Assembly: GCF_031458255.1 (NCBI RefSeq)
Contig: NZ_JAVDYC010000001.1
Coordinates: 4,597,001 to 4,661,000, forward strand
Reading direction: 5' to 3'
Length of the DNA stretch: 64,000 bases
Source of the DNA: Catenuloplanes niger
GTDB lineage: Bacteria > Actinomycetota > Actinomycetes > Mycobacteriales > Micromonosporaceae
In this document: positions 1 to 64,000 of the stretch, piece by piece
Layout of the letters: each line of letters starts with the position of its first letter
Numbering within the stretch: position 1 is the stretch's first letter
Position numbers and translations under genes: made by a program
The notes under the pieces: model-generated
Databases searched by the model: none
The model's input: only the letters and a program-made list of their open reading frames with translations
Told to the model about the DNA's origin: nothing

Positions 1-479
1 AGGCCTGCGTGGCGCTCGGCCTGCACCCGTGGACCGACCCGCACAACGCGGATCCGGCGTACGCGCGCAGCCGGGTCCGGGCCGACGCGCTGCCCGCACT
101 GGTCGCGGCGCTCGGCCCGCGCGTGGTCGGCAACCTGGCGCGCACGGCCGGGCTGCTGGCGGCGGACGCGGCCGCGCTGGACGGGCTGGCGCGGACCGCG
201 CTGGCCGAGGCGCGCGGCTCCGGCGGTGGCGGGCTGCGGGTGCGGAGCCTGTCCGGGCTGGACCCCGCGATACGCAGCCGGGTGCTGCACCTGTGGGCCC
301 GTGAGCTGGGCGCGCCGGGCACCGCGCTGTCCCAGCGGCACGTGTCCGCGTTGGACGCGCTGGTGGTGGACTGGCACGGGCAGGGTTCGGCCTACCTCCC
401 CGGTGGGATCGCGGTACGCCGTTCCGGTGACGCGCTGGCGGTCGTGACCACCGACACAGAAGTCGATCAAATCGGGTGA
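1..479 (+). CDS. tilS: tRNA(Ile)-lysidine synthase, C-terminal part (cut by window edge)
   Basis: The reading frame is open from the left edge and ends at TGA 477-479, so only the last ~159 residues are visible. TilS makes lysidine at C34 of the AUA-reading tRNA(Ile). The visible part has the typical actinobacterial TilS C-terminal look: a WTDPHN segment just inside the edge, an Arg-rich R(V/A)RADALPAL region and a helical substrate-binding region. The N-terminal PP-loop ATPase domain lies outside the window. The call rests on this segment plus the conserved order tilS-hpt-ftsH; hpt follows about 150 bp later on the same strand. Confidence 0.85.
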   Translation, partial: ACVALGLHPWTDPHNADPAYARSRVRADALPALVAALGPRVVGNLARTAGLLAADAAALDGLARTALAEARGSGGGGLRVRSLSGLDPAIRSRVLHLWARELGAPGTALSQRHVSALDALVVDWHGQGSAYLPGGIAVRRSGDALAVVTTDTEVDQIG

Positions 480-628
480 TCTTGGGCGGGCGTGCGGCGT
501 ACCGTCGGCGGGTATTGGCTTTTTAGTGCCGTTTGGCCCTTTTGCGGGTGGGCGTGTGGCCCGCCCCGAGGTCCGGAATCTCCCGGGGTGCGCGACGGCG
601 CGTAACCTTCATGGGGCAGGCTAGGACC

Positions 629-1204
629 ATGGCTGACGGGTCCTGGTACGACGCGGACATCGAACGCGTGATCATCTCTGAGCAGCAGATCCGTGACAAG
701 ATCGCGGAGCTGGCCAAGCAGGTTTCCGCCGACCACGCCGACGCGGCGGACGGCGTGTTGCTGGTGTGCGTGCTGAAGGGCGCCGTGATGTTCATGGCCG
801 ACTTCGCGCGCGAGCTGGGCCGCCTCGGCCCGGCCAGCGAGATGGAGTTCATGGCGGTCTCCTCCTACGGGCAGGGCACCACCTCCTCCGGCGTGGTCCG
901 CATCCTCAAGGACCTGGACCGGGACATCGCCGGCCGGCGCGTGATCGTGGTCGAGGACATCGTCGACTCCGGCCTCACGCTCTCCTGGCTGCTGAAGTAC
1001 CTGGAGTCGCGCGGTGCCGCCTCCATCGAGGTGGTCGCGCTGTTCCGCAAGCCGGACGCGATCAAGGTCCCGGTCGAGGTGCGCTACGTCGGCTTCGACA
1101 TCCCCAGCGAGTTCGTGGTCGGCTACGGGCTGGACTTCGCGGAGCGCTACCGCGAGATGCCGTACGTCGGCGTGCTCAAGCCCGAGGTCTACGCGCGCAG
1201 CTGA
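629..1204 (+). CDS. hpt: hypoxanthine phosphoribosyltransferase
   Basis: Purine salvage enzyme transferring the PRPP ribosyl group to hypoxanthine/guanine. The 191-residue length is normal for the family. The PRPP-binding loop VIVVEDIVDSGLT lies at about residues 105-117, preceded by the conserved VLKGAVMFMADF segment. I chose ATG 629 because homology begins with YDADIERVIIS right after it; an in-frame ATG at 611 and an extension to 533 are possible but look unconserved. It sits between tilS and ftsH as in most actinobacteria. Confidence 0.95.
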   Translation: MADGSWYDADIERVIISEQQIRDKIAELAKQVSADHADAADGVLLVCVLKGAVMFMADFARELGRLGPASEMEFMAVSSYGQGTTSSGVVRILKDLDRDIAGRRVIVVEDIVDSGLTLSWLLKYLESRGAASIEVVALFRKPDAIKVPVEVRYVGFDIPSEFVVGYGLDFAERYREMPYVGVLKPEVYARS

Positions 1205-1501
1205 CGCTGATTACGCCCTGAGCTGAGTCGTGTCGGTTGGGTGAAGCTTCAGCGCACTCTCAGAAAACCGGACTACCGTGCTGAACGGCGCGCGAGAGCG
1301 CGCTGCGGGGTCCGGGTATTCACGGGGCTCGCAACCTCACCCGTCGCACCTACGGTGTACCGTCGAATGACCGATGGCGCCGCCCGCCGGCGTCCGCGGT
1401 TGTCACGGCGCCTCCCTGGGTAGGGAGGTCGCGGGGGCAGCGTTGGTGGTAGACAAGCCGGACGATCAGGAGGGTGCGGGCGCCAGGCGCTCGACAACAG
1501 T
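1205..1501. other. hpt-ftsH intergenic region
   Basis: About 297 bp without a supported gene. It contains a 10-bp palindrome TGAAGCTTCA at 1242-1251 and a short inverted repeat CTCCCT/AGGGAG near 1411-1427, either of which could belong to transcription signals for ftsH. The DNA just before the ftsH ATG has only a weak purine run (near 1470) instead of a clear Shine-Dalgarno sequence. No tRNA or small ORF was recognised. Confidence 0.4.
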
Positions 1502-3529
1502 ATGGAACGCACGCGTTTCTTCCGCCGCCCGGTGATCTGGATCATTCTGGTGATCGCCGCCGCGATCGCCGCCAGCTCCTTCTTCACGGGCGGCCCCAGT
1601 TATCACCGGGTCGAGACGTCGGTCGCACTCGACAGGCTCAACACGGGCGGCATCAAGAATGCCGTCTACGAGGACAAGGAGCAGACGCTCCAGCTCGAGC
1701 TGAGCGAGAAGGCCGCCTTCGACGACACCACGACCGACCGGATCGAGACCCAGGTCCCGTACGAGGTCAGTGACGACATCTGGGCCGCCGTGGTCCAGGC
1801 CAAGGCCGCCGGCAAGATCACCGGCACGATCGACGCCAAGGTCACCCGGGACAGCGTCCTGCTGACCCTGCTGCTGAACCTGCTGCCGATCCTGATCCTC
1901 GTCGTCCTCCTGCTGCTGTTCATGTCGCAGATGCAGGGCGGCGGCTCGCGGGTGCTCAACTTCGGCAAGTCCAAGGCCAAGATGATCACCAAGGACACGC
2001 CGAAGACGACGTTCGCGGACGTCGCCGGCGCGGACGAGGCCGTCGAGGAACTGCACGAGATCAAGGACTTCCTGCAGAACCCGTCGAAGTACCAGGCCCT
2101 GGGCGCCAAGATCCCGAAGGGTGTGCTGCTCTTCGGCCCGCCCGGAACCGGTAAGACGCTGCTGGCCCGCGCGGTCGCCGGCGAGGCCGGTGTCCCGTTC
2201 TACTCGATCTCCGGTTCGGACTTCGTCGAGATGTTCGTCGGTGTCGGTGCCTCCCGCGTCCGTGACCTGTTCGAGCAGGCCAAGGCGAACGCGCCGGCCA
2301 TCGTCTTCGTCGACGAGATCGACGCGGTCGGCCGGCACCGCGGCGCCGGCATGGGCGGCGGTCACGACGAGCGCGAGCAGACGCTCAACCAGCTGCTCGT
2401 CGAGATGGACGGCTTCGACACCAAGGGCGGCGTCATCCTGATCGCCGCCACCAACCGCCCCGACATCCTCGACCCGGCGCTGCTGCGTCCCGGCCGCTTC
2501 GACCGGCAGATCGCGGTCGACGCGCCGGACATGGAGGGCCGCAAGGCGATCCTCCGGGTGCACGCCAAGGGCAAGCCGTTCACGCCGGACGTCGACCTCG
2601 ACTCCGTCGCGCGGCGCACGCCCGGCTTCTCCGGCGCGGACCTGGCCAACGTGATCAACGAGGCGGCGCTGCTGACCGCACGGCACGAGAAGCGTGCGAT
2701 CTCGAACGAGTACCTGGAAGAGTCGATCGACCGGGTCATCGCCGGACCGGAGCGCAAGACCCGCGCGATGAGCGACGGCGAAAAGAAGATCACCGCGTAC
2801 CACGAGGGTGGGCACGCGCTGGTCGCCTGGGCGCTGCCGCACTCCGCGCCGGTGCACAAGGTGACGATCCTGCCGCGCGGCCGTTCGCTCGGCCACACGC
2901 TGGTGCTGCCCACCGAGGACAAGTACACGCAGACCCGCGCCGAGATGATCGACACCCTGGCGTACGCGCTGGGTGGCCGCGCCGCGGAGGAGCTCGTCTT
3001 CCACGAGCCCACCACCGGTGCCGGCAACGACATCGAGAAGGCGTCCGGCCTGGCCCGCGCCATGATCACGCAGTACGGCATGAGCTCGAAGCTGGGCGCG
3101 GTCAAGTACGGCACCAGCGGCGACGAGCCGTTCCTGGGCCGCACGATGGGCCACGAGCGGGACTACTCCGACTCGGTCGCCGCGGAGATCGACGGCGAGG
3201 TGCGGGCGCTCATCGAGCTCGCGCACGACGAGGCGTGGGAGATCCTGGTGGAGTACCGGGACGTGCTGGACAACATGGTGCTGGAGCTGATGGAGAAGGA
3301 GACCATCTCCCAGCAGGACATGGCCCGCATCTGCGCCCGCGTGCAGAAGCGCCCGCCGATGGCGCCGTACAACGGCTTCGGCAAGCGGCGCCCGTCCACC
3401 GACCCGCCGGTCCTCACCCCGGCGGAGAAGGACAAGCTCAAGGCGCAGGCCGCCGCGGACGGCGCCGAGGCGACCGTCGGCTCCGGCCCGGCGTCCCCGG
3501 AGTCGAACAACTCGGACGGCACCCACTGA
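1502..3529 (+). CDS. ftsH: ATP-dependent zinc metalloprotease FtsH
   Basis: Membrane-anchored AAA+ protease of 675 residues that degrades misfolded membrane and regulatory proteins. Seen in order: TM helix at ~11-28, an extracytoplasmic segment, a second TM at ~117-142, Walker A GPPGTGKT at ~212-219, Walker B IVFVDEID near 268, the second region of homology with [18 protein letters not shown], and the zinc site HEGGH at 434-438 with the downstream [11 protein letters not shown] segment carrying the third ligand. The C-terminal tail is Ala/Ser/Gly-rich and unconserved. Its TGA overlaps the CTG that may start folE, suggesting coupled expression. Confidence 0.98.
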
Positions 3530-4212
3530 GCTCCAACGGTTCACAGCCCAACCCCGTCGACGAGGAGACCTCGTCGGCGGGGTTGGACTATCTCGCGGCA
3601 CGGCTCATCGACGGCAAGCTCACCGGCACGCCGGTCGAGGACGCCGTCGACCTTCCCCGGATCGAGGCCGCGGTCCGGGAGATCCTCATCGCGCTCGGCG
3701 AGGACCCGGAGCGGGACGGGCTGAAGAAGACCCCCGCCCGCGTCGCCCGTGCCTACGCCGAACTGTTCGCCGGCCTGCGCGTCGACCCCGGCGCGGTGCT
3801 CGCCACCACGTTCGAGGCCAACCACGACGAGCTGGTGCTGGTCCGCGACATCGACGTGATGTCGCTCTGCGAGCACCACCTGCTGCCGTTCCGCGGCGTG
3901 GCGCACATCGGCTACATTCCCGGCACGCACGGCCGGATCACCGGGCTGTCCAAGCTGGCCCGGCTGGTCGAGGTCTTCGCCCGGCGCCCGCAGGTGCAGG
4001 AGCGGCTCACCTCGCAGATCGCCGACCTGCTCACCGAGAAGCTCGCGCCGCGCGGCGTCATCGTGGTGCTGGAGTGCGAGCACATGTGCATGGCGATGCG
4101 CGGCATCCAGAAATCCGGATCCAAGACCATCACCTCGGCGGTACGGGGCGGCCTCCAGACGGACGCGAAGTCCCGCGCCGAGGCGATGAGCCTGATCCTG
4201 GGCCGCTCCTGA
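3526..4212 (+). CDS. folE: GTP cyclohydrolase I
   Basis: Converts GTP to dihydroneopterin triphosphate, the first step of tetrahydrofolate synthesis. The family core runs from [22 protein letters not shown] to the end. Zinc-binding Cys-His is in [10 protein letters not shown] (Cys near residue 115) with the second Cys in [31 protein letters not shown] is also typical. The start is uncertain: no ATG or GTG lies between the ftsH stop and the core. CTG 3526, overlapping the ftsH stop as CTGA, and TTG 3583 are the candidates; I use CTG 3526. The usual partner folP is not next; it lies 13.6 kb downstream. Confidence 0.93.
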
Positions 4213-4388
4213 CCGGTCCCGCCACGGGATCGGTCCGGCGACGGGACCGGCCGCGGGTCCGCGAGTGCAGCCGCGGTGCTCGTGGCGTCCGCGCATCCGG
4301 CGGCGATGAGCGGGCTCGCCGCGGGGTGCGGCGGTAGCCGCGGTGTTCCCGCCGCCCGCGGGACCGGCAGGGAGGAGCGCCAGCGACG

Positions 4389-4438
4389 ACCGGTGCCCGC
4401 GGGAGCACTCGGAACGCGACCACGCCGGAAGCGGGAAG
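4389..4438 (+). repeat. dispersed intergenic element, copy A
   Basis: This ~48-bp segment (GCCCGCGGGAGCAC, ~12 variable bases, CCACGCCGGAAGCGGGA) recurs in inverted orientation at 54311-54357 and directly at 55391-55439, always outside genes. CCCGC at the left end can pair with GCGGG at the right end, giving a hairpin. The copy lies in the 278-bp gap between convergent folE and the gene at 4491, where I otherwise see no gene. Confidence 0.6.
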
Positions 4439-4490
4439 ACGTCCTCCGGATTCTGCCTCTCGCCCGTGCTTCTCGGTCCCGCGTCCGGCT

Positions 4491-5123
4491 CTACGTCGCC
4501 AGCGCGATGATGCCGACGCCCACGCAGGTCAGCACGCTCGGGGCGGCGCAGACCAACAGGCCCAGCGCGGGGGTGCGGTCGGCGCGGCCGTCGTCGCCGC
4601 GTGGGAAGGCCACGCCGATCGCGAACCAGCCCAGCGCGAACGCCAGCGCCGGCAGCGTCACGCCGAAGAGCAGCGCGAACGTGAGCAGCACCTCCGACCG
4701 CGCGGTCAGGTAGAGCGCCAGCTGGATGACCAGCACGGCCGCGGCCAGCGCGCCGTAGACGACCAGGTTGCGGACCCACACCGGCGTCCGCGGCGCGGCC
4801 GGCCGGTGCGGGGGCAGTCGCGACTCCGCCGCCTCCACCGTGGCCCGGGCCCGTTGCAGCGCGGAGCGGATCGCGGCCGGCCCGTCGCCCATGCCCACCG
4901 AGACCGCGGTGACCTCGTCCAGCGTCGGGATCAGCGCGGACTCCTCGGCACCCAGCTCGCGCAGGCGGGTGCGCTGCGTGACCAGGCGGGCGCGGATCAC
5001 CGCGAGGTCGTCGTGGGCGGCCCGGACCGGCCGGTCCAGACCCGCCGCGACGGTGGCGTCCCGGCGGGCCACGTCCAGCTCACGGGCGGCCTCCAGGTAG
5101 GCGGCCCAGGCGTCGTCGGTCAC
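4491..5123 (-). CDS. membrane protein with N-terminal helical domain, partner of the FtsK-like gene
   Basis: A 210-residue protein of unknown function. Residues 1-~115 are hydrophilic and helical, possibly coiled coil (long runs of Ala/Arg/Glu, with RLVTQRTRLRELGAEE). Three to four hydrophobic helices follow from ~125 to the end. Its GTG start overlaps the TGA of the upstream FtsK-like gene (GTGA at 5120-5123), so the two are very likely translated together and may form a membrane complex. No named family was recognised. Confidence 0.75.
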   Translation of the reverse strand: MTDDAWAAYLEAARELDVARRDATVAAGLDRPVRAAHDDLAVIRARLVTQRTRLRELGAEESALIPTLDEVTAVSVGMGDGPAAIRSALQRARATVEAAESRLPPHRPAAPRTPVWVRNLVVYGALAAAVLVIQLALYLTARSEVLLTFALLFGVTLPALAFALGWFAIGVAFPRGDDGRADRTPALGLLVCAAPSVLTCVGVGIIALAT

Positions 5124-8053
5124 GTCTCCCTCGCCTCCGCCGGCCGGGCCGTGCTCCTCGGCGCCGGAAGAACGTGCTGCTTGGGCTCGGTGCGGAACGG
5201 GATGAACGGCGTGCTGATCCCGGACCGGCGGTCGTGCAACAGCGCGCCGGCGGGTTCCGAACCGCCGCCGATGAGGTGGTCGATCTCGTCGGCGGGCAGA
5301 TCCAGCAGCGCCAGCCCGGAGATCTCGGCCGCCGCCGCGCTCAGGTCACCGGTGAGCCGGTGCGCGCCGCGCCACCAGGAGAGCAGGTGCACGCCGTTCG
5401 CCGGGCCGGTGCGCAGCAGACGCGTGAGCCGGTCCGGCGGAAGCGTCACCCGGTCACCGGCGTCCAGGCCGAACACCACCAGGTAGGCGGGCTCCTCCAG
5501 CTCCAGCGCCTTGGTCAGGCCGGCCGCGTCCAGGTGCTCCACCTCGTGCCGGCGGACCAGGGCGGCGGTCAGCGCGGCCGCGTGCCGGTCCGCGTCCGGG
5601 ACCAGCGTGCAGACCAGGAAACGGGCGGTGCCGGGTGCGAGGTGGGCGGAGACGCTGCGGGTGGCGGCGTGCAGCAGATCCGGTGCCTGCGGCGCGGCGC
5701 CGATGATCGCCAGGTGCCGGCCGGGCGCGGCGTCCAGCGGGAAGGCCACGGGCGGGGGCGGCGTGCCGGTGCTCCGGGCCGACACCGGGCGGCCGAGCAG
5801 AACCTCCACCGATGGTGTCGCCGGCCGATCCCGCTGCTCCGGTCTCTCTTGTTGCTCCGGCGGGTTCGGCTGCTCCGGCCGGTTCGGCTGGGTGGTGCGT
5901 GGGCGTGGCAGGGCGGCGTTGAGGCGGCTGTGGAGCTCGCTGAGCGCCTTGTGATCGGCGTCCGGATTCGGGAAGCGGACGAGGCGTTCGTGGCCTCTGG
6001 TGGCGTTTCTGGGGCCACCGAGTCCACCCGCGGTGTTGACCACGGCCGTGCCGGCGGGGAGGCTCTGCGCCGACTCGTTCGTGGGCTCCAGCACGTCACC
6101 GCCGCCGGGCAGCGCGATGCGCACCGTCCACTGGGCGAACAGGCCGTCACGTTCGTGCAGCGCCGGGATCGCGCGCGGGGACCGGCTGGTCAGGACGAGG
6201 TGGATGCCGCACGACCGGGCGCCCCGGGAGATCGCGGTCAGCGGCTCGAGCAGCTCGGGACGGGCCTGGAGCAACGGTACGAACTCGTCGATGACGCAGA
6301 CGATGCGAGGGTTCGTCTCCTGTGGTCCGCTGTCCCGGCGTGCCGTGTCCTTCGGGCGTGCGTGGGCCCTCTGGCGTGCCTCGGTGGCCAGCGCGGTGCG
6401 CAGGTCGGCGAAGCGGGTGGTGCCGTGCCGGGCGGCGAGTGCGGCGCGGCGGTTCAGTTCCTGGGTGAGGCGGTGCAGGATGCGTTCGGCGTCGCCGTCG
6501 ACGTGTCTCAGGTGAGGTGCGCTGTCGCCGCCGGCGGTCCGGGCCGCGCTCCCGCTGGTGTGGGTGCCGCCGCCGGCGTTGGTGTGGTTGCTGCTCGTAT
6601 GGGTGCCGCTGGTCTGGGTGCCGCTGGGGCCGTCGATGACGAAGAGGGTCAGGTCGTCCGGGGAGTAGCGGGCGGTCAGGCCGGCCAGCGCCGCGGTCAG
6701 GAACGCGGACTTGCCCGACGACCTGCGCCCGCCGATCAGCCAGTGCGGCGCCAGGTCGGTCAGCTGCACGGTCACCGTGCGCTCGCCGTCCCGGCCCACC
6801 ACCGTCACCAGACCCTCGGTGCCGTCCTCCGCCCACAGCTCCGCCGGGAGCACCTCACGCAGCGAGGGCCGCTCGAACGCGAGAAAACCGGACGCCAGGC
6901 GACGGCAGACCGCGGCCAGCATCTCCGCCGGCGGGTCACCGTCCAGCAGGACCGGTGAGTTCAGACCCACGTCGTTCGGCTGGGCCGCGAACGACGCACC
7001 GGGAGGGTCGCCGACTATGGCGTACGCCTCGCGGAGCGTGATCGGGGTACTCAGCGGCAGCGGCTGCGCCGGCAGACCGGTCGCGAGCGCGGGCGGAGGC
7101 CAGCCGGCCACCAGCAGGTGCAGGCCGGCCTCGGGACCGCGCGCCGCCAGCTCCCGGAAGCGCAGCAGGTCGACCGGTTCCGCACCGGCCGGGAACGAGG
7201 AGACGACGAGCAGGAAAAGGCGCTTGTCGTCCCGTCGTTGCTCCCGTTTCCGCTGCTCCGGCCGCCGGGCGTCGGTGTGGCGCGACTCCAGGCCCCGGGG
7301 CGCCAGGACGCGGTGCTCGGGGAGGTGCGTGTCCTGGGTGGGTGTGTCGTGGGTGGGTGCGTTCTGGACGTGCGTGCTGTGGGTGTGTGTGCTGTGGGTG
7401 TGCGTGTCTTGTGGATGTGGGGCGGGCGCGCTCTGGGTGCGGGGGTGCGTGCCGGGCGTGTCGGGCTTGCGGGAGTCCGGTAGGCGAGGAGCGCGCAGGC
7501 GGAGCCACTGCTCGGCCTCGGCCAGCACCGCGCGCAGCCCCTCGGGATCCGTTACCGGCGGCGGCATCAGACCCGCCTCGGCCAGCGCGGCGAACGGGGC
7601 GAAGACCGCGTCGTCCGCGCCGTCGACCGCCCGGACCAGCAGCGACCCCGGCTCGGTCGACGCCAGCAGGCGCAGCAGGACAGCCCGCAGCAACGCCGCC
7701 GTGCGCGGGTCCCGACCGTCCGCGTCCACCGTCAGATGACCTGTCCCGGCCAGCGGCACCACGGCCGGAAAACCCGCCTCCGGCAACGGCCGCGCCGTAC
7801 CCACCCGGACGAACGCCGGCCGTCCGGCCGGCGACTCCGGCGGCACCTGACCGGTCGCCAGATTCGCCCCCAGCCACCCCGGCACCAGCATCGCCGCCGC
7901 CGCGGCCAAGCGCTCCGCCAGCCCTCGCTGCGCCTGCAGATCAGCCGGAGCCGGCGTCAACGCGTGCAACCCCGCGTCCGCCGCCGCCAACACCGCCGCC
8001 GCCTGCCGGTGCAGGGCGGCGGCCCGGCTGACGTCCGTCTCGTCGTCGGCCAC
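5120..8053 (-). CDS. FtsK/SpoIIIE-type ATPase with a second degenerate ATPase domain
   Basis: A 977-residue cytoplasmic P-loop ATPase. Walker A GGRRSSGKS is near residues 445-453, a Walker-B-like VCVIDEFVPLL near 588, followed by HLVLTSRSPRAIPALHERDG, the layout of FtsK/EccC-type motor domains. A second domain (about 730-950) keeps the fold (RHLAIIGAAPQAP) but has lost the P-loop Gly-Lys-Ser/Thr. Two His/Thr/Ser-rich low-complexity inserts, at about 205-245 and 475-505, are unusual. GTG 8053 is preceded by a strong GGAGGTGAG. There is no transmembrane part; the overlapping downstream gene supplies membrane helices. It could be an EccC-like export motor or a coupling ATPase for the neighbouring secretion-like operon. 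No WXG100 gene is seen, so an ESX role is unproven. Confidence 0.85.
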   Translation of the reverse strand: MADDETDVSRAAALHRQAAAVLAAADAGLHALTPAPADLQAQRGLAERLAAAAAMLVPGWLGANLATGQVPPESPAGRPAFVRVGTARPLPEAGFPAVVPLAGTGHLTVDADGRDPRTAALLRAVLLRLLASTEPGSLLVRAVDGADDAVFAPFAALAEAGLMPPPVTDPEGLRAVLAEAEQWLRLRAPRLPDSRKPDTPGTHPRTQSAPAPHPQDTHTHSTHTHSTHVQNAPTHDTPTQDTHLPEHRVLAPRGLESRHTDARRPEQRKREQRRDDKRLFLLVVSSFPAGAEPVDLLRFRELAARGPEAGLHLLVAGWPPPALATGLPAQPLPLSTPITLREAYAIVGDPPGASFAAQPNDVGLNSPVLLDGDPPAEMLAAVCRRLASGFLAFERPSLREVLPAELWAEDGTEGLVTVVGRDGERTVTVQLTDLAPHWLIGGRRSSGKSAFLTAALAGLTARYSPDDLTLFVIDGPSGTQTSGTHTSSNHTNAGGGTHTSGSAARTAGGDSAPHLRHVDGDAERILHRLTQELNRRAALAARHGTTRFADLRTALATEARQRAHARPKDTARRDSGPQETNPRIVCVIDEFVPLLQARPELLEPLTAISRGARSCGIHLVLTSRSPRAIPALHERDGLFAQWTVRIALPGGGDVLEPTNESAQSLPAGTAVVNTAGGLGGPRNATRGHERLVRFPNPDADHKALSELHSRLNAALPRPRTTQPNRPEQPNPPEQQERPEQRDRPATPSVEVLLGRPVSARSTGTPPPPVAFPLDAAPGRHLAIIGAAPQAPDLLHAATRSVSAHLAPGTARFLVCTLVPDADRHAAALTAALVRRHEVEHLDAAGLTKALELEEPAYLVVFGLDAGDRVTLPPDRLTRLLRTGPANGVHLLSWWRGAHRLTGDLSAAAAEISGLALLDLPADEIDHLIGGGSEPAGALLHDRRSGISTPFIPFRTEPKQHVLPAPRSTARPAEARET
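6535..6640 (-). repeat. low-complexity T/G/H/S-coding insert in the FtsK-like gene
   Basis: An irregular run of ACC/CAC/AGC/GGC codons between the Walker A and Walker B regions encodes a Thr-Ser-Gly-His-rich stretch. It interrupts the conserved part just after FVIDGPSG, so it probably forms a surface loop. Confidence 0.55.
7319..7435 (-). repeat. TH/ST repeat-coding insert in the FtsK-like gene
   Basis: GT-rich on the plus strand (runs such as GTGGGTGTGTGTGCTGTGGG), this encodes repeated Thr-His and Ser-Thr-His units on the minus strand, about residues 205-245. The simple-sequence nature suggests slippage-driven length variation. A His-rich loop could bind metal, but that is speculation. Confidence 0.6.
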
Positions 8054-8217
8054 GCGCTCACCTCCCTACGGACACAGACCGTATCCCAGAAGCGGAGAAA
8101 ATCCTGCATGTCACGGTCGGCCGGGTGACGAACCAGCCCTCTCCCACCCCACATCACCCGATCGGCACCCCAGCTGTCCTGGTTGGAGCGTCATGAGTGG
8201 GGCGTTGCGCAGGTGGA

Positions 8218-8223
8218 TAGGCT
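8218..8223 (+). promoter_or_regulatory. -10-like TAGGCT, leaderless-type, before the gene at 8230
   Basis: TAGGCT ends 6 bases before GTG 8230, the same geometry as other starts in this window. An AGGAGG run at 8225-8230 touches the start itself and is too close to serve as a Shine-Dalgarno site. Confidence 0.45.
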
Positions 8224-8229
8224 CAGGAG

Positions 8230-8778
8230 GTGGAGCAGAGCCAGCCGGACGAGCCGAACCCGCCGCCTCGGCAGGAACCAGGCGCCCCAGAAACGCCCCC
8301 GAGCGCGAAGCCGGTCAAACGGCGGCGCTCGTGGAAGACGGTGGTGCTGGTCATCGCATCGGTTCTAGGCGTTCTCTGTTCCGGCACGGTGGGCTATGGC
8401 CTGTGGTGGTACAACCAGGAAACCAAGCCCGACCGCAGCGCGCCAGACGTAGTTGTCGACAATTATCTCCGAGCTCTTCTTGTCGAAAATAATCCCGTAC
8501 AAAGATCATTTTATGAGTGTTCTGACAGGCGAGGACTTGCTGCGATCGAGGCACTGCGAAGCGACATAGTAGAGCGCGAGGAGAAATTCGGAACTGATTT
8601 TCAAGTAACCTGGGGAAGCATTAAGGAGTCGGGGACAGGATCGGATCGGCAGGCAACGGTCGATATACGCCTTTCTGCGATAGTGGATGGTTTTCCTCAA
8701 AGCGACATCCAGTCCTGGCAACTGGATGTTCGTGATCAAGACGAATGGCGTGTATGCGGCGCACGCCGACTGGACTGA
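8230..8778 (+). CDS. single-pass membrane protein with extracytoplasmic domain, AT-rich
   Basis: 182 residues: a Pro/Glu-rich cytoplasmic N-terminus, basic KRRRSWK, one TM helix at ~37-58, then an extracytoplasmic domain with two Cys (FYECSDRRG and RVCGARRLD) that could form a disulfide. Domain size and spacing resemble NTF2-like/DUF4878-type exported domains, but I do not recognise it firmly. From about 8450 to 8760 the DNA is far richer in A+T than its neighbours, with codons such as AAT, TTT and ATA, which suggests recent acquisition or recombination. It is the only plus-strand gene within the secretion-like block and converges with the next gene with one base between stops. Confidence 0.75.
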   Translation: MEQSQPDEPNPPPRQEPGAPETPPSAKPVKRRRSWKTVVLVIASVLGVLCSGTVGYGLWWYNQETKPDRSAPDVVVDNYLRALLVENNPVQRSFYECSDRRGLAAIEALRSDIVEREEKFGTDFQVTWGSIKESGTGSDRQATVDIRLSAIVDGFPQSDIQSWQLDVRDQDEWRVCGARRLD

Positions 8779-8779
8779 T

Positions 8780-9385
8780 TCATTCGAGCCAAGCGAGATG
8801 GACCGGGACTTCCATGGTTTTGGGCAGTTGGCCGGTCCAGGTCCAGCGATACCAGTCAAGTTCGGCGGCGACGCGAAGGCAGATGTCGCCCTCGGCATTG
8901 CTGTAGAGATCGGTGACGGCCCGCAGGTCTCGCCGTTCCACCCCGTCGACCATCTGCACCACCCGCCGTCCCAGCAGGTTCGGCGAGTCGATCACCGGCA
9001 CCGGATCCCGGCGCGCCGGAGCGTCCAGCGAGATGAGCCGGGACAGCACGTCGCGGGGCCCGTCAGTCGCCGGGGTCGAGCCGATCGTCTCGATCCAGAC
9101 CCGTTCCTGCGGCACCAACGGCGCGAAGACCTCGATCTGTTCCGCCTCGGCCCGGTACCACTCCTGCTCCTGCATGATCGGTACGTAGGTCCGGCTGCCC
9201 TGCACCACCCGCTCGTCCGCGCGCAGGTCGGTGCGCCAGCCCAGTCCGGGCAGGCCGGTCATCACCCGCCGCCCGCGCAGCTCGCCACCGGCGGTGGCGG
9301 GCACCGGCACGATCGCCCGCGGTGGCCGCGGCGCCCAGTCGGGTTGCCCGGCGAACGGATCCTCCGGCAGCGGCTCGCGGCTCAC
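8780..9385 (-). CDS. hypothetical protein, last gene of the secretion-like operon
   Basis: 201 residues, no signal peptide or membrane helix seen, no family recognised. The sequence is rich in Trp/Arg/Asp with LDWYRWTWTGQLP near the C-terminus. GTG 9385 overlaps the stop of the upstream M23 peptidase gene (GTGA at 9382-9385), so it is translated with it and probably is a cytoplasmic accessory of the same system. The frame stays open upstream to 9871, but that part is a shadow of the peptidase gene. Confidence 0.7.
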   Translation of the reverse strand: MSREPLPEDPFAGQPDWAPRPPRAIVPVPATAGGELRGRRVMTGLPGLGWRTDLRADERVVQGSRTYVPIMQEQEWYRAEAEQIEVFAPLVPQERVWIETIGSTPATDGPRDVLSRLISLDAPARRDPVPVIDSPNLLGRRVVQMVDGVERRDLRAVTDLYSNAEGDICLRVAAELDWYRWTWTGQLPKTMEVPVHLAWLE

Positions 9386-10524
9386 TGGCCACCGTCCAGC
9401 GACGCGCCCTGGTCCTTCATGAACGACACCGGATTGACCGCGCCGGACGACGAGCGGTCGTTGTTGACGTGCACCTCGAAGTGCAGGTGCGGGCCGGACG
9501 AGTTGCCGCTGGACCCGACCCGCCCGATGACCTGGCCGGCGTTGACCACGTCGCCCACCTTCGCGGACGGTCGTTCGACCATGTGGCAGTACCGGGTCAT
9601 CAGGTTGCCGGCGTGCTGGACCTCGACGAACCAGCCGCAGCCGAGCTTGCCCGGGTACCCGTCCACGTTGCAACTGCGACCGGACGCGTCGTTGTCGCAG
9701 GCCGCGATCGTGACGATGCCGCTGGACGCGGCCCAGATCGGCGCGCCCCTGCCGACGATCAGGTCGACTCCGTCGTGGTCCGGTCGCTCCGGCGTGCGGA
9801 AGCCGGACCCGACCATCGCCTTGACCGGGATCGTCCAACCGGACGCCGCGACCTCGCCGGCGGCCGCGCACCGCAGGTCCGTGCCGCTCCCGATCGCCCG
9901 GGCCGCGCCGTTCGCCAGCAGGTTGACGATCTGCGTGGCGATCGGCTCGTGCTTCGCGTACGCGTCCGGGTAAGCGCTGCGTTGCACCGCCTGCGCCGCC
10001 GCGGTGAGCGACATGTCCTCCCAGCCCGCCACGGTGATCAGTTTCTCGTAGAACTTCGTGGCCGCGTACTCCGGGTCCTGCAGTTGTTCCGGCGTGCCCC
10101 AGCCCATGCTGGGCCGCTGCTGGAAGAGGCCGAGCGAGTCGTGGTCGTTCCGGTCACCCAGGAACCCCAGGTTGGAGAGCCGGGACTCCTGCATGGCGGT
10201 GGCCACCGCGACCACCCACCCGCGGGGTGGCACGTTCATCTTCGAACCCACGTTGATGATGACCGCCGCGTTCCGCACCTGGACCTTGCCGTACGGTCCG
10301 ATCGCCGGAAGGTTGCCGTCGGCGCTCACCGGGCCGCCCTCGCCGCAGCCGTACGCGCTGAGGGTCATCGTGTTGTCGTCGAGCCCGCCGAGCCCGCCGA
10401 GGAAGAACGCGCTCACCGTGCCGCCGCAGCACAGCAGCGTCAGCGTGGCCGTGAGCGCGACCGCCAGCGCGATACGCCGTATTCGCAGCCCGGGGCGGCG
10501 AGGCGCTCCTTCGTAGTCACTCAC
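9382..10524 (-). CDS. two-domain cell-wall hydrolase: transglycosylase-like plus M23 peptidase
   Basis: 380 residues. An N-terminal membrane anchor or signal segment (about 15-45, with a CCGG stretch) leads to a lytic-transglycosylase-like domain containing AMQESRLSNLGF (candidate catalytic Glu) and LGLFQQRPSMGWG, then a C-terminal M23 LytM domain with zinc motifs HDGVDL (~246) and HLHFEVH (~346). This pairing resembles VirB1/CwlT-type hydrolases that open peptidoglycan for type IV secretion machines. I chose GTG 10524 because GGAGGG lies 9 bases upstream; an in-frame GTG at 10569 would add 15 residues. Confidence 0.88.
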   Translation of the reverse strand: MSDYEGAPRRPGLRIRRIALAVALTATLTLLCCGGTVSAFFLGGLGGLDDNTMTLSAYGCGEGGPVSADGNLPAIGPYGKVQVRNAAVIINVGSKMNVPPRGWVVAVATAMQESRLSNLGFLGDRNDHDSLGLFQQRPSMGWGTPEQLQDPEYAATKFYEKLITVAGWEDMSLTAAAQAVQRSAYPDAYAKHEPIATQIVNLLANGAARAIGSGTDLRCAAAGEVAASGWTIPVKAMVGSGFRTPERPDHDGVDLIVGRGAPIWAASSGIVTIAACDNDASGRSCNVDGYPGKLGCGWFVEVQHAGNLMTRYCHMVERPSAKVGDVVNAGQVIGRVGSSGNSSGPHLHFEVHVNNDRSSSGAVNPVSFMKDQGASLDGGQ

Positions 10525-10582
10525 GCCCGTCTTCCCTCCGCGCCGCGTGTCCGCGCGTGGGCGCCGCACCCGCTCCGGTCGG

Positions 10583-11140
10583 TCATGCCCGTTCCCAGTC
10601 GACGCTGTCCACGAGCCAGCGGCCCTCCGGCGCGACCAGCGTGAGCCGAAGCGTGCCGGAGTCGACGGGCAGCGTCACGTCGACCACGCTTTCCGCGTAC
10701 GACGCGACGACCGGCTCGCCGGTGATCCGGTCGGCCGGGACGCCGGCCGGGTCGACGCCGCTCAGCTTCGCGGCCAGCGACTCCGTCGCATGCGGCAGCA
10801 TCCGGTCCAGCCACGCCTCCGCGGACACGTTCTGATGGTCTGTCCAGGCCGCCGCGAACGCGTACCCGACCGCTTCCGGCTTGGCACCGCCCGGGCTGGT
10901 CGACGGCGTCGGCGGCGCCAGCGAGGACACGGGACCGTCGTAGTTGTAACTCGGGTCGACCGACGGCCCGGCGGTCGTCGCCGTGCCGCCGGACACCACG
11001 GTCGGCCCGCGGTCCGTCGCGTTCCCGGAGAAGCCACGGGCGACGCCCACTATGAGCAGCACGATCGCGAACAACACGATCGCCACCCCGGCCCGGGATC
11101 GCAGCAGGCGCTTGACGATCAGGTCGAGGAACCGGCGCAC
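10583..11140 (-). CDS. VirB8/TcpC-like single-pass membrane protein (inferred)
   Basis: 185 residues: basic cytoplasmic start, TM helix at ~13-32 (AGVAIVLFAIVLLIVGVARG), a Gly/Ser/Pro-rich linker, then a ~110-residue extracytoplasmic domain beginning AVGYAFAAAWTDH and ending LVAPEGRWLVDSVDWERA. That ending and the size match NTF2-fold VirB8/TcpC-type conjugation proteins, but the assignment is structural inference. GTG 11140 lies seven bases after the stop of the VirB6-like gene. Confidence 0.72.
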   Translation of the reverse strand: MRRFLDLIVKRLLRSRAGVAIVLFAIVLLIVGVARGFSGNATDRGPTVVSGGTATTAGPSVDPSYNYDGPVSSLAPPTPSTSPGGAKPEAVGYAFAAAWTDHQNVSAEAWLDRMLPHATESLAAKLSGVDPAGVPADRITGEPVVASYAESVVDVTLPVDSGTLRLTLVAPEGRWLVDSVDWERA

Positions 11141-11147
11141 CCGCGTC

Positions 11148-13106
11148 TCACCTCGCCTCGGCACGCACCCGCGGCGTCTGCGGCGCGGTGGTGGTCTGGC
11201 CGGTGTCCGGACGATAGATCGCGTACGACGAGGGCGCGTCGGCCACGTCCGGTTCCGTCCACTGCGCCGGCTGGCGGGTCCGCCGCGGTGTGGAGCTTCC
11301 GCCGCCCGCACCGCCGCTGCCACCACCGGCGCCCACGGCCGGCTCGGCATCGGTCACGTGCTCGGCACCGTCCGGACGGGAACGTACCTGCGGCGCGTCC
11401 GTCGTCTCCGCGCGCGGAGACGCGTGCACCGGATCCTCCAACCGCGCTTCCGGCCGTACGTTGATCTGCTCCACCGTCACGTCACGCTGCTTGATGCTCC
11501 GGCTGCCCCGATCGTCGTTCTCGTCGGCACCGATCCGCGACGCCTCACGCAGATCACGGAAGATCCGCCGCGACCACGAGTCGGCCGCCGCATTGTTCTT
11601 CCCACCCAACTGCGTGATCCGGCGGTACGGGCGCAACAGCATCCATCCCACCACGCCACAGAGAAAGACCAGCACGACCTGCAGCCAGCCGGGCAACGTG
11701 GCGGTGCTCATGATGAGGTCAACCGCAAACAGATAGATCGCAGCGCCCGTGCCGAAGATGGCAATGTTGAACACAGCCGCCACCACCGCGTTCGCAAGTC
11801 GCCGCAATCCCTCACCGGCGGGCCGCAAGAGTCCAACAGTGCCCAAGATGGGCGCCGCGATGACAGCCCAGCGGAAGATGAGGAAGCCGAGCAGAACCAG
11901 GATCGCCGCCGTGATGTCGAATAGTGCAAACAGGGTGGCCGCTAGCATTGCAATGAAGCCGGCCCCGATGCGCTCCATTCCCTTCTTTCCCTGAAGATAT
12001 TCGTATGCCTCAGGGTTTTCGGTTTTGATCTGTTCGGCGATTTTCATCCACTGGCGCTTTTTGGCTTCAATCGTCGCGTCGCGTGTGGCTGGATTTTCGC
12101 GAATCTTCTCCGACTCTTCCCACCGGAGGGCTCGAGCGTCGTATAGTGCCTCACCATACTTCTTGGCTGTCTCGGATTCCGCTGATCCAAGAACTCCTCG
12201 GAGCCAATTCCGATAGAGCATCGCCTCGGTGACTGTATCGCTCGACCGGACTGCCGGTGGCCGCTTGTCTACGCAAGCATCGGGGTTGGGCATGGCGCAC
12301 TTGTCTGGTGGAATGTCATCTTTCGCGGGGCCGATAGCGTTGTGAACAACGCCAAGAGATGTGATGAGTGTTGAGTCGGCGATATTCGCCGACTTGACCG
12401 GCCAGGCGGCTAGCGCTGTAACTCCGACCATGACGAGCAGTGCCCATCCGGCTGTTGTCATTGCGTTGCTCATGTCGGACTGCTGTGACCGCCAAAGAAG
12501 GTAGATTCCGACGATACACAGCGTCACGATCCCGAAGACGCTGAAGACCTTTTCATAAACAGCACGAGTTGCCTGGTCGACTAGCGGGTCTGCCCATCCC
12601 CACATCGTGTCCGGATCCCAGGCCCGCTCGCGAAGTGCATTCGAAGCTCCAATGATCGCGGTCGCAACCATGAACTCGCCGTTGGCGACGGTGGTCTCAA
12701 ACTTGAACTCTGGCGCAACTAAGGTGGACATGCATCCACCGTCTAGGTCATATGTTGTGTAGTTGTAGCCGGCATAGCCATAATGGCTATATAGTCCGCC
12801 AGGGCCAACCTGTTTCGATGATTCTGGTCGGCTGGCAAACCACCCGGCTAAGCCGGAATCCGGTGCGTCAGAATTGGGCGCATTTAGGCATTGTGCTCTT
12901 TGTTGGCCGACATCGGCCAGGCCGTCGACGCAAGACCTGAAATCCAGCTGCCATTCTTCGGTAGTGCAGAGATCGGCTGCAGCTAGCGCCGTTGCGGGTC
13001 TAGGCGAAGCTTCCGCTGGGGAGGTGAAGGGCCAGCTGATTGTTCCCATGGCCAGCACCAGCAGTGCGAGCAGCACTGAGCTGATTCGGCCGGCGGTCTG
13101 CCTCAT
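11148..13106 (-). CDS. VirB6/TrbL-like polytopic membrane protein
   Basis: 652 residues. A cleavable signal peptide (1-~33) precedes a Cys-containing extracytoplasmic segment, then hydrophobic helices around ~185-205, 220-245, and a cluster at ~380-500, and a long hydrophilic cytoplasmic tail rich in Arg/Glu/Gly. This fits VirB6/TrbL/TcpH channel proteins, with the VirB4-like gene immediately upstream (one base between). About 11,700-13,000 is much more A+T-rich than the rest of the operon; one 60-base sample at 12,001 is about 48% GC. The C-terminal third has normal composition. Confidence 0.8.
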   Translation of the reverse strand: MRQTAGRISSVLLALLVLAMGTISWPFTSPAEASPRPATALAAADLCTTEEWQLDFRSCVDGLADVGQQRAQCLNAPNSDAPDSGLAGWFASRPESSKQVGPGGLYSHYGYAGYNYTTYDLDGGCMSTLVAPEFKFETTVANGEFMVATAIIGASNALRERAWDPDTMWGWADPLVDQATRAVYEKVFSVFGIVTLCIVGIYLLWRSQQSDMSNAMTTAGWALLVMVGVTALAAWPVKSANIADSTLITSLGVVHNAIGPAKDDIPPDKCAMPNPDACVDKRPPAVRSSDTVTEAMLYRNWLRGVLGSAESETAKKYGEALYDARALRWEESEKIRENPATRDATIEAKKRQWMKIAEQIKTENPEAYEYLQGKKGMERIGAGFIAMLAATLFALFDITAAILVLLGFLIFRWAVIAAPILGTVGLLRPAGEGLRRLANAVVAAVFNIAIFGTGAAIYLFAVDLIMSTATLPGWLQVVLVFLCGVVGWMLLRPYRRITQLGGKNNAAADSWSRRIFRDLREASRIGADENDDRGSRSIKQRDVTVEQINVRPEARLEDPVHASPRAETTDAPQVRSRPDGAEHVTDAEPAVGAGGGSGGAGGGSSTPRRTRQPAQWTEPDVADAPSSYAIYRPDTGQTTTAPQTPRVRAEAR

Positions 13107-13107
13107 C

Positions 13108-16100
13108 TCAGGCCTCCACGTCGCCTGCGAGATCCAGGGCTTCGATGCCCGCCGGCGGCGCCGGGGCCGCGGTGGGGGTGGTGTCGAGGTAGTCGAGGAG
13201 GCCCTCGACGTAACCGACGTCGACGCGGACCTTCTGGACCCGGCCGTCGACGTCGCGCATGATGAACTCGCGGAAGCCGAGCCGCGTCGACGATGAGCTG
13301 TCCACGTTCGACAGGGAGGCCAGCGTCGCCTCGTAGCCGTCGTTGACCGGGACCCGGAGGAGCCGGAGCGCTTCCGACGCGATTTCCTGGTCCTCGGCGA
13401 TGCGGCCGACGAAGACGGTGGAGACCAAGTTCTGCACGTCGAGGCCGAGGATGTCGCGTGGGTTCTGCGAGGCCACCAGCGCGGCCAGGTTCCACTTGCG
13501 CGAGTCCCGAGCCAAGCGGACCAGGAACGAGCGGCCGGACCGCCACCCCTCCATGAAGTGCGCCTCGTCGAGGCCGACCAGTTTCCGGGTGGTCATCGAC
13601 CCGCCGTAGCTGCGCCGGACCGCGAGCCGGTGTGCGGTGTGCAGCATCGGCAGCGCCAGCGACTCCTCCGCCGACCAGTACTCGCGTTCGATCTTCAGGT
13701 CCGGCAGCCGCAGCCCGGCCATGGTGATCACGGTGAGCGCGGCGTCGGCGCCGAGGGCGTCCGGTGGCGGTGAGCCGAAGAAGAGCAGCGCCAGCGGCAT
13801 CTCGGCGGTGTCGAGGAGCAGGTTGGCCAGCTCCTTGCCGTCGTCGTTGTCCAGCTGGGCGAGCGTCTGCACCACGTCGTCGAGCGTGGAGGTCTCCTCG
13901 GCGGGGACCTGGCGGACCGCGTGCCGCAGCAGCGTGGCGGTGGAGGCCTGGCGTGCGACCTGCGGCGGGACCAGCATCGAGCAGATGTCCTGGACCAGCA
14001 TGCGGCGCTCGGCCCGGGCGTTGGAGACCGCGATCTCGAATTCCCGGTCGCCGGCGGCACCGGGCGCGAACTCGGTCCGTTTCGGCGTCGGGATCAGCGC
14101 GTACGGCGCGAGCGTGCCCTGCTCCGAACCGGTCAGGTTCAGCACCCGGGAGTAGGGCCGCAGTTCCGGCATCGCGCAGAGCCGGGCCAGCGGGCCGGAC
14201 GGGTCGAGCAGCGTGACCTGCACGCCGCGCCGGGCGGCGAGGTAGCCGAGCGAGCCCATCAGCGTGGACTTGCCACCGCCGGGCTCGGCGACGAAGACCG
14301 CGAGACCGGAGCGTTCCCGGATCTCCATCGGGAAGTGCAGGTCGAGGAAGACCGGCCGGCGGCAGGTGCCGGCGGTGCGCCCGATCAGGTCGCCGCGCCG
14401 GTCACCGACCGTGGACGCGGCCTGCGGCAGCGCGGCGGCGAGCAGCCGGACCGGCATGCGCCGGACGTATCCGGTGTTCGCGATCGGCTCGCCGGGGATG
14501 AACTCGCGGGCCAGCCAGTCCTGGTTCTTCGGGTGTTGCAGCGAGATCCGCAGCTCCCGGGAGTACATCTGGATCAGGCGCCGGGCCCGCTCCAGGCACT
14601 CCTCCCGGGTGCGGCCGCTGACCGCGATGCGGTGCCAGCCGTGCGCCCGGGCGGACTCGACCGGCAGGCCGGTGGTCATCTCGTCGCCGATGTGCAGCGC
14701 CCGCTTGGCGAGGCGCTCCAGCTCCGGCGGCGCGTCGATGCCGTGCTCGGCGTAGTCGAGCTGCTGGGACCGGATCATCCGCAGCCGGTGCTCGAGGTTG
14801 CGGAACGAGTCGTTCGGGCCGAGGATGTCGATCCGCGAGGAGAGCTCCATCGGCCAGGGCAGCCGCTCGTGGAAGTGCATCCACGGCTCGTGCCGCTCCG
14901 GGATCTCCAGCGGCTCCATCCGGCCGACGGAGAGCACGGCGACGTGCCGCTCCTCGCCGGTCATCCGGTTGACCAGCTTCACGGTCGAGCCGTACGGCGT
15001 GCGGTAACGCTCGATCTGCTCGGTGAGCGCGAGCATGTCGCCGCGCTCCCACTTCCCGTTGGTGATCGGGGAGAGCGGGCCGGGCGGCGACATGCCGAGC
15101 GCGATCGACCGGTAGAGCAGCCATTCCAGCTCGCCGGGCGTGACCTGCCGGCCGCGCATGCCGAACGCGTTGAGCACCTCGTCGAACTGCTCGACGGTGC
15201 GGCCGAGCTTCTTGCGCTCGCCCTCGGCGACGCCGCGGCCGAACATCCGCAGGATCCGCTCGCTGAGCGAGTCGCCGAGCGAGCGCCGGGCGAACGTGAC
15301 GCCCAGGTAGGTCTGGCCCTCGGAGTGGTTGACCGACATCAGGTGCCGTTGCGCCGCGACCAGGTGGTCGGACCAGGAGGTGCCGCCGGGCACGTCCGGG
15401 AGCGGGCGCAGCGTGTTCGTGTCGACCGTGCGCGCCCACTCGTCGGCCGGGAACGGCCGGTTGGTCCGCCGCAGGTGCAGCCGGAAGCCGGCCAGACCCG
15501 CGTACTGCTCGGAGATCGCGGAGAGCAACGCCTCGCGTTCCGCGTCCGGCCGGAACGCCCACCGCACCTCGGGCAGCCAGTACCACGCGGTCACCGTGTT
15601 CGGCGTGAACGTGAGGTGCCCGGCGATCTCGGTGATCGCCAGCTCGACGGCGGGGTCGCGGTCGTTGAACTTCTTCGGCGCGCGCGGCGGGATGACCAGC
15701 TGCTGCTGCTTCTTCTCCTTGGCCGGCTTGCGCGCGGGCCGCCGGTCGCCCTGCCGGACGGCCGGCAGGTTGCGCGCTTCGCGCGGCGCCGGGTCCAGTT
15801 CCACGGCCGGCTTCAGTTCCGTGCCGGGCGGCGAAGCCGCCTCAAGACCGTTCTCTGCCGGTACGGATAGCCGTTGCCCGGCCTCGGCGGAGGTGCCCGG
15901 CCCGGACGTTTCGAGGTGGGTGCCGGGGGCCGGCGGCGCGGGCCGCGACGGTCGCCCGAAGGCGCCCCCACGGCCGGCGGGTGGCCGCCCGCCGCCACCG
16001 GTCTGCCGCTCGCGCGCGGGCGGCGGAGCGGACGTGGTCGCGGCGGCCCGGCGGTCGCGGGTCTGCCACCGGCCGGCCGGGTGCTCCGGCGCGGCGGCCG

Positions 16101-16722
16101 GCCTGCCGTTTCCCGGCCGTGCGGACGCGCTGGGCGACGCCACCCCGGCCGTCTCCGGCTGCGTGCCCGGCGCCGGCGGTGCGATCGACGCCGGCTGCCC
16201 GGCCGCGGGCTGCTGCCCGATCGAGGGCGCCGGCGCGGCGAGCGGTGGCGGCGCGGCGGCCGACGGCTGCGCGGTGGGCGGCGGCTGGGTGGTACGGGGC
16301 GGCTGCGAAGTGCGCGGCGGCTGCGCGGCGATCGGCGGCTGCGCGCCCTGCGCGACCGGGGCCGGCGGCTGCGGGACCGGCGACGCGGCTCCCGGTGCGG
16401 GCCGGGCCGGCGAGCCCGGTGCCGGCCGGGCCGGCTGCGCGGCCGGTACGTGCGTGGTGGCGTCGTTCGGCGTACCCCCGAAGAGGTCGAGGAACGGTGA
16501 GTCGATGTCTGCGTTGTCGCCGCCGCGGGCCATGGTGGGCCGGCCTCTCACGGGCTGGGGCGCTTGGAAGCGCGCAACGGACCCGTGCCCGGGGTTCGTG
16601 ACGAAGTCGGGCTCGGCGGCAAGATCGGGCGCATCGTAGCCGTGCTGATGCGTACCGTTACCGATATTGCCGTTCTGATCTGCGGCCGGGCGCGCGGAGC
16701 CCGGCTGAGACGACCGCGTCAT
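13108..16722 (-). CDS. VirB4/TraC-like secretion ATPase
   Basis: 1204 residues. Residues ~1-330 are Pro/Ala/Gly/Gln-rich and disordered. A VirB4-like N-terminal domain follows (PNTVTAWYWLPEVRWAF onward), then the ATPase domain with Walker A AEPGGGKST near 815-823, an acidic VGLDEAHFM Walker-B-like motif, and RKWNLAALVASQNPRDIL, typical of VirB4/HerA-type enzymes. It would power the secretion-like system. The ATG overlaps the stop of a 21-codon ORF (ATGA) and has only a weak Shine-Dalgarno of its own, so translation is probably coupled. Confidence 0.88.
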   Translation of the reverse strand: MTRSSQPGSARPAADQNGNIGNGTHQHGYDAPDLAAEPDFVTNPGHGSVARFQAPQPVRGRPTMARGGDNADIDSPFLDLFGGTPNDATTHVPAAQPARPAPGSPARPAPGAASPVPQPPAPVAQGAQPPIAAQPPRTSQPPRTTQPPPTAQPSAAAPPPLAAPAPSIGQQPAAGQPASIAPPAPGTQPETAGVASPSASARPGNGRPAAAPEHPAGRWQTRDRRAAATTSAPPPARERQTGGGGRPPAGRGGAFGRPSRPAPPAPGTHLETSGPGTSAEAGQRLSVPAENGLEAASPPGTELKPAVELDPAPREARNLPAVRQGDRRPARKPAKEKKQQQLVIPPRAPKKFNDRDPAVELAITEIAGHLTFTPNTVTAWYWLPEVRWAFRPDAEREALLSAISEQYAGLAGFRLHLRRTNRPFPADEWARTVDTNTLRPLPDVPGGTSWSDHLVAAQRHLMSVNHSEGQTYLGVTFARRSLGDSLSERILRMFGRGVAEGERKKLGRTVEQFDEVLNAFGMRGRQVTPGELEWLLYRSIALGMSPPGPLSPITNGKWERGDMLALTEQIERYRTPYGSTVKLVNRMTGEERHVAVLSVGRMEPLEIPERHEPWMHFHERLPWPMELSSRIDILGPNDSFRNLEHRLRMIRSQQLDYAEHGIDAPPELERLAKRALHIGDEMTTGLPVESARAHGWHRIAVSGRTREECLERARRLIQMYSRELRISLQHPKNQDWLAREFIPGEPIANTGYVRRMPVRLLAAALPQAASTVGDRRGDLIGRTAGTCRRPVFLDLHFPMEIRERSGLAVFVAEPGGGKSTLMGSLGYLAARRGVQVTLLDPSGPLARLCAMPELRPYSRVLNLTGSEQGTLAPYALIPTPKRTEFAPGAAGDREFEIAVSNARAERRMLVQDICSMLVPPQVARQASTATLLRHAVRQVPAEETSTLDDVVQTLAQLDNDDGKELANLLLDTAEMPLALLFFGSPPPDALGADAALTVITMAGLRLPDLKIEREYWSAEESLALPMLHTAHRLAVRRSYGGSMTTRKLVGLDEAHFMEGWRSGRSFLVRLARDSRKWNLAALVASQNPRDILGLDVQNLVSTVFVGRIAEDQEIASEALRLLRVPVNDGYEATLASLSNVDSSSSTRLGFREFIMRDVDGRVQKVRVDVGYVEGLLDYLDTTPTAAPAPPAGIEALDLAGDVEA

Positions 16723-16784
16723 GCGCTCGCCCCGCCCGAGGGCGTGCGTCGCAGGCCGGGGACCGGACTGAGGGTGAACGTCAT
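16719..16784 (-). CDS. 21-codon ORF linking the PrgI-like and VirB4-like genes
   Basis: ATG at 16784 overlaps the stop of the upstream small membrane protein (ATGA), is preceded by a strong GGAGGAG about 5 bases away, and its own TGA overlaps the ATG of the VirB4-like gene (ATGA). The predicted peptide starts MTFTLSPVPG and is not hydrophobic. It may be a coupling or leader peptide rather than a functional protein, or mark a sequencing frameshift at the start of the ATPase gene. Confidence 0.5.
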   Translation of the reverse strand: MTFTLSPVPGLRRTPSGGASA

Positions 16785-17143
16785 ACCAGCTCCTCCCGAA
16801 CGCGGATGCGAGCGGCGACCAGACGGGGATCCCGCTGTTCGACGGCCGGCTCGCGGGTGCGGCGCCAGTCGGTCAGCGCGGTGCGGATGACGGCCCGGGC
16901 GGGCCGGTCCGGGTCGACGTACCGGAAGATGAACGACGTGGAGACCATGGCGAGCGCGATCTCCCAGGCGGGGAACGCCTCGACCTCGAACGTCACCAGC
17001 CAGTGCAGGAACATGAAGAACGGCACCAGGAGTATGAAGACGCCGTACTGCGCATAGGGCAGGTGGATCGGGAGCGTGTAGCCCGGCGGGCCGAGGTAGA
17101 CAAGCCTCGCCCGGTAGATGTCGTCGTCTGTCCGCAGTCTCAT
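16781..17143 (-). CDS. PrgI/TcpE-like small membrane protein
   Basis: 120 residues with two hydrophobic helices at about 33-50 and 58-75 and a basic C-terminal half. The N-terminus (RLRTDDDIYRARLVYLGPPGYTLPIHLPYAQYG) and position directly before the VirB4-like gene are typical of the PrgI/TcpE/VirB3-type subunit of Gram-positive type IV secretion systems. The family call is inference from size, topology and gene order. Confidence 0.75.
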   Translation of the reverse strand: MRLRTDDDIYRARLVYLGPPGYTLPIHLPYAQYGVFILLVPFFMFLHWLVTFEVEAFPAWEIALAMVSTSFIFRYVDPDRPARAVIRTALTDWRRTREPAVEQRDPRLVAARIRVREELV

Positions 17144-17158
17144 GCTCTGCCCCGCGGC

Positions 17159-17458
17159 CTACTGGAACATCAGGTCGATCAGGGACTCGCCCACGAAGAA
17201 CAGCGTCGCCGCACCCGCGATGAACCCCAGGCCGACGAGGGCGATGGCGGAGCTGGTGAGCACCTTCGAGATCTCGCCCTTGCTGGCCCGGCTGATGAAG
17301 ACGATGCCGAGCCCGGCGAGCAGGATCGGCGCGATCTTGCTGGCGATGAAGCCGACGATGCCGTCCGTGTTGATGCCGGGTTCGGCCGGCTCGGCGGCGA
17401 TGGACGAGGCGCTGGCGAGCGCGTCGAGCGTATGCGTGACGAGCTCTATGGTGATCAT
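17159..17458 (-). CDS. small two-helix membrane protein, VirB2/TcpD-like (inferred)
   Basis: 99 residues with two hydrophobic segments (about 38-55 and 65-90) separated by a short basic loop SRASKGEISK, the pilin-like topology of VirB2/TrbC/TcpD proteins. ATG 17458 has GGGGAGG seven bases upstream, so I prefer it to the in-frame extension to 17515. It is the first gene of the leftward secretion-like operon. Confidence 0.75.
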   Translation of the reverse strand: MITIELVTHTLDALASASSIAAEPAEPGINTDGIVGFIASKIAPILLAGLGIVFISRASKGEISKVLTSSAIALVGLGFIAGAATLFFVGESLIDLMFQ

Positions 17459-17490
17459 TGGAGAACCTCCCCGGTCCGCGGCCGGCGTGG

Positions 17491-17504
17491 TGTGCCGCGG
17501 CACA
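17491..17504. promoter_or_regulatory. 14-bp perfect palindrome upstream of the secretion-like operon
   Basis: TGTGCCGCGGCACA lies 33 bp before the first ATG of the operon and directly downstream of a TTGACA-like sequence on the minus strand. The position suits an operator, but the regulator is unknown. Confidence 0.45.
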
Positions 17505-17845
17505 GCAGTTGTCAATCCTTGCGAGAACGCGGGGCGGTCAGCGAGGGCCGTCCGCTCAACGTTTCATGTCGCCCCTGCGGGTGACCTGGGCGTTTTAAGT
17601 ATCTTGCCCCGACTCCTCAAGATTCGACGTCTGAATGCTGCGCAATTGCAAAGCGTACGGCTCGTCCCTGTCCCGAACAAGCTTCCCGGTCCGTTACCCG
17701 TGGTGCGCACGTGATTGAACGTGAGTCACGGCTACCGTACACGTGTTCGAAGAAAATCCGGACAAGATCCAACTTTCCGCCCGGTACGGCGCGGCCCGAT
17801 GGTATGACGGAACCGGGCCCGCCGGAGGCCTGTTCACCCGCTCGC

Positions 17846-17851
17846 TACCGT
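17846..17851 (+). promoter_or_regulatory. -10-like TACCGT before folP
   Basis: TACCGT ends six bases before GTG 17858, with no Shine-Dalgarno between. This supports a leaderless folP transcript starting at or near the GTG and supports that start. Confidence 0.45.
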
Positions 17852-17857
17852 CTACCT

Positions 17858-18826
17858 GTGACTGATCTGCGCACCCTCCCGGGCCCGGTCGTGATGGGGA
17901 TCCTCAACGTCACGCCGGACTCGTTCTCCGACGGCGGGCGGTACGCGAACCGGGACGCCGCGGTCGCGCACGGCGTCGCGATGCGCGCGGACGGCGCGGC
18001 CCTGGTCGACGTGGGCGGCGAGTCGACCCGTCCGGGCGCGGGCCGGGTGGACGCGGACGAGGAGTCCCGCCGCGTGCTGCCGGTGATCCGCGACCTCGCC
18101 GCGGCCGGCGTGCGCGTCACCATCGACACCACCCGCGCGTCCGTGGCCGCGGCCGCGATCGAGGCCGGCGCGGTCGCGGTCAACGACGTCTCCGGCGGGC
18201 TCGCGGATCCGCAGATGGCCAAGGTGGTCGCGGCTGCGGGCGTACCGTGGATCCTGATGCACTGGCGTGGGCACTCGCAGCGGATGCAGCAGCTCGCCGT
18301 CTACGAGGACGTGGTCGCGGAGGTGCGCGACGAGCTGTCCCGCCGGGTGGACGAGGCGCTGGCCGCGGGCGTCGCGGCGGAGAACGTGATCGTCGACCCC
18401 GGGCTCGGCTTCGCGAAGGGCGCGGCGCACAACTGGGAGCTGACCCGTCACCTCGGCACACTGCTCTCCCTGGGTTTCCCGCTGCTCTTCGGCGCCAGCC
18501 GCAAGTCCTACCTGGGCAGCCTGCTGGCCGATGCGGACGGCACGCCGCGCCCGGCCGGCGAGCAGCGCGACGCGGCCACGGTGGCGACCAGCGTGCTCGC
18601 GGTCGCGGCCGGTGCCTGGGGCGTCCGCGTCCACCAGGTCCGGGACACCGCCGACGCGCTCGCGGTCTGGCGGGCCGCCGGCGCTCCACGAGCGGTCTGG
18701 CCGGCCACCGACACGTCCGAGGCGGCCCGGCCACCCGCCGGCGGGCCGGGAGCGGTTCGGCCGGACGACGGCGGGCCGGGAGCGGTCCGGCCGGACGACG
18801 GCGCGCCGGGAACGGAGGAGGCATGA
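17858..18826 (+). CDS. folP: dihydropteroate synthase
   Basis: Joins p-aminobenzoate to the pterin pyrophosphate in folate synthesis. Hallmarks are [11 protein letters not shown] near the N-terminus, the GGESTRPGA segment, NDVSGG, and [10 protein letters not shown] carrying the Ser-Arg-Lys signature. GTG 17858 places the start just before the conserved core; the frame is open to 17711. The last ~40 residues are a repetitive Gly-Ala-Val-Arg-Pro-Asp-Asp tail made by a short imperfect DNA repeat, absent from typical FolP. The stop overlaps folB (ATGA). Confidence 0.95.
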
Positions 18827-19185
18827 CCGACCGGATCACGCTGCGCGGGCTGCGGGTACGCGGCCACCACGGCGTCTACGACTTCGAGCGGGCCGAGGGC
18901 CAGGACTTCCTGATCGACGTGGAGCTGGAGCTGGACCTGGCCCGCGCGGCCGCCTCCGACGACGTGACGGACACCGTGCACTACGGCGAACTGGCCGAGC
19001 GGCTCGTCGCGATCACGGCGGGCGAGCCGGTGAACCTGATCGAGACGCTCGCCGACCGGCTGGCCGCCGCGTGCCTGGCGGACGACCGGGTAGCGGCCGC
19101 GACGGTCACCGTGCACAAGCCGCAGGCCCCGATCCCGCACGAGTTCGCGGACGTCGCGGTGACGCTGCGCCGGAGCCGTCCATGA
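18823..19185 (+). CDS. folB: dihydroneopterin aldolase
   Basis: 120 residues, full family length. Converts dihydroneopterin to hydroxymethyl-dihydropterin. The N-terminal [17 protein letters not shown] motif carries the conserved GHHGV, and [12 protein letters not shown] and [12 protein letters not shown] are characteristic. It overlaps folP and folK by four bases each, giving a tight folP-folB-folK operon. Confidence 0.96.
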
Positions 19186-19703
19186 CCCGCGCGCTGCTGT
19201 CGATCGGTGGCAACCTCGGCGACCGCGAGCGGCACCTGCGGGACGCCGTGGCCGGGCTGGGTGACACGGTGCTGGTGGTGTCCGGCGTGTACGAGACGCC
19301 GCCGTGGGGCGACCCGGACCAGCCGTCCTACCTGAACGCGGCCGTGATGGTCGCGGCGGCGGACCACGGCCCGCGCGACTGGCTGGAGACCGCGTGGCGG
19401 CTGGAGGCCGAGGCCGGCCGGGCCCGCGACCCGGAGCGCCGGTTCGGCCCGCGCACGCTGGACGTGGACGTGATCGCGGTCTGGGGCGACGACGGCACGC
19501 CGGTCCTGCGCGACGACGCGGAGTTGACGCTGCCGCATCCGCGCGCGCACCTGCGCGCGTTCGTGCTGCGCCCATGGATCGACATCGACCCGTTCGGGGT
19601 CCTGCCCGGTCACGGCACGTTGGACGTGCTGCTGCGGGAGGGCCCGGCGGCCGCCGATGCCGGAGGAATCGAGCCGCGGCCGAACATCAAGCTAGAGTTC
19701 TAA
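19182..19703 (+). CDS. folK: 2-amino-4-hydroxy-6-hydroxymethyldihydropteridine diphosphokinase
   Basis: 173 residues. Transfers pyrophosphate to hydroxymethyl-dihydropterin, feeding FolP. Seen: [13 protein letters not shown] at the start, then [20 protein letters not shown], and the signature [17 protein letters not shown] with the metal-binding Asp pair. ATG 19182 overlaps the folB stop. Confidence 0.96.
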
Positions 19704-19705
19704 AG

Positions 19706-20227
19706 GTGAGCGAGCGCAGCGAGCAGGCCCCCAACCCGGCGCCCCCGCCGCCGACGATGGGCCCGACTCGGGCCTCCACCCTCCTGGTCGCCGCGCTGGC
19801 GGCGGCCGCGGTCGGGTGGTTGCTGATCAGTGGTCTCTACTACGGCGAGCACGGCGTCTCTGTTCCGTGGCTGCCGACCGTCACGATCGCCGCGCTGGCC
19901 GTCCTCGAGGCGTACCTGGCGTACAACACGCGCTCCCGGATCGAGCGCCGGCCCGGGCAGGAACCGGTCGAGCCGCTGGCCGTGGCGCGGTTCGCGGTGC
20001 TGGCCAAGGCGTCCTCGGCGGCCGGTGCGATCTACGCGGGCTTCTCCGGCGCGATGCTGGTCTGGCTGCTGATCGAGACGACCCGCGCGGCGGAGGAGGA
20101 CCGGCCGTCCGCGGCCGGTGGCCTGATCGCCTCGATCGCGCTGATCGCGGCCGCGCTCTGGCTGGAGCGGGCCTGCCGGGTGCCGGACCGGGACGACGAC
20201 GCATCCGGATCCGGTCGAAAGCCGTGA
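19706..20227 (+). CDS. DUF3180 family membrane protein
   Basis: 173 residues with four hydrophobic helices (about 20-40, 55-72, 95-120, 135-155). The GTG lies three bases after the folK stop. Proteins of this type follow folK across actinobacteria, so position and topology support DUF3180; the function is unknown. The Arg-rich loop NTRSRIERRPGQEPVEPL lies between helices 2 and 3. Confidence 0.85.
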   Translation: MSERSEQAPNPAPPPPTMGPTRASTLLVAALAAAAVGWLLISGLYYGEHGVSVPWLPTVTIAALAVLEAYLAYNTRSRIERRPGQEPVEPLAVARFAVLAKASSAAGAIYAGFSGAMLVWLLIETTRAAEEDRPSAAGGLIASIALIAAALWLERACRVPDRDDDASGSGRKP

Positions 20228-20391
20228 CATCAAAGCCGTGAAATTCCGTGTTGCGGCCGGTTGAACAGTCGCAGGGGTGACGGCCGCGCCGCCGCGCGGG
20301 TACGGTGCGTCCGAACGGCTCCGCCGCGGCGTGGCCGACGCGACAACGCAGGCACGGGCGCGGTGCCGCGTCACCACAGGAGGCGCGCGAG

Positions 20392-21666
20392 ATGGCGTAC
20401 GACGAGCCGGCCTACCGGCGGCGTGACGGCGAGACCGACTCCACGGCGAGGGTGACGGGCGGCTACGGGCAGCCGGAGACCGGTTACCGGCCCGAGGGCA
20501 GTCACCGCCGCGACGAGCAGTACCCGCCGCAGTACGCCGCCACGGCCGAGACGCGCGTCCCGGAGCACGCGGAGGCGCCGCGCGTCTCGCTCGGCGACGC
20601 GTTCGACGACCCGAGCCACGGCGAGGTCGGCCGCGACCGGATGGCCGTCCATTTCCTCTGGGAGTTCGTGCTGCTGGTGGCCGGCGCCGGCCTCGCCTAC
20701 CTGCTCTACGCCGGCCAGCCGGACGCGGTGACCGGTGCCGGGCTGGACACGCTGCTGGTGCAGGGCGCCACGCTCGGTCTGCTCGCGCTCGGCGCCGGCG
20801 CCACGCTGCGCACCGCCGCGCCGAACCTGGCGATCGGCCCGGTCGCGGTCGCGTCCGCGCTGCACTTCGCGGAGAACGGCGACGGCGGCGTGCTCCAGGC
20901 GGCCGGCGTGGCGCTGGTCATCGGTCTGGTCGGCGGCCTGATCCTGGCGCTGGTGGTGGTCGGCTTCCACGTGCCGGGCTGGGCCGCGAGCCTGGCCGCC
21001 GCGCTCGGCGTGATCGTCTACATCCAGCTGCGGCCCGGCCCGGTGGCCGTGCAGGGCGACTACGACCCGACCAGGCACGCGGTCTACCTGTTCGGTGGCT
21101 TCGCGGCGCTGGCGGTCATCGGCGGGCTGCTCGGCCTGATCAAGAACGTGCGGCGGACCGTGGGCCGGTTCCGGCCGGTCGGCGACCCGGCGGACCGGCG
21201 CGGCGTGGGTGGCGCGGTGGTGACCACCCTCGCGATCGTGTTCTCCACCGTCCTCGCGGTGGGGGCGGGCGTGCTGCTGGCCGCGGGCAGCCCCGATCCG
21301 GTCGTACCGTCGGTGGGTCTGGAATGGACCGGCCTGGCGCTCGGCGCGGCGCTGGTCGGCGGCACCTCGGCGTTCGGCCGGCGCGGTGGCGTCCTCGGCA
21401 CGCTGCTCGCGGTCGTCGTGCTCACCCTGTTCCTGCGCTACCAGGACCTGGAGAGCTGGGACATCTCCACCTACGCCACGGCCGCGGTGGCGGTCGGCGG
21501 CGGTCTGGTGGTGACGCGCCTGGTGGAGACGTTCGGCCGGCCCGCGCCGGCGCCGGACACCCAGTGGACCGAGCCACCGGCCGCGACGACCTGGCAGGCC
21601 CCGCCGGCGGAGCCGAACCCGGCTCCGCGCACCGACCCGTGGGACAGTTCCCGCTGGGGATCCTGA
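20392..21666 (+). CDS. ABC-permease-like polytopic membrane protein with disordered N-terminus
   Basis: 424 residues. The first ~80 are hydrophilic (Tyr/Arg/Glu-rich), followed by about ten hydrophobic helices. The pattern GLLALGAGATLRTAAPNLAIGPVAVASALHF resembles the inner core of ribose/sugar ABC permeases of the BPD_transp_2 type, but no ATPase or binding-protein gene is adjacent, so it may be a stand-alone homologue. AGGAGG lies ~8 bases before ATG 20392, which fixes the start over an extension to 20305. Confidence 0.75.
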   Translation: MAYDEPAYRRRDGETDSTARVTGGYGQPETGYRPEGSHRRDEQYPPQYAATAETRVPEHAEAPRVSLGDAFDDPSHGEVGRDRMAVHFLWEFVLLVAGAGLAYLLYAGQPDAVTGAGLDTLLVQGATLGLLALGAGATLRTAAPNLAIGPVAVASALHFAENGDGGVLQAAGVALVIGLVGGLILALVVVGFHVPGWAASLAAALGVIVYIQLRPGPVAVQGDYDPTRHAVYLFGGFAALAVIGGLLGLIKNVRRTVGRFRPVGDPADRRGVGGAVVTTLAIVFSTVLAVGAGVLLAAGSPDPVVPSVGLEWTGLALGAALVGGTSAFGRRGGVLGTLLAVVVLTLFLRYQDLESWDISTYATAAVAVGGGLVVTRLVETFGRPAPAPDTQWTEPPAATTWQAPPAEPNPAPRTDPWDSSRWGS

Positions 21667-21687
21667 GCCGCGCCTCCCCGATCCGGT

Positions 21688-21693
21688 TAGGCT
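21688..21693 (+). promoter_or_regulatory. -10-like TAGGCT before the gene at 21701
   Basis: TAGGCT ends seven bases before ATG 21701 with no Shine-Dalgarno sequence, indicating a separate leaderless promoter rather than read-through from the gene ending at 21666. Confidence 0.45.
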
Positions 21694-21700
21694 CGCTGGC

Positions 21701-22030
21701 ATGACCGGAGCATCTGCCGAGACCGGGGCGGGCGTCAGCGCGAACCACACCAGGTTCGCCGAACTCGACGCACTGCCGACCGAGGAACTGCGCCAGCGAG
21801 CGTTCGCGCTCGCCCGCGAGAAGCACGATCTGAAGTTCTTCTGGTCGATCGTCGAGCACCTGCCGCACGCGGACGACGCCGCGGAGCGGGACGACGGTCT
21901 CAGCTCGATCGGCCCGACCGTGGATCACGCGGTGGCGCTCTGGCGCGAGTTCACCGGCCACACCTCGTACGGGGAGAACGAGCCGATCCTACGGGCCGCG
22001 TTCATCGACTACCTGCTCAAGAGCGACTAG
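21701..22030 (+). CDS. small conserved actinobacterial hypothetical protein
   Basis: 109 residues, soluble, acidic and helical (LPTEELRQRAFALAREKHDLKFFWSIVEHLPH). No signal peptide or membrane helix. I recognise it only as a conserved-type hypothetical; no function can be given. It converges with the ABC ATPase gene, separated by the 16-bp tandem repeat array. Confidence 0.8.
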   Translation: MTGASAETGAGVSANHTRFAELDALPTEELRQRAFALAREKHDLKFFWSIVEHLPHADDAAERDDGLSSIGPTVDHAVALWREFTGHTSYGENEPILRAAFIDYLLKSD

Positions 22031-22100
22031 CCGGGGCGCGGGCACCTCCGGCGGCACGGCCGGGCCCGGACATCCCGGAGCCCGGCCGCACGCCGTCGCG

Positions 22101-22212
22101 CCACGAGAGCAGCGCGCCACGAGAGCAGCGCGCCACGAGAACAGCGCGCCACGAGAACAGCGCGCCACGAGAACAGCGCGCCACGAGAACAGCGCGCTAC
22201 GAGAACAGCCTG
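22101..22212. repeat. seven tandem 16-bp repeats at the 3' end of the ABC ATPase gene
   Basis: Six copies of CCACGAGARCAGCGCG (R = G in the first two, A in the next four) are followed by a seventh variant that is the end of the ABC ATPase coding region, including its stop codon (TAG on the minus strand). The array appears to have grown by duplication of the gene's last bases. Confidence 0.85.
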
Positions 22213-23150
22213 TCGCGGGTCAGCACGCCGACCTCGCGCCCGTCCGAGACGATCCGGACCCGGTCGGTGCCGGCGCCGAGCATCCGGGCCAGCGCGTCGT
22301 AGAGCGTGCCGCCCAGATCCGCGTCCGGCAGCCCGGTCGCCGCACCGGCCGGCTCCAGCATCTCCGCGCTGACCTTCGTGACGGACAGCCGGCGGATCGC
22401 CCGGTCGGTGCCGACGAACTCGCGGACGAAGTCCGACGCCGGCTCGCCGAGCAGCGCGGCCGGCGCCGCGAACTGCTCCAGGTGGCCGCCCTGGGAGAGC
22501 ACCGCGATCCGGTCGCCGAGCCGCACCGCCTCGTCCAGGTCGTGGGTGACCAGCACGATCGTCTTGCGCACCTCGGCCTGCAGGCGCAGGAACTCCTCCT
22601 GCAGCCGGGCCCGGACGATCGGGTCGACCGCGGAGAACGGCTCGTCCATCAGCAGCACCACCGGGTCGGCCGCGAGCGCGCGGGCCACGCCGACGCGCTG
22701 CCGCTGGCCACCGGAGAGCTCCTTGGGATAGCGGCCGCCGTAGACCGAGGGGTCCAGGCCGACCAGTTCCAGCAGCTCGTCCGACCGCGCCCGCACCCGT
22801 GCCTTCGGCCAGCCGAGCAGCGTGGGTACGGTGCCGACGTTGGTCCGGATGGTCTGGTGCGGGAACAGGCCGACGTTCTGGATGACGTAGCCGATCCGGC
22901 GCCGCAGTTGCACCGGGTCGAGCTTCGTGACGTCCTCGCCGTCGATCAGCAGCCGCCCGCCGGTCGGCTCGATCAACCGGTTGATCATCCGCAGTACGGT
23001 CGACTTGCCGCACCCCGACGGGCCGATCAGCACCGCCAGCTCGCCGGCCCCGATCTCCAGGTCGAGCGAGCGCACCGCCTTCGTACCGTCGTCGAAGGTC
23101 TTGCTGACCTGGTCGAGCGTGATGGTGGCGGCCTTCTGCCCGCCGTCCAC
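22197..23150 (-). CDS. glycine betaine/choline-type ABC transporter ATP-binding protein
   Basis: About 317 residues. Walker A GPSGCGKST, Q-loop QNVGLFPHQTIR, signature LSGGQRQRVGVARAL, Walker B VVLLMDEPFSAVD and the H-loop THDLDEA are all present. The C-terminal extension (after ~240) ends with a CBS-like REVGVLTRDRLFS. This is the OpuCA/ProV type that energises osmoprotectant uptake. The start is uncertain: GTG 23150 fits homology (ITLDQVSKTF shortly after), while GTG 23162 and 23213 are also in frame. The permease genes are divergent, which is unusual for this transporter. Confidence 0.93.
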   Translation of the reverse strand: MDGGQKAATITLDQVSKTFDDGTKAVRSLDLEIGAGELAVLIGPSGCGKSTVLRMINRLIEPTGGRLLIDGEDVTKLDPVQLRRRIGYVIQNVGLFPHQTIRTNVGTVPTLLGWPKARVRARSDELLELVGLDPSVYGGRYPKELSGGQRQRVGVARALAADPVVLLMDEPFSAVDPIVRARLQEEFLRLQAEVRKTIVLVTHDLDEAVRLGDRIAVLSQGGHLEQFAAPAALLGEPASDFVREFVGTDRAIRRLSVTKVSAEMLEPAGAATGLPDADLGGTLYDALARMLGAGTDRVRIVSDGREVGVLTRDRLFS

Positions 23151-23152
23151 GG

Positions 23153-23158
23153 TAGGTT
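23153..23158 (+). promoter_or_regulatory. -10-like TAGGTT before the permease gene
   Basis: TAGGTT ends six bases before ATG 23165. It lies only a few bases from the divergent ATPase start, so the two promoters must overlap or sit inside the opposing coding ends. Confidence 0.45.
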
Positions 23159-23164
23159 CCACGT

Positions 23165-23872
23165 ATGTCCTCTCGGCAATGGGCGGTTTCGAGCGTGCAA
23201 TACGCCGACGCACCCGGCAACCCGTGGTTTTCTTGGCAGTATCTGCGGGACAACGCCGATACGGTGCTGTCCGCGCTGGTCGAGCACGTGACGCTGACCA
23301 CCCAGGCGGTGGCGTTCGCGGCGGTGGTCGGACTCCCGCTGGCCGTGCTCGCCTACTGGTTCCGGCCGCTCACCGGCCCGATTCTCGCACTCTCCGGCGT
23401 GCTCTACACCATCCCGTCGCTGGCCCTGCTCGCGTTCGTGGCGCCGCTGGTCGGCACCACCCGCCCGGCCTCGGTGCTGATCGCGCTGGTGCTCTACGCG
23501 CTGCTGCTGATCGTGCGTAACACGCTGGCCGGGCTCAACCAGCTGCCCGCGGAGGTTCTCGACGCGGCGCAGGGCATGGGGTACGGCCGGTTCGCGCGCC
23601 TGTTCCGGGTGGACCTGCCGCTGGCGATCCCGGCGATCCTGACCGGCTTGCGGCTGGCCACGGTCTCCACGGTCGCGCTGGTCACGGTGGGCTCGCTGAT
23701 CGGCTACGGCGGGCTCGGCGACCTCATCCTGGGCGGTTTCCGGAACAACTTCTACAAGGCGGAGATCCTGGTCGGCACCGTGCTCTGCGTGGCGCTCGGC
23801 CTGCTGCTGGACCTGCTGCTGGCCGGTGCCGGGCGACTGCTCACGCCGTGGACGAGAGGTGCCCGCGGATGA
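23165..23872 (+). CDS. osmoprotectant ABC transporter permease 1
   Basis: 235 residues, about six TM helices, with the EAA-type loop LPAEVLDAAQGMGYGRFARLFRVDLPLAIPAILTG that contacts the ATPase. The end IGYGGLGDLILGGFRNNFY is typical of OpuCB/OpuCD-type permeases. ATG 23165 is supported by the TAGGTT box; a GTG near 23195 is an alternative. It overlaps the second permease gene by ATGA. Confidence 0.92.
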   Translation: MSSRQWAVSSVQYADAPGNPWFSWQYLRDNADTVLSALVEHVTLTTQAVAFAAVVGLPLAVLAYWFRPLTGPILALSGVLYTIPSLALLAFVAPLVGTTRPASVLIALVLYALLLIVRNTLAGLNQLPAEVLDAAQGMGYGRFARLFRVDLPLAIPAILTGLRLATVSTVALVTVGSLIGYGGLGDLILGGFRNNFYKAEILVGTVLCVALGLLLDLLLAGAGRLLTPWTRGARG

Positions 23873-24576
23873 ACGCGATCAACCAGGCGATTCTCTGGCT
23901 CAACGACCCGCTGAACTGGTCCAACCCCGGCGGGATCCTGGACCGGCTGGGCGAGCACCTGTGGATCTCGTTCGCCGCGGTGCTGATCGGCTGCCTGGTC
24001 GCCTGGCCGGTCGGGCTCTGGCTCGGGCACACCGGGCGCGGCGGCGGCGTGGTCGTGTTGATCTCCAACGTGACGCTGGCGATCCCCACGGTCGCGCTGC
24101 TGACCATCCTGCCGCTGACGCCGCTCGGCTTCGGCCAGCGACCGGTGATCCTGGCGCTGGCCGTGTTCGCGGTGCCGCCGCTGCTGGCCAACGCGTACAC
24201 CGGCGTGCGGCAGGTCGACCCGGAGGCCCGGGACGCCGCACGCGGCATGGGTCTGTCCGGTCGTCAGCTGCTCACCCGGGTGGAGCTGCCGCTGGCCGTG
24301 CCGTACCTGGCGACCGGCTTCCGGACCGCGTCCGTGCAGGTGGTGGCCACCGCGGCGCTGGCGTCGTTCGTGAACGGCGGCGGGCTCGGCCAGATCATCA
24401 GCGCCGGGTTCGGGCTCGGCATGTCGGTCGGTGGCGGTCAGATCCTGGCCGGCGCGCTGCTGGTGGGGTTGCTCGCGCTCGGCATCGAAGGACTGCTGGC
24501 GCTGGTGGAGCGGGCCCTGACGCCCCGGCCGCTGCGCCGTCCCGGACGGTTCCGTCGTCGACCGGCGACCGCCTGA
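23869..24576 (+). CDS. osmoprotectant ABC transporter permease 2
   Basis: 235 residues with about six TM helices and the EAA loop VDPEARDAARGMGLSGRQLLTRVELPLAVPYLATG. FVNGGGLGQIISAGFG is a family hallmark. Start ATG 23869 overlaps the first permease's stop. The C-terminus is Arg-rich. Both permeases plus the divergent ATPase and the downstream binding protein complete one transporter. Confidence 0.92.
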   Translation: MNAINQAILWLNDPLNWSNPGGILDRLGEHLWISFAAVLIGCLVAWPVGLWLGHTGRGGGVVVLISNVTLAIPTVALLTILPLTPLGFGQRPVILALAVFAVPPLLANAYTGVRQVDPEARDAARGMGLSGRQLLTRVELPLAVPYLATGFRTASVQVVATAALASFVNGGGLGQIISAGFGLGMSVGGGQILAGALLVGLLALGIEGLLALVERALTPRPLRRPGRFRRRPATA

Positions 24577-24667
24577 AAAAGCAGCGTGCGACACCGAGAA
24601 TGAAGGAATAGAAACGGCCTCGGCGTAAGTGTGATCGCGTACGGGATATGGATCATGACGATCCGGT

Positions 24668-24690
24668 GACAACTGCTGGTGAAAGTTGTC
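24668..24690. promoter_or_regulatory. inverted repeat upstream of the binding-protein gene
   Basis: GACAACT and AGTTGTC are separated by nine bases, about 130 bp before the binding-protein start. The 244-bp gap shows the binding-protein gene may have its own promoter, and this repeat is a candidate operator. Confidence 0.4.
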
Positions 24691-24820
24691 GTACCCGGCG
24701 CGAAAGATGTTGGGTGAGACAGCGCGGGCGGTCCCGACCCTGGTGAGGCACCAGGTGCATCCGCCCGTCGGACACGCGGCCGCCCCGACCGGGGCGCGCC
24801 GGGACACGGAAGGCGGGCAC

Positions 24821-25822
24821 GTGAGATTTTCGCGTCTGACCGTCGGCGCGCTCGGCGCGCTGGCGGCGGCAACCATACTGAGCGGCTGCGGCGAGGCCGG
24901 CTCGTCCGGCACCGAGGCGCCGGCCAGCGCGGCGGCGGGCGCCGGCTGCGCGGGCGTCGCGGGCACGTCGCTGGTGGTCCTCACCGACGACAAGGGCCTG
25001 CAGAACACGGACAACGTGCTGCCCGCGATCAACAAGAAGGCGGCCACGCCGGAGCTGATCGCGGCGCTGGACAAGGTCTCCGAGTCGCTGGACACCACGA
25101 AGCTGATCGCGCTGAACAAGGCGGTCGACGTGGACCGCAAGACGCCCAAGGTGGCGGCGGACGAGTTCGCGGCGACCGCGGGCCTGACCACCGGCATCGC
25201 GAAGGGCCCGGGCGGCGACATCAAGATCGGCGCGGCGAACTTCAGCGAGAACCAGACGCTCGCGGAGCTCTACAACATCGCGCTCACCGCGGCCGGCTAC
25301 AAGGTCACGGTGCAGCAGATCGGCAACCGTGAGCTGTACGAGCCGGCGCTGGAGAAGGGCGAGATCCAGGTCGTCCCGGAGTACGCGGCGACGCTGGCCG
25401 ACTTCCTGAACGGCAAGGTCAACGGCAAGGACGCGGCGCCGGTCTCGTCGCCGGACCTGACCGCGACCACCACCGCGCTCGCGGCGCTGGGTGACAAGGT
25501 CGGCCTGGCGTTCGGCAAGCCGTCCGCCGCGCAGGACCAGAACGCGTTCGCGGTCACCAAGGAGTTCGCGGCGAAGTACGAGCTGACCACGCTCAGCGAC
25601 CTGGCCGAGAAGTGCTCGGGCGCCGCGACCGTGCTCGGCGGTCCGCCGGAGTGCCCGCAGCGGCCGAAGTGCCAGGCCGGGCTGGTCACCACGTACAGCT
25701 TCCAGGCCGGTCAGTTCAGCTCGCTGGACGCGGGCGGCGCCCAGACGAAGAACGCGCTGAAGACCGGCACCATCTCCGTCGGCCTGGTCTTCTCCTCCGA
25801 CGGCGAACTCGCCACAAGTTGA
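24821..25822 (+). CDS. osmoprotectant-binding lipoprotein with circularly permuted domain order
   Basis: 333 residues. The lipobox LSGC puts the lipidated Cys at 23. The rest matches OpuBC/OpuCC-type glycine betaine/choline-binding proteins (IKIGAANFSENQTLAELY, IGNRELYEPALEKGEIQVVPEYA, SAAQDQNAFAVTK, LGGPPECPQRP, LDAGGAQTKNALK, VGLVFSSDGELA). However, the segment normally at the C-terminus (LVVLTDDKGLQNTDNV... to DEFAATAGL) is at residues 51-122, before the usual N-terminal strand at ~133. The protein ends right after VFSSDGELA, where that segment should follow. GTG 24821 is preceded by GGAAGG. Confidence 0.9.
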   Translation: MRFSRLTVGALGALAAATILSGCGEAGSSGTEAPASAAAGAGCAGVAGTSLVVLTDDKGLQNTDNVLPAINKKAATPELIAALDKVSESLDTTKLIALNKAVDVDRKTPKVAADEFAATAGLTTGIAKGPGGDIKIGAANFSENQTLAELYNIALTAAGYKVTVQQIGNRELYEPALEKGEIQVVPEYAATLADFLNGKVNGKDAAPVSSPDLTATTTALAALGDKVGLAFGKPSAAQDQNAFAVTKEFAAKYELTTLSDLAEKCSGAATVLGGPPECPQRPKCQAGLVTTYSFQAGQFSSLDAGGAQTKNALKTGTISVGLVFSSDGELATS

Positions 25823-25841
25823 TCTAATCGGAAAAAATCGG

Positions 25842-25883
25842 TCCGGCGCCATCCGCCCTGCTCGGGGACGGGATGGCGCCGGA
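25842..25883 (+). terminator. strong hairpin after the ABC binding-protein gene
   Basis: TCCGGCGCCATCC (25842-25854) pairs with GGATGGCGCCGGA (25871-25883), a 13-bp perfect stem about 20 bp after the stop. No long T-run follows, as is usual in GC-rich actinobacteria. Confidence 0.7.
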
Positions 25884-25924
25884 TTGTGCTATCCGAGCCC
25901 GTTTCGCTATCCGGCAACTCTGGG

Positions 25925-25930
25925 TAGGCT
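25925..25930 (+). promoter_or_regulatory. -10-like TAGGCT before the gene at 25939
   Basis: TAGGCT ends eight bases before ATG 25939 and no Shine-Dalgarno is present. This supports a leaderless transcript and the choice of this ATG over the in-frame start at 25873. Confidence 0.45.
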
Positions 25931-25938
25931 TCACCACC

Positions 25939-28284
25939 ATGCCAGCCCCTGATCCGGTGGAGGAGCGGGCGAATCCACGCCTGACACAAGGCCTGCTCTG
26001 GGCCGGTGTCGGACTCGCGCCATTCGCGGCACTGCTCCTGCTCCTCGGCGGCAGCACCGGCATGCTCCGGTTCGCCGTCTTCGTCGTGCTCGTGTCGATC
26101 GCGCTGATCGGCACCTCGGTCGCTCTCCGTGGCGGATCGGGTGCGTCGCGCGTCGATCTCGAAGAGGCGATGGTCGAGGAGATGGTGCGGCTCCGCGCCG
26201 AGGTGCGCAGCGAGATCGCCAACGCCACCCGGGTCGGTCAGGCCGCGTCCAACCAGCGACTGCAGGCGCTCGGCGCCGCGCTCGACGGCCTGCAGGCGCA
26301 GCTCGCCGCGGTGCAGAGCGCCGCCGAGCCGGGCCAGCCGGCGATCGCCGCCCCCGCGGGCCGGGCCGCCATCGGTGCGTCCGCCGCGGTTCCGGCACCG
26401 TCCCCGGTGGAGCCGGTGACCGGCCGGGCGACGGCGTCCGTGTCCGTGTCCGCCGGCTACGCACGCGCATCCGTGACGCCCACGCCACCCGCCGAGCAGG
26501 ACGGCTACCGCGGGCGCGGCTACGGCCAGGACGCCGGCTACGGCCAGGACGCCGGCTACGGCCAGGACGCCGGCTACGGCCAGGACGCCGGCTACGGCCA
26601 GGACGCCGGCTACGACGGGGACGGCGGCTTCGACCGGACCGCCGACTACGACCGGGACGGCGGCTACGACCAGCCCGGCACCGACGACCGGGACGACTCC
26701 TACGCCCGGGGCGACGGTTACGGGCAGGCCGGTGGATACCCGCCGGCTGAGGAGAGCACCTACGGCGGCGACCAGGGTGGCTACACGCCACGCCGGGCCC
26801 AGCCGGACGACGGCGGCTACACCGCCCGGCGCTCCGCGGCCGTGGAGCCGGACGAGATCTACGGCAGGAACTCGTACCGGGACGACCGCGGCGATCGTGG
26901 CGACCGCGGTGAGTGGCGCGGCGACCGCGACTACGACGCCGACGACCGCCCGGGTCACGACCGTTCCGGTTACGACCGCGACGGCTACGGCCGCAGCCGC
27001 GCGGACGAGGACCGCTACGACCGGCCGGCCTGCTACGACGCCGACGACGACCGCCGCGACCGGCGTGCGGACCGGGGCGGGGACGAGTCCGGCCGGGGCC
27101 GGGCCGGCGGGTCCGCCGGTGTGGGCCGGCGCGGCCAGATCTCCGGCGGTCTCGTCCGGCACACCGAGACCGTGCACGTCACCACCCGCTCGACGATCGT
27201 GGATCCGCGCGGCGACAGCGGCTCGCTCTACGGCACCGGCGAGTTCAACGGCCCGCGTGGCGGCTACGGTGACGACTACGGCCGGGACAACCTCGACCGT
27301 GGCCGCCGTGCCCGCGCGTTCGACCCGGGCGCCCGCGACTTCGACCCCGGCTACCGGGACTTCCGCGGCGGCGGTTACGGCAATGACGACAACGGCTACG
27401 GCGACGAGCGCAAGAACTACGGCGACGACCGCAAGGGCTACGGCGACGAGCGCAAGGGCTACGGCGACGAGCGCGGGAGCTACGGCGACGACCGCCGGGG
27501 TTACGGGAGCGAGCGCGAGGAGAGCACCGACGACGTGGTCGGCCGCCGCGCCGCCCGGCCCGGGCAGCCGAGCTGGGGTGAGCGCGGTGAGCAGGTCAAC
27601 CCGTACGAGCGCCCCGCGCTGGAGGCGACCTCCGCCGAGCCGAGCTGGTCGCAGATCCGCCAGGCCGGCGACCGCTACGCCGCGGTCCGCCAGGACGACC
27701 GCGGCCAGGAGCTGCGCGTCGGCGAGCGCCGGGCCAGCGTGCACACCGACGAGTCCGGCAGCGAGCTGCGCGTGGAGGACCGCTGGGAGTCGGTCCGCCG
27801 CGAGGATCGCCCGAACCCCTACGACCGGGACCGCCGCGGCCCGCAGACCGGCCAGATGCGCCGGGTGGCCGATGCCGGCCCGTCCACCGGGCAGATGCGC
27901 CGGGTGGCCGACGCCGGCCCGTCCACCGGCCAGATGCGCCGGGCGATCGATGCCGGCCCGTCCACCGGCCAGATGCGGCGCGTCGGTGGTGAGGACCCGC
28001 AGCCGTGGCGCACCCAGCAGCGCGGCGGCCGGCGCGAGGAACCGTGGCGGGTCGGCCCGGACGACGGCCTGCCCGGCGCCGACGAGCCACTGCGCGGCCG
28101 GTACGACGACAGCTGGCGCGCGGAGCGCGGTGCCCAGGACCACCGCGCGGACGACCGGGACGACCGGGGCCGGCAACCGCAGCAGCGCTTCGACCCCGCC
28201 AGCCTCTACGGCGAGGCCAGCCAGTTCACCGGTGACCAGCGCGCGATCTCGGCGATCCAGTGGGACCGCGAGGACTACCGCTGA
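25939..28284 (+). CDS. membrane protein with long repetitive Tyr/Gly/Asp/Arg-rich tail
   Basis: 781 residues. Two TM helices at about 16-35 and 40-58 are followed by a short helical segment ([22 protein letters not shown], possibly coiled coil), then ~650 residues of low-complexity, charged, probably disordered sequence. Three tandem-repeat blocks are built in: GYGQDA x5, a seven-residue YGDERKG-like unit x6, and a 13-residue TGQMRR(V/A)-type unit x3.5. The function is unknown; such tails often scaffold or phase-separate, but that is inference. It converges with nuoD, with 14 bp between the stops. Confidence 0.8.
26518..26607 (+). repeat. five tandem 18-bp repeats (GYGQDA)
   Basis: Exact copies of GGCTACGGCCAGGACGCC encode GYGQDA five times, followed by a degenerate sixth. 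The identity at DNA level indicates recent expansion. Confidence 0.9.
27394..27519 (+). repeat. six imperfect 21-bp repeats (YGDERKG-like)
   Basis: Six in-frame 21-bp units alternate GAG/GAC and CGC/AAG codons, encoding alternating YGDERK and YGDDRK units. They are more diverged than the 18-bp block. Confidence 0.85.
27847..27981 (+). repeat. 39-bp tandem repeats, three full copies plus a partial
   Basis: Three 39-bp units and a partial fourth encode a 13-residue [13 protein letters not shown]-like unit. Unit 3 has changes giving RAID in place of RVAD. Confidence 0.85.
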
Positions 28285-28298
28285 GCCTCGGCCGGCGC

Positions 28299-29438
28299 CT
28301 ACTTGTCGATGTCGCCCACCACGAAGAACATCGAGCCGAGGATCGCGATCAGGTCGGGCACCAGACAGCCCGGCAGCAGCGTCGACAGGGCCTGCACGTT
28401 CGCGTACGACGCGGTGCGCAGCTTGAGCCGCCACGGCGTCTTCTCGCCGCGTGACACCAGGTAGTACCCGTTGATCCCGAGCGGGTTCTCGGTCCACGCG
28501 TAGGTGTGCCCCTCCGGCGCCTTCACCACCTTGGGCAGCCGCACGTTGACCGGCCCGGTGATCCGGTCGACCCGGTCCAGGCAGGCCTGCGCCAGGTCGA
28601 GCGACGCGTACACCTGGTCGAGCAGCACCTCGAACCGCGCGTGGCAGTCCCCGGTCGTCCGTGTCACCACCGGCACGGAGAGTTCGCCGTAGGCCAGGTA
28701 CGGTTCGTCCCGCCGCAGGTCCAGGTCCAGTCCGGACGCGCGCGCGACCGGCCCGGACGCGCCGAACCCGGCCGCCTCCTCGGCGGACAGCACACCCACG
28801 CCCACGGTCCGGGCCAGGAAGATCTCGTTGCGCCGGATCAGGTGGTCCAGGTCCGGCATGCGCCGCCGGACCGCGTCGATCGCCGCCCGGGCCCGGCCGG
28901 TCCAGCCGTACGGGACCTCCTCCTTCAGCCCACCGACCCGGTTGAACATGAAGTGCATGCGGCCGCCGGAGACCTCCTCCATCACGGTCTGCAGCGTCTC
29001 CCGCTCGCGGAACGCGTAGAACATCGGCGTGATCGCGCCGATCTCCAGCGGGTACGAGCCGAGGAACATCAGGTGGTTGAGCACCCGGTTCAGCTCGGCC
29101 AGCGCGGTGCGCAGCCAGACCGCGCGCTCCGGCACCTCCAGGCCCATCAGCCGCTCGACCGCGAGCACCACGCCCAGCTCGTTGGAGAACGCGGACAGCC
29201 AGTCGTGCCGGTTGGCCAGCACGATGATCTGCCGGTAGTCACGCACCTCGAACAGCTTCTCCGCGCCCCGGTGCATGTAGCCGACGATCGGTTCGCACTC
29301 GACGACCCGTTCACCGTCCAGCCGGAGCCTCAACCGGAGCACGCCGTGCGTGGACGGATGCTGCGGCCCGATGTTGAGCACCATGTCCGCGGTGTCCAGC
29401 CCGGCCTGCGTCCCGACCGTCACTTCCCGGAGGGTCAT
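28299..29438 (-). CDS. nuoD: NADH-quinone oxidoreductase subunit D, isolated from a nuo operon
   Basis: 379 residues, shorter than typical operonic NuoD. It carries [33 protein letters not shown] (with the quinone-site Tyr position), [31 protein letters not shown] and the C-terminal [18 protein letters not shown], so it looks intact. No other nuo gene is in the window. ATG 29438 overlaps the stop of an upstream NDUFAF7/MidA-type methyltransferase gene. Arg57 in MHRG matches the Arg that NDUFAF7 methylates in mitochondrial NDUFS2. Whether it joins the main complex I or a variant is unknown. Confidence 0.92.
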
Positions 29439-30478
29439 GGCTCCACAATGCCATCTTCGGGGCTGAATGGGTGCGCCACGCCGATCGCCTGCACCAGCCA
29501 CCAGTGCCCGCCGAGCCCGGCCGGGTCCAGCAACTCGGCCACCTCCGAGGCGCGCGCCAGCGCGCGCACATAACCCACCGGATCCGAGGCGGCCAGGTTG
29601 AGCGGCGGTCGCTTCCCGCCGGCCCCGAGCGCTCTCAGCGCGTCCCGTTGTGACATCAGCCGGTACGGATACCCGCCGGGCGACCGCGCACCGAGGGCCA
29701 CGGCGCCGGCGTCGGCCACGGAGTCCATCGCCACGTGCGCCGTGACGTCCGTGCTGCCGTCCGCCCGCGGCGGCACCTGCCGCCCGTCCCGGTACCCGGT
29801 GAGCGTGCCGTCGAGCGGCCGCCCGGCGCGCAGATGTCCGTAGTCGACCGCGAGCGCGACCCCGCGCTCGACGTGCGTGAGCGCGGCGGACCAGGCCTGG
29901 TCCCGGGTGATCCCAACCTCCGCCCGCGCGCCCGGTGGCAGCGGCGGATACCAGCGCGCCAGCCACGCCGCGTCCGCCGCGGACACCGGCTCGCCGAGCG
30001 TGTCGTCGGTCAGCACGTAGCGAGGCCCGTCCGGGCCCGCCTCGGCCACGTCCACCGGCACGTTGTCCAGCCACTCCGTGGCGAGCAGCAGGCCGACGAC
30101 GCGGTCCGGGATCCGGTCGGTCCAGCCGATGCCGGACGGCAGCCCGGCCGGCCGCCCGGCCAGTTCGACGGCGAGCGGCCGAAGCCGGGCACCGAAGCCG
30201 GCCGGATCCGACCGGGCGATCTCCAGCAGCAGCTCACCGCGCCCGGCGCCGACGTCGACCAGCTGGAACGGGTCCGGATGGCCGAGCGCCGCGTCGACCC
30301 GCGCCAGGAGGGGGCGCAGCAGGCCGGCGAACACGGCGGTGGCGTGCGCGCTGGTCCGGAAGTGGCCGCCCGGCCCGGCCGCGCCCGGCCGGGTGAAGAA
30401 GCCGTCCGGTCCGTAGAGCGCGGTCTGCATCGCCGTGCGCCATCGAAGGCTGTTCACGCCGAGTTCAGGACGAGTCAT
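29435..30478 (-). CDS. NDUFAF7/MidA-type SAM-dependent methyltransferase
   Basis: 347 residues. The N-terminal part [11 protein letters not shown]...[16 protein letters not shown] parallels the conserved MidA/NDUFAF7 opening, [17 protein letters not shown] is the SAM-binding motif I, and [12 protein letters not shown] corresponds to the NE/DNxP region, here with Asp-Asn-Val-Pro. [28 protein letters not shown] is also typical. ATG 30478 is supported by a TAGGGT box seven bases upstream (minus strand); GTG 30487 is in frame but lies over that box. The ATGA overlap with nuoD suggests enzyme and substrate are made together. Confidence 0.87.
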
Positions 30479-30485
30479 CGTGGAC

Positions 30486-30495
30486 ACCCTACGGT
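30486..30495. promoter_or_regulatory. overlapping divergent -10 boxes between methyltransferase-nuoD and phytase
   Basis: ACCCTACGGT reads TACGGT on the plus strand (30490-30495, eight bases before ATG 30504) and TAGGGT on the minus strand (30486-30491, seven bases before ATG 30478). The two -10-like boxes share two base pairs, so the genes seem to be driven by one bidirectional leaderless promoter. Confidence 0.5.
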
Positions 30496-30503
30496 CGCGT
30501 CAC

Positions 30504-31748
30504 ATGCGATCACCTTCCCTGCGGGTCCTCGGCGCGGCGCTCGCCGTACCCACGCTGCTCCTGACCACGACCGTGACGCCGGCGGCCGCGCACGGGCCGC
30601 AGCGCCTCGAGAAACTGCGCGCGACGGCGGAGACGCCGGCGCTGCACGACGACGCGGCCGGCGGCGACGCCGACGCGGACGACCCGGCGATCTGGGTCCA
30701 CCCGACCGACCGCGCGCGGAGCCGCGTGATCGCCACCGCGAAGAACGGCGGCCTGCGCGTCTACGATCTGCGCGGCCGCGAGGTGCAGTCGATCGCCACG
30801 CCGCCCGCGCCCGGCCCGGACGACGAGGCCGGCCGGTTCAACAACGTGGACATCGTCGCGGGCTTCCGGCTCGGCGGCCGGACCGTGGACCTCGCCGCGG
30901 TCAGCGACCGGGGCCGCGACCAGCTGCGCTTCTACGCGATCGACGCGCGCACCGGCCGGCTCACGGACGTGACCGCGGACGACGTGCCGTTCGCGTTCAA
31001 CGCCACCCAGGCCGAGGTGAACGAGCAGCGCACCGCCTACGGCCTGGATGCCGTCGACGGCGGCTACCTGCTGGTCAGCCGCCGCAGCACGCCCGAGGTC
31101 GGCACGTTCCGGCTCGTCGCGGACGGCGGCCGGGTCACCTACCGCCCGGTCGACCGCCTGACGCTGCCGGCCGAGTTCACGCTGCCGACCGGTGCGCGCT
31201 GGGCGCCCTGCACCGACCCGGGCGACGGCCCGCAGGTCGAGGGCGTGGTGGTGGACGCGGTGCACGGCGTCGCCTACCTCGCGCAGGAGGACGTGGCGCT
31301 CTGGCGGGTGCCGGTCCGGGACGGCCGTTTCACCGGCCGGCCCGGCACGGTGGAGAAGGTGCGCGAGTTCGGCATCCCGGCCGCGTACGACGAGGCGACC
31401 GAGGAGTGCGTCGTGGACTACGCCGCCGACCCCGGTTTCGGCGGCCGGATCGCGGCGGACGTGGAGGGCCTGACGATCGCCCGGAGCACGCTCATGGTCT
31501 CCAGCCAGGGCGACGACACGTTCTACACGTACGACCGGCGCTCGCTCCGCCCGACCGGGCACTTCGCCGTGGTCGACGGGCCGCGCACGGACGGTTCGCA
31601 GGAGTGCGACGGCGCGGCCGTGACCGCCACGCCGCTGCCCGGTTTTCCCGGCGGGCTGCTGGTGGTGCACGACGGGCAGGACACGCCGGCCGACGGCGAC
31701 CGCCCGAGCACGAACTTCAAGTTCCTCGATGCGGGATTCCTGCGCTGA
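30504..31748 (+). CDS. secreted beta-propeller phytase
   Basis: 414 residues. A signal peptide (1-~28, ending near TPAAAHG) precedes a six-bladed beta-propeller phytase domain: DADDPAIWVHPTDRARSRVIAT, GRFNNVDIV, VSDRGRDQLRFYAID, QVEGVVVDAVHGVAYLAQEDVALWRV, EGLTI and the C-terminal GLLVVHDGQDTP...TNFKFLD are all family features with acidic calcium-binding positions. It should release phosphate from phytate outside the cell. It has a solitary promoter and a strong terminator after it. Confidence 0.93.
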   Translation: MRSPSLRVLGAALAVPTLLLTTTVTPAAAHGPQRLEKLRATAETPALHDDAAGGDADADDPAIWVHPTDRARSRVIATAKNGGLRVYDLRGREVQSIATPPAPGPDDEAGRFNNVDIVAGFRLGGRTVDLAAVSDRGRDQLRFYAIDARTGRLTDVTADDVPFAFNATQAEVNEQRTAYGLDAVDGGYLLVSRRSTPEVGTFRLVADGGRVTYRPVDRLTLPAEFTLPTGARWAPCTDPGDGPQVEGVVVDAVHGVAYLAQEDVALWRVPVRDGRFTGRPGTVEKVREFGIPAAYDEATEECVVDYAADPGFGGRIAADVEGLTIARSTLMVSSQGDDTFYTYDRRSLRPTGHFAVVDGPRTDGSQECDGAAVTATPLPGFPGGLLVVHDGQDTPADGDRPSTNFKFLDAGFLR

Positions 31749-31756
31749 CCGTCGCG

Positions 31757-31790
31757 CACGGCCGTCCGGGTACGTACCCGGACGGCCGTG
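31757..31790 (+). terminator. 34-bp perfect palindrome after the phytase gene
   Basis: CACGGCCGTCCGGGTAC is immediately followed by its reverse complement, so the hairpin has essentially no loop beyond the centre. A T-rich AACGTTTTCAC follows. It probably terminates phytase transcription. Confidence 0.75.
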
Positions 31791-31883
31791 GTGAACGTTT
31801 TCACACGTGCTTGTATCGGCTCTGAAACACTGGCGCATACTGGCCCCGACCGGTACCTACCCTTCGAGGACTGGATCGCTGAC

Positions 31884-32822
31884 ATGGCCGCATCGACGCG
31901 CCGTACCGCACCCGCGCACATATCGAGCGCGACCCTCACCGTCGGCGTCGTCGGCGCCGGCCGGGTGGGCGCCACGCTCGGCGCCGCGCTCACCGCGGCC
32001 GGGCACCGGGTGATCGCCGCCTCCGGCACCTCCGAGGCCACCGCCGAGCGGATCGACCGGCTGCTGCCGGACACCGCCCACCTGCCACCCACCCAGGTCG
32101 CCCGCGCGGCGACCGACCTGCTGCTGGTCTCGGTGCCGGACGACGCGCTCGCGGCCGTGGTGCGCGGGCTCGCGGACGACGGCGCGCTGCGGCCCGGCCA
32201 GGTCGTCGCGCACACGTCCGGCGCGCACGGGCTGGCGCCGCTGGCCCCGGCCGTCGCGCACGGCGCCCGTCCGCTGGCGCTGCACCCGGCGATGACGTTC
32301 ACCGGCCGGCCGGAGGACATCGCCCGGCTGCACGGCATCTCCTACGGCGTGACCGCGCGCGCCGAGGACCGCCCGTTCGCGGCCCGGCTGGTCGAGCAGC
32401 TCGGCGGCGCGGTCGAGTGGATCCGGGACGGCGACCGCGCGCTGTACCACGCCGGGCTCGCGCACGGCGCGAACCACCTGGTCACGCTGGTCAACGACGC
32501 GCTGGACCGGTTGCGCGACGCGGGTGTGCGGCACCCGGAGCGGGTGCTGGCACCGCTGCTGCGCGCGTCGCTGGAGAACGCGCTGGCGTTCGGCGACGCG
32601 GCGCTGACCGGCCCGGTCTCCCGCGGCGACGCCGGCACGGTCGCCCGCCACCTGGCCGAGCTGACCGAGGTCGCACCGGACTCCGTGGCCACCTACCGGG
32701 CGCTGGCCCGGCGCACCGCCGACCGCGCGATCTCCGCCGGCCGGCTCCGCCCCGTCGACGCCGAGCCGCTGCTCGACGTCCTCGCCGACGCCCGGGAGGG
32801 CACCCCGCATGACGACCTCTGA
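31884..32822 (+). CDS. Rossmann-like / DUF2520 family oxidoreductase-type protein
   Basis: 312 residues. An N-terminal NAD(P)-binding fold ([22 protein letters not shown]) and a C-terminal helical DUF2520 domain ([22 protein letters not shown]) give the architecture found beside panC in many actinobacteria. The precise reaction is not established; relatives look like ketopantoate-reductase-type proteins. It overlaps panC by 14 bp. ATG 31884 is chosen at the start of the conserved frame; the frame is open to 31788. Confidence 0.85.
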
Positions 32823-33651
32823 GCTGGTCAACACGGTCGCCGAGCTGGACGGCGCGCGGTCCAAGATGACCGGCCGCGTCGCCGTGGTGATGACCATGGG
32901 CGCGCTGCACGAGGGCCACGAGTCGCTGATGCGCGCGGCCCGGGAGCGGGCCGACCACCTGATCGTCACCATCTTCGTGAACCCGTTGCAGTTCGGGCCG
33001 AACGAGGACCTCGACCGCTACCCGCGCACGCTCGAGTCCGACCTGGAGATCTGCGCGCGCGCCGGCGTCGACCTGGTCTTCGCGCCGTCCGCCCGGGAGA
33101 TGTACCCGGACGGCCCGCCGCAGGTCCGGCTGAACCCGGGACCGCTCGGCGAGGAGCTGGAGGGTGCCAGCCGGCCCGGCTTCTTCCACGGCGTGCTCAC
33201 CGTGGTGCTGAAGCTGCTCCAGCTCACCCGACCGGACCTCACGTTCTTCGGCGAGAAGGACTATCAGCAGCTCACGCTCGTGACCCGGATGACACGGGAC
33301 CTGAACGTACCGGTCGAGGTGATCGGGGTGCCGACCGTGCGCGAGCCGGACGGACTGGCGCTGTCCAGCCGCAACCGGTACCTCTCCGCACCGGAGCGGG
33401 CGGCCGCGCTCGCGCTCTCCGCCGGCCTTCGCGCGGGCGCGGACACCGCGGCGGCCGGCGGCGCCGCGGACGAGGCGTTCGCCGCCGCGCACGCCCGGAT
33501 CCGGTCGGAGCCGGGCGTGGACCTGGACTATCTGGTGCTGCTCGCGCCCGACCTCGGCCCGGCGCCGGAGCACGGCCCGGCCCGGCTGCTCGTCGCCGCG
33601 CGCGTCGGCACCACGAGGCTCATCGACAACATTCCGATAGAACTGACTTGA
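32809..33651 (+). CDS. panC: pantothenate synthetase
   Basis: 280 residues. Condenses pantoate with beta-alanine using [17 protein letters not shown] contains the HIGH-like nucleotide motif (HEGH), [18 protein letters not shown] and [16 protein letters not shown] are family signatures, and SSRNRYLS binds ATP phosphates. The panD gene that usually follows in actinobacteria is not present here; a lipoprotein gene follows instead. Confidence 0.97.
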
Positions 33652-33664
33652 GCTGCGGAAACAT

Positions 33665-33720
33665 GCCGCCGCGGGACGCTCGATCGGTGCACGCGGCGTG
33701 CCGGGTCACGTCGCGGCGGC
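33665..33720 (+). terminator. possible terminator after panC
   Basis: GCCGCCGCG (33665-33673) and CGCGGCGGC (33712-33720) can form a 9-bp stem around a 38-base loop that contains smaller stems. Weak support. Confidence 0.35.
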
Positions 33721-33731
33721 TACGTTAGGTC

Positions 33732-33769
33732 TCGCGAGATTCGGCGACGGTCGCGAGATGCGGCGACAG
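33732..33769. promoter_or_regulatory. 19-bp direct repeat upstream of the lipoprotein gene
   Basis: Two adjacent copies (TCGCGAGATTCGGCGACGG and a copy with two changes) lie just upstream of the Shine-Dalgarno GGGAGG of the gene at 33787. Each contains the palindrome TCGCGA. They could be paired regulator-binding sites. Confidence 0.4.
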
Positions 33770-33786
33770 GCAGGGAGGTCTCTCGG

Positions 33787-34701
33787 ATGCGACGCTCGGT
33801 GGCGGCGCTGGCGCTCGGCGCCCTGATGACGGCGGGGCTGGCCGGTTGCGGCATGCCCGAGGGGGTCGACGGCGAGCTCACCGACGACTGGGCCGGGCTC
33901 CCGGAGCCGAAGTCGTTCGTGCCGGCCGCGGGCGTCTGCTACTCGACGGACTTCGCGCCGATCGCGTTGCGCGCGCTGTCCACCCCGGTGGACTGCGCCA
34001 CGGATCACCGCGTCGAGACCACGTTCGTCGGCACGTTCACCGGTGATCCGGCGAACGCCGGGAAGCCGCCGGCCCGCGACTCGGACCCGGCCCGCGCCGC
34101 GTTCGCCGAGTGCGACAAGCAGTCGGCCACGTACCTCGGCGCGGACTGGCGGCTCGGGCGGCTCTCGCTCGGTCTCGCGTTCCCGTCCGACCAGGCGTGG
34201 ACCGGTGGCGCCCGGTGGTACCGCTGCGACGTGACCGAGAAGACGAACGTCGAGGAGAACGGCACCACCGTGGCCCGCAAGGGCACGGTCAAGGACGGTC
34301 TCAAGGCGGTGGACGCGCCGCTGCGGCTCGGCTGCTACACGCTGGACGTGCAGAGCACGCTGGAGATCAGCAAGATGGTCGCGACCGACTGCGCCAAGGA
34401 GCACAACGGCGAGTTCGTCGGCGTCTGGCAGGCACCGGCCAACCAGAAGTACCCGCAGGTCACCGACGTCGCGGCGTGGCAGGCGTTCTACAACAACTGC
34501 CGGCAGAAGATCGCGGAGTACGTGCGGGTGCCGAAGGACGACGACCTCGCGGCCCGCAGCGGTGTCGCACCGGTGCTGGCGAACGAGGCCGACTGGAAGA
34601 CCGGTGACCGTGGCGCCCGCTGCTACGTCTGGCTCCAGGACATCAAAATCAACAAGTCGCTGCGCGCGGCCGGCCCGAACGCACTCCCGATCACGGACTG
34701 A
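33787..34701 (+). CDS. septum-formation-family lipoprotein
   Basis: 304 residues with lipobox LAGC (Cys ~21). The extracytoplasmic part has paired Cys (VCYSTD, VDCATDHRVETTFVG, FAECDKQ, YRCDVTE, LGCYTLD, TDCAKEHNGEFVGVW, NCRQK, ARCYVW). The repeated 'C-x-x-x-H-x-x-E-x-x-G' pattern is that of the Septum_form (PF13845-type) domain, here in two copies. The exact role is unknown. A GGGAGG Shine-Dalgarno lies about 9 bases before ATG. Confidence 0.8.
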   Translation: MRRSVAALALGALMTAGLAGCGMPEGVDGELTDDWAGLPEPKSFVPAAGVCYSTDFAPIALRALSTPVDCATDHRVETTFVGTFTGDPANAGKPPARDSDPARAAFAECDKQSATYLGADWRLGRLSLGLAFPSDQAWTGGARWYRCDVTEKTNVEENGTTVARKGTVKDGLKAVDAPLRLGCYTLDVQSTLEISKMVATDCAKEHNGEFVGVWQAPANQKYPQVTDVAAWQAFYNNCRQKIAEYVRVPKDDDLAARSGVAPVLANEADWKTGDRGARCYVWLQDIKINKSLRAAGPNALPITD

Positions 34702-34781
34702 GCCGGTGCGGGTACGCGATTAGCCCCACTTTTCGCCGGCCGCGCTCCCCAAAGGGTGGGCAGGTCGAGTTGACTGGAGGG

Positions 34782-36425
34782 ATGCGTCCACTCGATCTTC
34801 CGGCCCTGCCGACGCGTCTCGCCGCCCCGGCGCCGGGCTGGACCGAGACCACCGACGTCATCGTCGTGGGCTCCGGTATCGCCGGGCTTACCGCCGCGTT
34901 GCATCTTCGCGAAGGCGGACTGCACGTCACCGTGGTCACCAAGGTCAACATCGACGACGGGTCGACCCGGTGGGCGCAGGGCGGGATCGCCGCGGTGCTG
35001 GACCCGCTGGACTCGCCGGCCGCGCACGCCTACGACACCGAGGTCGCCGGCGTCGGCCTGTGCGACGCCGACGCGGTCCGGGTGCTGGTCGAGGAGGGCC
35101 CGGCCCGGGTCCGGGAGCTGATCCGCACCGGCGCCGAGTTCGACCGTCACGCGGACGGTTCGCTGATGCTGACCCGCGAGGGCGGCCACCGCGCGAACCG
35201 GATCGTGCACGCGGGCGGCGACGCCACCGGCGCGGAGGTGCAGCGCGCGCTGCACGCCGCGGTCGGCCGCGACCCGTGGATCCGGATGGTCGAGCACGCG
35301 CTGGTCCTGGACCTGCTCACCGACGAGACCGGCAGGGCCTGCGGCATCACGCTGCACGTGCTCGGCGAGGGCACGGAGGACGGCGTCGGCGCGATCCTCA
35401 GCCGCGCCGTGGTGCTGGCCACCGGCGGCATGGGCCAGATCTACGCGTCGACCACGAACCCGTCCGTCTCCACCGGTGACGGCGTGGCGCTCGCGCTGCG
35501 GGCCGGCGCCGCGGTCACGGACGTCGAGTTCGTCCAGTTCCACCCCACGTCGTTCGTCTCCGGCGCGGTCAGTTCGGTGCAGCGACCGCTGATCAGCGAG
35601 GCGCTGCGCGGCGAGGGCGCGCACCTGGTGGACGGCGACGGCAAGCGGTTCATGGTGGGCCAGCACGAGCTGGCCGAGCTGGCACCGCGGGACGTGGTGG
35701 CCAAGGGCATCCACCGGGTGCTGCTGTCCGAGGGCTCCGACCACGTCTACCTGGACGCGCGCCACCTCGGCAAGGACTTCCTGGAGCACCGCTTCCCGAC
35801 CATCCTGGCGTCGTGCCGCGCGGCCGGGGTGGACCCGGTGACCGACCTGATCCCGGTCGCGCCGGCCGCGCACTACGCCTCCGGCGGCGTCCGCACCGAC
35901 CTGCACGGCCGCACCAGCATCCCCGGCCTGTACGCGTGCGGCGAGGTCGCCTGCACCGGCGTGCACGGCGCGAACCGGCTGGCCAGCAACTCGCTGCTGG
36001 AGGGCCTGGTCTTCTCCCGCCGGATCGCCGACGACATCCGCCGGGACCTGCCGCCGCAGGCCGAGCCGGTGCTGCACGACGCCAGCGCGCAGTGGGTGGT
36101 CGACGAGGCCGCGCGCCCGGATCTCCAGCGTGCGATGAGCCGGGGCGCGGGCGTGCTGCGTTCGGCCGGTTCACTGGTCGGCACGGCCGCCGCGCTCACC
36201 GCCACGGCCGGCCGCCGGGGCACGCCGCGCACCGCGAGCTGGGAGGCGACCAACCTGCTGACCGTGGCGACCGCGCTGGCCGGCGCGGCTTACGCCCGTC
36301 AGGAGACCCGCGGCTGCCACTGGCGGGAGGATTTCGGCACGGCGGAGGACGAGTGGCGCGGCCACCTGGTCACCGCGCTGGCCGAGGACGGAACACCCAC
36401 CCACAGCTGGGAGCCCATCGCATGA
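34782..36425 (+). CDS. nadB: L-aspartate oxidase
   Basis: About 547 residues. First enzyme of de novo NAD synthesis (aspartate to iminoaspartate). FAD-binding VIVVGSGIAGLTAALHL at the start, ARWAQGGIAAV-like STRWAQGGIAAVLDP, VEFVQFHPTSF, HYASGGVRTDLHGRTSIPGLYACGE and HGANRLASNSLLEGLVF are diagnostic. ATG 34782 is taken; TTG 34770 in frame would place the GGAGGG at a useless distance and is less likely. Overlaps nadC by ATGA. The partner nadA is not in the window. Confidence 0.96.
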   Translation: MRPLDLPALPTRLAAPAPGWTETTDVIVVGSGIAGLTAALHLREGGLHVTVVTKVNIDDGSTRWAQGGIAAVLDPLDSPAAHAYDTEVAGVGLCDADAVRVLVEEGPARVRELIRTGAEFDRHADGSLMLTREGGHRANRIVHAGGDATGAEVQRALHAAVGRDPWIRMVEHALVLDLLTDETGRACGITLHVLGEGTEDGVGAILSRAVVLATGGMGQIYASTTNPSVSTGDGVALALRAGAAVTDVEFVQFHPTSFVSGAVSSVQRPLISEALRGEGAHLVDGDGKRFMVGQHELAELAPRDVVAKGIHRVLLSEGSDHVYLDARHLGKDFLEHRFPTILASCRAAGVDPVTDLIPVAPAAHYASGGVRTDLHGRTSIPGLYACGEVACTGVHGANRLASNSLLEGLVFSRRIADDIRRDLPPQAEPVLHDASAQWVVDEAARPDLQRAMSRGAGVLRSAGSLVGTAAALTATAGRRGTPRTASWEATNLLTVATALAGAAYARQETRGCHWREDFGTAEDEWRGHLVTALAEDGTPTHSWEPIA

Positions 36426-37309
36426 CCCTGTCGGAGAAGACGCAGCAGGCGCTGGACGAGGCCGGGCTGCCGGTCGCGGAGATCGAGCGGATCGTCCGGA
36501 CCGCGCTGGAGGAGGACCTCGGGCCGGAGCACCGCGACGTGACCAGCGAGTCCACCATCCCGGCCGACCAGACGGACACGGCCGACCTGGTCGCGCGCGC
36601 GGGCGGCGTGGTGGCCGGGCTCGCGGTGGCCGCGGCCGTCTTCGAGCTCTCCTCCGGCCGTACCGTCGAGGTGGTCCTGACCGGCCGGGACGGCACGCGG
36701 GTGCGGCGGGGCGACGTGCTGGCCACCGTCACCGGACCGACCCGGGCGCTGCTGACCGCGGAGCGGACCGCGCTGAACCTGCTGTGCCGGGCGTCCGGCG
36801 TGGCCACGCACACGCGCGCCTGGGCGGACGAGCTGGCCGGCACGAAGGCGACCGTGCTGGACACCCGGAAGACCACGCCGGGCCTGCGGGTGCTGGAGAA
36901 GTACGCGGTGCGGGCCGGCGGCGGCACGAACAAGCGGATGGGCCTGTACGACGTCGCGATGATCAAGGACAACCACAAGCTCGCGGCCGGCGGCCTGACC
37001 GCGGCCTACCGACGGGTCCGGGAGACGTTCCCGGACGTGCCGGTGCAGGTGGAGGTGACCACGGTCGCGGAGGCGGTCGAGTCGGTGGAGGCCGGCGCGG
37101 ACTTCCTGCTCTGCGACAACATGGGCCCGGATCTGCTGCGCGAGGTGGTGGCCGCGGTCGGCGACCGGGCCGAGCTGGAGGCGACCGGCGGCCTGACGCT
37201 GGCCGTGGCGGCCGAGTACGGCGCGACCGGCGTGGACTACCTCTCGGTCGGCGGGCTGACCCACTCGTCGCCGATCCTGGACATCGCCATGGACCTGCGG
37301 CCGCGCTAG
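36422..37309 (+). CDS. nadC: nicotinate-nucleotide diphosphorylase (carboxylating)
   Basis: 295 residues. Converts quinolinate plus PRPP to nicotinate mononucleotide. Seen: EEDLGPEHRDVTSEST, ERTALNLLCRASGVATHTR, TRKTTPGLRVLEKYAVRAGGG, NHRMGLYD-like NKRMGLYDVAMIKDNH and EATGGL. Full length. Start overlaps the nadB stop. Confidence 0.97.
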   Translation: MTLSEKTQQALDEAGLPVAEIERIVRTALEEDLGPEHRDVTSESTIPADQTDTADLVARAGGVVAGLAVAAAVFELSSGRTVEVVLTGRDGTRVRRGDVLATVTGPTRALLTAERTALNLLCRASGVATHTRAWADELAGTKATVLDTRKTTPGLRVLEKYAVRAGGGTNKRMGLYDVAMIKDNHKLAAGGLTAAYRRVRETFPDVPVQVEVTTVAEAVESVEAGADFLLCDNMGPDLLREVVAAVGDRAELEATGGLTLAVAAEYGATGVDYLSVGGLTHSSPILDIAMDLRPR

Positions 37310-37322
37310 ATCGCCTGGTCGA

Positions 37323-37328
37323 TAGGCT
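37323..37328 (+). promoter_or_regulatory. -10-like TAGGCT before coaX
   Basis: TAGGCT ends six bases before GTG 37335, only ~14 bp after the nadC stop. It suggests coaX also has its own leaderless transcript. Confidence 0.45.
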
Positions 37329-37334
37329 GCCACC

Positions 37335-38093
37335 GTGCTGCTCTGCATCGACATCGGGAACACGAACACCGTCCTGGCCACGTTCGACGGTGACCAGCTC
37401 CGGCACTCCTGGCGGGTGAAGACCGACGCCCGCTCCACCGCGGACGAGCTCGGGCTGATGTTCCGCGGGCTGCTGGCCGGCGACGCCGTGGAGATCACCG
37501 GGGTGGCGGCCTGCTCGACCGTGCCGGCCGCCCTCCGGAACCTCCGGACGATGCTGGCCAAGTACTACGCGTCGGTCCCGAACGTGATCGTGGAGCCGGG
37601 CGTGCGGACCGGGGTGCAGCTGGCGATCGACAACCCCAAGGAGGTCGGCTCGGACCGCGTGGTCAACACGCTGGCCGCGCACAGCCTCTACGGCGGCCCG
37701 TCCATCGTGGTCGACTTCGGCACCACCACGAACTTCGACGTGATCAGCGCACGTGGTGAGTTCCTCGGTGGTGCGTTCGCGCCCGGCATCGAGATCTCGT
37801 TCGACGCGCTCGCGGCCCGTGCCGCGCAGCTGCGCAAGGTGGAGGCCACCAAGCCGCGCTCGGTGATCGGGAAGAACACCGTGGAGTGCCTGCAGTCCGG
37901 CCTCTACTTCGGCTTCGCCGGCCAGGTGGACCGCATCGTGGAGCGGATGATCGAGGAGATCGGCGAGGTCAAGGCCGTGATCGCGACCGGTGGGCTGGCA
38001 TCGCTGGTGGTCGGCGAGTGCCGGACGATCACACACCATGAACCCATGATCACGTTGATCGGTCTGCGCATGGTGTACGAGCGCAACGTCTAA
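37335..38093 (+). CDS. coaX: type III pantothenate kinase
   Basis: 252 residues. Phosphorylates pantothenate in CoA synthesis. The motifs are CIDIGNTNTVLATFDG, GSDRVVNTLAAH, IVVDFGTTTNFDVIS and FLGGAFAPGIEISFDALA, ending with ATGGLASL. It starts with GTG 37335. Position after nadC is the standard actinobacterial order. Confidence 0.96.
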   Translation: MLLCIDIGNTNTVLATFDGDQLRHSWRVKTDARSTADELGLMFRGLLAGDAVEITGVAACSTVPAALRNLRTMLAKYYASVPNVIVEPGVRTGVQLAIDNPKEVGSDRVVNTLAAHSLYGGPSIVVDFGTTTNFDVISARGEFLGGAFAPGIEISFDALAARAAQLRKVEATKPRSVIGKNTVECLQSGLYFGFAGQVDRIVERMIEEIGEVKAVIATGGLASLVVGECRTITHHEPMITLIGLRMVYERNV

Positions 38094-38103
38094 TTCGAAT
38101 TAG
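38090..38103. promoter_or_regulatory. 14-bp perfect palindrome over the coaX stop codon
   Basis: CTAATTCGAATTAG spans the TAA of coaX. It is strikingly A+T-rich for this genome. Too short for a stable terminator, it may be a protein-binding site. Confidence 0.4.
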
Positions 38104-38667
38104 GGGTCGCGCGCCCGGCGGGGCGAGTTGATATTCGGTCGGCACCATTCCGTGACGGACAGCAATCCACCGGACACGCAACCGCCGCGAATCGGTGGCG
38201 GCCTTTATCCTTGCCCGGGCCGCCGAGTATGGTTCGGGGCGGGGTGTCCCTATCCGTGACCCGCCGGTGTGCTGGCCGGGCCGCAGAGCCGACTCTCGGT
38301 GGTACCGGCGCGGCCACTCAGTCCCGGAGTCCGAAATGCTCCCTTAGTGGCGGCCTGGTGTGACGCCGCGTGACTACGGCCACAACATCCACCTCGCAGT
38401 TCGCCAGGTAGCACTTGAGCGCTTCGCGGATTTCCGGTCACGATCCGGCGTCGTATCGAGGTGGAATGCCTTGCAAGCGCCCGGCGGAGAATGTTGGTTC
38501 GGTTCCCCGCACCTCGTTGACCAGGGAATCTCTTCGACAACGGCATTGTGGAAAGCTGCCCGTCCGGCGCGCCACAAGACCCTTGCCCATCCTATTGACG
38601 GGCGACGCATCTTTTGAGTTATTGTTCAGGTATTGCGGGAGAAACTTGCTCGGAAGGATAACGGCCC
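38094..38667. other. coaX-lsr2 intergenic region with possible gene relic
   Basis: 574 bp, of mixed composition and without a convincing intact gene. On the minus strand 38316-38450 reads PEIREALKCYLANCEVDVVAVVTRR and on to a stop, protein-like but cut upstream by a stop, while a neighbouring frame reads protein-like beyond it; this could be a decayed, frameshifted gene. lysS, often found here in actinobacteria, is absent. Near lsr2 the DNA becomes A+T-rich (38,600-38,650), probably its promoter. Confidence 0.4.
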
Positions 38668-39021
38668 GTGGCCAAGCAGATCATTCACAAGCTGGTCGAC
38701 GACATCGACGGCGGCGACGCGGACGAGACGGTCAAGTTCGCCCTCGACGGTGTGCAGTACGAGATCGACCTCTCGAAGAAGAACGCCGAGAAATTGCGGT
38801 CCCTTTTCGAGCCCTACCTCGGTGCCGGAACTAAGGTCGGCCGGGGCGGTGTCGTTGTCGGCGGTCGCGCCGCGCGGGGCCGTGGCGGCGCGGCGGCGGA
38901 CCGGGAGCAGAACAAGGCGATCCGCCAGTGGGCGAAGAAAGAGGGCAAGGAGATCTCCGACCGCGGGCGCATCCCGCAGGAGATCGTTGACGAGTTTCAC
39001 GCGAAGGGCCCCGGGCGCTGA
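38668..39021 (+). CDS. lsr2: Lsr2 nucleoid-associated protein
   Basis: 117 residues. H-NS-like xenogeneic silencer that coats A+T-rich DNA. The N-terminal dimerisation domain (AKQIIHKLVDDIDGGDADETVKFALDGVQYEIDLS) is followed by a Gly/Arg-rich linker and the DNA-binding domain IRQWAKKEGKEISDRGRIPQEIVDEFHAK, with the minor-groove RGR motif. GTG 38668 is preceded by GGAAGG. Confidence 0.97.
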   Translation: MAKQIIHKLVDDIDGGDADETVKFALDGVQYEIDLSKKNAEKLRSLFEPYLGAGTKVGRGGVVVGGRAARGRGGAAADREQNKAIRQWAKKEGKEISDRGRIPQEIVDEFHAKGPGR

Positions 39022-39048
39022 ACACCCCGTAATCCCATCGTTCTGCGG

Positions 39049-39087
39049 ACAGAGGCCCGTGACGCACCGCGCGTCGCGGGCCTCTGT
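39049..39087 (+). terminator. lsr2 terminator hairpin
   Basis: ACAGAGGCCCG (39049-39059) pairs with CGGGCCTCTGT (39077-39087), an 11-bp perfect stem 28 bp after the lsr2 stop. Confidence 0.75.
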
Positions 39088-39110
39088 GCATATTTCCGCA
39101 GGTCAAAGAG

Positions 39111-39173
39111 TTATCCACAGCCACCTGTTGATAACCACAGGCCCTGTGGATAACGTGGCGAACCTGTGGACAA
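39111..39173. promoter_or_regulatory. cluster of DnaA-box-like 9-mers arranged as a dyad
   Basis: TTATCCACA at 39111, a weaker ATAACCACA at 39131, and two reverse-oriented boxes, TGTGGATAA at 39145 and TGTGGACAA at 39165. Box starts are 20, 14 and 20 bp apart. Perfect A+T-containing DnaA boxes are improbable by chance in DNA this GC-rich. No dnaA/dnaN is near, so this is not the usual oriC setting. Confidence 0.6.
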
Positions 39174-39479
39174 CGCCGGTCCACCCGGTCCGGCGACGTC
39201 GGTCGGCCGTTCACGGTTCAGCTCTGCGCGTAGCGGCTCCGGCCAGGGAACAGCGGTTGTCCGTGGCAGGTTGGTGAATACGTCGCTGACAGCCGGTACT
39301 CGGACAACTTCGAGGAGCGGCGAAGTCGGCCGACGGCGATAGAGTGATGGCATGGACATCCTCCGTGGATGTTCAGGCGTGGTTCACAGGCAGAGACGTG
39401 GTTTCGCGGGCAGAGGCGCTGCCACGTTTGCTCGACTCACAAGATCGAGTGCGCACGGCACGTGAGGAGCACGAGGGAT

Positions 39480-42002
39480 ATGTTCGAGCGGTTCACCGAC
39501 CGAGCGCGTCGGGTTGTCGTCCTGGCTCAGGAAGAAGCCCGGATGCTCAACCACAACTACATCGGCACCGAGCACATCCTGTTGGGTCTCATCCACGAGG
39601 GTGAGGGCGTCGCCGCCAAGGCCCTGGAGAGCCTGGGCATCTCGCTCGAAGGCGTGCGCCAGCAGGTTGAAGAGATCATCGGCCAGGGTCAGCAGGCCCC
39701 CAGCGGGCACATCCCCTTCACTCCTCGGGCCAAGAAGGTCCTGGAGCTGTCGCTGCGCGAGGCACTGCAACTCGGCCACAACTACATCGGCACGGAGCAC
39801 ATCCTGCTCGGCCTGATCCGCGAGGGCGAGGGCGTGGCCGCGCAGGTGCTGGTCAAGCTGGGTGCCGACCTCAACCGGGTCCGCCAGCAGGTGATCCAGC
39901 TCCTCTCCGGATACCAGGACAAGGGCACCACCGGCGCCGCCGCCGCGGCCGGTGGCGAGGCCGCGCCGTCGACCAGCCTGGTGCTGGACCAGTTCGGCCG
40001 GAACCTCACCCAGGCCGCCCGCGAGGGCAAGCTCGACCCGGTCATCGGGCGCGAGAAGGAGATCGAGCGGGTCATGCAGGTGCTGTCCCGCCGCACCAAG
40101 AACAACCCGGTGCTCATCGGCGAGCCGGGCGTCGGCAAGACCGCCGTGGTGGAGGGCCTGTCCCAGAAGATCGTCAAGGGCGAGGTGCCCGAGACGCTGA
40201 AGGACAAGCAGCTCTACACGCTGGACCTCGGCGCGCTGGTCGCCGGCTCGCGGTACCGCGGTGACTTCGAGGAGCGCCTGAAGAAGGTGCTCAAGGAGAT
40301 CCGCACCCGCGGTGACATCATCCTGTTCATCGACGAGATCCACACGCTCGTCGGTGCGGGCGCGGCCGAGGGCGCGATCGACGCCGCCAGCATCCTGAAG
40401 CCGATGCTGGCCCGCGGTGAGCTGCAGACCATCGGCGCCACCACGCTGGACGAGTACCGCAAGCACCTGGAGAAGGACGCGGCGCTGGAGCGCCGGTTCC
40501 AGCCGATCCAGGTCGGTGAGCCGTCGCTGGCGCACACCATCGAGATCCTCAAGGGCCTCCGCGACCGGTACGAGGCACACCACCGCGTCTCGATCACGGA
40601 CGCCGCGCTGGTCGCGGCCGCCACGCTGGCCGACCGCTACATCTCCGACCGTTACCTGCCGGACAAGGCGATCGACCTGATCGACGAGGCCGGCGCGCGC
40701 ATGCGCATCCGCCGAATGACCGCGCCGCCGGACCTGCGCGAGTTCGACGAGCGGATCGCCGAGGTCCGGCGCGGCAAGGAGTCCGCGATCGACGCGCAGG
40801 ACTTCGAGCGCGCTGCGCAGCTCCGGGACAAGGAGAAGCAGCTGCTCTCCCAGAAGGCGCAGCGGGAGAAGCAGTGGAAGGCCGGCGACCTCGACGTGGT
40901 CAGCGAGGTCGACGACGAGCAGATCGCGGAGGTGCTGGGCAACTGGACCGGCATCCCGGTCTACAAGCTCACCGAGGAGGAGACCTCGCGCCTGCTGCGC
41001 ATGGAGGACGAGCTGCACAAGCGCGTCGTCGGCCAGTCGGACGCGGTGAAGGCGGTCTCCAAGGCGATCCGGCGTACGCGTGCGGGCCTGAAGGACCCGA
41101 AGCGCCCGAGCGGTTCGTTCATCTTCGCCGGCCCCTCGGGCGTCGGTAAGACCGAGCTGTCCAAGGCGCTGGCGGAGTTCCTGTTCGGCTCCGAGGACGC
41201 GCTGATCCAGCTGGACATGTCGGAGTTTCACGACCGTTACACGGTGTCGCGCCTGGTCGGTGCGCCTCCCGGTTACGTGGGTTACGACGAGGGCGGTCAG
41301 CTGACCGAGAAGGTCCGCCGCAAGCCGTTCAGTGTCGTCCTTTTCGACGAGATCGAGAAGGCGCACCCGGACGTGTTCAACACGTTGCTGCAGATCCTGG
41401 AGGACGGTCGCCTGACCGACGGTCAGGGCCGGATCGTGGACTTCAAGAACACGGTGATCATCCTGACGACGAACCTGGGTACGCGTGACGTCGCGAAGGC
41501 GGTGTCGCTCGGTTTCCAGGCGTCGGAGGACCAGGAGTCGAACTACGAGCGGATGAAGCAGAAGGTCAACGACGAGCTGAAGCAGCACTTCCGCCCGGAG
41601 TTCCTCAACCGCATCGACGACACGATCGTGTTCCACCAGCTGCAGCAGGACGAGATCCTGCACATCGTGGACATCTTCGTCTCGCGTATCGAGGGCCAGC
41701 TGAAGAACAAGGACATGGCGCTCGAGCTGACCGACAACGCGAAGAAGTACCTGGCGAAGAAGGGCTTCGACCCGGTGCTGGGTGCCCGGCCGCTGCGCCG
41801 GACGATCCAGCGTGACGTCGAGGACAACCTGTCCGAGCGCATCCTCTTCAACGAGCTGCGCCCCGGTCACATCGTGGTCATCGACTGCGAGGGCGACCCG
41901 GAGAACATCGACCAGGCCAAGCTCGTCTTCCGGGCTTCGGACCGGCCGGTGGAGGTGCCGGAGACGGTGCCGGCCGACCTGGGTGCGGCCACCGAGGAGT
42001 GA
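39480..42002 (+). CDS. clpC: ATP-dependent Clp protease ATP-binding subunit ClpC
   Basis: 840 residues. Unfoldase feeding ClpP. Two N-terminal Clp repeats ([32 protein letters not shown] and a second [11 protein letters not shown]), AAA1 with GEPGVGKT, a UVR-like middle ([18 protein letters not shown]), AAA2 with [20 protein letters not shown] and the [10 protein letters not shown] region. ATG 39480 matches the universal MFERF start; the frame is open to 39369 but that part is not conserved. GAGGAG lies upstream. Confidence 0.98.
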
Positions 42003-42012
42003 CCCGTCCGTG

Positions 42013-42042
42013 AAAAGGGCCCCCTGACCGGGGGCCCTTTTT
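42013..42042 (+). terminator. clpC rho-independent terminator
   Basis: AAAAGGGCCCCC pairs with GGGGGCCCTTTT around TGACC and ends in a T-run, 10 bp after the clpC stop. It also reads in the other direction and may serve the convergent mutY gene. Confidence 0.9.
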
Positions 42043-42911
42043 CATGGCAGCACGTAGTGCTCGGGCAGGTCGGGCGCGGGACATGCCAGGCCGTCGGTCA
42101 CCAGCCCGGCCAGCGCCCGGGTCCGCTGCACCTCGTCCGGCCAGACCAGGTCGATCCGGTGCCGGGACACCGGCACGTCGGACTGCCGCAGCACCGCCAT
42201 GATCAGGCCACGGACGTGCCGGTCCGTGCCCGCGTACTTCTGCGGGCGCCGCGTCGGCCCCTCCGGCATCGGCCGGCCGGTCGCCTTCCACGCGCACGTG
42301 GACACCACCGGGCAGTCCGCGCAGCGCGGCGACCGGGCGGTGCAGATCACCGCTCCGATCTCCATGAACGCGGCGCTGGCCCGCGCCGCCCGGGCCGGCT
42401 CGTCCGGCAGCAGCGCCTCGCAGGCCACCAGGTCCGCCGGGGTGGTCGCCGGGCCCGCGTCCGGCTCGCCCGCCACCGCGCGGGAGACGAACCGGCGCAC
42501 GTTCGTGTCCACCACCGGGTGCCGCTGCCCGTACGCGAACGCGGCCACCGCCCGGGACGTGTAGACGCCGATCCCGGGCAGCGCCAGCAGCTCCTCCAGG
42601 TCGTCCGGGACCTCGCCGCCGTGCCGCTCCACGATCGCGGTCGCGCACGCGTGCAGCCGCAGCGCCCGGCGCGGATAGCCCAGCCGGTCCCACATCCGGA
42701 TCGCCTCGCCCGGCGGGTCCGCGGCCAGCGCGGCCGGCACCGGCCACCGCGCCATCCAGTTGCGCCAGGCCGGCAGCACCCGGACGACCGGCGTCTGTTG
42801 CAGCATCACCTCGCTGACCAGGATCGACCAGGGCGAGGCGTCCGGCTCCCGCCAAGGCAGGTCCCGGGCGTTGCGGTCGAACCAGTCGATTGCGGTCTCA
42901 GCAATAGTCAT
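42042..42911 (-). CDS. mutY: A/G-specific adenine glycosylase
   Basis: 289 residues. Removes adenine mispaired with 8-oxoguanine. Seen: PWREPDASPWSILVSEVMLQQTPV, the helix-hairpin-helix LLALPGIGVYTSRAVAAFAYG followed by VVDTNVRRF (catalytic Asp), and the iron-sulfur cluster Cys set CTARSPRCADCPVVSTC. The C-terminal 8-oxoG-recognition domain is short, as in actinobacterial forms. ATG 42911 is the first Met before the core. Confidence 0.94.
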   Translation of the reverse strand: MTIAETAIDWFDRNARDLPWREPDASPWSILVSEVMLQQTPVVRVLPAWRNWMARWPVPAALAADPPGEAIRMWDRLGYPRRALRLHACATAIVERHGGEVPDDLEELLALPGIGVYTSRAVAAFAYGQRHPVVDTNVRRFVSRAVAGEPDAGPATTPADLVACEALLPDEPARAARASAAFMEIGAVICTARSPRCADCPVVSTCAWKATGRPMPEGPTRRPQKYAGTDRHVRGLIMAVLRQSDVPVSRHRIDLVWPDEVQRTRALAGLVTDGLACPAPDLPEHYVLP

Positions 42912-43075
42912 CGCGCGACCATCCTGCCCGATGCGTCGGGGCCGGTATCGACGTGGGGGCCGGAGCGAGGCGCCGCCCGGCCATCCACGTCGATACCGGG
43001 CCCATGTGTCCCGCACGCTGGACCCTCCGGCGGGGGAACACGCGCGGAAGCGCCCGCATCGGGGACACTGCACGG

Positions 43076-43588
43076 GTGCAGGAGCTTGCGATCACCGTCA
43101 TCGGCCACGACCGGCCGGGCATCGTCGCCGATGTCGCCGGCGTGCTGGCCGGGCTCGGTGCCAACCTGACCGACTCCACCATGACCCGGCTGCGCGGCCA
43201 CTTCGCGATGACGCTGGTCTGCAACGGGCCGCAGCCGGCCGCGGTCGAGGCCGCGCTCACGCCGCTCACCGCGGACGGGAAGCTGCTGGCGACGGTCCGG
43301 GCGGTGGAGCCGGACGCCGGCGGTGCGCCACGGGGTGAGCCGTACCTGGTGAGCGTGCACGGCGCGGACCGGCTCGGCATCGTCGCGGCCGTCACCCGGG
43401 TGGTCGAGGCGGAGGGCGGCAACGTCACGGACCTCACCACTCGCCTCACCGGACCGCTCTACCTGCTGATCGCGGAGGTGGACCTGCCGCCGGCCGCGGC
43501 CGACCGGCTCGCGGACCGGCTGCGCGAGGTCGCGAAGACGTTGGACGTCGAGGTGACACTGCGCCGCGCGGAATCGGACCTGTTATGA
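43076..43588 (+). CDS. double ACT-domain protein, GcvR-like
   Basis: 170 residues with two ACT domains: ELAITVIGHDRPGIVADVAGVLAGLGANLTDS and YLVSVHGADRLGIVAAVTRVVEAEGGNVTDL. ACT domains bind amino acids, and this arrangement is seen in GcvR-type glycine-cleavage regulators and in stand-alone sensors. No DNA-binding domain. GTG 43076 chosen; the stop overlaps def (ATGA), linking it with protein maturation. Confidence 0.88.
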   Translation: MQELAITVIGHDRPGIVADVAGVLAGLGANLTDSTMTRLRGHFAMTLVCNGPQPAAVEAALTPLTADGKLLATVRAVEPDAGGAPRGEPYLVSVHGADRLGIVAAVTRVVEAEGGNVTDLTTRLTGPLYLLIAEVDLPPAAADRLADRLREVAKTLDVEVTLRRAESDLL

Positions 43589-44145
43589 CCACGCCGATCG
43601 ACGCCCTGGCGGGGTGGACGCCGGAGAGCCTGGGGGAGCCGGGCACGGTCCGGGCCGTGGTCGCGGCCCCGGACCCGGTGCTCAGCCGCGCCGGCTCCGA
43701 CGTGGACCCGTGCGACCCGGAGGTGATCCGGCTGGCCGCGGACCTGATCGCCACCATGCGCGTCTCGCCCGGTTGCGTCGGACTGGCCGCACCGCAGGTC
43801 GGCGTGAGCGCGCAGGTCTTCTGCGTGGACGTCACCGGCCATCCAAAGGCGGTGACCGTGCACGGCGCGTTCGCGCTCTGCAACGCCACCGTGGTGGAGG
43901 CGAGCCGGTGGCGGCCCGGCCGCGAGGGCTGCATGTCCGTGCCGGACCTGACCGGCGACGTGAAGCGGGCCAGCCGCCTGGTGGTCGAGGGACAACTGCC
44001 CGGCAGCGGCGTGACCGTGAAGTTCCCGGCGGACGGGTTCGAGGCGCGGGCGCTGCAGCATGAGATCGATCACTGTGCCGGACTGCTGTTCCTGGACCGG
44101 GTGGCCGGCGCGCACGCGATCTACCAACGCCGGACCTACCTGTGA
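43585..44145 (+). CDS. def: peptide deformylase
   Basis: 186 residues. Removes the formyl group from nascent proteins. All three motifs are visible: GLAAPQVG, EGCMSVP (metal Cys) and QHEIDHCAG (metal His pair and Glu). Overlaps the ACT-protein gene by four bases. The N-terminal ~20 residues are an extension relative to minimal forms. Confidence 0.96.
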   Translation: MTTPIDALAGWTPESLGEPGTVRAVVAAPDPVLSRAGSDVDPCDPEVIRLAADLIATMRVSPGCVGLAAPQVGVSAQVFCVDVTGHPKAVTVHGAFALCNATVVEASRWRPGREGCMSVPDLTGDVKRASRLVVEGQLPGSGVTVKFPADGFEARALQHEIDHCAGLLFLDRVAGAHAIYQRRTYL

Positions 44146-44190
44146 GGGATACTCACGGCGCGTCGCGCCGTCGGAGCGCTCGTCGCTCGA

Positions 44191-44196
44191 TACGGT
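44191..44196 (+). promoter_or_regulatory. -10-like TACGGT before the gene at 44206
   Basis: TACGGT ends nine bases before ATG 44206, with no Shine-Dalgarno sequence; leaderless-type geometry. Confidence 0.4.
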
Positions 44197-44205
44197 GACC
44201 CCATC

Positions 44206-44943
44206 ATGAGAATGACGGTTGGACCCCACCCACCCGCCGTCTACTGGCGGAGACGCGCCGTTGTCCTCGGCGCGCTACTCGTCGTCGTCATGGTGATCGT
44301 CTACTCGTGCACCAGAGGCGGCGGCACCGACACGCCGACCGGTCAGGGAACGGGTACGCCGTCGCCGAACGCCGACGCCACCCCCACGACCACGGTCAGC
44401 CCGCCGGTGCTGACGCCGCGCACCGACCCGCCCGGCCAGAACCAGTCGTTCAACCCGGCACCGGAGGGCGGCTCGGCCGGGCTGCCCCAGCCCGAGGACT
44501 CGCTCTTCCCGACCGCGGGCGCGGACGGGATCGTGGTCGGCGGCAACGGCGGCTGTGCGCAGGGCGCGATCACGATATCGGCGGCGACCGACCGGGCCAG
44601 CGCGGCACGCGGCGCGGGACTCCGGTTCGAGCTGCGGATCAAGAACTCGTCGGGCCAGGCCTGCACGCTCGATGTGGGCTCACGCGAGCAGGAGATGTAC
44701 CTGAAGCGGGGCGCGGAGACGATCTGGTCGTCGGACACCTGCGCCGAACCGGGCGTGTCGGACATGCGGACGTTCGCGCCGGGCGAGGAGACCACGATCG
44801 GCACCGCGGGCTGGAACGGCAAGTCGTCCGCGAAGTGCGACGGCGGCTCCGCGGCCGGCGACGCCCCCACCGCCGGCACCTACCAGCTCTTCGGCCGGCT
44901 CTCCCAGCAGACCACGAACCCCATAACGATCACGTTGAACTGA
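44206..44943 (+). CDS. membrane-anchored extracytoplasmic protein, unknown function
   Basis: 245 residues. One N-terminal TM helix (~18-36), a Thr/Pro/Gly-rich linker to ~100, then a beta-rich domain of ~120 residues with three visible Cys (GGCAQGAIT, ACTLDVGSREQEMYL, SSDTCAEPG) and the phrase LRFELRIKNSSGQACTLDVG, resembling DUF4232/immunoglobulin-like exported domains. No firm family. Convergent with disA. Confidence 0.78.
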   Translation: MRMTVGPHPPAVYWRRRAVVLGALLVVVMVIVYSCTRGGGTDTPTGQGTGTPSPNADATPTTTVSPPVLTPRTDPPGQNQSFNPAPEGGSAGLPQPEDSLFPTAGADGIVVGGNGGCAQGAITISAATDRASAARGAGLRFELRIKNSSGQACTLDVGSREQEMYLKRGAETIWSSDTCAEPGVSDMRTFAPGEETTIGTAGWNGKSSAKCDGGSAAGDAPTAGTYQLFGRLSQQTTNPITITLN

Positions 44944-44960
44944 TCGCCGGACTCATGATC

Positions 44961-44999
44961 GAGGCGTCCCTCACGCCGGACCGGCATGCGGGACGCCTC
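44961..44999. terminator. bidirectional terminator between the anchored protein and disA
   Basis: GAGGCGTCCC (44961-44970) pairs with GGGACGCCTC (44990-44999) around a 19-base loop. It lies between convergent genes and can serve both. Confidence 0.7.
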
Positions 45000-45007
45000 G
45001 AGCGCGG

Positions 45008-46195
45008 TCAGACGTAGCGTTCGAGGATGCTGGCCTCGGCCAGGCGGGAGAGACCCTCGCGGACGCTGCGGGCGCGGGCGTCGCCGACACCGTCGACGGC
45101 CTGCAGGTCCTCGACCGTGGCCCCGAGCAGGCGCTGCAGGCTGCCGAAGTGGTCGACCAGCCGGTCCACCACGCTGCCGGGCAGACGCGGCACCTTCGCC
45201 AGCAGCCGGTAACCACGCGGGCTGACCGGCGCGTCCAGCGCGTCGGAGGCCGGTGGGTAACCGATCGACTTCGCGACCGCGACCAGGTCGATCAGCTCGG
45301 TGGCGGACAGCAGGTCCAGCTCGACCAGGGCCTCGTCCAGCGTGCGGGCCTTCCGGCCGGTCGGCAGGTAGTCGCGGATGACCAGCGTGCGGTCCGCGTC
45401 GACGCCGGCCATCAGCTCGTCCAGCTGCAACGCGAGCAGCCGGCCGTCCGTGCCCAGCTCGACCACGTAACCCGCGATCTCGTCCGCGATCCGGCGGACC
45501 ATCTCCAGCCGCTGCACCACCGCCACCGCGTCCCGCACGGTGACCAGGTCCTCGATCTCCAGTGCGGAGAGCGTGCCGGAGACCTCGTCCAGCCGCAGCT
45601 TGTACCGCTCCAGCGTGGCGAGCGCCTGGTTGGCCCGGCTGAGGATCGCGGCGGAGTCGTCCAGCACGTGCCGCTGACCGTTCACGTACAGCCCGATGAT
45701 GTGCATCGACTGGCTGACGGAGATGACCGGGTAGCCGGTCTGCTTGGCCACCCGCTCGGCCGTGCGGTGCCGGGTGCCGGACTCCTCGGTGTGGATGTCC
45801 GGGTTCGGCATCAGGTGCACGGCGGCGCGCACGATGCGGGTGCAGTCGCTGGACAGCACGACCGCGCCGTCCATCTTGCACAGCTCGCGCAGCCGGGTCG
45901 AGGAGAACTCCACGTCCAGCGGGAAGCCGCCGGTGCAGAGCGACTCGACGGCCGCGTCGTAGCCGAGCACGATCAGCGCGCCGGTGCGGCCGCGCAGGAT
46001 GCGCTCCAGCCCGTCGCGGAGCGCGGTGCCCGGCGCCATCAGGGCGAGGTTTGCCCGGAGCGGGTCACCGACGGCGCTCGACCCGTTCAGCCCGGGGGAT
46101 CCGTTCGTCACGGCGCGAGCGGGTGAGCCGACCACGCTGGCGCGGCCAGGAAGGCTGGCACCAGCGGGCTTGCTGGCATCTCGGTCGATCGGCAC
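45008..46195 (-). CDS. disA: diadenylate cyclase / DNA integrity scanning protein
   Basis: 395 residues. Makes c-di-AMP from ATP and scans DNA for damage. DGAVVLSSD and [13 protein letters not shown] carry the DGA and RHR catalytic motifs of the DAC domain; a helical spine follows and a C-terminal helix-hairpin-helix ([22 protein letters not shown]) binds DNA. About 40 Gly/Ser/Ala-rich residues precede the family core. GTG 46195 is chosen because TAGACT lies six bases upstream on the minus strand (46202-46207); GTG 46201 would sit against that box. It follows radA on the same strand. Confidence 0.96.
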
Positions 46196-46201
46196 CCGCA
46201 C

Positions 46202-46207
46202 AGTCTA
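46202..46207 (-). promoter_or_regulatory. -10-like TAGACT before disA
   Basis: On the minus strand TAGACT is followed by six bases and GTG 46195. The same geometry recurs at radA. Confidence 0.45.
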
Positions 46208-46283
46208 CGGACCGTCATCCACGAGCCGCCGTTGCGGTTCGGCCGCAACCCCACACAGTGATTATCTGTCACTCTGAGTAGCC

Positions 46284-47726
46284 TCACTCCGCCGAGAACC
46301 GGGCGGCCCACTGCAAAGCGCTTCGCAGGTCGCCGACCTCCTCTACCCGCATCCCGTCCGGCACAACCCCGGTGGAATCCGGTCCGCAACCGGGCGGCAC
46401 GAGCGCGAACCTGAAGCCGAGCCGGGCCGCCTCGGCGAGCCGCCGGGGCACCGCGCCCACCCGGCGCACCTCACCGGTCAGCCCGACCTCGCCGATCGCG
46501 GCCAGCGTCGGGTGCAGCGCGAGGTTCAGCCCGCCGGACGCGACCGCCAGCGCGACCGCCAGGTCGGCCGCGGGCTCGACCACCCGGATGCCGCCGACCG
46601 TGGCCGCGAAGACCTCCTTGTCGTGCAACGTGAGCCGCTCGACCCGGCGCTGCAGCACGGCCAGCACCATGGCCAGCCGCGCGCTGTCCAGCCCGGAGAC
46701 GGTGCGCCGCGGCGAGCCCGGGACCGTGCCGCCGATCAGCGCCTGCACCTCGGTGACCAGCGCGCGCCGGCCCTCCATGGCGACCGTCACACAGGTGCCC
46801 GGCACCGGCTCGGAGTAGCGCGTGAGGAACAGGCCGGACGGGTCGGAGAGGCTGCTGATGCCGCCCTCGTGCATCTCGAAGCAGCCCACCTCGTCGGCCG
46901 CGCCGAAGCGGTTCTTGATGCCGCGGACCAGGCGCAGCGACGAGTGCTTGTCACCCTCGAAGTGCAGCACCACGTCGACCAGGTGCTCCAGCACGCGCGG
47001 ACCGGCCACGTTGCCGTCCTTGGTCACGTGGCCGACCAGCACGGTCGCGATGCCGCGCTCCTTGGCGATGCTGACCAGCGTGGCGGTGACCGCGCGCACC
47101 TGGGTGACGCCACCGGAGACGCCCTCGGCCGTGCCCGTGGAGATGGTCTGCACGGAGTCGACGATCAGCAGGCCCGGCTTGACCGCGTCCAGGTGGCCGA
47201 TGACCGCGCCGAGGTCGCTCTCGGCCGCGAGGTAGAGCTTGTCGTGCAGCGCGCCCATCCGCTCCGCGCGCAACCGCACCTGACTGACCGACTCCTCACC
47301 GCTGACCACCAGCGACGACGTCTCGCCGGCCTCGGCCCAGCGCTGCGCCACGTCGAGCAGCAGCGTCGACTTGCCCACGCCCGGCTCACCGGCCAGCAGC
47401 ACGACCGCGCCGGGCACCATGCCGCCGCCGAGCACCCGGTCGAGCTCGGGCACGTGCGTCGGGCGGGCCTTGGCCGGTGCGGCGCTGATCTGCGAGATCG
47501 GCCGGGCCGGCTCCGCCGGCATGCGCGAGCTGACCACCTTGCCGGAGACGACCGGGCCGGGCGCCGCCTCGATCACCGAGCCCCACTCGCCGCACTCCGG
47601 ACAGCGGCCCAGCCACTTGGGCGGCTGGTGCCCGCAGGCGTCGCACTGGTAGCTCGGACGCGGCTCCTTGGAACCGCCGGAGCGGGGGCGGGTCGATGAG
47701 GCACCGCGGGGCACAGGTCGGGTCAC
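46284..47726 (-). CDS. radA: DNA repair protein RadA
   Basis: 480 residues. RecA-like branch-migration factor. An N-terminal C4 zinc finger (CDACGHQPPKWLGRCPECG), Walker A GEPGVGKSTLLL, Walker B GLLIVDSVQT, the RadA motif VKNRFG-type KNRFGAADEVGCFEM, and a C-terminal Lon-like domain. GTG 47726 is preceded at seven bases by TACCGT (minus strand); a TTG at 47756 is less likely. Confidence 0.96.
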   Translation of the reverse strand: MTRPVPRGASSTRPRSGGSKEPRPSYQCDACGHQPPKWLGRCPECGEWGSVIEAAPGPVVSGKVVSSRMPAEPARPISQISAAPAKARPTHVPELDRVLGGGMVPGAVVLLAGEPGVGKSTLLLDVAQRWAEAGETSSLVVSGEESVSQVRLRAERMGALHDKLYLAAESDLGAVIGHLDAVKPGLLIVDSVQTISTGTAEGVSGGVTQVRAVTATLVSIAKERGIATVLVGHVTKDGNVAGPRVLEHLVDVVLHFEGDKHSSLRLVRGIKNRFGAADEVGCFEMHEGGISSLSDPSGLFLTRYSEPVPGTCVTVAMEGRRALVTEVQALIGGTVPGSPRRTVSGLDSARLAMVLAVLQRRVERLTLHDKEVFAATVGGIRVVEPAADLAVALAVASGGLNLALHPTLAAIGEVGLTGEVRRVGAVPRRLAEAARLGFRFALVPPGCGPDSTGVVPDGMRVEEVGDLRSALQWAARFSAE

Positions 47727-47733
47727 GCCCGCA

Positions 47734-47739
47734 ACGGTA
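47734..47739 (-). promoter_or_regulatory. -10-like TACCGT before radA
   Basis: TACCGT on the minus strand lies seven bases before GTG 47726, just downstream of the terminator hairpin of the preceding gene; leaderless-type arrangement. Confidence 0.45.
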
Positions 47740-47754
47740 GCCGCGCCCACCGAC

Positions 47755-47784
47755 AAAAAAGCCCGCCCGGTGTCCCGGGCGGGC
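47755..47784 (-). terminator. rho-independent terminator of the lipoprotein gene
   Basis: On the minus strand GCCCGCCCGG and its complement form a 10-bp stem with a four-base loop, followed by six T. It ends the gene at 47808-48602 and insulates radA. Confidence 0.9.
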
Positions 47785-47807
47785 TCGAAGTCTCGGAAGG
47801 CCGCTGA

Positions 47808-48602
47808 CTAGTGGCCCTCGCCCTCCTCCTCGTGCGGAGTCTCGCGCGGTGCCGGCGTCAGCGGGATGTCCACCGGCGTCGGCACGGTCAGCAGCGGGCT
47901 GGCCGCGCCGCCCTCGGTGGCCTGGAACGTGAGCGTGACCGACATGCCGCTGCGCAGCGCCGCGGCCAGGCCGATCAGCGACAGCCGCTCCGCGCTCTCC
48001 GACGTGAAGATCACCGCACCGTTGCCCGGGATCTCCACGGTGGCGGCACGCCCGGCCGGGGTGGCCGGAGCGGCGGCCGTGGCACTCGGCGACGGCGAGG
48101 ACGCGCCCTCGGAGGTCTCGGGCGACGGCGAACCGGAGGTCTCGGTCTCCTCCTCGCCCGCACCGGCGGACGGCGAACCGGAGGCACCCGCGCTCACCGG
48201 GCCCGACGGGGACGCGGCGGCGGAACCGGACGGGGCCGCGGCGGCCGCACCGCCGAGGATCCGCACGTCCCGCGCCGTGGTCACGGTCGGGCCCGCACCC
48301 TCGGGCGGCGCGCCGATGCCGATCTCGACGGTCATCGGGTTGGCGGTCTGGTTGATCAGCGTCACGTGCACCGGCGCGTTGCCACCGGCGGGGTAGCCCT
48401 CGACACCCTCGTACGCCACGGCGAGCCCACGGACCGCGAGCTTCTGGTCGGCGGAGTCGGCGGAGACGCTCGCGACCGACGGCGCCTTCATCGCGGTCTC
48501 GGCGATCTGCCCGGCACTGCAGCCGGTCACCGCCAGAGCGACCGCCGCGGCTCCCACCGCGAGGCGCAGGGCCCGGCGGCCTACCGTCATCGAGCGCGTC
48601 AC
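47808..48602 (-). CDS. secreted lipoprotein (LpqE-like by position)
   Basis: 264 residues. Signal peptide with lipobox VTGC; mature domain of two parts (VHVTLINQTANPMTVEIG and a C-terminal VTLTFQATEGGAASPLLTVPTPV) separated by a ~70-residue Ser/Pro/Ala/Glu-rich insert. In Mycobacterium the lipoprotein LpqE lies between carD and radA, and this gene has that place before radA. Function unknown. GTG 48602 has GAGGAGG six bases upstream. Confidence 0.8.
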   Translation of the reverse strand: MTRSMTVGRRALRLAVGAAAVALAVTGCSAGQIAETAMKAPSVASVSADSADQKLAVRGLAVAYEGVEGYPAGGNAPVHVTLINQTANPMTVEIGIGAPPEGAGPTVTTARDVRILGGAAAAAPSGSAAASPSGPVSAGASGSPSAGAGEEETETSGSPSPETSEGASSPSPSATAAAPATPAGRAATVEIPGNGAVIFTSESAERLSLIGLAAALRSGMSVTLTFQATEGGAASPLLTVPTPVDIPLTPAPRETPHEEEGEGH

Positions 48603-48699
48603 GTCGGTCCTCCTCGAACTACCAGAACGCGAGCTGGCCGGGCTTCAGCCTAGTTGGCCGTGATCCGGTTCGTGAGCCGACCCGCCAACTGGGCCGCGC

Positions 48700-49533
48700 T
48701 CAGCCCACCGCACCGCCCACGACCAGCAGAATCACGTCGATCAGCGCGACCGCGATGACGGATCGGAACGCGGCGTGCGACCGCTGACCACGCGCGGCGG
48801 CGGCCCGCCCGGCCAGCCATCCGGCGGTCAGCGTCACGGCCGCCGCGACCAGCGCGGCCGTGCCCACCCAGGACGGCGGGCCGGGCGGTCCGAACGCGAG
48901 CGTCACGGTCGCGGCGAGCAGCAGCCCGGCCGCGGCGATCCGGGACGCGGTCGCGCCGAGCCGGTGCGGCAGTCCCCGTACCCCCGTGGTCAGGTCGTCC
49001 TCGAGGTCCGGCAGCACGTTGGCGAAGTGCGCGCCGCCGCCGAGCAGCCCGCCGGCCGCGACCAGCCACAGCGGTGGCGCGGGCGCGCCGGGCAGCGCCA
49101 GCACCGCGAACGCGGGCAGTGCGCCGAACGAGACCACATAGGGCAGCACCGACAGCGGCGTCCGCTTCAGCGGCGCGTTGTAGAGCAGCGCGGAGACCAG
49201 CGCCAGCGTGATGCAGACCGCGGCCGGCGGCGTGGTGAGCAGACCCAGCACCGGTACGGCCGCCGCGGACAACAGCGCCGCGACGCCCACCGTGGTGCGG
49301 CTCACCGTGCCGGCCGCGACCGGCTTGTCCGCCCGGCCGACGGTCCGGTCCCGCGCCGCGTCGAGCCAGTCGTTGCTCCAGCCGACCGCGGCCTGACTGG
49401 CCAGCACGGTCGCGGTGACCAGCGCACCGCGCGCGAACGAGTGGCCGGCGCCGGCGGCCAGCAGCGCGCTGACCGTGGTCACGGCGAGGCCGGGCTCGGG
49501 ATGGGACGCGCGGAACAAACCTCGGAGGGCCAT
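48700..49533 (-). CDS. UbiA family prenyltransferase
   Basis: 277 residues, eight to nine TM helices. The first Asp-rich motif is NDWLDAARDR, the second is DLEDDLTTGVRG, both binding Mg-diphosphate of the prenyl donor. It should attach a prenyl chain to an aromatic acceptor in the membrane. It is divergent from the methyltransferase/type III PKS pair, with 46 bp between starts, suggesting a shared aromatic product. The alternative, a menaquinone-type enzyme, is less likely since no men genes are near. Confidence 0.9.
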   Translation of the reverse strand: MALRGLFRASHPEPGLAVTTVSALLAAGAGHSFARGALVTATVLASQAAVGWSNDWLDAARDRTVGRADKPVAAGTVSRTTVGVAALLSAAAVPVLGLLTTPPAAVCITLALVSALLYNAPLKRTPLSVLPYVVSFGALPAFAVLALPGAPAPPLWLVAAGGLLGGGAHFANVLPDLEDDLTTGVRGLPHRLGATASRIAAAGLLLAATVTLAFGPPGPPSWVGTAALVAAAVTLTAGWLAGRAAAARGQRSHAAFRSVIAVALIDVILLVVGGAVG

Positions 49534-49579
49534 GTGCCGCAGTCTGGCCCTTCCCGCCGACTCGTGCCAGGCTCGACGA

Positions 49580-50299
49580 ATGGTGCCGCCCCGGATCGAG
49601 GCACGTAACGACGTTCGGCAGTACGACGTACTCGCCGCGGAGTGGTGGCGTCCCGGTGGCCTGTTCGAGCTGCTGCACTGGCTGGCCGCCGCGCGGGCCG
49701 CGCTGATCCCACCGGCGACCCGGGCCGGTGCGGTGCTGGTGGACGTGGGCTGCGGCGCCGGACTGCTGGCACCGCACGTGGCCGGGCACGGCTACCGGCA
49801 CGTCGGCGTGGATCTCGGCGCCGCCGCGCTCGCCCAGGCCGCGTCGAGGGGCGTGCTGCCGGTCCGGGCGGACGCGGCCCGGCTGCCGCTGCCGGACGCG
49901 GTCGCGGACGTGGTGGTCGCCGGCGAGCTGCTCGAGCACGTGCCGGACCTGCCGGCCACGGTCGCGGAGCTGTGCCGGGTGCTGCGCCCGGGCGGCCTGC
50001 TGGTGCTGGACACGCTGAACGACACGCCGCTGAGCCGGCTGCTGACGATCACCGTCGCGGAGTTCCTGGTGCCCCGGTCGCGCGGCATCCACGACGCTCG
50101 CTTCTATGTGGACCCCGTCCGGTTGACTGCGCTCTGCGCCACACACGGTGTACGGCTGCGCATTCGGGGTATCCGACCGGGCCTGCCCGCGCTCGCCGGC
50201 TGGCTGCTGGGCCGGCGACCGCCGGAGCGTGCTCGCCGCATGCGTCCGATCAGGTCGACCGCCGTCGCGTACCAGGGAATGGGGCGAAAAGAGTGGTGA
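49580..50299 (+). CDS. SAM-dependent class I methyltransferase
   Basis: 239 residues. UbiG-like: VLVDVGCGAGLLAPHVAGHGYRHVGVDL is the SAM-binding motif and VVAGELLEHVPDLPATVAELCRVLRPGGLLVLDTLN is typical. Probably methylates the polyketide-derived aromatic ring from the overlapping type III PKS gene. CAGGCT lies six bases before the ATG and may be a weak -10. Confidence 0.9.
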   Translation: MVPPRIEARNDVRQYDVLAAEWWRPGGLFELLHWLAAARAALIPPATRAGAVLVDVGCGAGLLAPHVAGHGYRHVGVDLGAAALAQAASRGVLPVRADAARLPLPDAVADVVVAGELLEHVPDLPATVAELCRVLRPGGLLVLDTLNDTPLSRLLTITVAEFLVPRSRGIHDARFYVDPVRLTALCATHGVRLRIRGIRPGLPALAGWLLGRRPPERARRMRPIRSTAVAYQGMGRKEW

Positions 50300-51342
50300 T
50301 CATAGGTGGGATGGGTGTGGCATTACCCCCGTCGGCCGATCAGGACGAGCTGTGGTCCGGCTACTTCGCGGCGCACTACCAGGGGCGGACCGCCGCCGTC
50401 GCGGAACGGATCTTCGCGAACTCCGGCGTGCGTACCCGGCAGGCCGCGGTCAACCCGCTCACCGAGGACGTCTCCGGCTGGTCGACCGAGCAGCGCATGC
50501 GCCGCTACCAGGAGGAGGCGCTGCCGCTCGGCAAGGAGGCGGTGGAACGCGCGCTCACCTCGTCCGGCCTGGACGCGGCGGACGTCGGCCTGTTCGCGGT
50601 CTGTTCCTGCACCGGCTACGCCACCCCGGGCCTGGACATCCTGCTCGCCCGTGACCTCGGCATGTCGCCGCGCACCCAGCGGCTGTTCATCGGGCACATG
50701 GGCTGCTACGCCGCGCTGCCCGGGATCGGCGCCGTCTCCGACTACGTGACCGCGCGGGACCGCCCGGCGCTGTTGCTCTGCGCGGAACTGACCAGCCTGC
50801 ACATCCAGCCGCCCGCGGCCCGGCTGGAGACGCAGCAGGTGGTCTGCCACGCGCTCTTCGGCGACGCCGCGGTGGCCGTCGTGCTGCGGCCCGAGGAGCA
50901 GAACCAGCGGGGGTACGCCGTGCGCGAGGTCGCCGCGGTCACCGACCCGACGACCGCGGACCACATGTCGTGGCAGGTCACCGATCTGGGTTTCCGGATG
51001 GGGCTGTCCAACCGGGTGCCGCAGGTGCTGGCCCGGCACGTCCGCCCGATGGTCGACGACCTGCTGGCCGGGCACGGGCTGACCGTCGCGGACGTGGACG
51101 GCTGGGCGGTGCACCCGGGCGGCCCGCGCATCCTCGACACGGTGCAGCGCCACCTGGAACTGCCGGACTCCGCGATGGCCGCGTCCCGGGACGTGCTGGC
51201 CACCTACGGCAACTGCTCGTCCCCGACCGTGCTGCTGATCCTGGACGCGCTCCGCCGCCGTCCGGAGCCGCCGCGCCGGGTGCTGGCGCTCGCCTTCGGC
51301 CCCGGCCTCACGCTCTACGCCGTGCTGCTCGAGCTCAGCTGA
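50293..51342 (+). CDS. type III polyketide synthase
   Basis: About 349 residues. Chalcone-synthase-like homodimeric enzyme that makes aromatic polyketides from malonyl-CoA. The triad is visible: Cys138 in GHMGCYAALPG, His in GWAVHPGGPRI and Asn in ATYGNCSSPT. GTG 50293 or 50296 overlaps the methyltransferase stop. With the methyltransferase and the UbiA gene it forms a compact locus for a methylated and possibly prenylated resorcinol or pyrone. No flavin oxygenase is present. Its 3' end overlaps the convergent gene by eight bases. Confidence 0.94.
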   Translation: MVIIGGMGVALPPSADQDELWSGYFAAHYQGRTAAVAERIFANSGVRTRQAAVNPLTEDVSGWSTEQRMRRYQEEALPLGKEAVERALTSSGLDAADVGLFAVCSCTGYATPGLDILLARDLGMSPRTQRLFIGHMGCYAALPGIGAVSDYVTARDRPALLLCAELTSLHIQPPAARLETQQVVCHALFGDAAVAVVLRPEEQNQRGYAVREVAAVTDPTTADHMSWQVTDLGFRMGLSNRVPQVLARHVRPMVDDLLAGHGLTVADVDGWAVHPGGPRILDTVQRHLELPDSAMAASRDVLATYGNCSSPTVLLILDALRRRPEPPRRVLALAFGPGLTLYAVLLELS

Positions 51343-52081
51343 GCTGCTCGAGCGTCACGCGGTACTCGTCCGCGCCGGTGGCGGCCGGGATCGTGCGAAG
51401 AATCTCGTTCCGGTCGTCGACCAGCACCACGGCGCCGCCGCCGGTCGGCTCCGGCAGGTCGGTGACCGCGCGCAGCGAGCCGGCCTGGTCGGTCAGGTGC
51501 AGCAGGCCGGGCCGGGGCGTGGCGGGTGCGCCGGAGGCCGGGAGCCGGCTCACCGCCACCACCCGCACGCCGGGCGGCGCGGCCCGCAGCGTCTCCTGCA
51601 GCAGCCGGTCGCAGGCGCAGCCGTCGGTGATCACGAACACGGCCGGCAGCAGTGCCCGCAGCGGCGTGCTGCTGCCGTCCGCCGCGACCAGGTCGAGCGC
51701 GGGCAGCGTGCGCCCCGGACCGGGGGTGTGCCCGGTCGCGGTGCGCTGCGTCACCGGCGTGCGCGCCTGACCGAGCCAGCTCACCAGGAACAGACTGGTC
51801 AGCGTGGTGATGATGGCGATCCCCATGATCACCAGCGGAATTCGGAGTGCTGTCTCACTCGGCGGCCGGACGATCCGGGTCAGGAACGCGCGGCGGGTGA
51901 CGATGGGAGCGGGTGGCTCGGGCCGCTGCCGGTCACGCAGCTCGCGCCGGACGGCCGCGGCCTCGTCGGCGAGCGCGGAGGCGTCGTCCGGAATGACTAT
52001 CGATCGCCACTCGGGAGGGAGTTCCGGCAGGTCACTGTCGTCCGGAGGAGGTACGTCGCCGTTGCCGTCAAGCGTGCCCAT
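51335..52081 (-). CDS. membrane-anchored thioredoxin-like protein (hypothetical)
   Basis: 248 residues. Acidic, Pro-rich cytoplasmic N-terminus, one TM helix at ~85-107 (PLVIMGIAIITTLTSLFLVSWLG), then an extracytoplasmic domain with AVFVITDGCACDRLLQETLR, a strand-helix pattern reminiscent of TlpA/AhpC-type domains but without a classical CxxC (CAC is present). Function unknown. ATG 52081 is chosen; upstream extension to 52273 is not conserved-looking. Confidence 0.75.
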   Translation of the reverse strand: MGTLDGNGDVPPPDDSDLPELPPEWRSIVIPDDASALADEAAAVRRELRDRQRPEPPAPIVTRRAFLTRIVRPPSETALRIPLVIMGIAIITTLTSLFLVSWLGQARTPVTQRTATGHTPGPGRTLPALDLVAADGSSTPLRALLPAVFVITDGCACDRLLQETLRAAPPGVRVVAVSRLPASGAPATPRPGLLHLTDQAGSLRAVTDLPEPTGGGAVVLVDDRNEILRTIPAATGADEYRVTLEQLS

Positions 52082-52548
52082 CTGCGCCCCCTGACCGGCC
52101 CACCGGAAGTGACTCGGGGTCCGGCTTACAGCGTCTCGCACCCGGGCGTTCACCGCCAGTGGGGCACGGGGTGGCCATCGGCGATAGAATGGGGCCGCCG
52201 CATCGTTGAGCCACGACCTTCTGCAAGACCGTGCAAGTTTTTCTGGCCAGGATTTTTCGCCCCAGCCGGGCATCGCGGACCGCCGCCGGCGCTCCGTTTC
52301 GTCCCGGATGAGGCAGCTCGATCCAGACGTGCTGATCTGTCCGACCTTAGCGACTGTCGATCTCGACCGTCACCGCAGGTCGGTGATGTATTGGTTACGC
52401 TGCGTCAGCGAATCATCTGAATGGCGCGCTGTCAAGCCTGAGAAAGACCTTTCACAGGGTGTCTGAGCTGCGCAAATGGTCAGGGTCGGGGTGGGACATC
52501 GGTGTCCGACCGTGTTACGCTAGACACAGCGAAAGGGGTTTCGAACCT
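52082..52548. other. 467-bp region upstream of carD
   Basis: No convincing gene. It is less GC-rich than the surroundings. Two TACGCT -10-like boxes occur at 52396-52401 and 52516-52521. A GATAGAAT-type run near 52184 may be another signal. Confidence 0.45.
52493..52521 (+). promoter_or_regulatory. candidate carD promoter
   Basis: GGGACA (52493-52498), 17 bases, then TACGCT (52516-52521), leaving a ~25-base leader with AAAGGGG before ATG 52549. The -35 is weak. Confidence 0.4.
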
Positions 52549-53034
52549 ATGGTTTTCAGTGTCGGCGAGACCGTTGTTTACCCCCACCACGGGGCCGCAC
52601 TCATCGAGGCTATCGAGACTCGGGTCGTCAAGGGCGAGGAAAAGCTCTACCTCGTCCTGAGGGTCGCTCAGGGTGACCTGACGGTGCGGGTTCCCGCTGA
52701 GAACGCCGAGATCGTCGGTGTACGTGAAGTGGTCGGCGAAGAGGGCCTTGGCAAGGTCTTCGACGTTCTCCGCGCACCGCACACCGAGGAGCCGACCAAC
52801 TGGTCGCGGCGCTACAAGGCAAACCTGGAAAAGCTGGCCTCCGGCAACCCGCTGAAGGTCGCCGAGGTCGTCCGCGACCTGTGGCGTCGTGAGCGGGAGC
52901 GGGGCCTCTCCGCCGGCGAGAAGCGCATGCTGGCGAAGGCTCGGGACATTCTCGTCGGCGAGGTGGCACTCGCGGAGAAGAGCACCAAGGACGAGGCGGA
53001 GACGCTTCTCGACAAGGTCCTCACCGAGGCCTGA
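52549..53034 (+). CDS. carD: CarD family RNA polymerase-binding regulator
   Basis: 161 residues. Binds the RNA polymerase beta subunit and stabilises open complexes, notably at rRNA promoters. The RID domain ([23 protein letters not shown]) and the C-terminal helical domain with the conserved [28 protein letters not shown] (Trp at the DNA fork) are clear. It precedes ispD by 40 bp. Confidence 0.97.
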
Positions 53035-53074
53035 GATCACCAGCACCACCCCTGATAAACGACAGGACCGCGAC

Positions 53075-53782
53075 GTGACCGCGCACCTTGACCCGCGCGG
53101 TGACGTCGCGGTCCTTGTTCCTGCCGCCGGCGCGGGTGTCCGGCTCGGCCCGGGCGGCCCCAAGGCGCTGCGACTGCTCGGCGGTGAACCGCTGCTGGTG
53201 CACGCGGTGCGCCGGGTCGCGGCCGCCCGTGGCGTCCGCCAGATCGTGATCGCGGCACCCCCGGCGGACGTCGCGTTCGTGGCCGAGCTGCTCGCGCCGA
53301 TCGCCGAGGTGACGGTCGTCCCCGGCGGCGCCGACCGGCAGAGTTCCGTGTCGGCCGCGCTCTCCGCCGTACCGGTGGAGGTGGACGTCGTCCTGGTCCA
53401 TGACGCGGCGCGGGCGCTGGCACCGGCCGCGCTGGTCGAGTCCGTGGCCGCGGCCGTGCGTGGCGGCGCCGGCGCGGTGATCCCGGTGCTGCCGGTGGTC
53501 GACACGATCAAGGAAGTCGACGCGACCGAGACCGTGCTCGGCACCGTCGACCGGTCCACGCTCCGCGCGGTGCAGACCCCCCAGGGCTTCCGGCGTGACC
53601 TGCTCGTCGCCGCGCACGCGGCCGCGGTCGCCGCGCACACCGACGACGCCGGCATGGTGGAGAAGCTGGGCGAGCCGGTCGTGTGCGTGCCCGGCTCCGA
53701 CCTCGCCATGAAGATCACCCGCCCGATCGACCTGGTGCTCGCGGAACACCTGCTGACCCATGAGGCAGGATCCACCACGTGA
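53075..53782 (+). CDS. ispD: 2-C-methyl-D-erythritol 4-phosphate cytidylyltransferase
   Basis: 235 residues. MEP-pathway enzyme. [20 protein letters not shown] is the CTP-binding motif, [10 protein letters not shown] the metal-binding Asp segment, and [10 protein letters not shown] is conserved. GTG 53075 is chosen. The stop overlaps ispF by GTGA. Confidence 0.96.
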
Positions 53783-54252
53783 TCATTCCGATGGTGGGCG
53801 TGGGAACCGACGTGCACGCGTTCGAGGCGGGCCGCGACTGCTGGGTCGCCGGCCTGCACTGGCCCGGCGAGACCGGCCTGGCCGGCCACTCCGACGGCGA
53901 CGTCGCCGCACACGCCGCCTGCGACGCCCTCTTCTCCGCGGCCGGCCTCGGCGACCTCGGCGGCAACTTCGGCACCGACCGCCCCGAGTGGTCCGGCGCG
54001 TCCGGCGTGGCACTGCTCACCGAGGCCGCGGCCCGGGTCCGCGCGGCCGGCTTCGAGATCGGCAACGTCTCCATCCAGGTGATCGGCGTCCGCCCGAAGA
54101 TCGGCAAACGCCGCGACGAGGCCCAGAAGGCACTCAGCACCGCCGCCGCCACCACCATCACCGTCTCCGGCACCACCACGGACGGCCTCGGCCTCACCGG
54201 CCGCGCGGAGGGCCTGGCCGCCATCGCGGTCGCAATGATCTACCGCCGCTGA
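53779..54252 (+). CDS. ispF: 2-C-methyl-D-erythritol 2,4-cyclodiphosphate synthase
   Basis: 157 residues, full length. [13 protein letters not shown] supplies the Asp-His zinc ligands, [22 protein letters not shown] the catalytic His-Ser and third ligand, and [20 protein letters not shown] is the C-terminal motif. GTG overlaps ispD. The cysS gene that often follows is not present. Confidence 0.96.
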
Positions 54253-54310
54253 CGCGCGCCCACCGGAAGACCGATCCACGACCGGATCAAGCCCCAACAG
54301 CAGTTCTTCT

Positions 54311-54357
54311 GCCCACTTCCGGCGTGGACGCTTTCCCAGTGCTCCCGCGGGCACCGG
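54311..54357 (-). repeat. dispersed intergenic element, copy B
   Basis: Minus-strand copy: CCGGTGCCCGCGGGAGCAC, a variable middle, CCACGCCGGAAGTGGGC. Shares the flanking GCAGGGAGG and CCAGCGACG pieces with copy A in a different order. Confidence 0.6.
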
Positions 54358-54899
54358 TCGGCCGCGGGCGGCCTCCCTGCAAGATCCGTCGCTGGCCAAG
54401 CCAAAGCCCGCGCTTGCGCGCTGGTTCGCGCTTGCGCGCTGGATTCCACTTCCGCGCTCCGCGCTCGCGTCGGGACCTGCGGTGCGGCCAGATCGACGGC
54501 TAGGCCTTCAACCGCAGAGTTTCGTCGAGCCGGCGATGGGACCGAACGCTTCGCACCTGGAATCGCGGGATTCAGCGGCGCCGACTCCAGCGTCAGCCTT
54601 TTCATCGTGGCCTGTTCGGTGAAGCGAACGGCATGTCGGCCGCCGAATGCCCGATCAAGCGCCATAGCGAAGAATGGTGATACTTCACGACCGCGCCCGT
54701 ACTCCGAAATTTCGGGTAGGAACGTTCCGACAGAGATGCTTGCCACGCGAGCCCTTGCCGTCCGACTTGGATCGCGCCGTCAACTCCCAAATCGCTCGGC
54801 CTTTCGTCCCTGGGTGCTGCGGAAGTGTGGGACGTCGGCTGCGGCATCTGTGTGACCCGGCCACCGTGGCCGGAATCGCATACGATGCGCGGCCTGCGG

Positions 54900-55215
54900 C
54901 ACGTGCGTGACGTCGGGCTCGTCGGCGTCGCGGATCACGTGGGTGACGTCGGCAGCGGGGATCGCGTGGGTGCCCTCGGGTCGTCGGCGTCGGAGATCGC
55001 GTGTGTCGTGGGGTGTCGGCAGCGCGGATTGCGTGGGGTATCGGCGGCGCGGATCGCGGGTGTCGTGGGGTTGCCGGCAGCGCGGACTGCGTGGGTCTCG
55101 GCGGCGGGGGATTCCGTGTGACGTGGGGCGCCGGGAGCGGGGTCACGTGGGGGTGCCGGGAGCGCGGTCAAGTGCCCGTGTCGCTGTGTTGGTCGCCCCG
55201 GCGCGAGAGACGCGT
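54900..55215. repeat. degenerate tandem array of ~30-36-bp units
   Basis: Units approximating TCGGCAGCGCGGATYGCGTG, each followed by GGT or GTC and a variable stretch, recur at least eight times. The frame is not kept and there is no start, so it is unlikely to be coding. Confidence 0.55.
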
Positions 55216-55390
55216 GCTCTGTGGGGCCGCGGCACGTCGGCGACATGAGGTCGGCCGAAGGCGGTAGGGCGGCCGGCGCGTGGCGTGACCTCCGGCGGGA
55301 CCTGAGCCGCGTGTTCTTCCGGGCCACGGCGGTACCGGCTCCGTCGCCGCGGGCGCAGCGGAGCGCCGGCGGAGTCGGAGCCCTCGGCGC

Positions 55391-55439
55391 GGTTTGCCCG
55401 CGGGAGCATGCGGGCCGCACCACGCCGGAAGCGGGAACG
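55391..55439 (+). repeat. dispersed intergenic element, copy C
   Basis: GCCCGCGGGAGCATGCGG, CACCACGCCGGAAGCGGGA, same order as copy A. Copy C continues with GTGGGTCTTGATTCGG, similar to the flank of copy B. Confidence 0.6.
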
Positions 55440-55555
55440 GGATGTGGGTCTTGATTCGGCGCGTAGCGACGGCGAGGGCGGATCCGTCGGCCGCGGTCGG
55501 TGACGGATCGGGGCGTTATCAGCGAAGGCTCAGCTTCGTCGTAGAAACGCTCGCA

Positions 55556-55561
55556 TAAGCT
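55556..55561 (+). promoter_or_regulatory. -10-like TAAGCT before the gene at 55568
   Basis: TAAGCT ends six bases before GTG 55568; leaderless-type spacing. Confidence 0.45.
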
Positions 55562-55567
55562 CGAGGC

Positions 55568-56665
55568 GTGCCGAGCGACGCCGCCCCCGACAGCACGCCC
55601 GACCGGACCCCGGACGAGGGTGCCGATTCGACGAGCGCGAACGAGCACGTGCAGCGTGCCGCGCTGCTCGCTGATCTGGAGGCTTATCCGGACGCGATCG
55701 TCGAGCTGGAGGCCGCGCTGGCGGTGGAGCCCGGCGATCCGTGGACGCTGGCGATGCTGGCCCGGGTCTATCTGGCCACCGACCGGCCGGCGGACGCGCT
55801 GGTGAGCGCGGATCAGGCGGTGCGGGCCGCGCCGGGGCAGGTGGCGCCGCTCGTGGTGCGCGGCATCGCGCTGGTCGAGCTGCAGCGCTTCGCGGAGGGG
55901 GCCGAGGTCGCGGAGCAGATCCTCCGGCTCGGCCCGCAGGAGGCGTACGCGCAGCGCACCGGGGCCGCGCTGCTCAGTGAGACGCGTAACGGCCAGGTGG
56001 CGCTGGACACGGCCTGGCACGCGGTGACGCTCGCGCCGACCGAGCCGGAGAGTCATCTGGTGCTCGCGCTGGTCGCGGCCCGGCTGCACCAGTTCGACCT
56101 GGCCGAGCGGGCCTACCGGGAGGCGATCCGGCTCAATCCGGACCTGGAGCAGGCCGGTGCCGACTCCGGGCTGCTGCGTCTGGAGCAGCGGCGGTACGCG
56201 CGGGCGCTGGCCGGGCTCGCCGCCGAGGCGTCGAAGGAGGAGCCGGTCGCGTTCGACCCGCGCGCGCGGGAGACCGCCACCCAGACGCTGGGCCGCACCA
56301 CGGATGAGGCGCTGCACCGGGCGCTGCTGATCGCCGGCGGTGGCGCGCTGATCGTGGCGGTGCTGGTCGCGTTCAGTGCCTCGGTGGACGGTGCGCTGTC
56401 CCGGTTCGCGGCCGTCTCGCTGACCGTGCTCGGTGCGATCGCGATGGTGATCTACCTGGCGCAGATTCCGCGAATGGTGCGGGAGCGTTTCCCGCAGCTG
56501 CTGCGCACCGAGCGGCCGCTGCTGATCGCGCTGGTCTGTACGGCCGCGATGCCGCTGCTGTTCCTGGTCTACGCCATGATCGGCACGCCGTGGCCGCTGG
56601 TGCTGGCGATCGCGTCCGGCGCGGTCGCGGAGCTGATCGTCTTTCTCAGGTCCCGTCGCTTCTGA
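55568..56665 (+). CDS. TPR-repeat membrane protein
   Basis: 365 residues. A short acidic leader, then about five tetratricopeptide repeats (~30-230; e.g. YPDAIVELEAALAVEPGDPWTLAMLARVYLATDRPADALVSADQAV), then four hydrophobic helices (about 250-350). TPRs mediate protein-protein contact; the partner is unknown. Topology suggests a cytoplasmic TPR domain hung on the membrane. Confidence 0.85.
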   Translation: MPSDAAPDSTPDRTPDEGADSTSANEHVQRAALLADLEAYPDAIVELEAALAVEPGDPWTLAMLARVYLATDRPADALVSADQAVRAAPGQVAPLVVRGIALVELQRFAEGAEVAEQILRLGPQEAYAQRTGAALLSETRNGQVALDTAWHAVTLAPTEPESHLVLALVAARLHQFDLAERAYREAIRLNPDLEQAGADSGLLRLEQRRYARALAGLAAEASKEEPVAFDPRARETATQTLGRTTDEALHRALLIAGGGALIVAVLVAFSASVDGALSRFAAVSLTVLGAIAMVIYLAQIPRMVRERFPQLLRTERPLLIALVCTAAMPLLFLVYAMIGTPWPLVLAIASGAVAELIVFLRSRRF

Positions 56666-56699
56666 CGCGTTGCTCTTGTCGGTCGATCGAGACTTCCAT

Positions 56700-56705
56700 T
56701 AGGTT
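56700..56705 (+). promoter_or_regulatory. -10-like TAGGTT before the gene at 56714
   Basis: TAGGTT ends eight bases before GTG 56714, no Shine-Dalgarno. Confidence 0.45.
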
Positions 56706-56713
56706 CAATAGCC

Positions 56714-57793
56714 GTGCCACCGGGGTTGATACCGCCGTTGCTCGCGGGGCTGGTGGATGACGCGGCCCTGGCCTCCGGCGGCACCACACCGCTCGACGCC
56801 GCCGCGATCATCGACGCCGCGGAGGTTCACCGTGAGCACGTCACGGGGTGGTACGCGCCGCTCGTCGGCCCGCTGCTGCTCCCCGCGTCCGCGGCCCCCG
56901 TGCTGCCGGCCGACGCGGTCAGCCCGGCCGGCGCCGGTAGCCCGGCCGGCGCCGGTAGCCCGGCCGGCGCCGGTAGCCCGGCCGGCGCCGGTAGCCCGGC
57001 CGGCGCCGGTAGCCCGGCCGGCGCGGGCCTACCGGCCGACCCGGGCCGTCCGGCAAGCGCGGGTATCCCGGCCGGCGCGGGCCGCCCGGCGAGTGAGGGC
57101 TCGGCGGCGACGGCGGGCACACCGAGCAGCGCGGGCGCGGCCGAGATCGCGGTGATCGCGGACACCGGGCTGGACGGTTTCCTCGCGGTCCGGGAGCGGC
57201 TGGCGCGGCACTTCACGATCCGCCAGGTCGAGGTCGCGGTGGCGAAACGCGGCGAGGACCCGCAGCCGGGCCTGCACCGCCTGATCCGCGCGCTGGCGTC
57301 CGGCGCGGCACCCAAGGGCTACGCGGAGATCCCGCTCAGCTGGGGTCTGCTCGGCGCGCTGGACACGGTGGCCTCGGCGCGTGCGGCCGGTGCACCGCTG
57401 AGCGCGAAGTTCCGCACCGGCGGGCTCGCTGCGGAGCTGTTCCCGACGCCGGTCGAGCTGGCCGCGGTGATCTGCGCCTGCCGGGAGCGGGAGCTGCCGT
57501 TCAAGCTGACCGCCGGTCCGCACCACGCGCTGCGCAGCGCGGATCCGGAGACCGGCTTCGTGCACCACGGCTTCCTGAACGTGCTGGTCGGCACGCTGCT
57601 GGCGGTGGAGGGCGGCGAGGTCACGGACGTGGCCGAGGCGCTGGCGGCGACCGATCCGATGCGTCTGATCGAGCCGGTCCGGGTGCGCCAGCACCAGCCG
57701 CGGCCGCTGTGGGACGGTTTCGGCGCCGCGTCCGTGGTGGACCCGTTGACCGATCTGATCCGCTTCGGCCTGGTAGATGGCGGTTTCGATTAG
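56714..57793 (+). CDS. conserved hypothetical protein with SPAGAG repeat insert
   Basis: 359 residues, soluble. An N-terminal ~60-residue domain is separated from a C-terminal conserved domain (~130-359) by a low-complexity linker with SPAGAG repeats. The C-terminal part (AAPKGYAEIPLSWG, SAKFRTGGLAAELFPTPVELAAVI, LPFKLTAGPHHALR, GFVHHGFLNVLVGTLL) has an alternating strand-helix pattern like a barrel fold and looks conserved, but I recognise no function. Confidence 0.78.
   Translation: MPPGLIPPLLAGLVDDAALASGGTTPLDAAAIIDAAEVHREHVTGWYAPLVGPLLLPASAAPVLPADAVSPAGAGSPAGAGSPAGAGSPAGAGSPAGAGSPAGAGLPADPGRPASAGIPAGAGRPASEGSAATAGTPSSAGAAEIAVIADTGLDGFLAVRERLARHFTIRQVEVAVAKRGEDPQPGLHRLIRALASGAAPKGYAEIPLSWGLLGALDTVASARAAGAPLSAKFRTGGLAAELFPTPVELAAVICACRERELPFKLTAGPHHALRSADPETGFVHHGFLNVLVGTLLAVEGGEVTDVAEALAATDPMRLIEPVRVRQHQPRPLWDGFGAASVVDPLTDLIRFGLVDGGFD
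56921..57028 (+). repeat. six 18-bp tandem repeats (SPAGAG)
   Basis: AGCCCGGCCGGCGCCGGT repeats five times exactly and a sixth time with a changed end. Exact identity suggests recent slippage; the insertion sits in a linker. Confidence 0.9.
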
Positions 57794-57958
57794 CCGGATC
57801 GTAGGAATGCCTGCCCATAGCCGTGACCGGACCGCTACTCTGCGGCAGTAAGAGCTGGGGCATGCGTGGGCCGCGCGCACCGACACCGATGTGAACGTCC
57901 GGCCCTCGCCTCGGTTCGACGGGATCCACTGCACACGCCCCATCGGGAGAGGCGGACC

Positions 57959-58435
57959 ATGTCGACCATCGCGGTCACCCGGACGATCAAGGCGCCCGCC
58001 GCGCGGGTGTGGCAGGTCTTCACCGATCTGCAGGGCCGCGCCGGATGGCTCTCCACGGTCGACCACGTCGAGGTGCTCACCCCCGGTGACCTCCGGTCCG
58101 GCTCGGTCTGGCAGGAGACGCGGCACATGCCGGACGGCGCGCTGGTCACCGAGGAGTTCCGGGTGGAGGAGTGCGACGAGGGCGCGCGGTTCGTGGTCAG
58201 TTCGCCCGGCATCGGCGCGGACTACCGGATGACGTACACGTTCACGCCGATCGAGGACGGCCGGCACCGTGGCGAGACCGCGGTGACCGCGGTGCAGGAG
58301 GGTGCCGCGCTGGAGCCGCGTGGCCGGCTGCTCGCGCTGGTCCTCGGCGGGCTCGCGGCGATGGTCTCCGAGGGCGCGCTCCGGCAGGACCTGCACGATC
58401 TCGCGGTCGCGGCCCAGCCCGTCGCGACCCGGTGA
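57959..58435 (+). CDS. SRPBCC family protein
   Basis: 158 residues. START/Bet v1-like fold: TIKAPAARVWQVFTDLQGRAGWLSTVDHVEVL, then TEEFRVEECDEGARFVVSS and a C-terminal long helix (GALRQDLHDLAVAA). Such proteins bind hydrophobic ligands; the ligand is unknown. GGGAGAGG lies upstream of ATG 57959, which sets the start rather than the in-frame 57866. Confidence 0.88.
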   Translation: MSTIAVTRTIKAPAARVWQVFTDLQGRAGWLSTVDHVEVLTPGDLRSGSVWQETRHMPDGALVTEEFRVEECDEGARFVVSSPGIGADYRMTYTFTPIEDGRHRGETAVTAVQEGAALEPRGRLLALVLGGLAAMVSEGALRQDLHDLAVAAQPVATR

Positions 58436-58482
58436 CCGGGCGGCCGGCGCGGTTCGACAGGCGGCCGGGAGCACGTCCACGG

Positions 58483-58488
58483 TAGGGT
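58483..58488 (+). promoter_or_regulatory. -10-like TAGGGT before the gene at 58496
   Basis: TAGGGT ends seven bases before GTG 58496. Confidence 0.45.
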
Positions 58489-58495
58489 TCTCCGC

Positions 58496-59734
58496 GTGCG
58501 CGAGGAGGCGGGGAAGAAGAGCCGGGCCGGCTGGTGGCAGGCGTCGCTCGCGGCGTCCGTGCTGGTCGTCCTGGGTGTGATCGCGGTCGTCCGGGTGCTC
58601 CCGCCGGCCGAGGTGCTGACCGTGACGCCGGTGGCGAACGCCGCGCCGATCGAGCGGAAGACCGGCACGGCCGGCCTGCTCTACTCGGCGCCGCTGATCG
58701 TGGACGGCGACATCCGGGTCTACGCGAGCGCCCGGCAGGTGCGCGCGGACACGCCCGCCGCCGCACGGACCGAGCGGACCCCGGCCTGGACGTTCCGGCG
58801 CTGGCCGCAGAGCCTGCTCGGGGTGGCCGAGGCGGGCGGCGTCGTGGTCAGCCGCTGGACGGACGGCGAGCTGGTCGGCATCCGCGCGAGCGACGGCGAG
58901 CTCGCCTGGCGGGCGTCCGGCCCGGAGCCGGCACCGGACGCGGAGCCGGCCACGCCGCGGCGTACCGGTGAGGAACTGGTCTGGACGCCGGTGGATCTCT
59001 ACACGGCCGGCGACGAGCTGGTCGTGGTGCGTGGCGCGGACACGGTCCGGGTCTTCGAGGCGGTCACCGGCCGGGAGCGCGCGCCGATCGGCGCGGCCTG
59101 CGGGCCGGCGAGCTTCACCACGGCGAGCGGCGGGTTCGCGTGCCGCACCACGACCGGCCTGACCGTGTACGACCTGGCCGGTGGCGCCGCCCGGGAGTGG
59201 GTGGCGGCCGGTGAGGTCACCGCGGACTCGTGCCGGCTCGGCGCGTCCTCGTGCGCGCTGGTCCGGGACGGCGGCACGGCCTACCGGTTCGCGGCCGACG
59301 GCGTGCGGGCCGCACCGGCGGCGAACGCACCGGGTGCGAAGGTGCTCGGCGAGACGGTCTACACCACGGACGGCGCACGCACCGCGTCCGCGCGGAACCT
59401 GGTCACCGGCGCGGAGGTCTGGACCTGGCCGGGCCGGACCTGGGACGAGGAGCTGCGGGTGCTGGCCGTGCAGCCGGGCCGGGTGCACCTGCTCAACGCG
59501 GCGGACCGGCTGATCACGCTGGACGCGGCGACCGGCACCCAGATCTCGCTCTTCGCGTTCGGCGTGCCGACCTCGAAGACCGAGCCGACGCGCGAGCGGC
59601 ACTGGACGCCGGGCACCGCGTACGCCACGGACGGCCTGGTCGTCGCCGTGCGCCGCAAGCTGAACGCGCCGGACACGGCGGAGGACAGGGACTTCTACTT
59701 CGCGGGTGAGGGCGTGGCCGTCGCCGTCAGCTGA
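58496..59734 (+). CDS. membrane-anchored PQQ-like beta-propeller protein
   Basis: 412 residues. N-terminal TM helix (~15-35), then an extracytoplasmic beta-propeller with repeated blade motifs of the outer-membrane-BamB/PQQ type: VGIRASDGELAWRASG, VRVFEAVTGRERAPIG, ARNLVTGAEVWTWPG, LITLDAATGTQISLF. There are four Cys in the middle blades. No catalytic residues seen; probably a scaffold or sensor. It ends in a strong terminator. Confidence 0.82.
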   Translation: MREEAGKKSRAGWWQASLAASVLVVLGVIAVVRVLPPAEVLTVTPVANAAPIERKTGTAGLLYSAPLIVDGDIRVYASARQVRADTPAAARTERTPAWTFRRWPQSLLGVAEAGGVVVSRWTDGELVGIRASDGELAWRASGPEPAPDAEPATPRRTGEELVWTPVDLYTAGDELVVVRGADTVRVFEAVTGRERAPIGAACGPASFTTASGGFACRTTTGLTVYDLAGGAAREWVAAGEVTADSCRLGASSCALVRDGGTAYRFAADGVRAAPAANAPGAKVLGETVYTTDGARTASARNLVTGAEVWTWPGRTWDEELRVLAVQPGRVHLLNAADRLITLDAATGTQISLFAFGVPTSKTEPTRERHWTPGTAYATDGLVVAVRRKLNAPDTAEDRDFYFAGEGVAVAVS

Positions 59735-59747
59735 GCACCGCCGCACC

Positions 59748-59801
59748 GTGATCGAGGCGCCCCGCACGTCGTACCGGCGACATGCGGAGCGCCTCGATCA
59801 C
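59748..59801. terminator. bidirectional terminator between the propeller gene and hisC
   Basis: GTGATCGAGGCGC (59748-59760) pairs with GCGCCTCGATCAC (59789-59801); the loop can form a further GTCG/CGAC stem. It lies between convergent genes. Confidence 0.75.
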
Positions 59802-59815
59802 GTTCGCGGGGTGCG

Positions 59816-60892
59816 TCAGAGCGCGTCGGTGGCGGCCGCGAGGAACGCGTCGTTCTCGGTGGCGGTGCCGATCGTGACGCGCACGCCGTCGCCCTGGAAC
59901 GGGCGGACGATCACGCCGCGGGCCTCGCAGGCCGCACCGAACGCGGCGGCCGAGTCACCGAGCGGCAGCCAGACGAAGTTGGCCTGGCTGTCGGGCACGT
60001 CCTGGCCGAGTTTGCGCAGCTCCGCGGTGACCCGGTCGCGTTCGCCGACCACCAGCGCGCACCGGCGGCGCACCTCGTCCTCCTGCTGGAGCGCGGCCAG
60101 CGCCGCCGCCTGGGCCAGCAGGTTCGTGGAGAACGGCGTGGTCACCTTGCGGACCGCGGCCGCCACCTCGGGCGCCGCGACCAGGAAGCCGATCCGCAGC
60201 CCGGCCAGGCCCCACGCCTTGGAGAGCGTGCGCAGCACGGCCACGTTCGGCCGGTCCGCGTAGGTGTCGATGCCGTCCGGCACGTCCGGGTCCGTGTTGA
60301 ACTCCCGGTACGCCTCGTCCAGCACCACCAGCACGTTCTCCGGCACCGCGTCGAGGAACCGGTCGATCTCCGCGCGGCGCAGGCTGGTACCGGTCGGGTT
60401 GTTCGGGTTGCAGACGAACACCAGCCGGGTCCGGTCCGTGATCGCGGCGGCCATCGCGTCCAGGTCGTGGCCGTGGGCGGGCGTGTTCGGCACGCGGATC
60501 GCGGTGGCGCCGACCGAGGCGGCCACGATCGGGTACGCCTCGAACGACCGCCACGCGATGATGATCTCGTCGCCCGGCAGGCAGGTGGCGCGCGCCAGGT
60601 TCTCGCAGATCGCCACGGAACCGCAGCCGGTGACGAGCCGGTCGGCCGGCACGCCGTACCGCGCGGCGAGCCGCTCCCGCAGCTCGACCGCGGCCAGGTC
60701 CGGGTAGCGGTGCGTGCCCGTGGCGGCCGCGGTGATCGCCTCCACCACGCCGGGCAGCGGCCCGAACGGCACCTCGTTGCTGGCGAGCTTGATCGCCTCC
60801 GCCATGCCCAGGTCGCGGGCCAGGTCGGCCGGGCTGCGGCCGGGCACGTACGCCGGGATCGCGTCCAGGTCGGCGCGGGTCAGCCGGGTCAT
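59816..60892 (-). CDS. hisC: histidinol-phosphate / aromatic aminotransferase
   Basis: 358 residues. Class I/II PLP aminotransferase. [39 protein letters not shown] and the PLP-lysine motif [14 protein letters not shown] are present. No other his gene is near, so it may be the second-copy or aromatic (Phe/Tyr, Pat-type) enzyme common in actinobacteria; the symbol follows the family. It overlaps the RDD gene upstream by four bases. Confidence 0.88.
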
Positions 60893-61968
60893 CGGTCACC
60901 TCCGGTGGTGTCGGTGCGGCTCTCGGGGTCGGCCGAGGGTCGCGCGGGCACCGGGGTGCCGGTCACGTTCCTCGGCAGCTGGACCACCACGGTCTGGGCG
61001 ACCCGGTCGTGCCAGGCGCGCTGCGTGTGCCGGTCGAACAGCGGGGACAGCCCGTCGAGCAGCTGCCAGAGCAGTCCGATGCCGCAGCAGGACCAGAACA
61101 GCGTGGCGGTGCCGTAGAGGTTCCAGCGGCGGAACGCGCGGCCGAAGCCGGGCGTCGCGCCGTCCTGCAGACCGATGGTCTTGATGCCCATCAACCGCTT
61201 GCCCAGCGTCTGGCCGGTGTTCGCGATCTGCGGCACCTCGTAGGCGAACCACACCATCGCGGTGACCACCAGCATCGCCAGCTGCAGGTAGCTGAACCGG
61301 TCGGAGGCGGTCGGCATCGCCGGGTTCTCGCCGCGCTCGGTCGCGGCCACGTACTCGACGGCCTGCGGCAGGTACACCTGCAGCTCCTGGACGAACTGCA
61401 CCAGGAACCACGAGTTCGCGATCAGGACCAGCACGGTGAGCAGGCCGAGGTCGATCAGCCGGGCCACGAATCGTGCGCCGTAACCGGCCAGCGGCATCCC
61501 GTGCGGCAGTACCGGCGCCGGCGGCCAGCCGGGCGGCGGGTAACCGGGCTGCCACCCGGGCGGCGGCCCACCCTGCGGCCAGCCGGGCGGCGGCGCGCCG
61601 GGTTGCCAGCCGGGCGGCGGCCCACCGGGTTGCCAGCCGGGCGGCGGTGCACCGTGCGGCCAGCCGGGCGGTGGCGGCGGCGTGCCCTGGGGCCAGCCGG
61701 GCGGCGCGGTCCGCGGGTGACCGGCGTGGTGCTGCGGTGGCGTGCCGGTCCGGTCGGCGGGCCAGCCCTGCGGACCGCCGTCGCGGGCCGGTGGCGTGCC
61801 GTCGACGCCGGTCGCGGCCGGGGCCGCGGCCGGTTCCGGTGGCGGCGGCCCGTCCGGCGGGGTCACGTCCGCCGGGAGCGGCGCGCCCAGCCAGCCCTCC
61901 CCGTCCCACCAGCGCTGGGTGGCCGGGTCCGCGGGATCCTTGTACCAGCCGGGGGCGATGTCGCTCAC
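60889..61968 (-). CDS. RDD family membrane protein with DUF2510 domain
   Basis: 359 residues. N-terminal DUF2510 ([24 protein letters not shown]), then a long Pro/Gly/Trp-rich linker of PPGW(Q/P) repeats (~50-165), then an RDD domain with three TM helices ([63 protein letters not shown]). Function unknown; RDD proteins are often transporters or stress related. Overlaps the upstream RDD gene and hisC by four bases each. Confidence 0.88.
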
Positions 61969-62582
61969 TGGAACACCCCGCCGGGCCTCGCTGTGCTGCT
62001 CACCGGAGAAACCTTAACCACCGTGGTGGACGCGGCCTTGTCGTGGAGGCACTGCTGCCACGGCTTGTCCCAGAGTTGCCACAGTCCGTCGAGGTAGTTG
62101 GCGAACGGCACCAGGCCCAGGCCGATCGTCGCGCCCCAGCGCTTGGCCGCGTCGGCGCGGCTGATGGCCTGGCCGGGCTGGGTGCCCAGGCGGATGATGT
62201 GCAGCTTCATGAACCGCTTGCCCGGTGTCTGGCCGCTCCGCAGCACGAACTCGACGTGGTACAGGTAGCTGATCACCAGGCCGAGGACGAACGTGGCGCC
62301 GACCGAGATGAAGATCGACGCGATGAAGCCGGGGGCCGCGTCCGGGTTCGCGGTGCCGTCCGGCCCGGACAGCGCGATCGCCTGCGCGGTGACGTAGATG
62401 ATCAGCGGAATCGTATAGATCGCGGCGACCGCGCCGAGGATCGCGCCGTCGATCACATACGCGGCGAGCCGCTCGCCGAACGGGGCCAGCACGGGTGGCG
62501 GTGCGGAATATCCGGGATGACCGGTATATGCGGGAGGGGGACCCGAGTACTGCGGATTCACCGGCACAGTCTCCCAGGTCAC
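61965..62582 (-). CDS. RDD family membrane protein
   Basis: 205 residues with a Pro/Tyr-rich start and an RDD domain: PFGERLAAYVIDGAILGAVAAIYTIPLIIY, GQTPGKRFMKLHIIRL and GLVPFANYLDGLWQLWDKPWQQCLHDKAASTTVV. It is a paralogue of the following gene, with a shorter N-terminus and no DUF2510. Confidence 0.88.
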   Translation of the reverse strand: MTWETVPVNPQYSGPPPAYTGHPGYSAPPPVLAPFGERLAAYVIDGAILGAVAAIYTIPLIIYVTAQAIALSGPDGTANPDAAPGFIASIFISVGATFVLGLVISYLYHVEFVLRSGQTPGKRFMKLHIIRLGTQPGQAISRADAAKRWGATIGLGLVPFANYLDGLWQLWDKPWQQCLHDKAASTTVVKVSPVSSTARPGGVFQ

Positions 62583-62601
62583 GCTGAGGAATGCCTGCGA
62601 G

Positions 62602-62985
62602 CTACCGGACGAGCACGTCCATCAGCCGCTCCAGTTCCGCCGCCGGGTCCGCGGTCAGCCCGGTGTGCACCGGCCCGGTCTGGATGATCGTGCTGCGCGG
62701 CGCGGTCAGCCAGCGGAAACGTTCGCCGGGCCGCATGCGTGAGGCCGGGCCGCAGACCGCGTCGCCGGCCGTGGTGACCTCGAACGACCGCAGCGCGCCG
62801 AGCACCGCGTCCGCGTCGACGGTACGGTCCAGCGCGTGCAGCCGGCCGAGGTCGAGCTGGGTGCGCGCGGCCAGGAACCCGGTGCGCTGGCAGTAGAGGA
62901 TCACGCCCACGTTGATCTGCTCGCCGCGCTCGACCCGGGGCAGCACGCGGACCACCGCGTACTCGAAGAGCTGCCGGTCGCTCAC
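62602..62985 (-). CDS. DUF3037 family protein
   Basis: 127 residues. YAVVRVLPRVERGEQINVGVILYCQRTGFLAART is the DUF3037 hallmark. GTG 62985 overlaps the stop of the HipA-like gene (GTGA at 62982-62985), the usual partner. Function unknown; the conserved pairing suggests it modulates the kinase or is its substrate. Confidence 0.87.
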   Translation of the reverse strand: MSDRQLFEYAVVRVLPRVERGEQINVGVILYCQRTGFLAARTQLDLGRLHALDRTVDADAVLGALRSFEVTTAGDAVCGPASRMRPGERFRWLTAPRSTIIQTGPVHTGLTADPAAELERLMDVLVR

Positions 62986-63758
62986 TGCGCCACCCCCGCC
63001 GGCAGCCACGCGTCCCGGCCGGCCGCGCGGGCGAGCAGGTGATCGCGATACGCCGCGCGCACCCCGTCCGGGCCGGCGAGCCGCGGGTCCTCGCTGTCCG
63101 GCGCGGCCAGCCAGCCGTCCGGCACCAGTGCCAGCACCTCGGTCAGCAGCTCGCCGGTGATCTGCGGCCCGAGCGAGGCGTCGGCCTCGGCGAGCTGGGT
63201 GGCGAACGGTGCGAGCACGTGGTCGTCCCCCTTGAACGGGCGGTGCACCACCGCCTGCGCCCGCGGCCAGTTGTGGTGGAAGTAGAGCGCGGCGCCGTGG
63301 TCGATCAGCCAGAGTCCGCCGTGCGCCCAGGTCAGCATGTTCGGGTTGCGCCAGCTGCGGTCCACGTTCTCCACGAACGCGTCGAACCAGACGATCCGCG
63401 AGGCCAACAGCGGGTCGACCGGGTGGGCGAGCGGGTCGAAGCCGAGCGCGCCGGGCAGGAAGTCCATCCCGAGGTTGTCGCCGCCGGAGTGCTTCAGCAG
63501 CTCCTGGACCTCCTGGTCCGGTTCGGCGCGGGCGATCACCGGGTCCAGCTCCAGCACCACCAGCTCGGGCACGGGCAGGCCGAGGCGGCGGGCCAGCTCA
63601 CCCGCGATCACCTCGGCGACCAGGGCCTTCGGGCCCTGGCCGGCGCCACGGAACTTGACCACGTAGGTGCCGAGGTCGTCGGCCTCGATCACGCCGGGCA
63701 GTGACCCACCCTCACGGAGCGGTGTGACATACCGCGTCCCGACAACTCGGCGAAGCAT
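62982..63758 (-). CDS. HipA-like kinase
   Basis: 258 residues. HipA-type fold with ATP-binding Lys in TYVVKFRGAGQGPKALVAEVIAGELARRLG, the catalytic loop FDAFVENVDRSWRNPNML and the metal motif IDHGAALYF (DHG in place of DFG). ATG 63758 has a TAAGCT box seven bases upstream on the minus strand; the frame is open to 63848. It lacks a classical HipB antitoxin nearby and is paired with DUF3037. Confidence 0.88.
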   Translation of the reverse strand: MLRRVVGTRYVTPLREGGSLPGVIEADDLGTYVVKFRGAGQGPKALVAEVIAGELARRLGLPVPELVVLELDPVIARAEPDQEVQELLKHSGGDNLGMDFLPGALGFDPLAHPVDPLLASRIVWFDAFVENVDRSWRNPNMLTWAHGGLWLIDHGAALYFHHNWPRAQAVVHRPFKGDDHVLAPFATQLAEADASLGPQITGELLTEVLALVPDGWLAAPDSEDPRLAGPDGVRAAYRDHLLARAAGRDAWLPAGVAQ

Positions 63759-63765
63759 GGTCAAG

Positions 63766-63771
63766 AGCTTA
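63766..63771 (-). promoter_or_regulatory. -10-like TAAGCT before the HipA-like gene
   Basis: On the minus strand TAAGCT lies seven bases before ATG 63758; leaderless-type spacing that supports this start. Confidence 0.45.
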
Positions 63772-63869
63772 CGGCGTACCCCGGTGGAGGGATTTGGGCT
63801 TTTTTGGGATGGACAGGCGGCATTTGTGCGAGTGCCGACCCAGATCATGACCGTGGTTAGCGTGGTCGC

Positions 63870-64000
63870 GTGGCGAACGGCCGGCGTCCCTGCATCAGGT
63901 GCTGGCTGATCCTTGCCGTCATCGCGCTGGTCACGCTGGCGCTGACCAACGTCTGGAACCCCTGGCCCGGCATGTGGGCGTGGGTGAACCAGAGCGGCAC
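63870..64000 (+). CDS. N-terminus of a membrane or exported protein (cut by window edge)
   Basis: GTG 63870 is preceded six bases upstream by TAGCGT (63858-63863). The first 43 residues are a basic, Cys-containing start (MANGRRPCIRCW), a hydrophobic helix (LILAVIALVTLALT) and an aromatic stretch WNPWPGMWAW. It runs off the right edge. No family can be named. Confidence 0.55.
   Translation, partial: MANGRRPCIRCWLILAVIALVTLALTNVWNPWPGMWAWVNQSG

Follow-up and report, generated by a model that had tools for sequence, protein, structure and literature searches.

A circularly permuted substrate-binding lipoprotein in an actinobacterial ABC importer operon

The gene at 24821-25822 (+) of a 64,000-nucleotide stretch of Catenuloplanes niger DNA (hereafter the window) encodes a substrate-binding lipoprotein whose segments appear in an unusual order. 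This raises the question of whether the order is genuine and, if so, how it arose and what it means for a protein whose two lobes move about a hinge.

Segment order of the encoded protein

The gene is intact: a GTG start at 24821, with the sequence GGAAGG seven bases upstream (24808-24813), opens a coding region (24821-25819) for 333 amino acids that closes with the stop TGA (25820-25822). The N-terminal signal peptide (24821-24889, +) ends in the lipobox LSGC, and by the lipobox rule Cys23 is predicted to be lipidated. A new N-terminal tail follows, carrying Cys43 (24947-24949, +) directly ahead of the moved segment, residues 49-128 (24965-25204, +), which comprises the hinge strand LVVLTDDK, the C-terminal part of lobe I (positions 188-256 of Pfam OpuAC) and a linker that joins the old C-terminus to the old N-terminus. 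Residues 129-333 (25205-25819, +) contain the old N-terminal part of lobe I and then lobe II (OpuAC 2-184). The loop EKCSG of lobe II carries Cys265 (25613-25615, +), and CPQRPKC spans Cys278 to Cys284 (25652-25672, +), a pair common to many normal-order relatives; the chain ends directly after FSSDGELATS. We refer to this layout, defined by sequence, Pfam matches and rotation, as CP1.

By score, the window protein belongs to Pfam OpuAC (PF04069; 134.7 bits against a cut-off of 21.2), and the match is divided into two stretches that stand in the reverse of the canonical order. The original prediction had placed residues 51-122 at the end of the normal chain and 133-333 at its beginning, and separate alignment of the two segments bore this out: searched alone, excised residues 51-118 matched model positions 188-256 (E 1.6e-10), the end of OpuAC, and residues 133-331 matched positions 2-184 (E 2e-28), its beginning. 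Once the sequence was rotated to normal order, a single stretch remained (residues 5-274, model positions 2-255) and the score rose to 151.1 bits. Against A. fulgidus ProX (PDB 1sw1) the unrotated protein scored 41.6 bits, with its best stretch at chain residues 8-171, and the rotated query 53.8 bits across residues 8-273, while for OpuBC (3r6u) rotation raised the score from 37.5 to 50.5 bits. The NCBIfam equivalog OsmF (NF049931) gave 62.5 bits, again in two stretches, against a cut-off of 400.

Linear profile and fold comparisons divide permuted proteins into two partial matches, as they did here. When a profile of 56 CP1 sequences was compared with the PDB, none of the 27 chains returned had a best stretch spanning both segments, and this comparison thus turned up no experimental structure with the CP1 order. 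An AlphaFold2 model computed from a 56-sequence input (the window protein and 55 of 80 named loci) reached a pLDDT of 88.6 and a pTM of 0.81, with a mean of 95 over mature residues 21-30 (mature residue 21 is Cys43). In the 50 Foldseek rows listed, TM values to the query were at most 0.45, with no chain of high similarity; such low values are expected of a sequential aligner and are no positive proof of the fold. The five top matches were OpuAC and A. fulgidus ProX.

Could the permutation be only apparent, a normal C-terminal segment downstream being concealed by misassembly, a frameshift or a wrongly placed start? The original prediction had raised the contingency of a segment that continues after 25822 in a frame separated by a sequencing error; at E 1e-3 the sequence downstream of the CP1 gene yielded no second copy of the moved segment. 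In all 110 loci of the collection (L001-L110) each segment matched once, in permuted order and in the same frame; 80 of these loci come from named records, which stem from many separate assemblies, and some represent one genome that was retrieved in two ways (L005 and L031 are an example). Five proteins of the same family share the permuted order at an identity of only 47-51%. The own genome holds a single copy of the CP1 gene. With the order constant at 110 of 110 loci, we consider a frameshift or misassembly ruled out and give the whole artefact reading a vanishingly small chance.

Descent of CP1 and its operon

A profile in normal order was built, and 204 reading frames were classified by their start and end positions in it; among the frames listed, those of CP1 end at model position 198-200. 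A tree of 94 rotated rows (56 normal-order, 26 CP1 and 12 of a second permuted form, CP2, described below) was then inferred in IQ-TREE under LG+C20+F+G4. Of L001-L110, only 17 chosen loci were kept; L142 and L123 (truncated), identical rotated sequences and L201-L215 were excluded, and two very long rows, L129_can_b and L184_can_b, are included. All 26 CP1 rows form one clade (support 100/99), nested among 28 normal-order rows in a clade of 54 rows (support 100/100), and several alternatives for the sister of CP1 among the normal-order groups are compatible with the tree. CP1 seems to have arisen once in the sampled tree, from normal-order actinobacterial proteins. Taken together, the Pfam matches, the rotation test, the 110 loci and the position of this clade inside the normal-order proteins uphold the circular permutation that had been proposed for the window protein.

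The original prediction had also proposed a route, tandem duplication with loss of the outer halves, which is the standard model of circular permutation but goes further than the data. Both segments are nearest to the same few normal-order relatives: the four best normal-order rows for the long segment are L120, L121, L122 and L124, and the three best for the moved segment are three of these four. The duplicated intermediate itself did not turn up, as no fused tandem duplicate occurs among the 204 classified reading frames. Four matches with in-frame stops were considered as tandem intermediates and rejected, G373 being a normal-order gene and G363, G508 and G519 being CP2; G333 and G532, considered as fusions, each consist of two adjacent normal-order genes with separate lipoboxes. 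The window protein might instead be a fusion of pieces from two neighbouring paralogues. Adjacent normal-order binding-protein genes of different subfamilies do exist, at L143 (2889-5032, -) and L144 (2797-4949, +), and the two segments have different top relatives, L121 for the long one and L122 for the moved one, where L121 ranks only about ninth. Against this, the same rows lead both lists, the relative ranks of the segments among non-CP1 rows correlate (Spearman 0.53), and L120, L121, L122 and L124 all share a group of six rows in the tree (support 92/92). The shared proximity of both segments to L120-L124 therefore favours permutation of one gene, and we regard a fusion of paralogues as quite improbable.

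The genes beside CP1 are those expected of an ABC importer. Two permease genes with BPD_transp_1 domains (PF00528), at 23165-23872 (+) and 23848-24576 (+), precede it, and an ABC ATPase gene (PF00005; 22197-23213, -) diverges from them, so that a lipobox protein adjoins two PF00528 proteins and one PF00005 protein, as in the binding protein of such a system. The same arrangement, a divergent ATPase gene and then permease 1, permease 2 and the binding protein, recurs in all eight CP1 loci examined (L031, L032, L094, L103, L106, L153, L154 and L155) and in the normal-order relatives L138, L149, L150 and L156; next to normal-order L145 and L146 no such arrangement was detected. Since CP1 and four normal-order relatives have this layout in common, the permuted gene most likely took the place of the normal gene in situ. 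The normal-order proteins found to be closest are likewise actinobacterial and belong to operons of the same type; they are not Bacillus OpuBC/OpuCC. Elsewhere in the neighbourhood, a 16-base repeat of about seven copies lies 3' of the ATPase gene and overlaps its last bases (22097-22209); it had no exact two-unit match in 215 loci and no other site in its own genome. Downstream of CP1, an open reading frame of 803 residues (25873-28284, +) is rich in Gly, Tyr, Asp and Arg and contains tandem repeats of 18, 21 and 39 bases.

CP1 is spread over several actinobacterial families. Close copies are found in a C. japonicus contig (93% identical) and in four genomes of the same genus (93-96%). In the window's own family (Micromonosporaceae, judged from named relatives) 233 of 250 genomes gave a match, 193 of them at E 1.8e-66 or better and 40 weak only, and 17 gave none. 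Among the matches listed, the strong ones cover the query nearly end to end; seven lower-scoring strong cases were re-examined and comprise six complete CP1 proteins at 47-61% identity and one cut by a contig end, while the three weak cases that were examined are all normal-order paralogues. In the class sample CP1 occurs in at least 12 of 296 genomes, from families f1, f10, f26 and f36, and it is also found in named Cellulomonadaceae (L103 and L106). These last two group with the CP1 proteins of Micromonosporaceae (support 100/100), apart from the rows of f10, f26 and f36, which suggests horizontal transfer.

A second cut site in the same family

The matches with in-frame stops led to the detection of a second circular permutation of this family, CP2, which is cut inside lobe II and occurs in 12 genomes. 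Its chain opens with the strand that precedes the ECxxRPxC region; the remainder of lobe II follows, then the hinge, the C-terminal segment and finally the N-terminal part, which ends after the SDLA helix at profile model position 133-134. Pfam matches residues 50-182 of L139 to model positions 115-256 and residues 45-175 of L141 to positions 117-256. The loci are L139 (3674-4639, +), L141 (3695-4639, +), L140 (within 4004-5128, -) and those of nine further genomes (L172/L190, L191, L192, L193, L173/L194, L195, L196, L197 and L198), and ATPase and permease genes are co-directional with CP2 in the three loci examined. Three CP2 genomes belong to the class (G363, G508 and G519; sample of 296), and nine, all outside the class, were found among the 246 genomes of the phylum sample; a search of a 246-genome class sample with one CP2 protein returned one, G363.

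The two forms do not share an origin in the tree. With sets defined by segment order, independently of the tree, AU tests rejected both a single clade of CP1 and CP2 (p-AU 4.7e-65) and a single clade of all CP2 (p-AU 1.4e-6); the nine rows from outside the class were not rejected as one clade (p 0.18), this set having been named after inspection of the tree. CP2 is separate from CP1 and apparently has at least two origins of its own, so that these rejections point to at least three permutation events, provided that reversion to normal order is excluded.

How do these cuts relate to permutations already described? The relation of OpuAC to ProX may be described as a 'domain dislocation'. A search of the open-access literature for this description returned nothing, and the term 'permut' is absent from the study of L. 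lactis OpuAC (PMC2861598). Glycine-betaine-binding proteins were reported to be permuted relative to each other in the 2008 account of CPSARST, which sets B. subtilis OpuAC (2b4l) against ProX of E. coli (1r9l) and A. fulgidus (1sw1) (PMC2395249), so that circular permutation among these binders is already known. Our comparisons are in line with this: Pfam shows E. coli ProX in normal order (residues 30-312, model positions 2-256), and its residues 154-218, 250-321 and 28-121 align to OpuAC 14-77, 89-155 and 164-255, all weakly (16.5, 2.3 and 13.5 bits); the end of CP2 corresponds to ProX residues 118-138, also weakly (3.0 bits). OpuAC and CP1 belong to the same Pfam OpuAC superfamily and have undergone the same kind of event, but the OpuAC cut falls within lobe II, after the SDLA helix and ahead of the next strand, which is roughly the CP2 cut (frame end 133-134), whereas CP1 is cut at the second hinge strand (198-200). 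OpuAC would share its cut with CP2 by convergence. Neither CP1 nor CP2 was found described in the open-access literature, and as far as that literature shows the CP1 cut, its wide occurrence in Actinomycetota, its cysteine pair and the separate CP2 origins are new.

Hinge, cysteines and pocket

In type II binding proteins the hinge consists of two strands (PMC9732360), and A. fulgidus ProX, EgtUC and OpuBC/OpuCC are normal-order members of this type, in subcluster F-III (PMC9732360). CP1 proteins have two additional cysteines: Cys43 in the new tail and Cys265 in the loop after the SDLA helix are present in all 108 unique CP1 proteins, and six further diverged ones (47-61% identical to the window's) keep both when read by eye. 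The loop column holds cysteine in 26 of 26 CP1 rows, in one of 56 normal-order rows (the long-branch L184_can_b) and in none of 12 CP2 rows; Cys43 cannot be scored in normal-order proteins, as the tail has no counterpart there. The second pair, Cys278 and Cys284 in ECPQRPKC, is found in 41 of 56 normal-order and 9 of 12 CP2 rows. Because CP1 is severed immediately ahead of the second hinge strand, a disulfide between Cys43 and Cys265 would anchor that strand's loose end on lobe II, and we infer from the sequences a bond that would in this way re-tie the hinge, although the two cysteines could also pair otherwise.

The binding pocket is a further point of comparison with A. fulgidus ProX, to which the rotated protein is homologous across nearly its whole length. 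Of the ProX pocket residues, which we take to be Tyr63, Asp109, Tyr111, Arg149, Tyr190 and Tyr214, the rotated alignment pairs the first three with Tyr188, Asp239 and Asn241 and the last three with Arg281, Phe324 and Asp64, so that Tyr63, Asp109 and Arg149 are kept. Counted over the 26 CP1 rows and the 28 normal-order rows of the same clade, Tyr188 and Arg281 are invariant (26/26 and 28/28 each), Asn241 and Asp64 nearly so (26/26 and 27/28 each), and Asp239 is frequent (24/26 and 25/28); Phe324 is Phe in 23 of 26 CP1 but only 9 of 28 normal-order rows. The agreement at most positions suggests that the pocket, for the most part, predates the permutation. ProX combines normal order with a four-tyrosine cage, whereas here only two of the four positions are aromatic (Tyr188 and Phe324), the others being Asn241 and Asp64, so that the window protein lacks the full aromatic cage that encloses the ammonium group in quaternary-ammonium binders of subcluster F-III (OpuBC/OpuCC/ProX type). 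The description 'osmoprotectant-binding' in the original prediction goes further than the data and should be read as an annotation, two of the four cage tyrosines of A. fulgidus ProX falling on Asn and Asp here; the expectation that the gene is probably functional agrees with its conservation, its operon context and its unchanged pocket positions.

We consider it probable that the window protein is a working binding lipoprotein of a two-permease ABC importer, derived from an ancestral normal-order actinobacterial gene that was circularly permuted once. The cut falls at the point where a normal-order chain returns from lobe II to lobe I, directly ahead of the second hinge strand, and a short linker joins the old C- and N-termini; tandem duplication, in-frame fusion and trimming would have produced this form and, separately, CP2. 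The lipidated N-terminus would now enter through the severed hinge strand, both lobes would close on the ligand in the manner of type II binding proteins generally, and a CP1-specific disulfide, Cys43-Cys265, would replace the lost peptide link.

Alternatively, the permutation may be neutral, with binding and docking unaffected, fixation by chance and the extra cysteines unconnected to the cut. In keeping with such neutrality, most pocket positions are unaltered and the genes keep the same layout in the operon, and Tp0684 (MglB-2, type Ic or cluster Bc) of Treponema pallidum, also a natural, lipid-anchored, permuted ligand-binding protein, undergoes a conformational change when it binds glucose (PMC4990184). 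Tp0684 differs from the window protein, which by its Pfam match and its five top Foldseek matches is of the OpuAC kind and not of type Ic or cluster Bc, in its glucose ligand, its type I fold and a permutation located in the N lobe, with a fourth cross-over, and the available text of that report mentions no disulfide staple (PMC4990184). The constancy of both cysteines in 108 of 108 CP1 proteins, one of them nearly absent elsewhere, speaks instead for a structural need accompanying the cut; the lack of the loop cysteine in all 12 CP2 rows indicates that this is not a need of every permutation. Neutrality is in our view the unlikelier reading, if a serious one, and we favour repair of the cut hinge, for which the candidate disulfide offers a specific and cheap test.

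More broadly, we advance with somewhat less than even confidence the idea that this family is a permutation hot spot, with at least three separate events in Actinomycetota that used two cut sites, of which one is shared with Bacillus OpuAC, and that the disulfide of CP1, in place of the broken hinge, maintains the action of the two-strand hinge and couples domain closure to the extracellular redox state. Since the permuted form, normal-order relatives of the same operon layout and permutations at another site all occur within one phylum, the origin and tolerance of permutation in a moving two-lobe protein may be tested by swapping the forms within a single operon.
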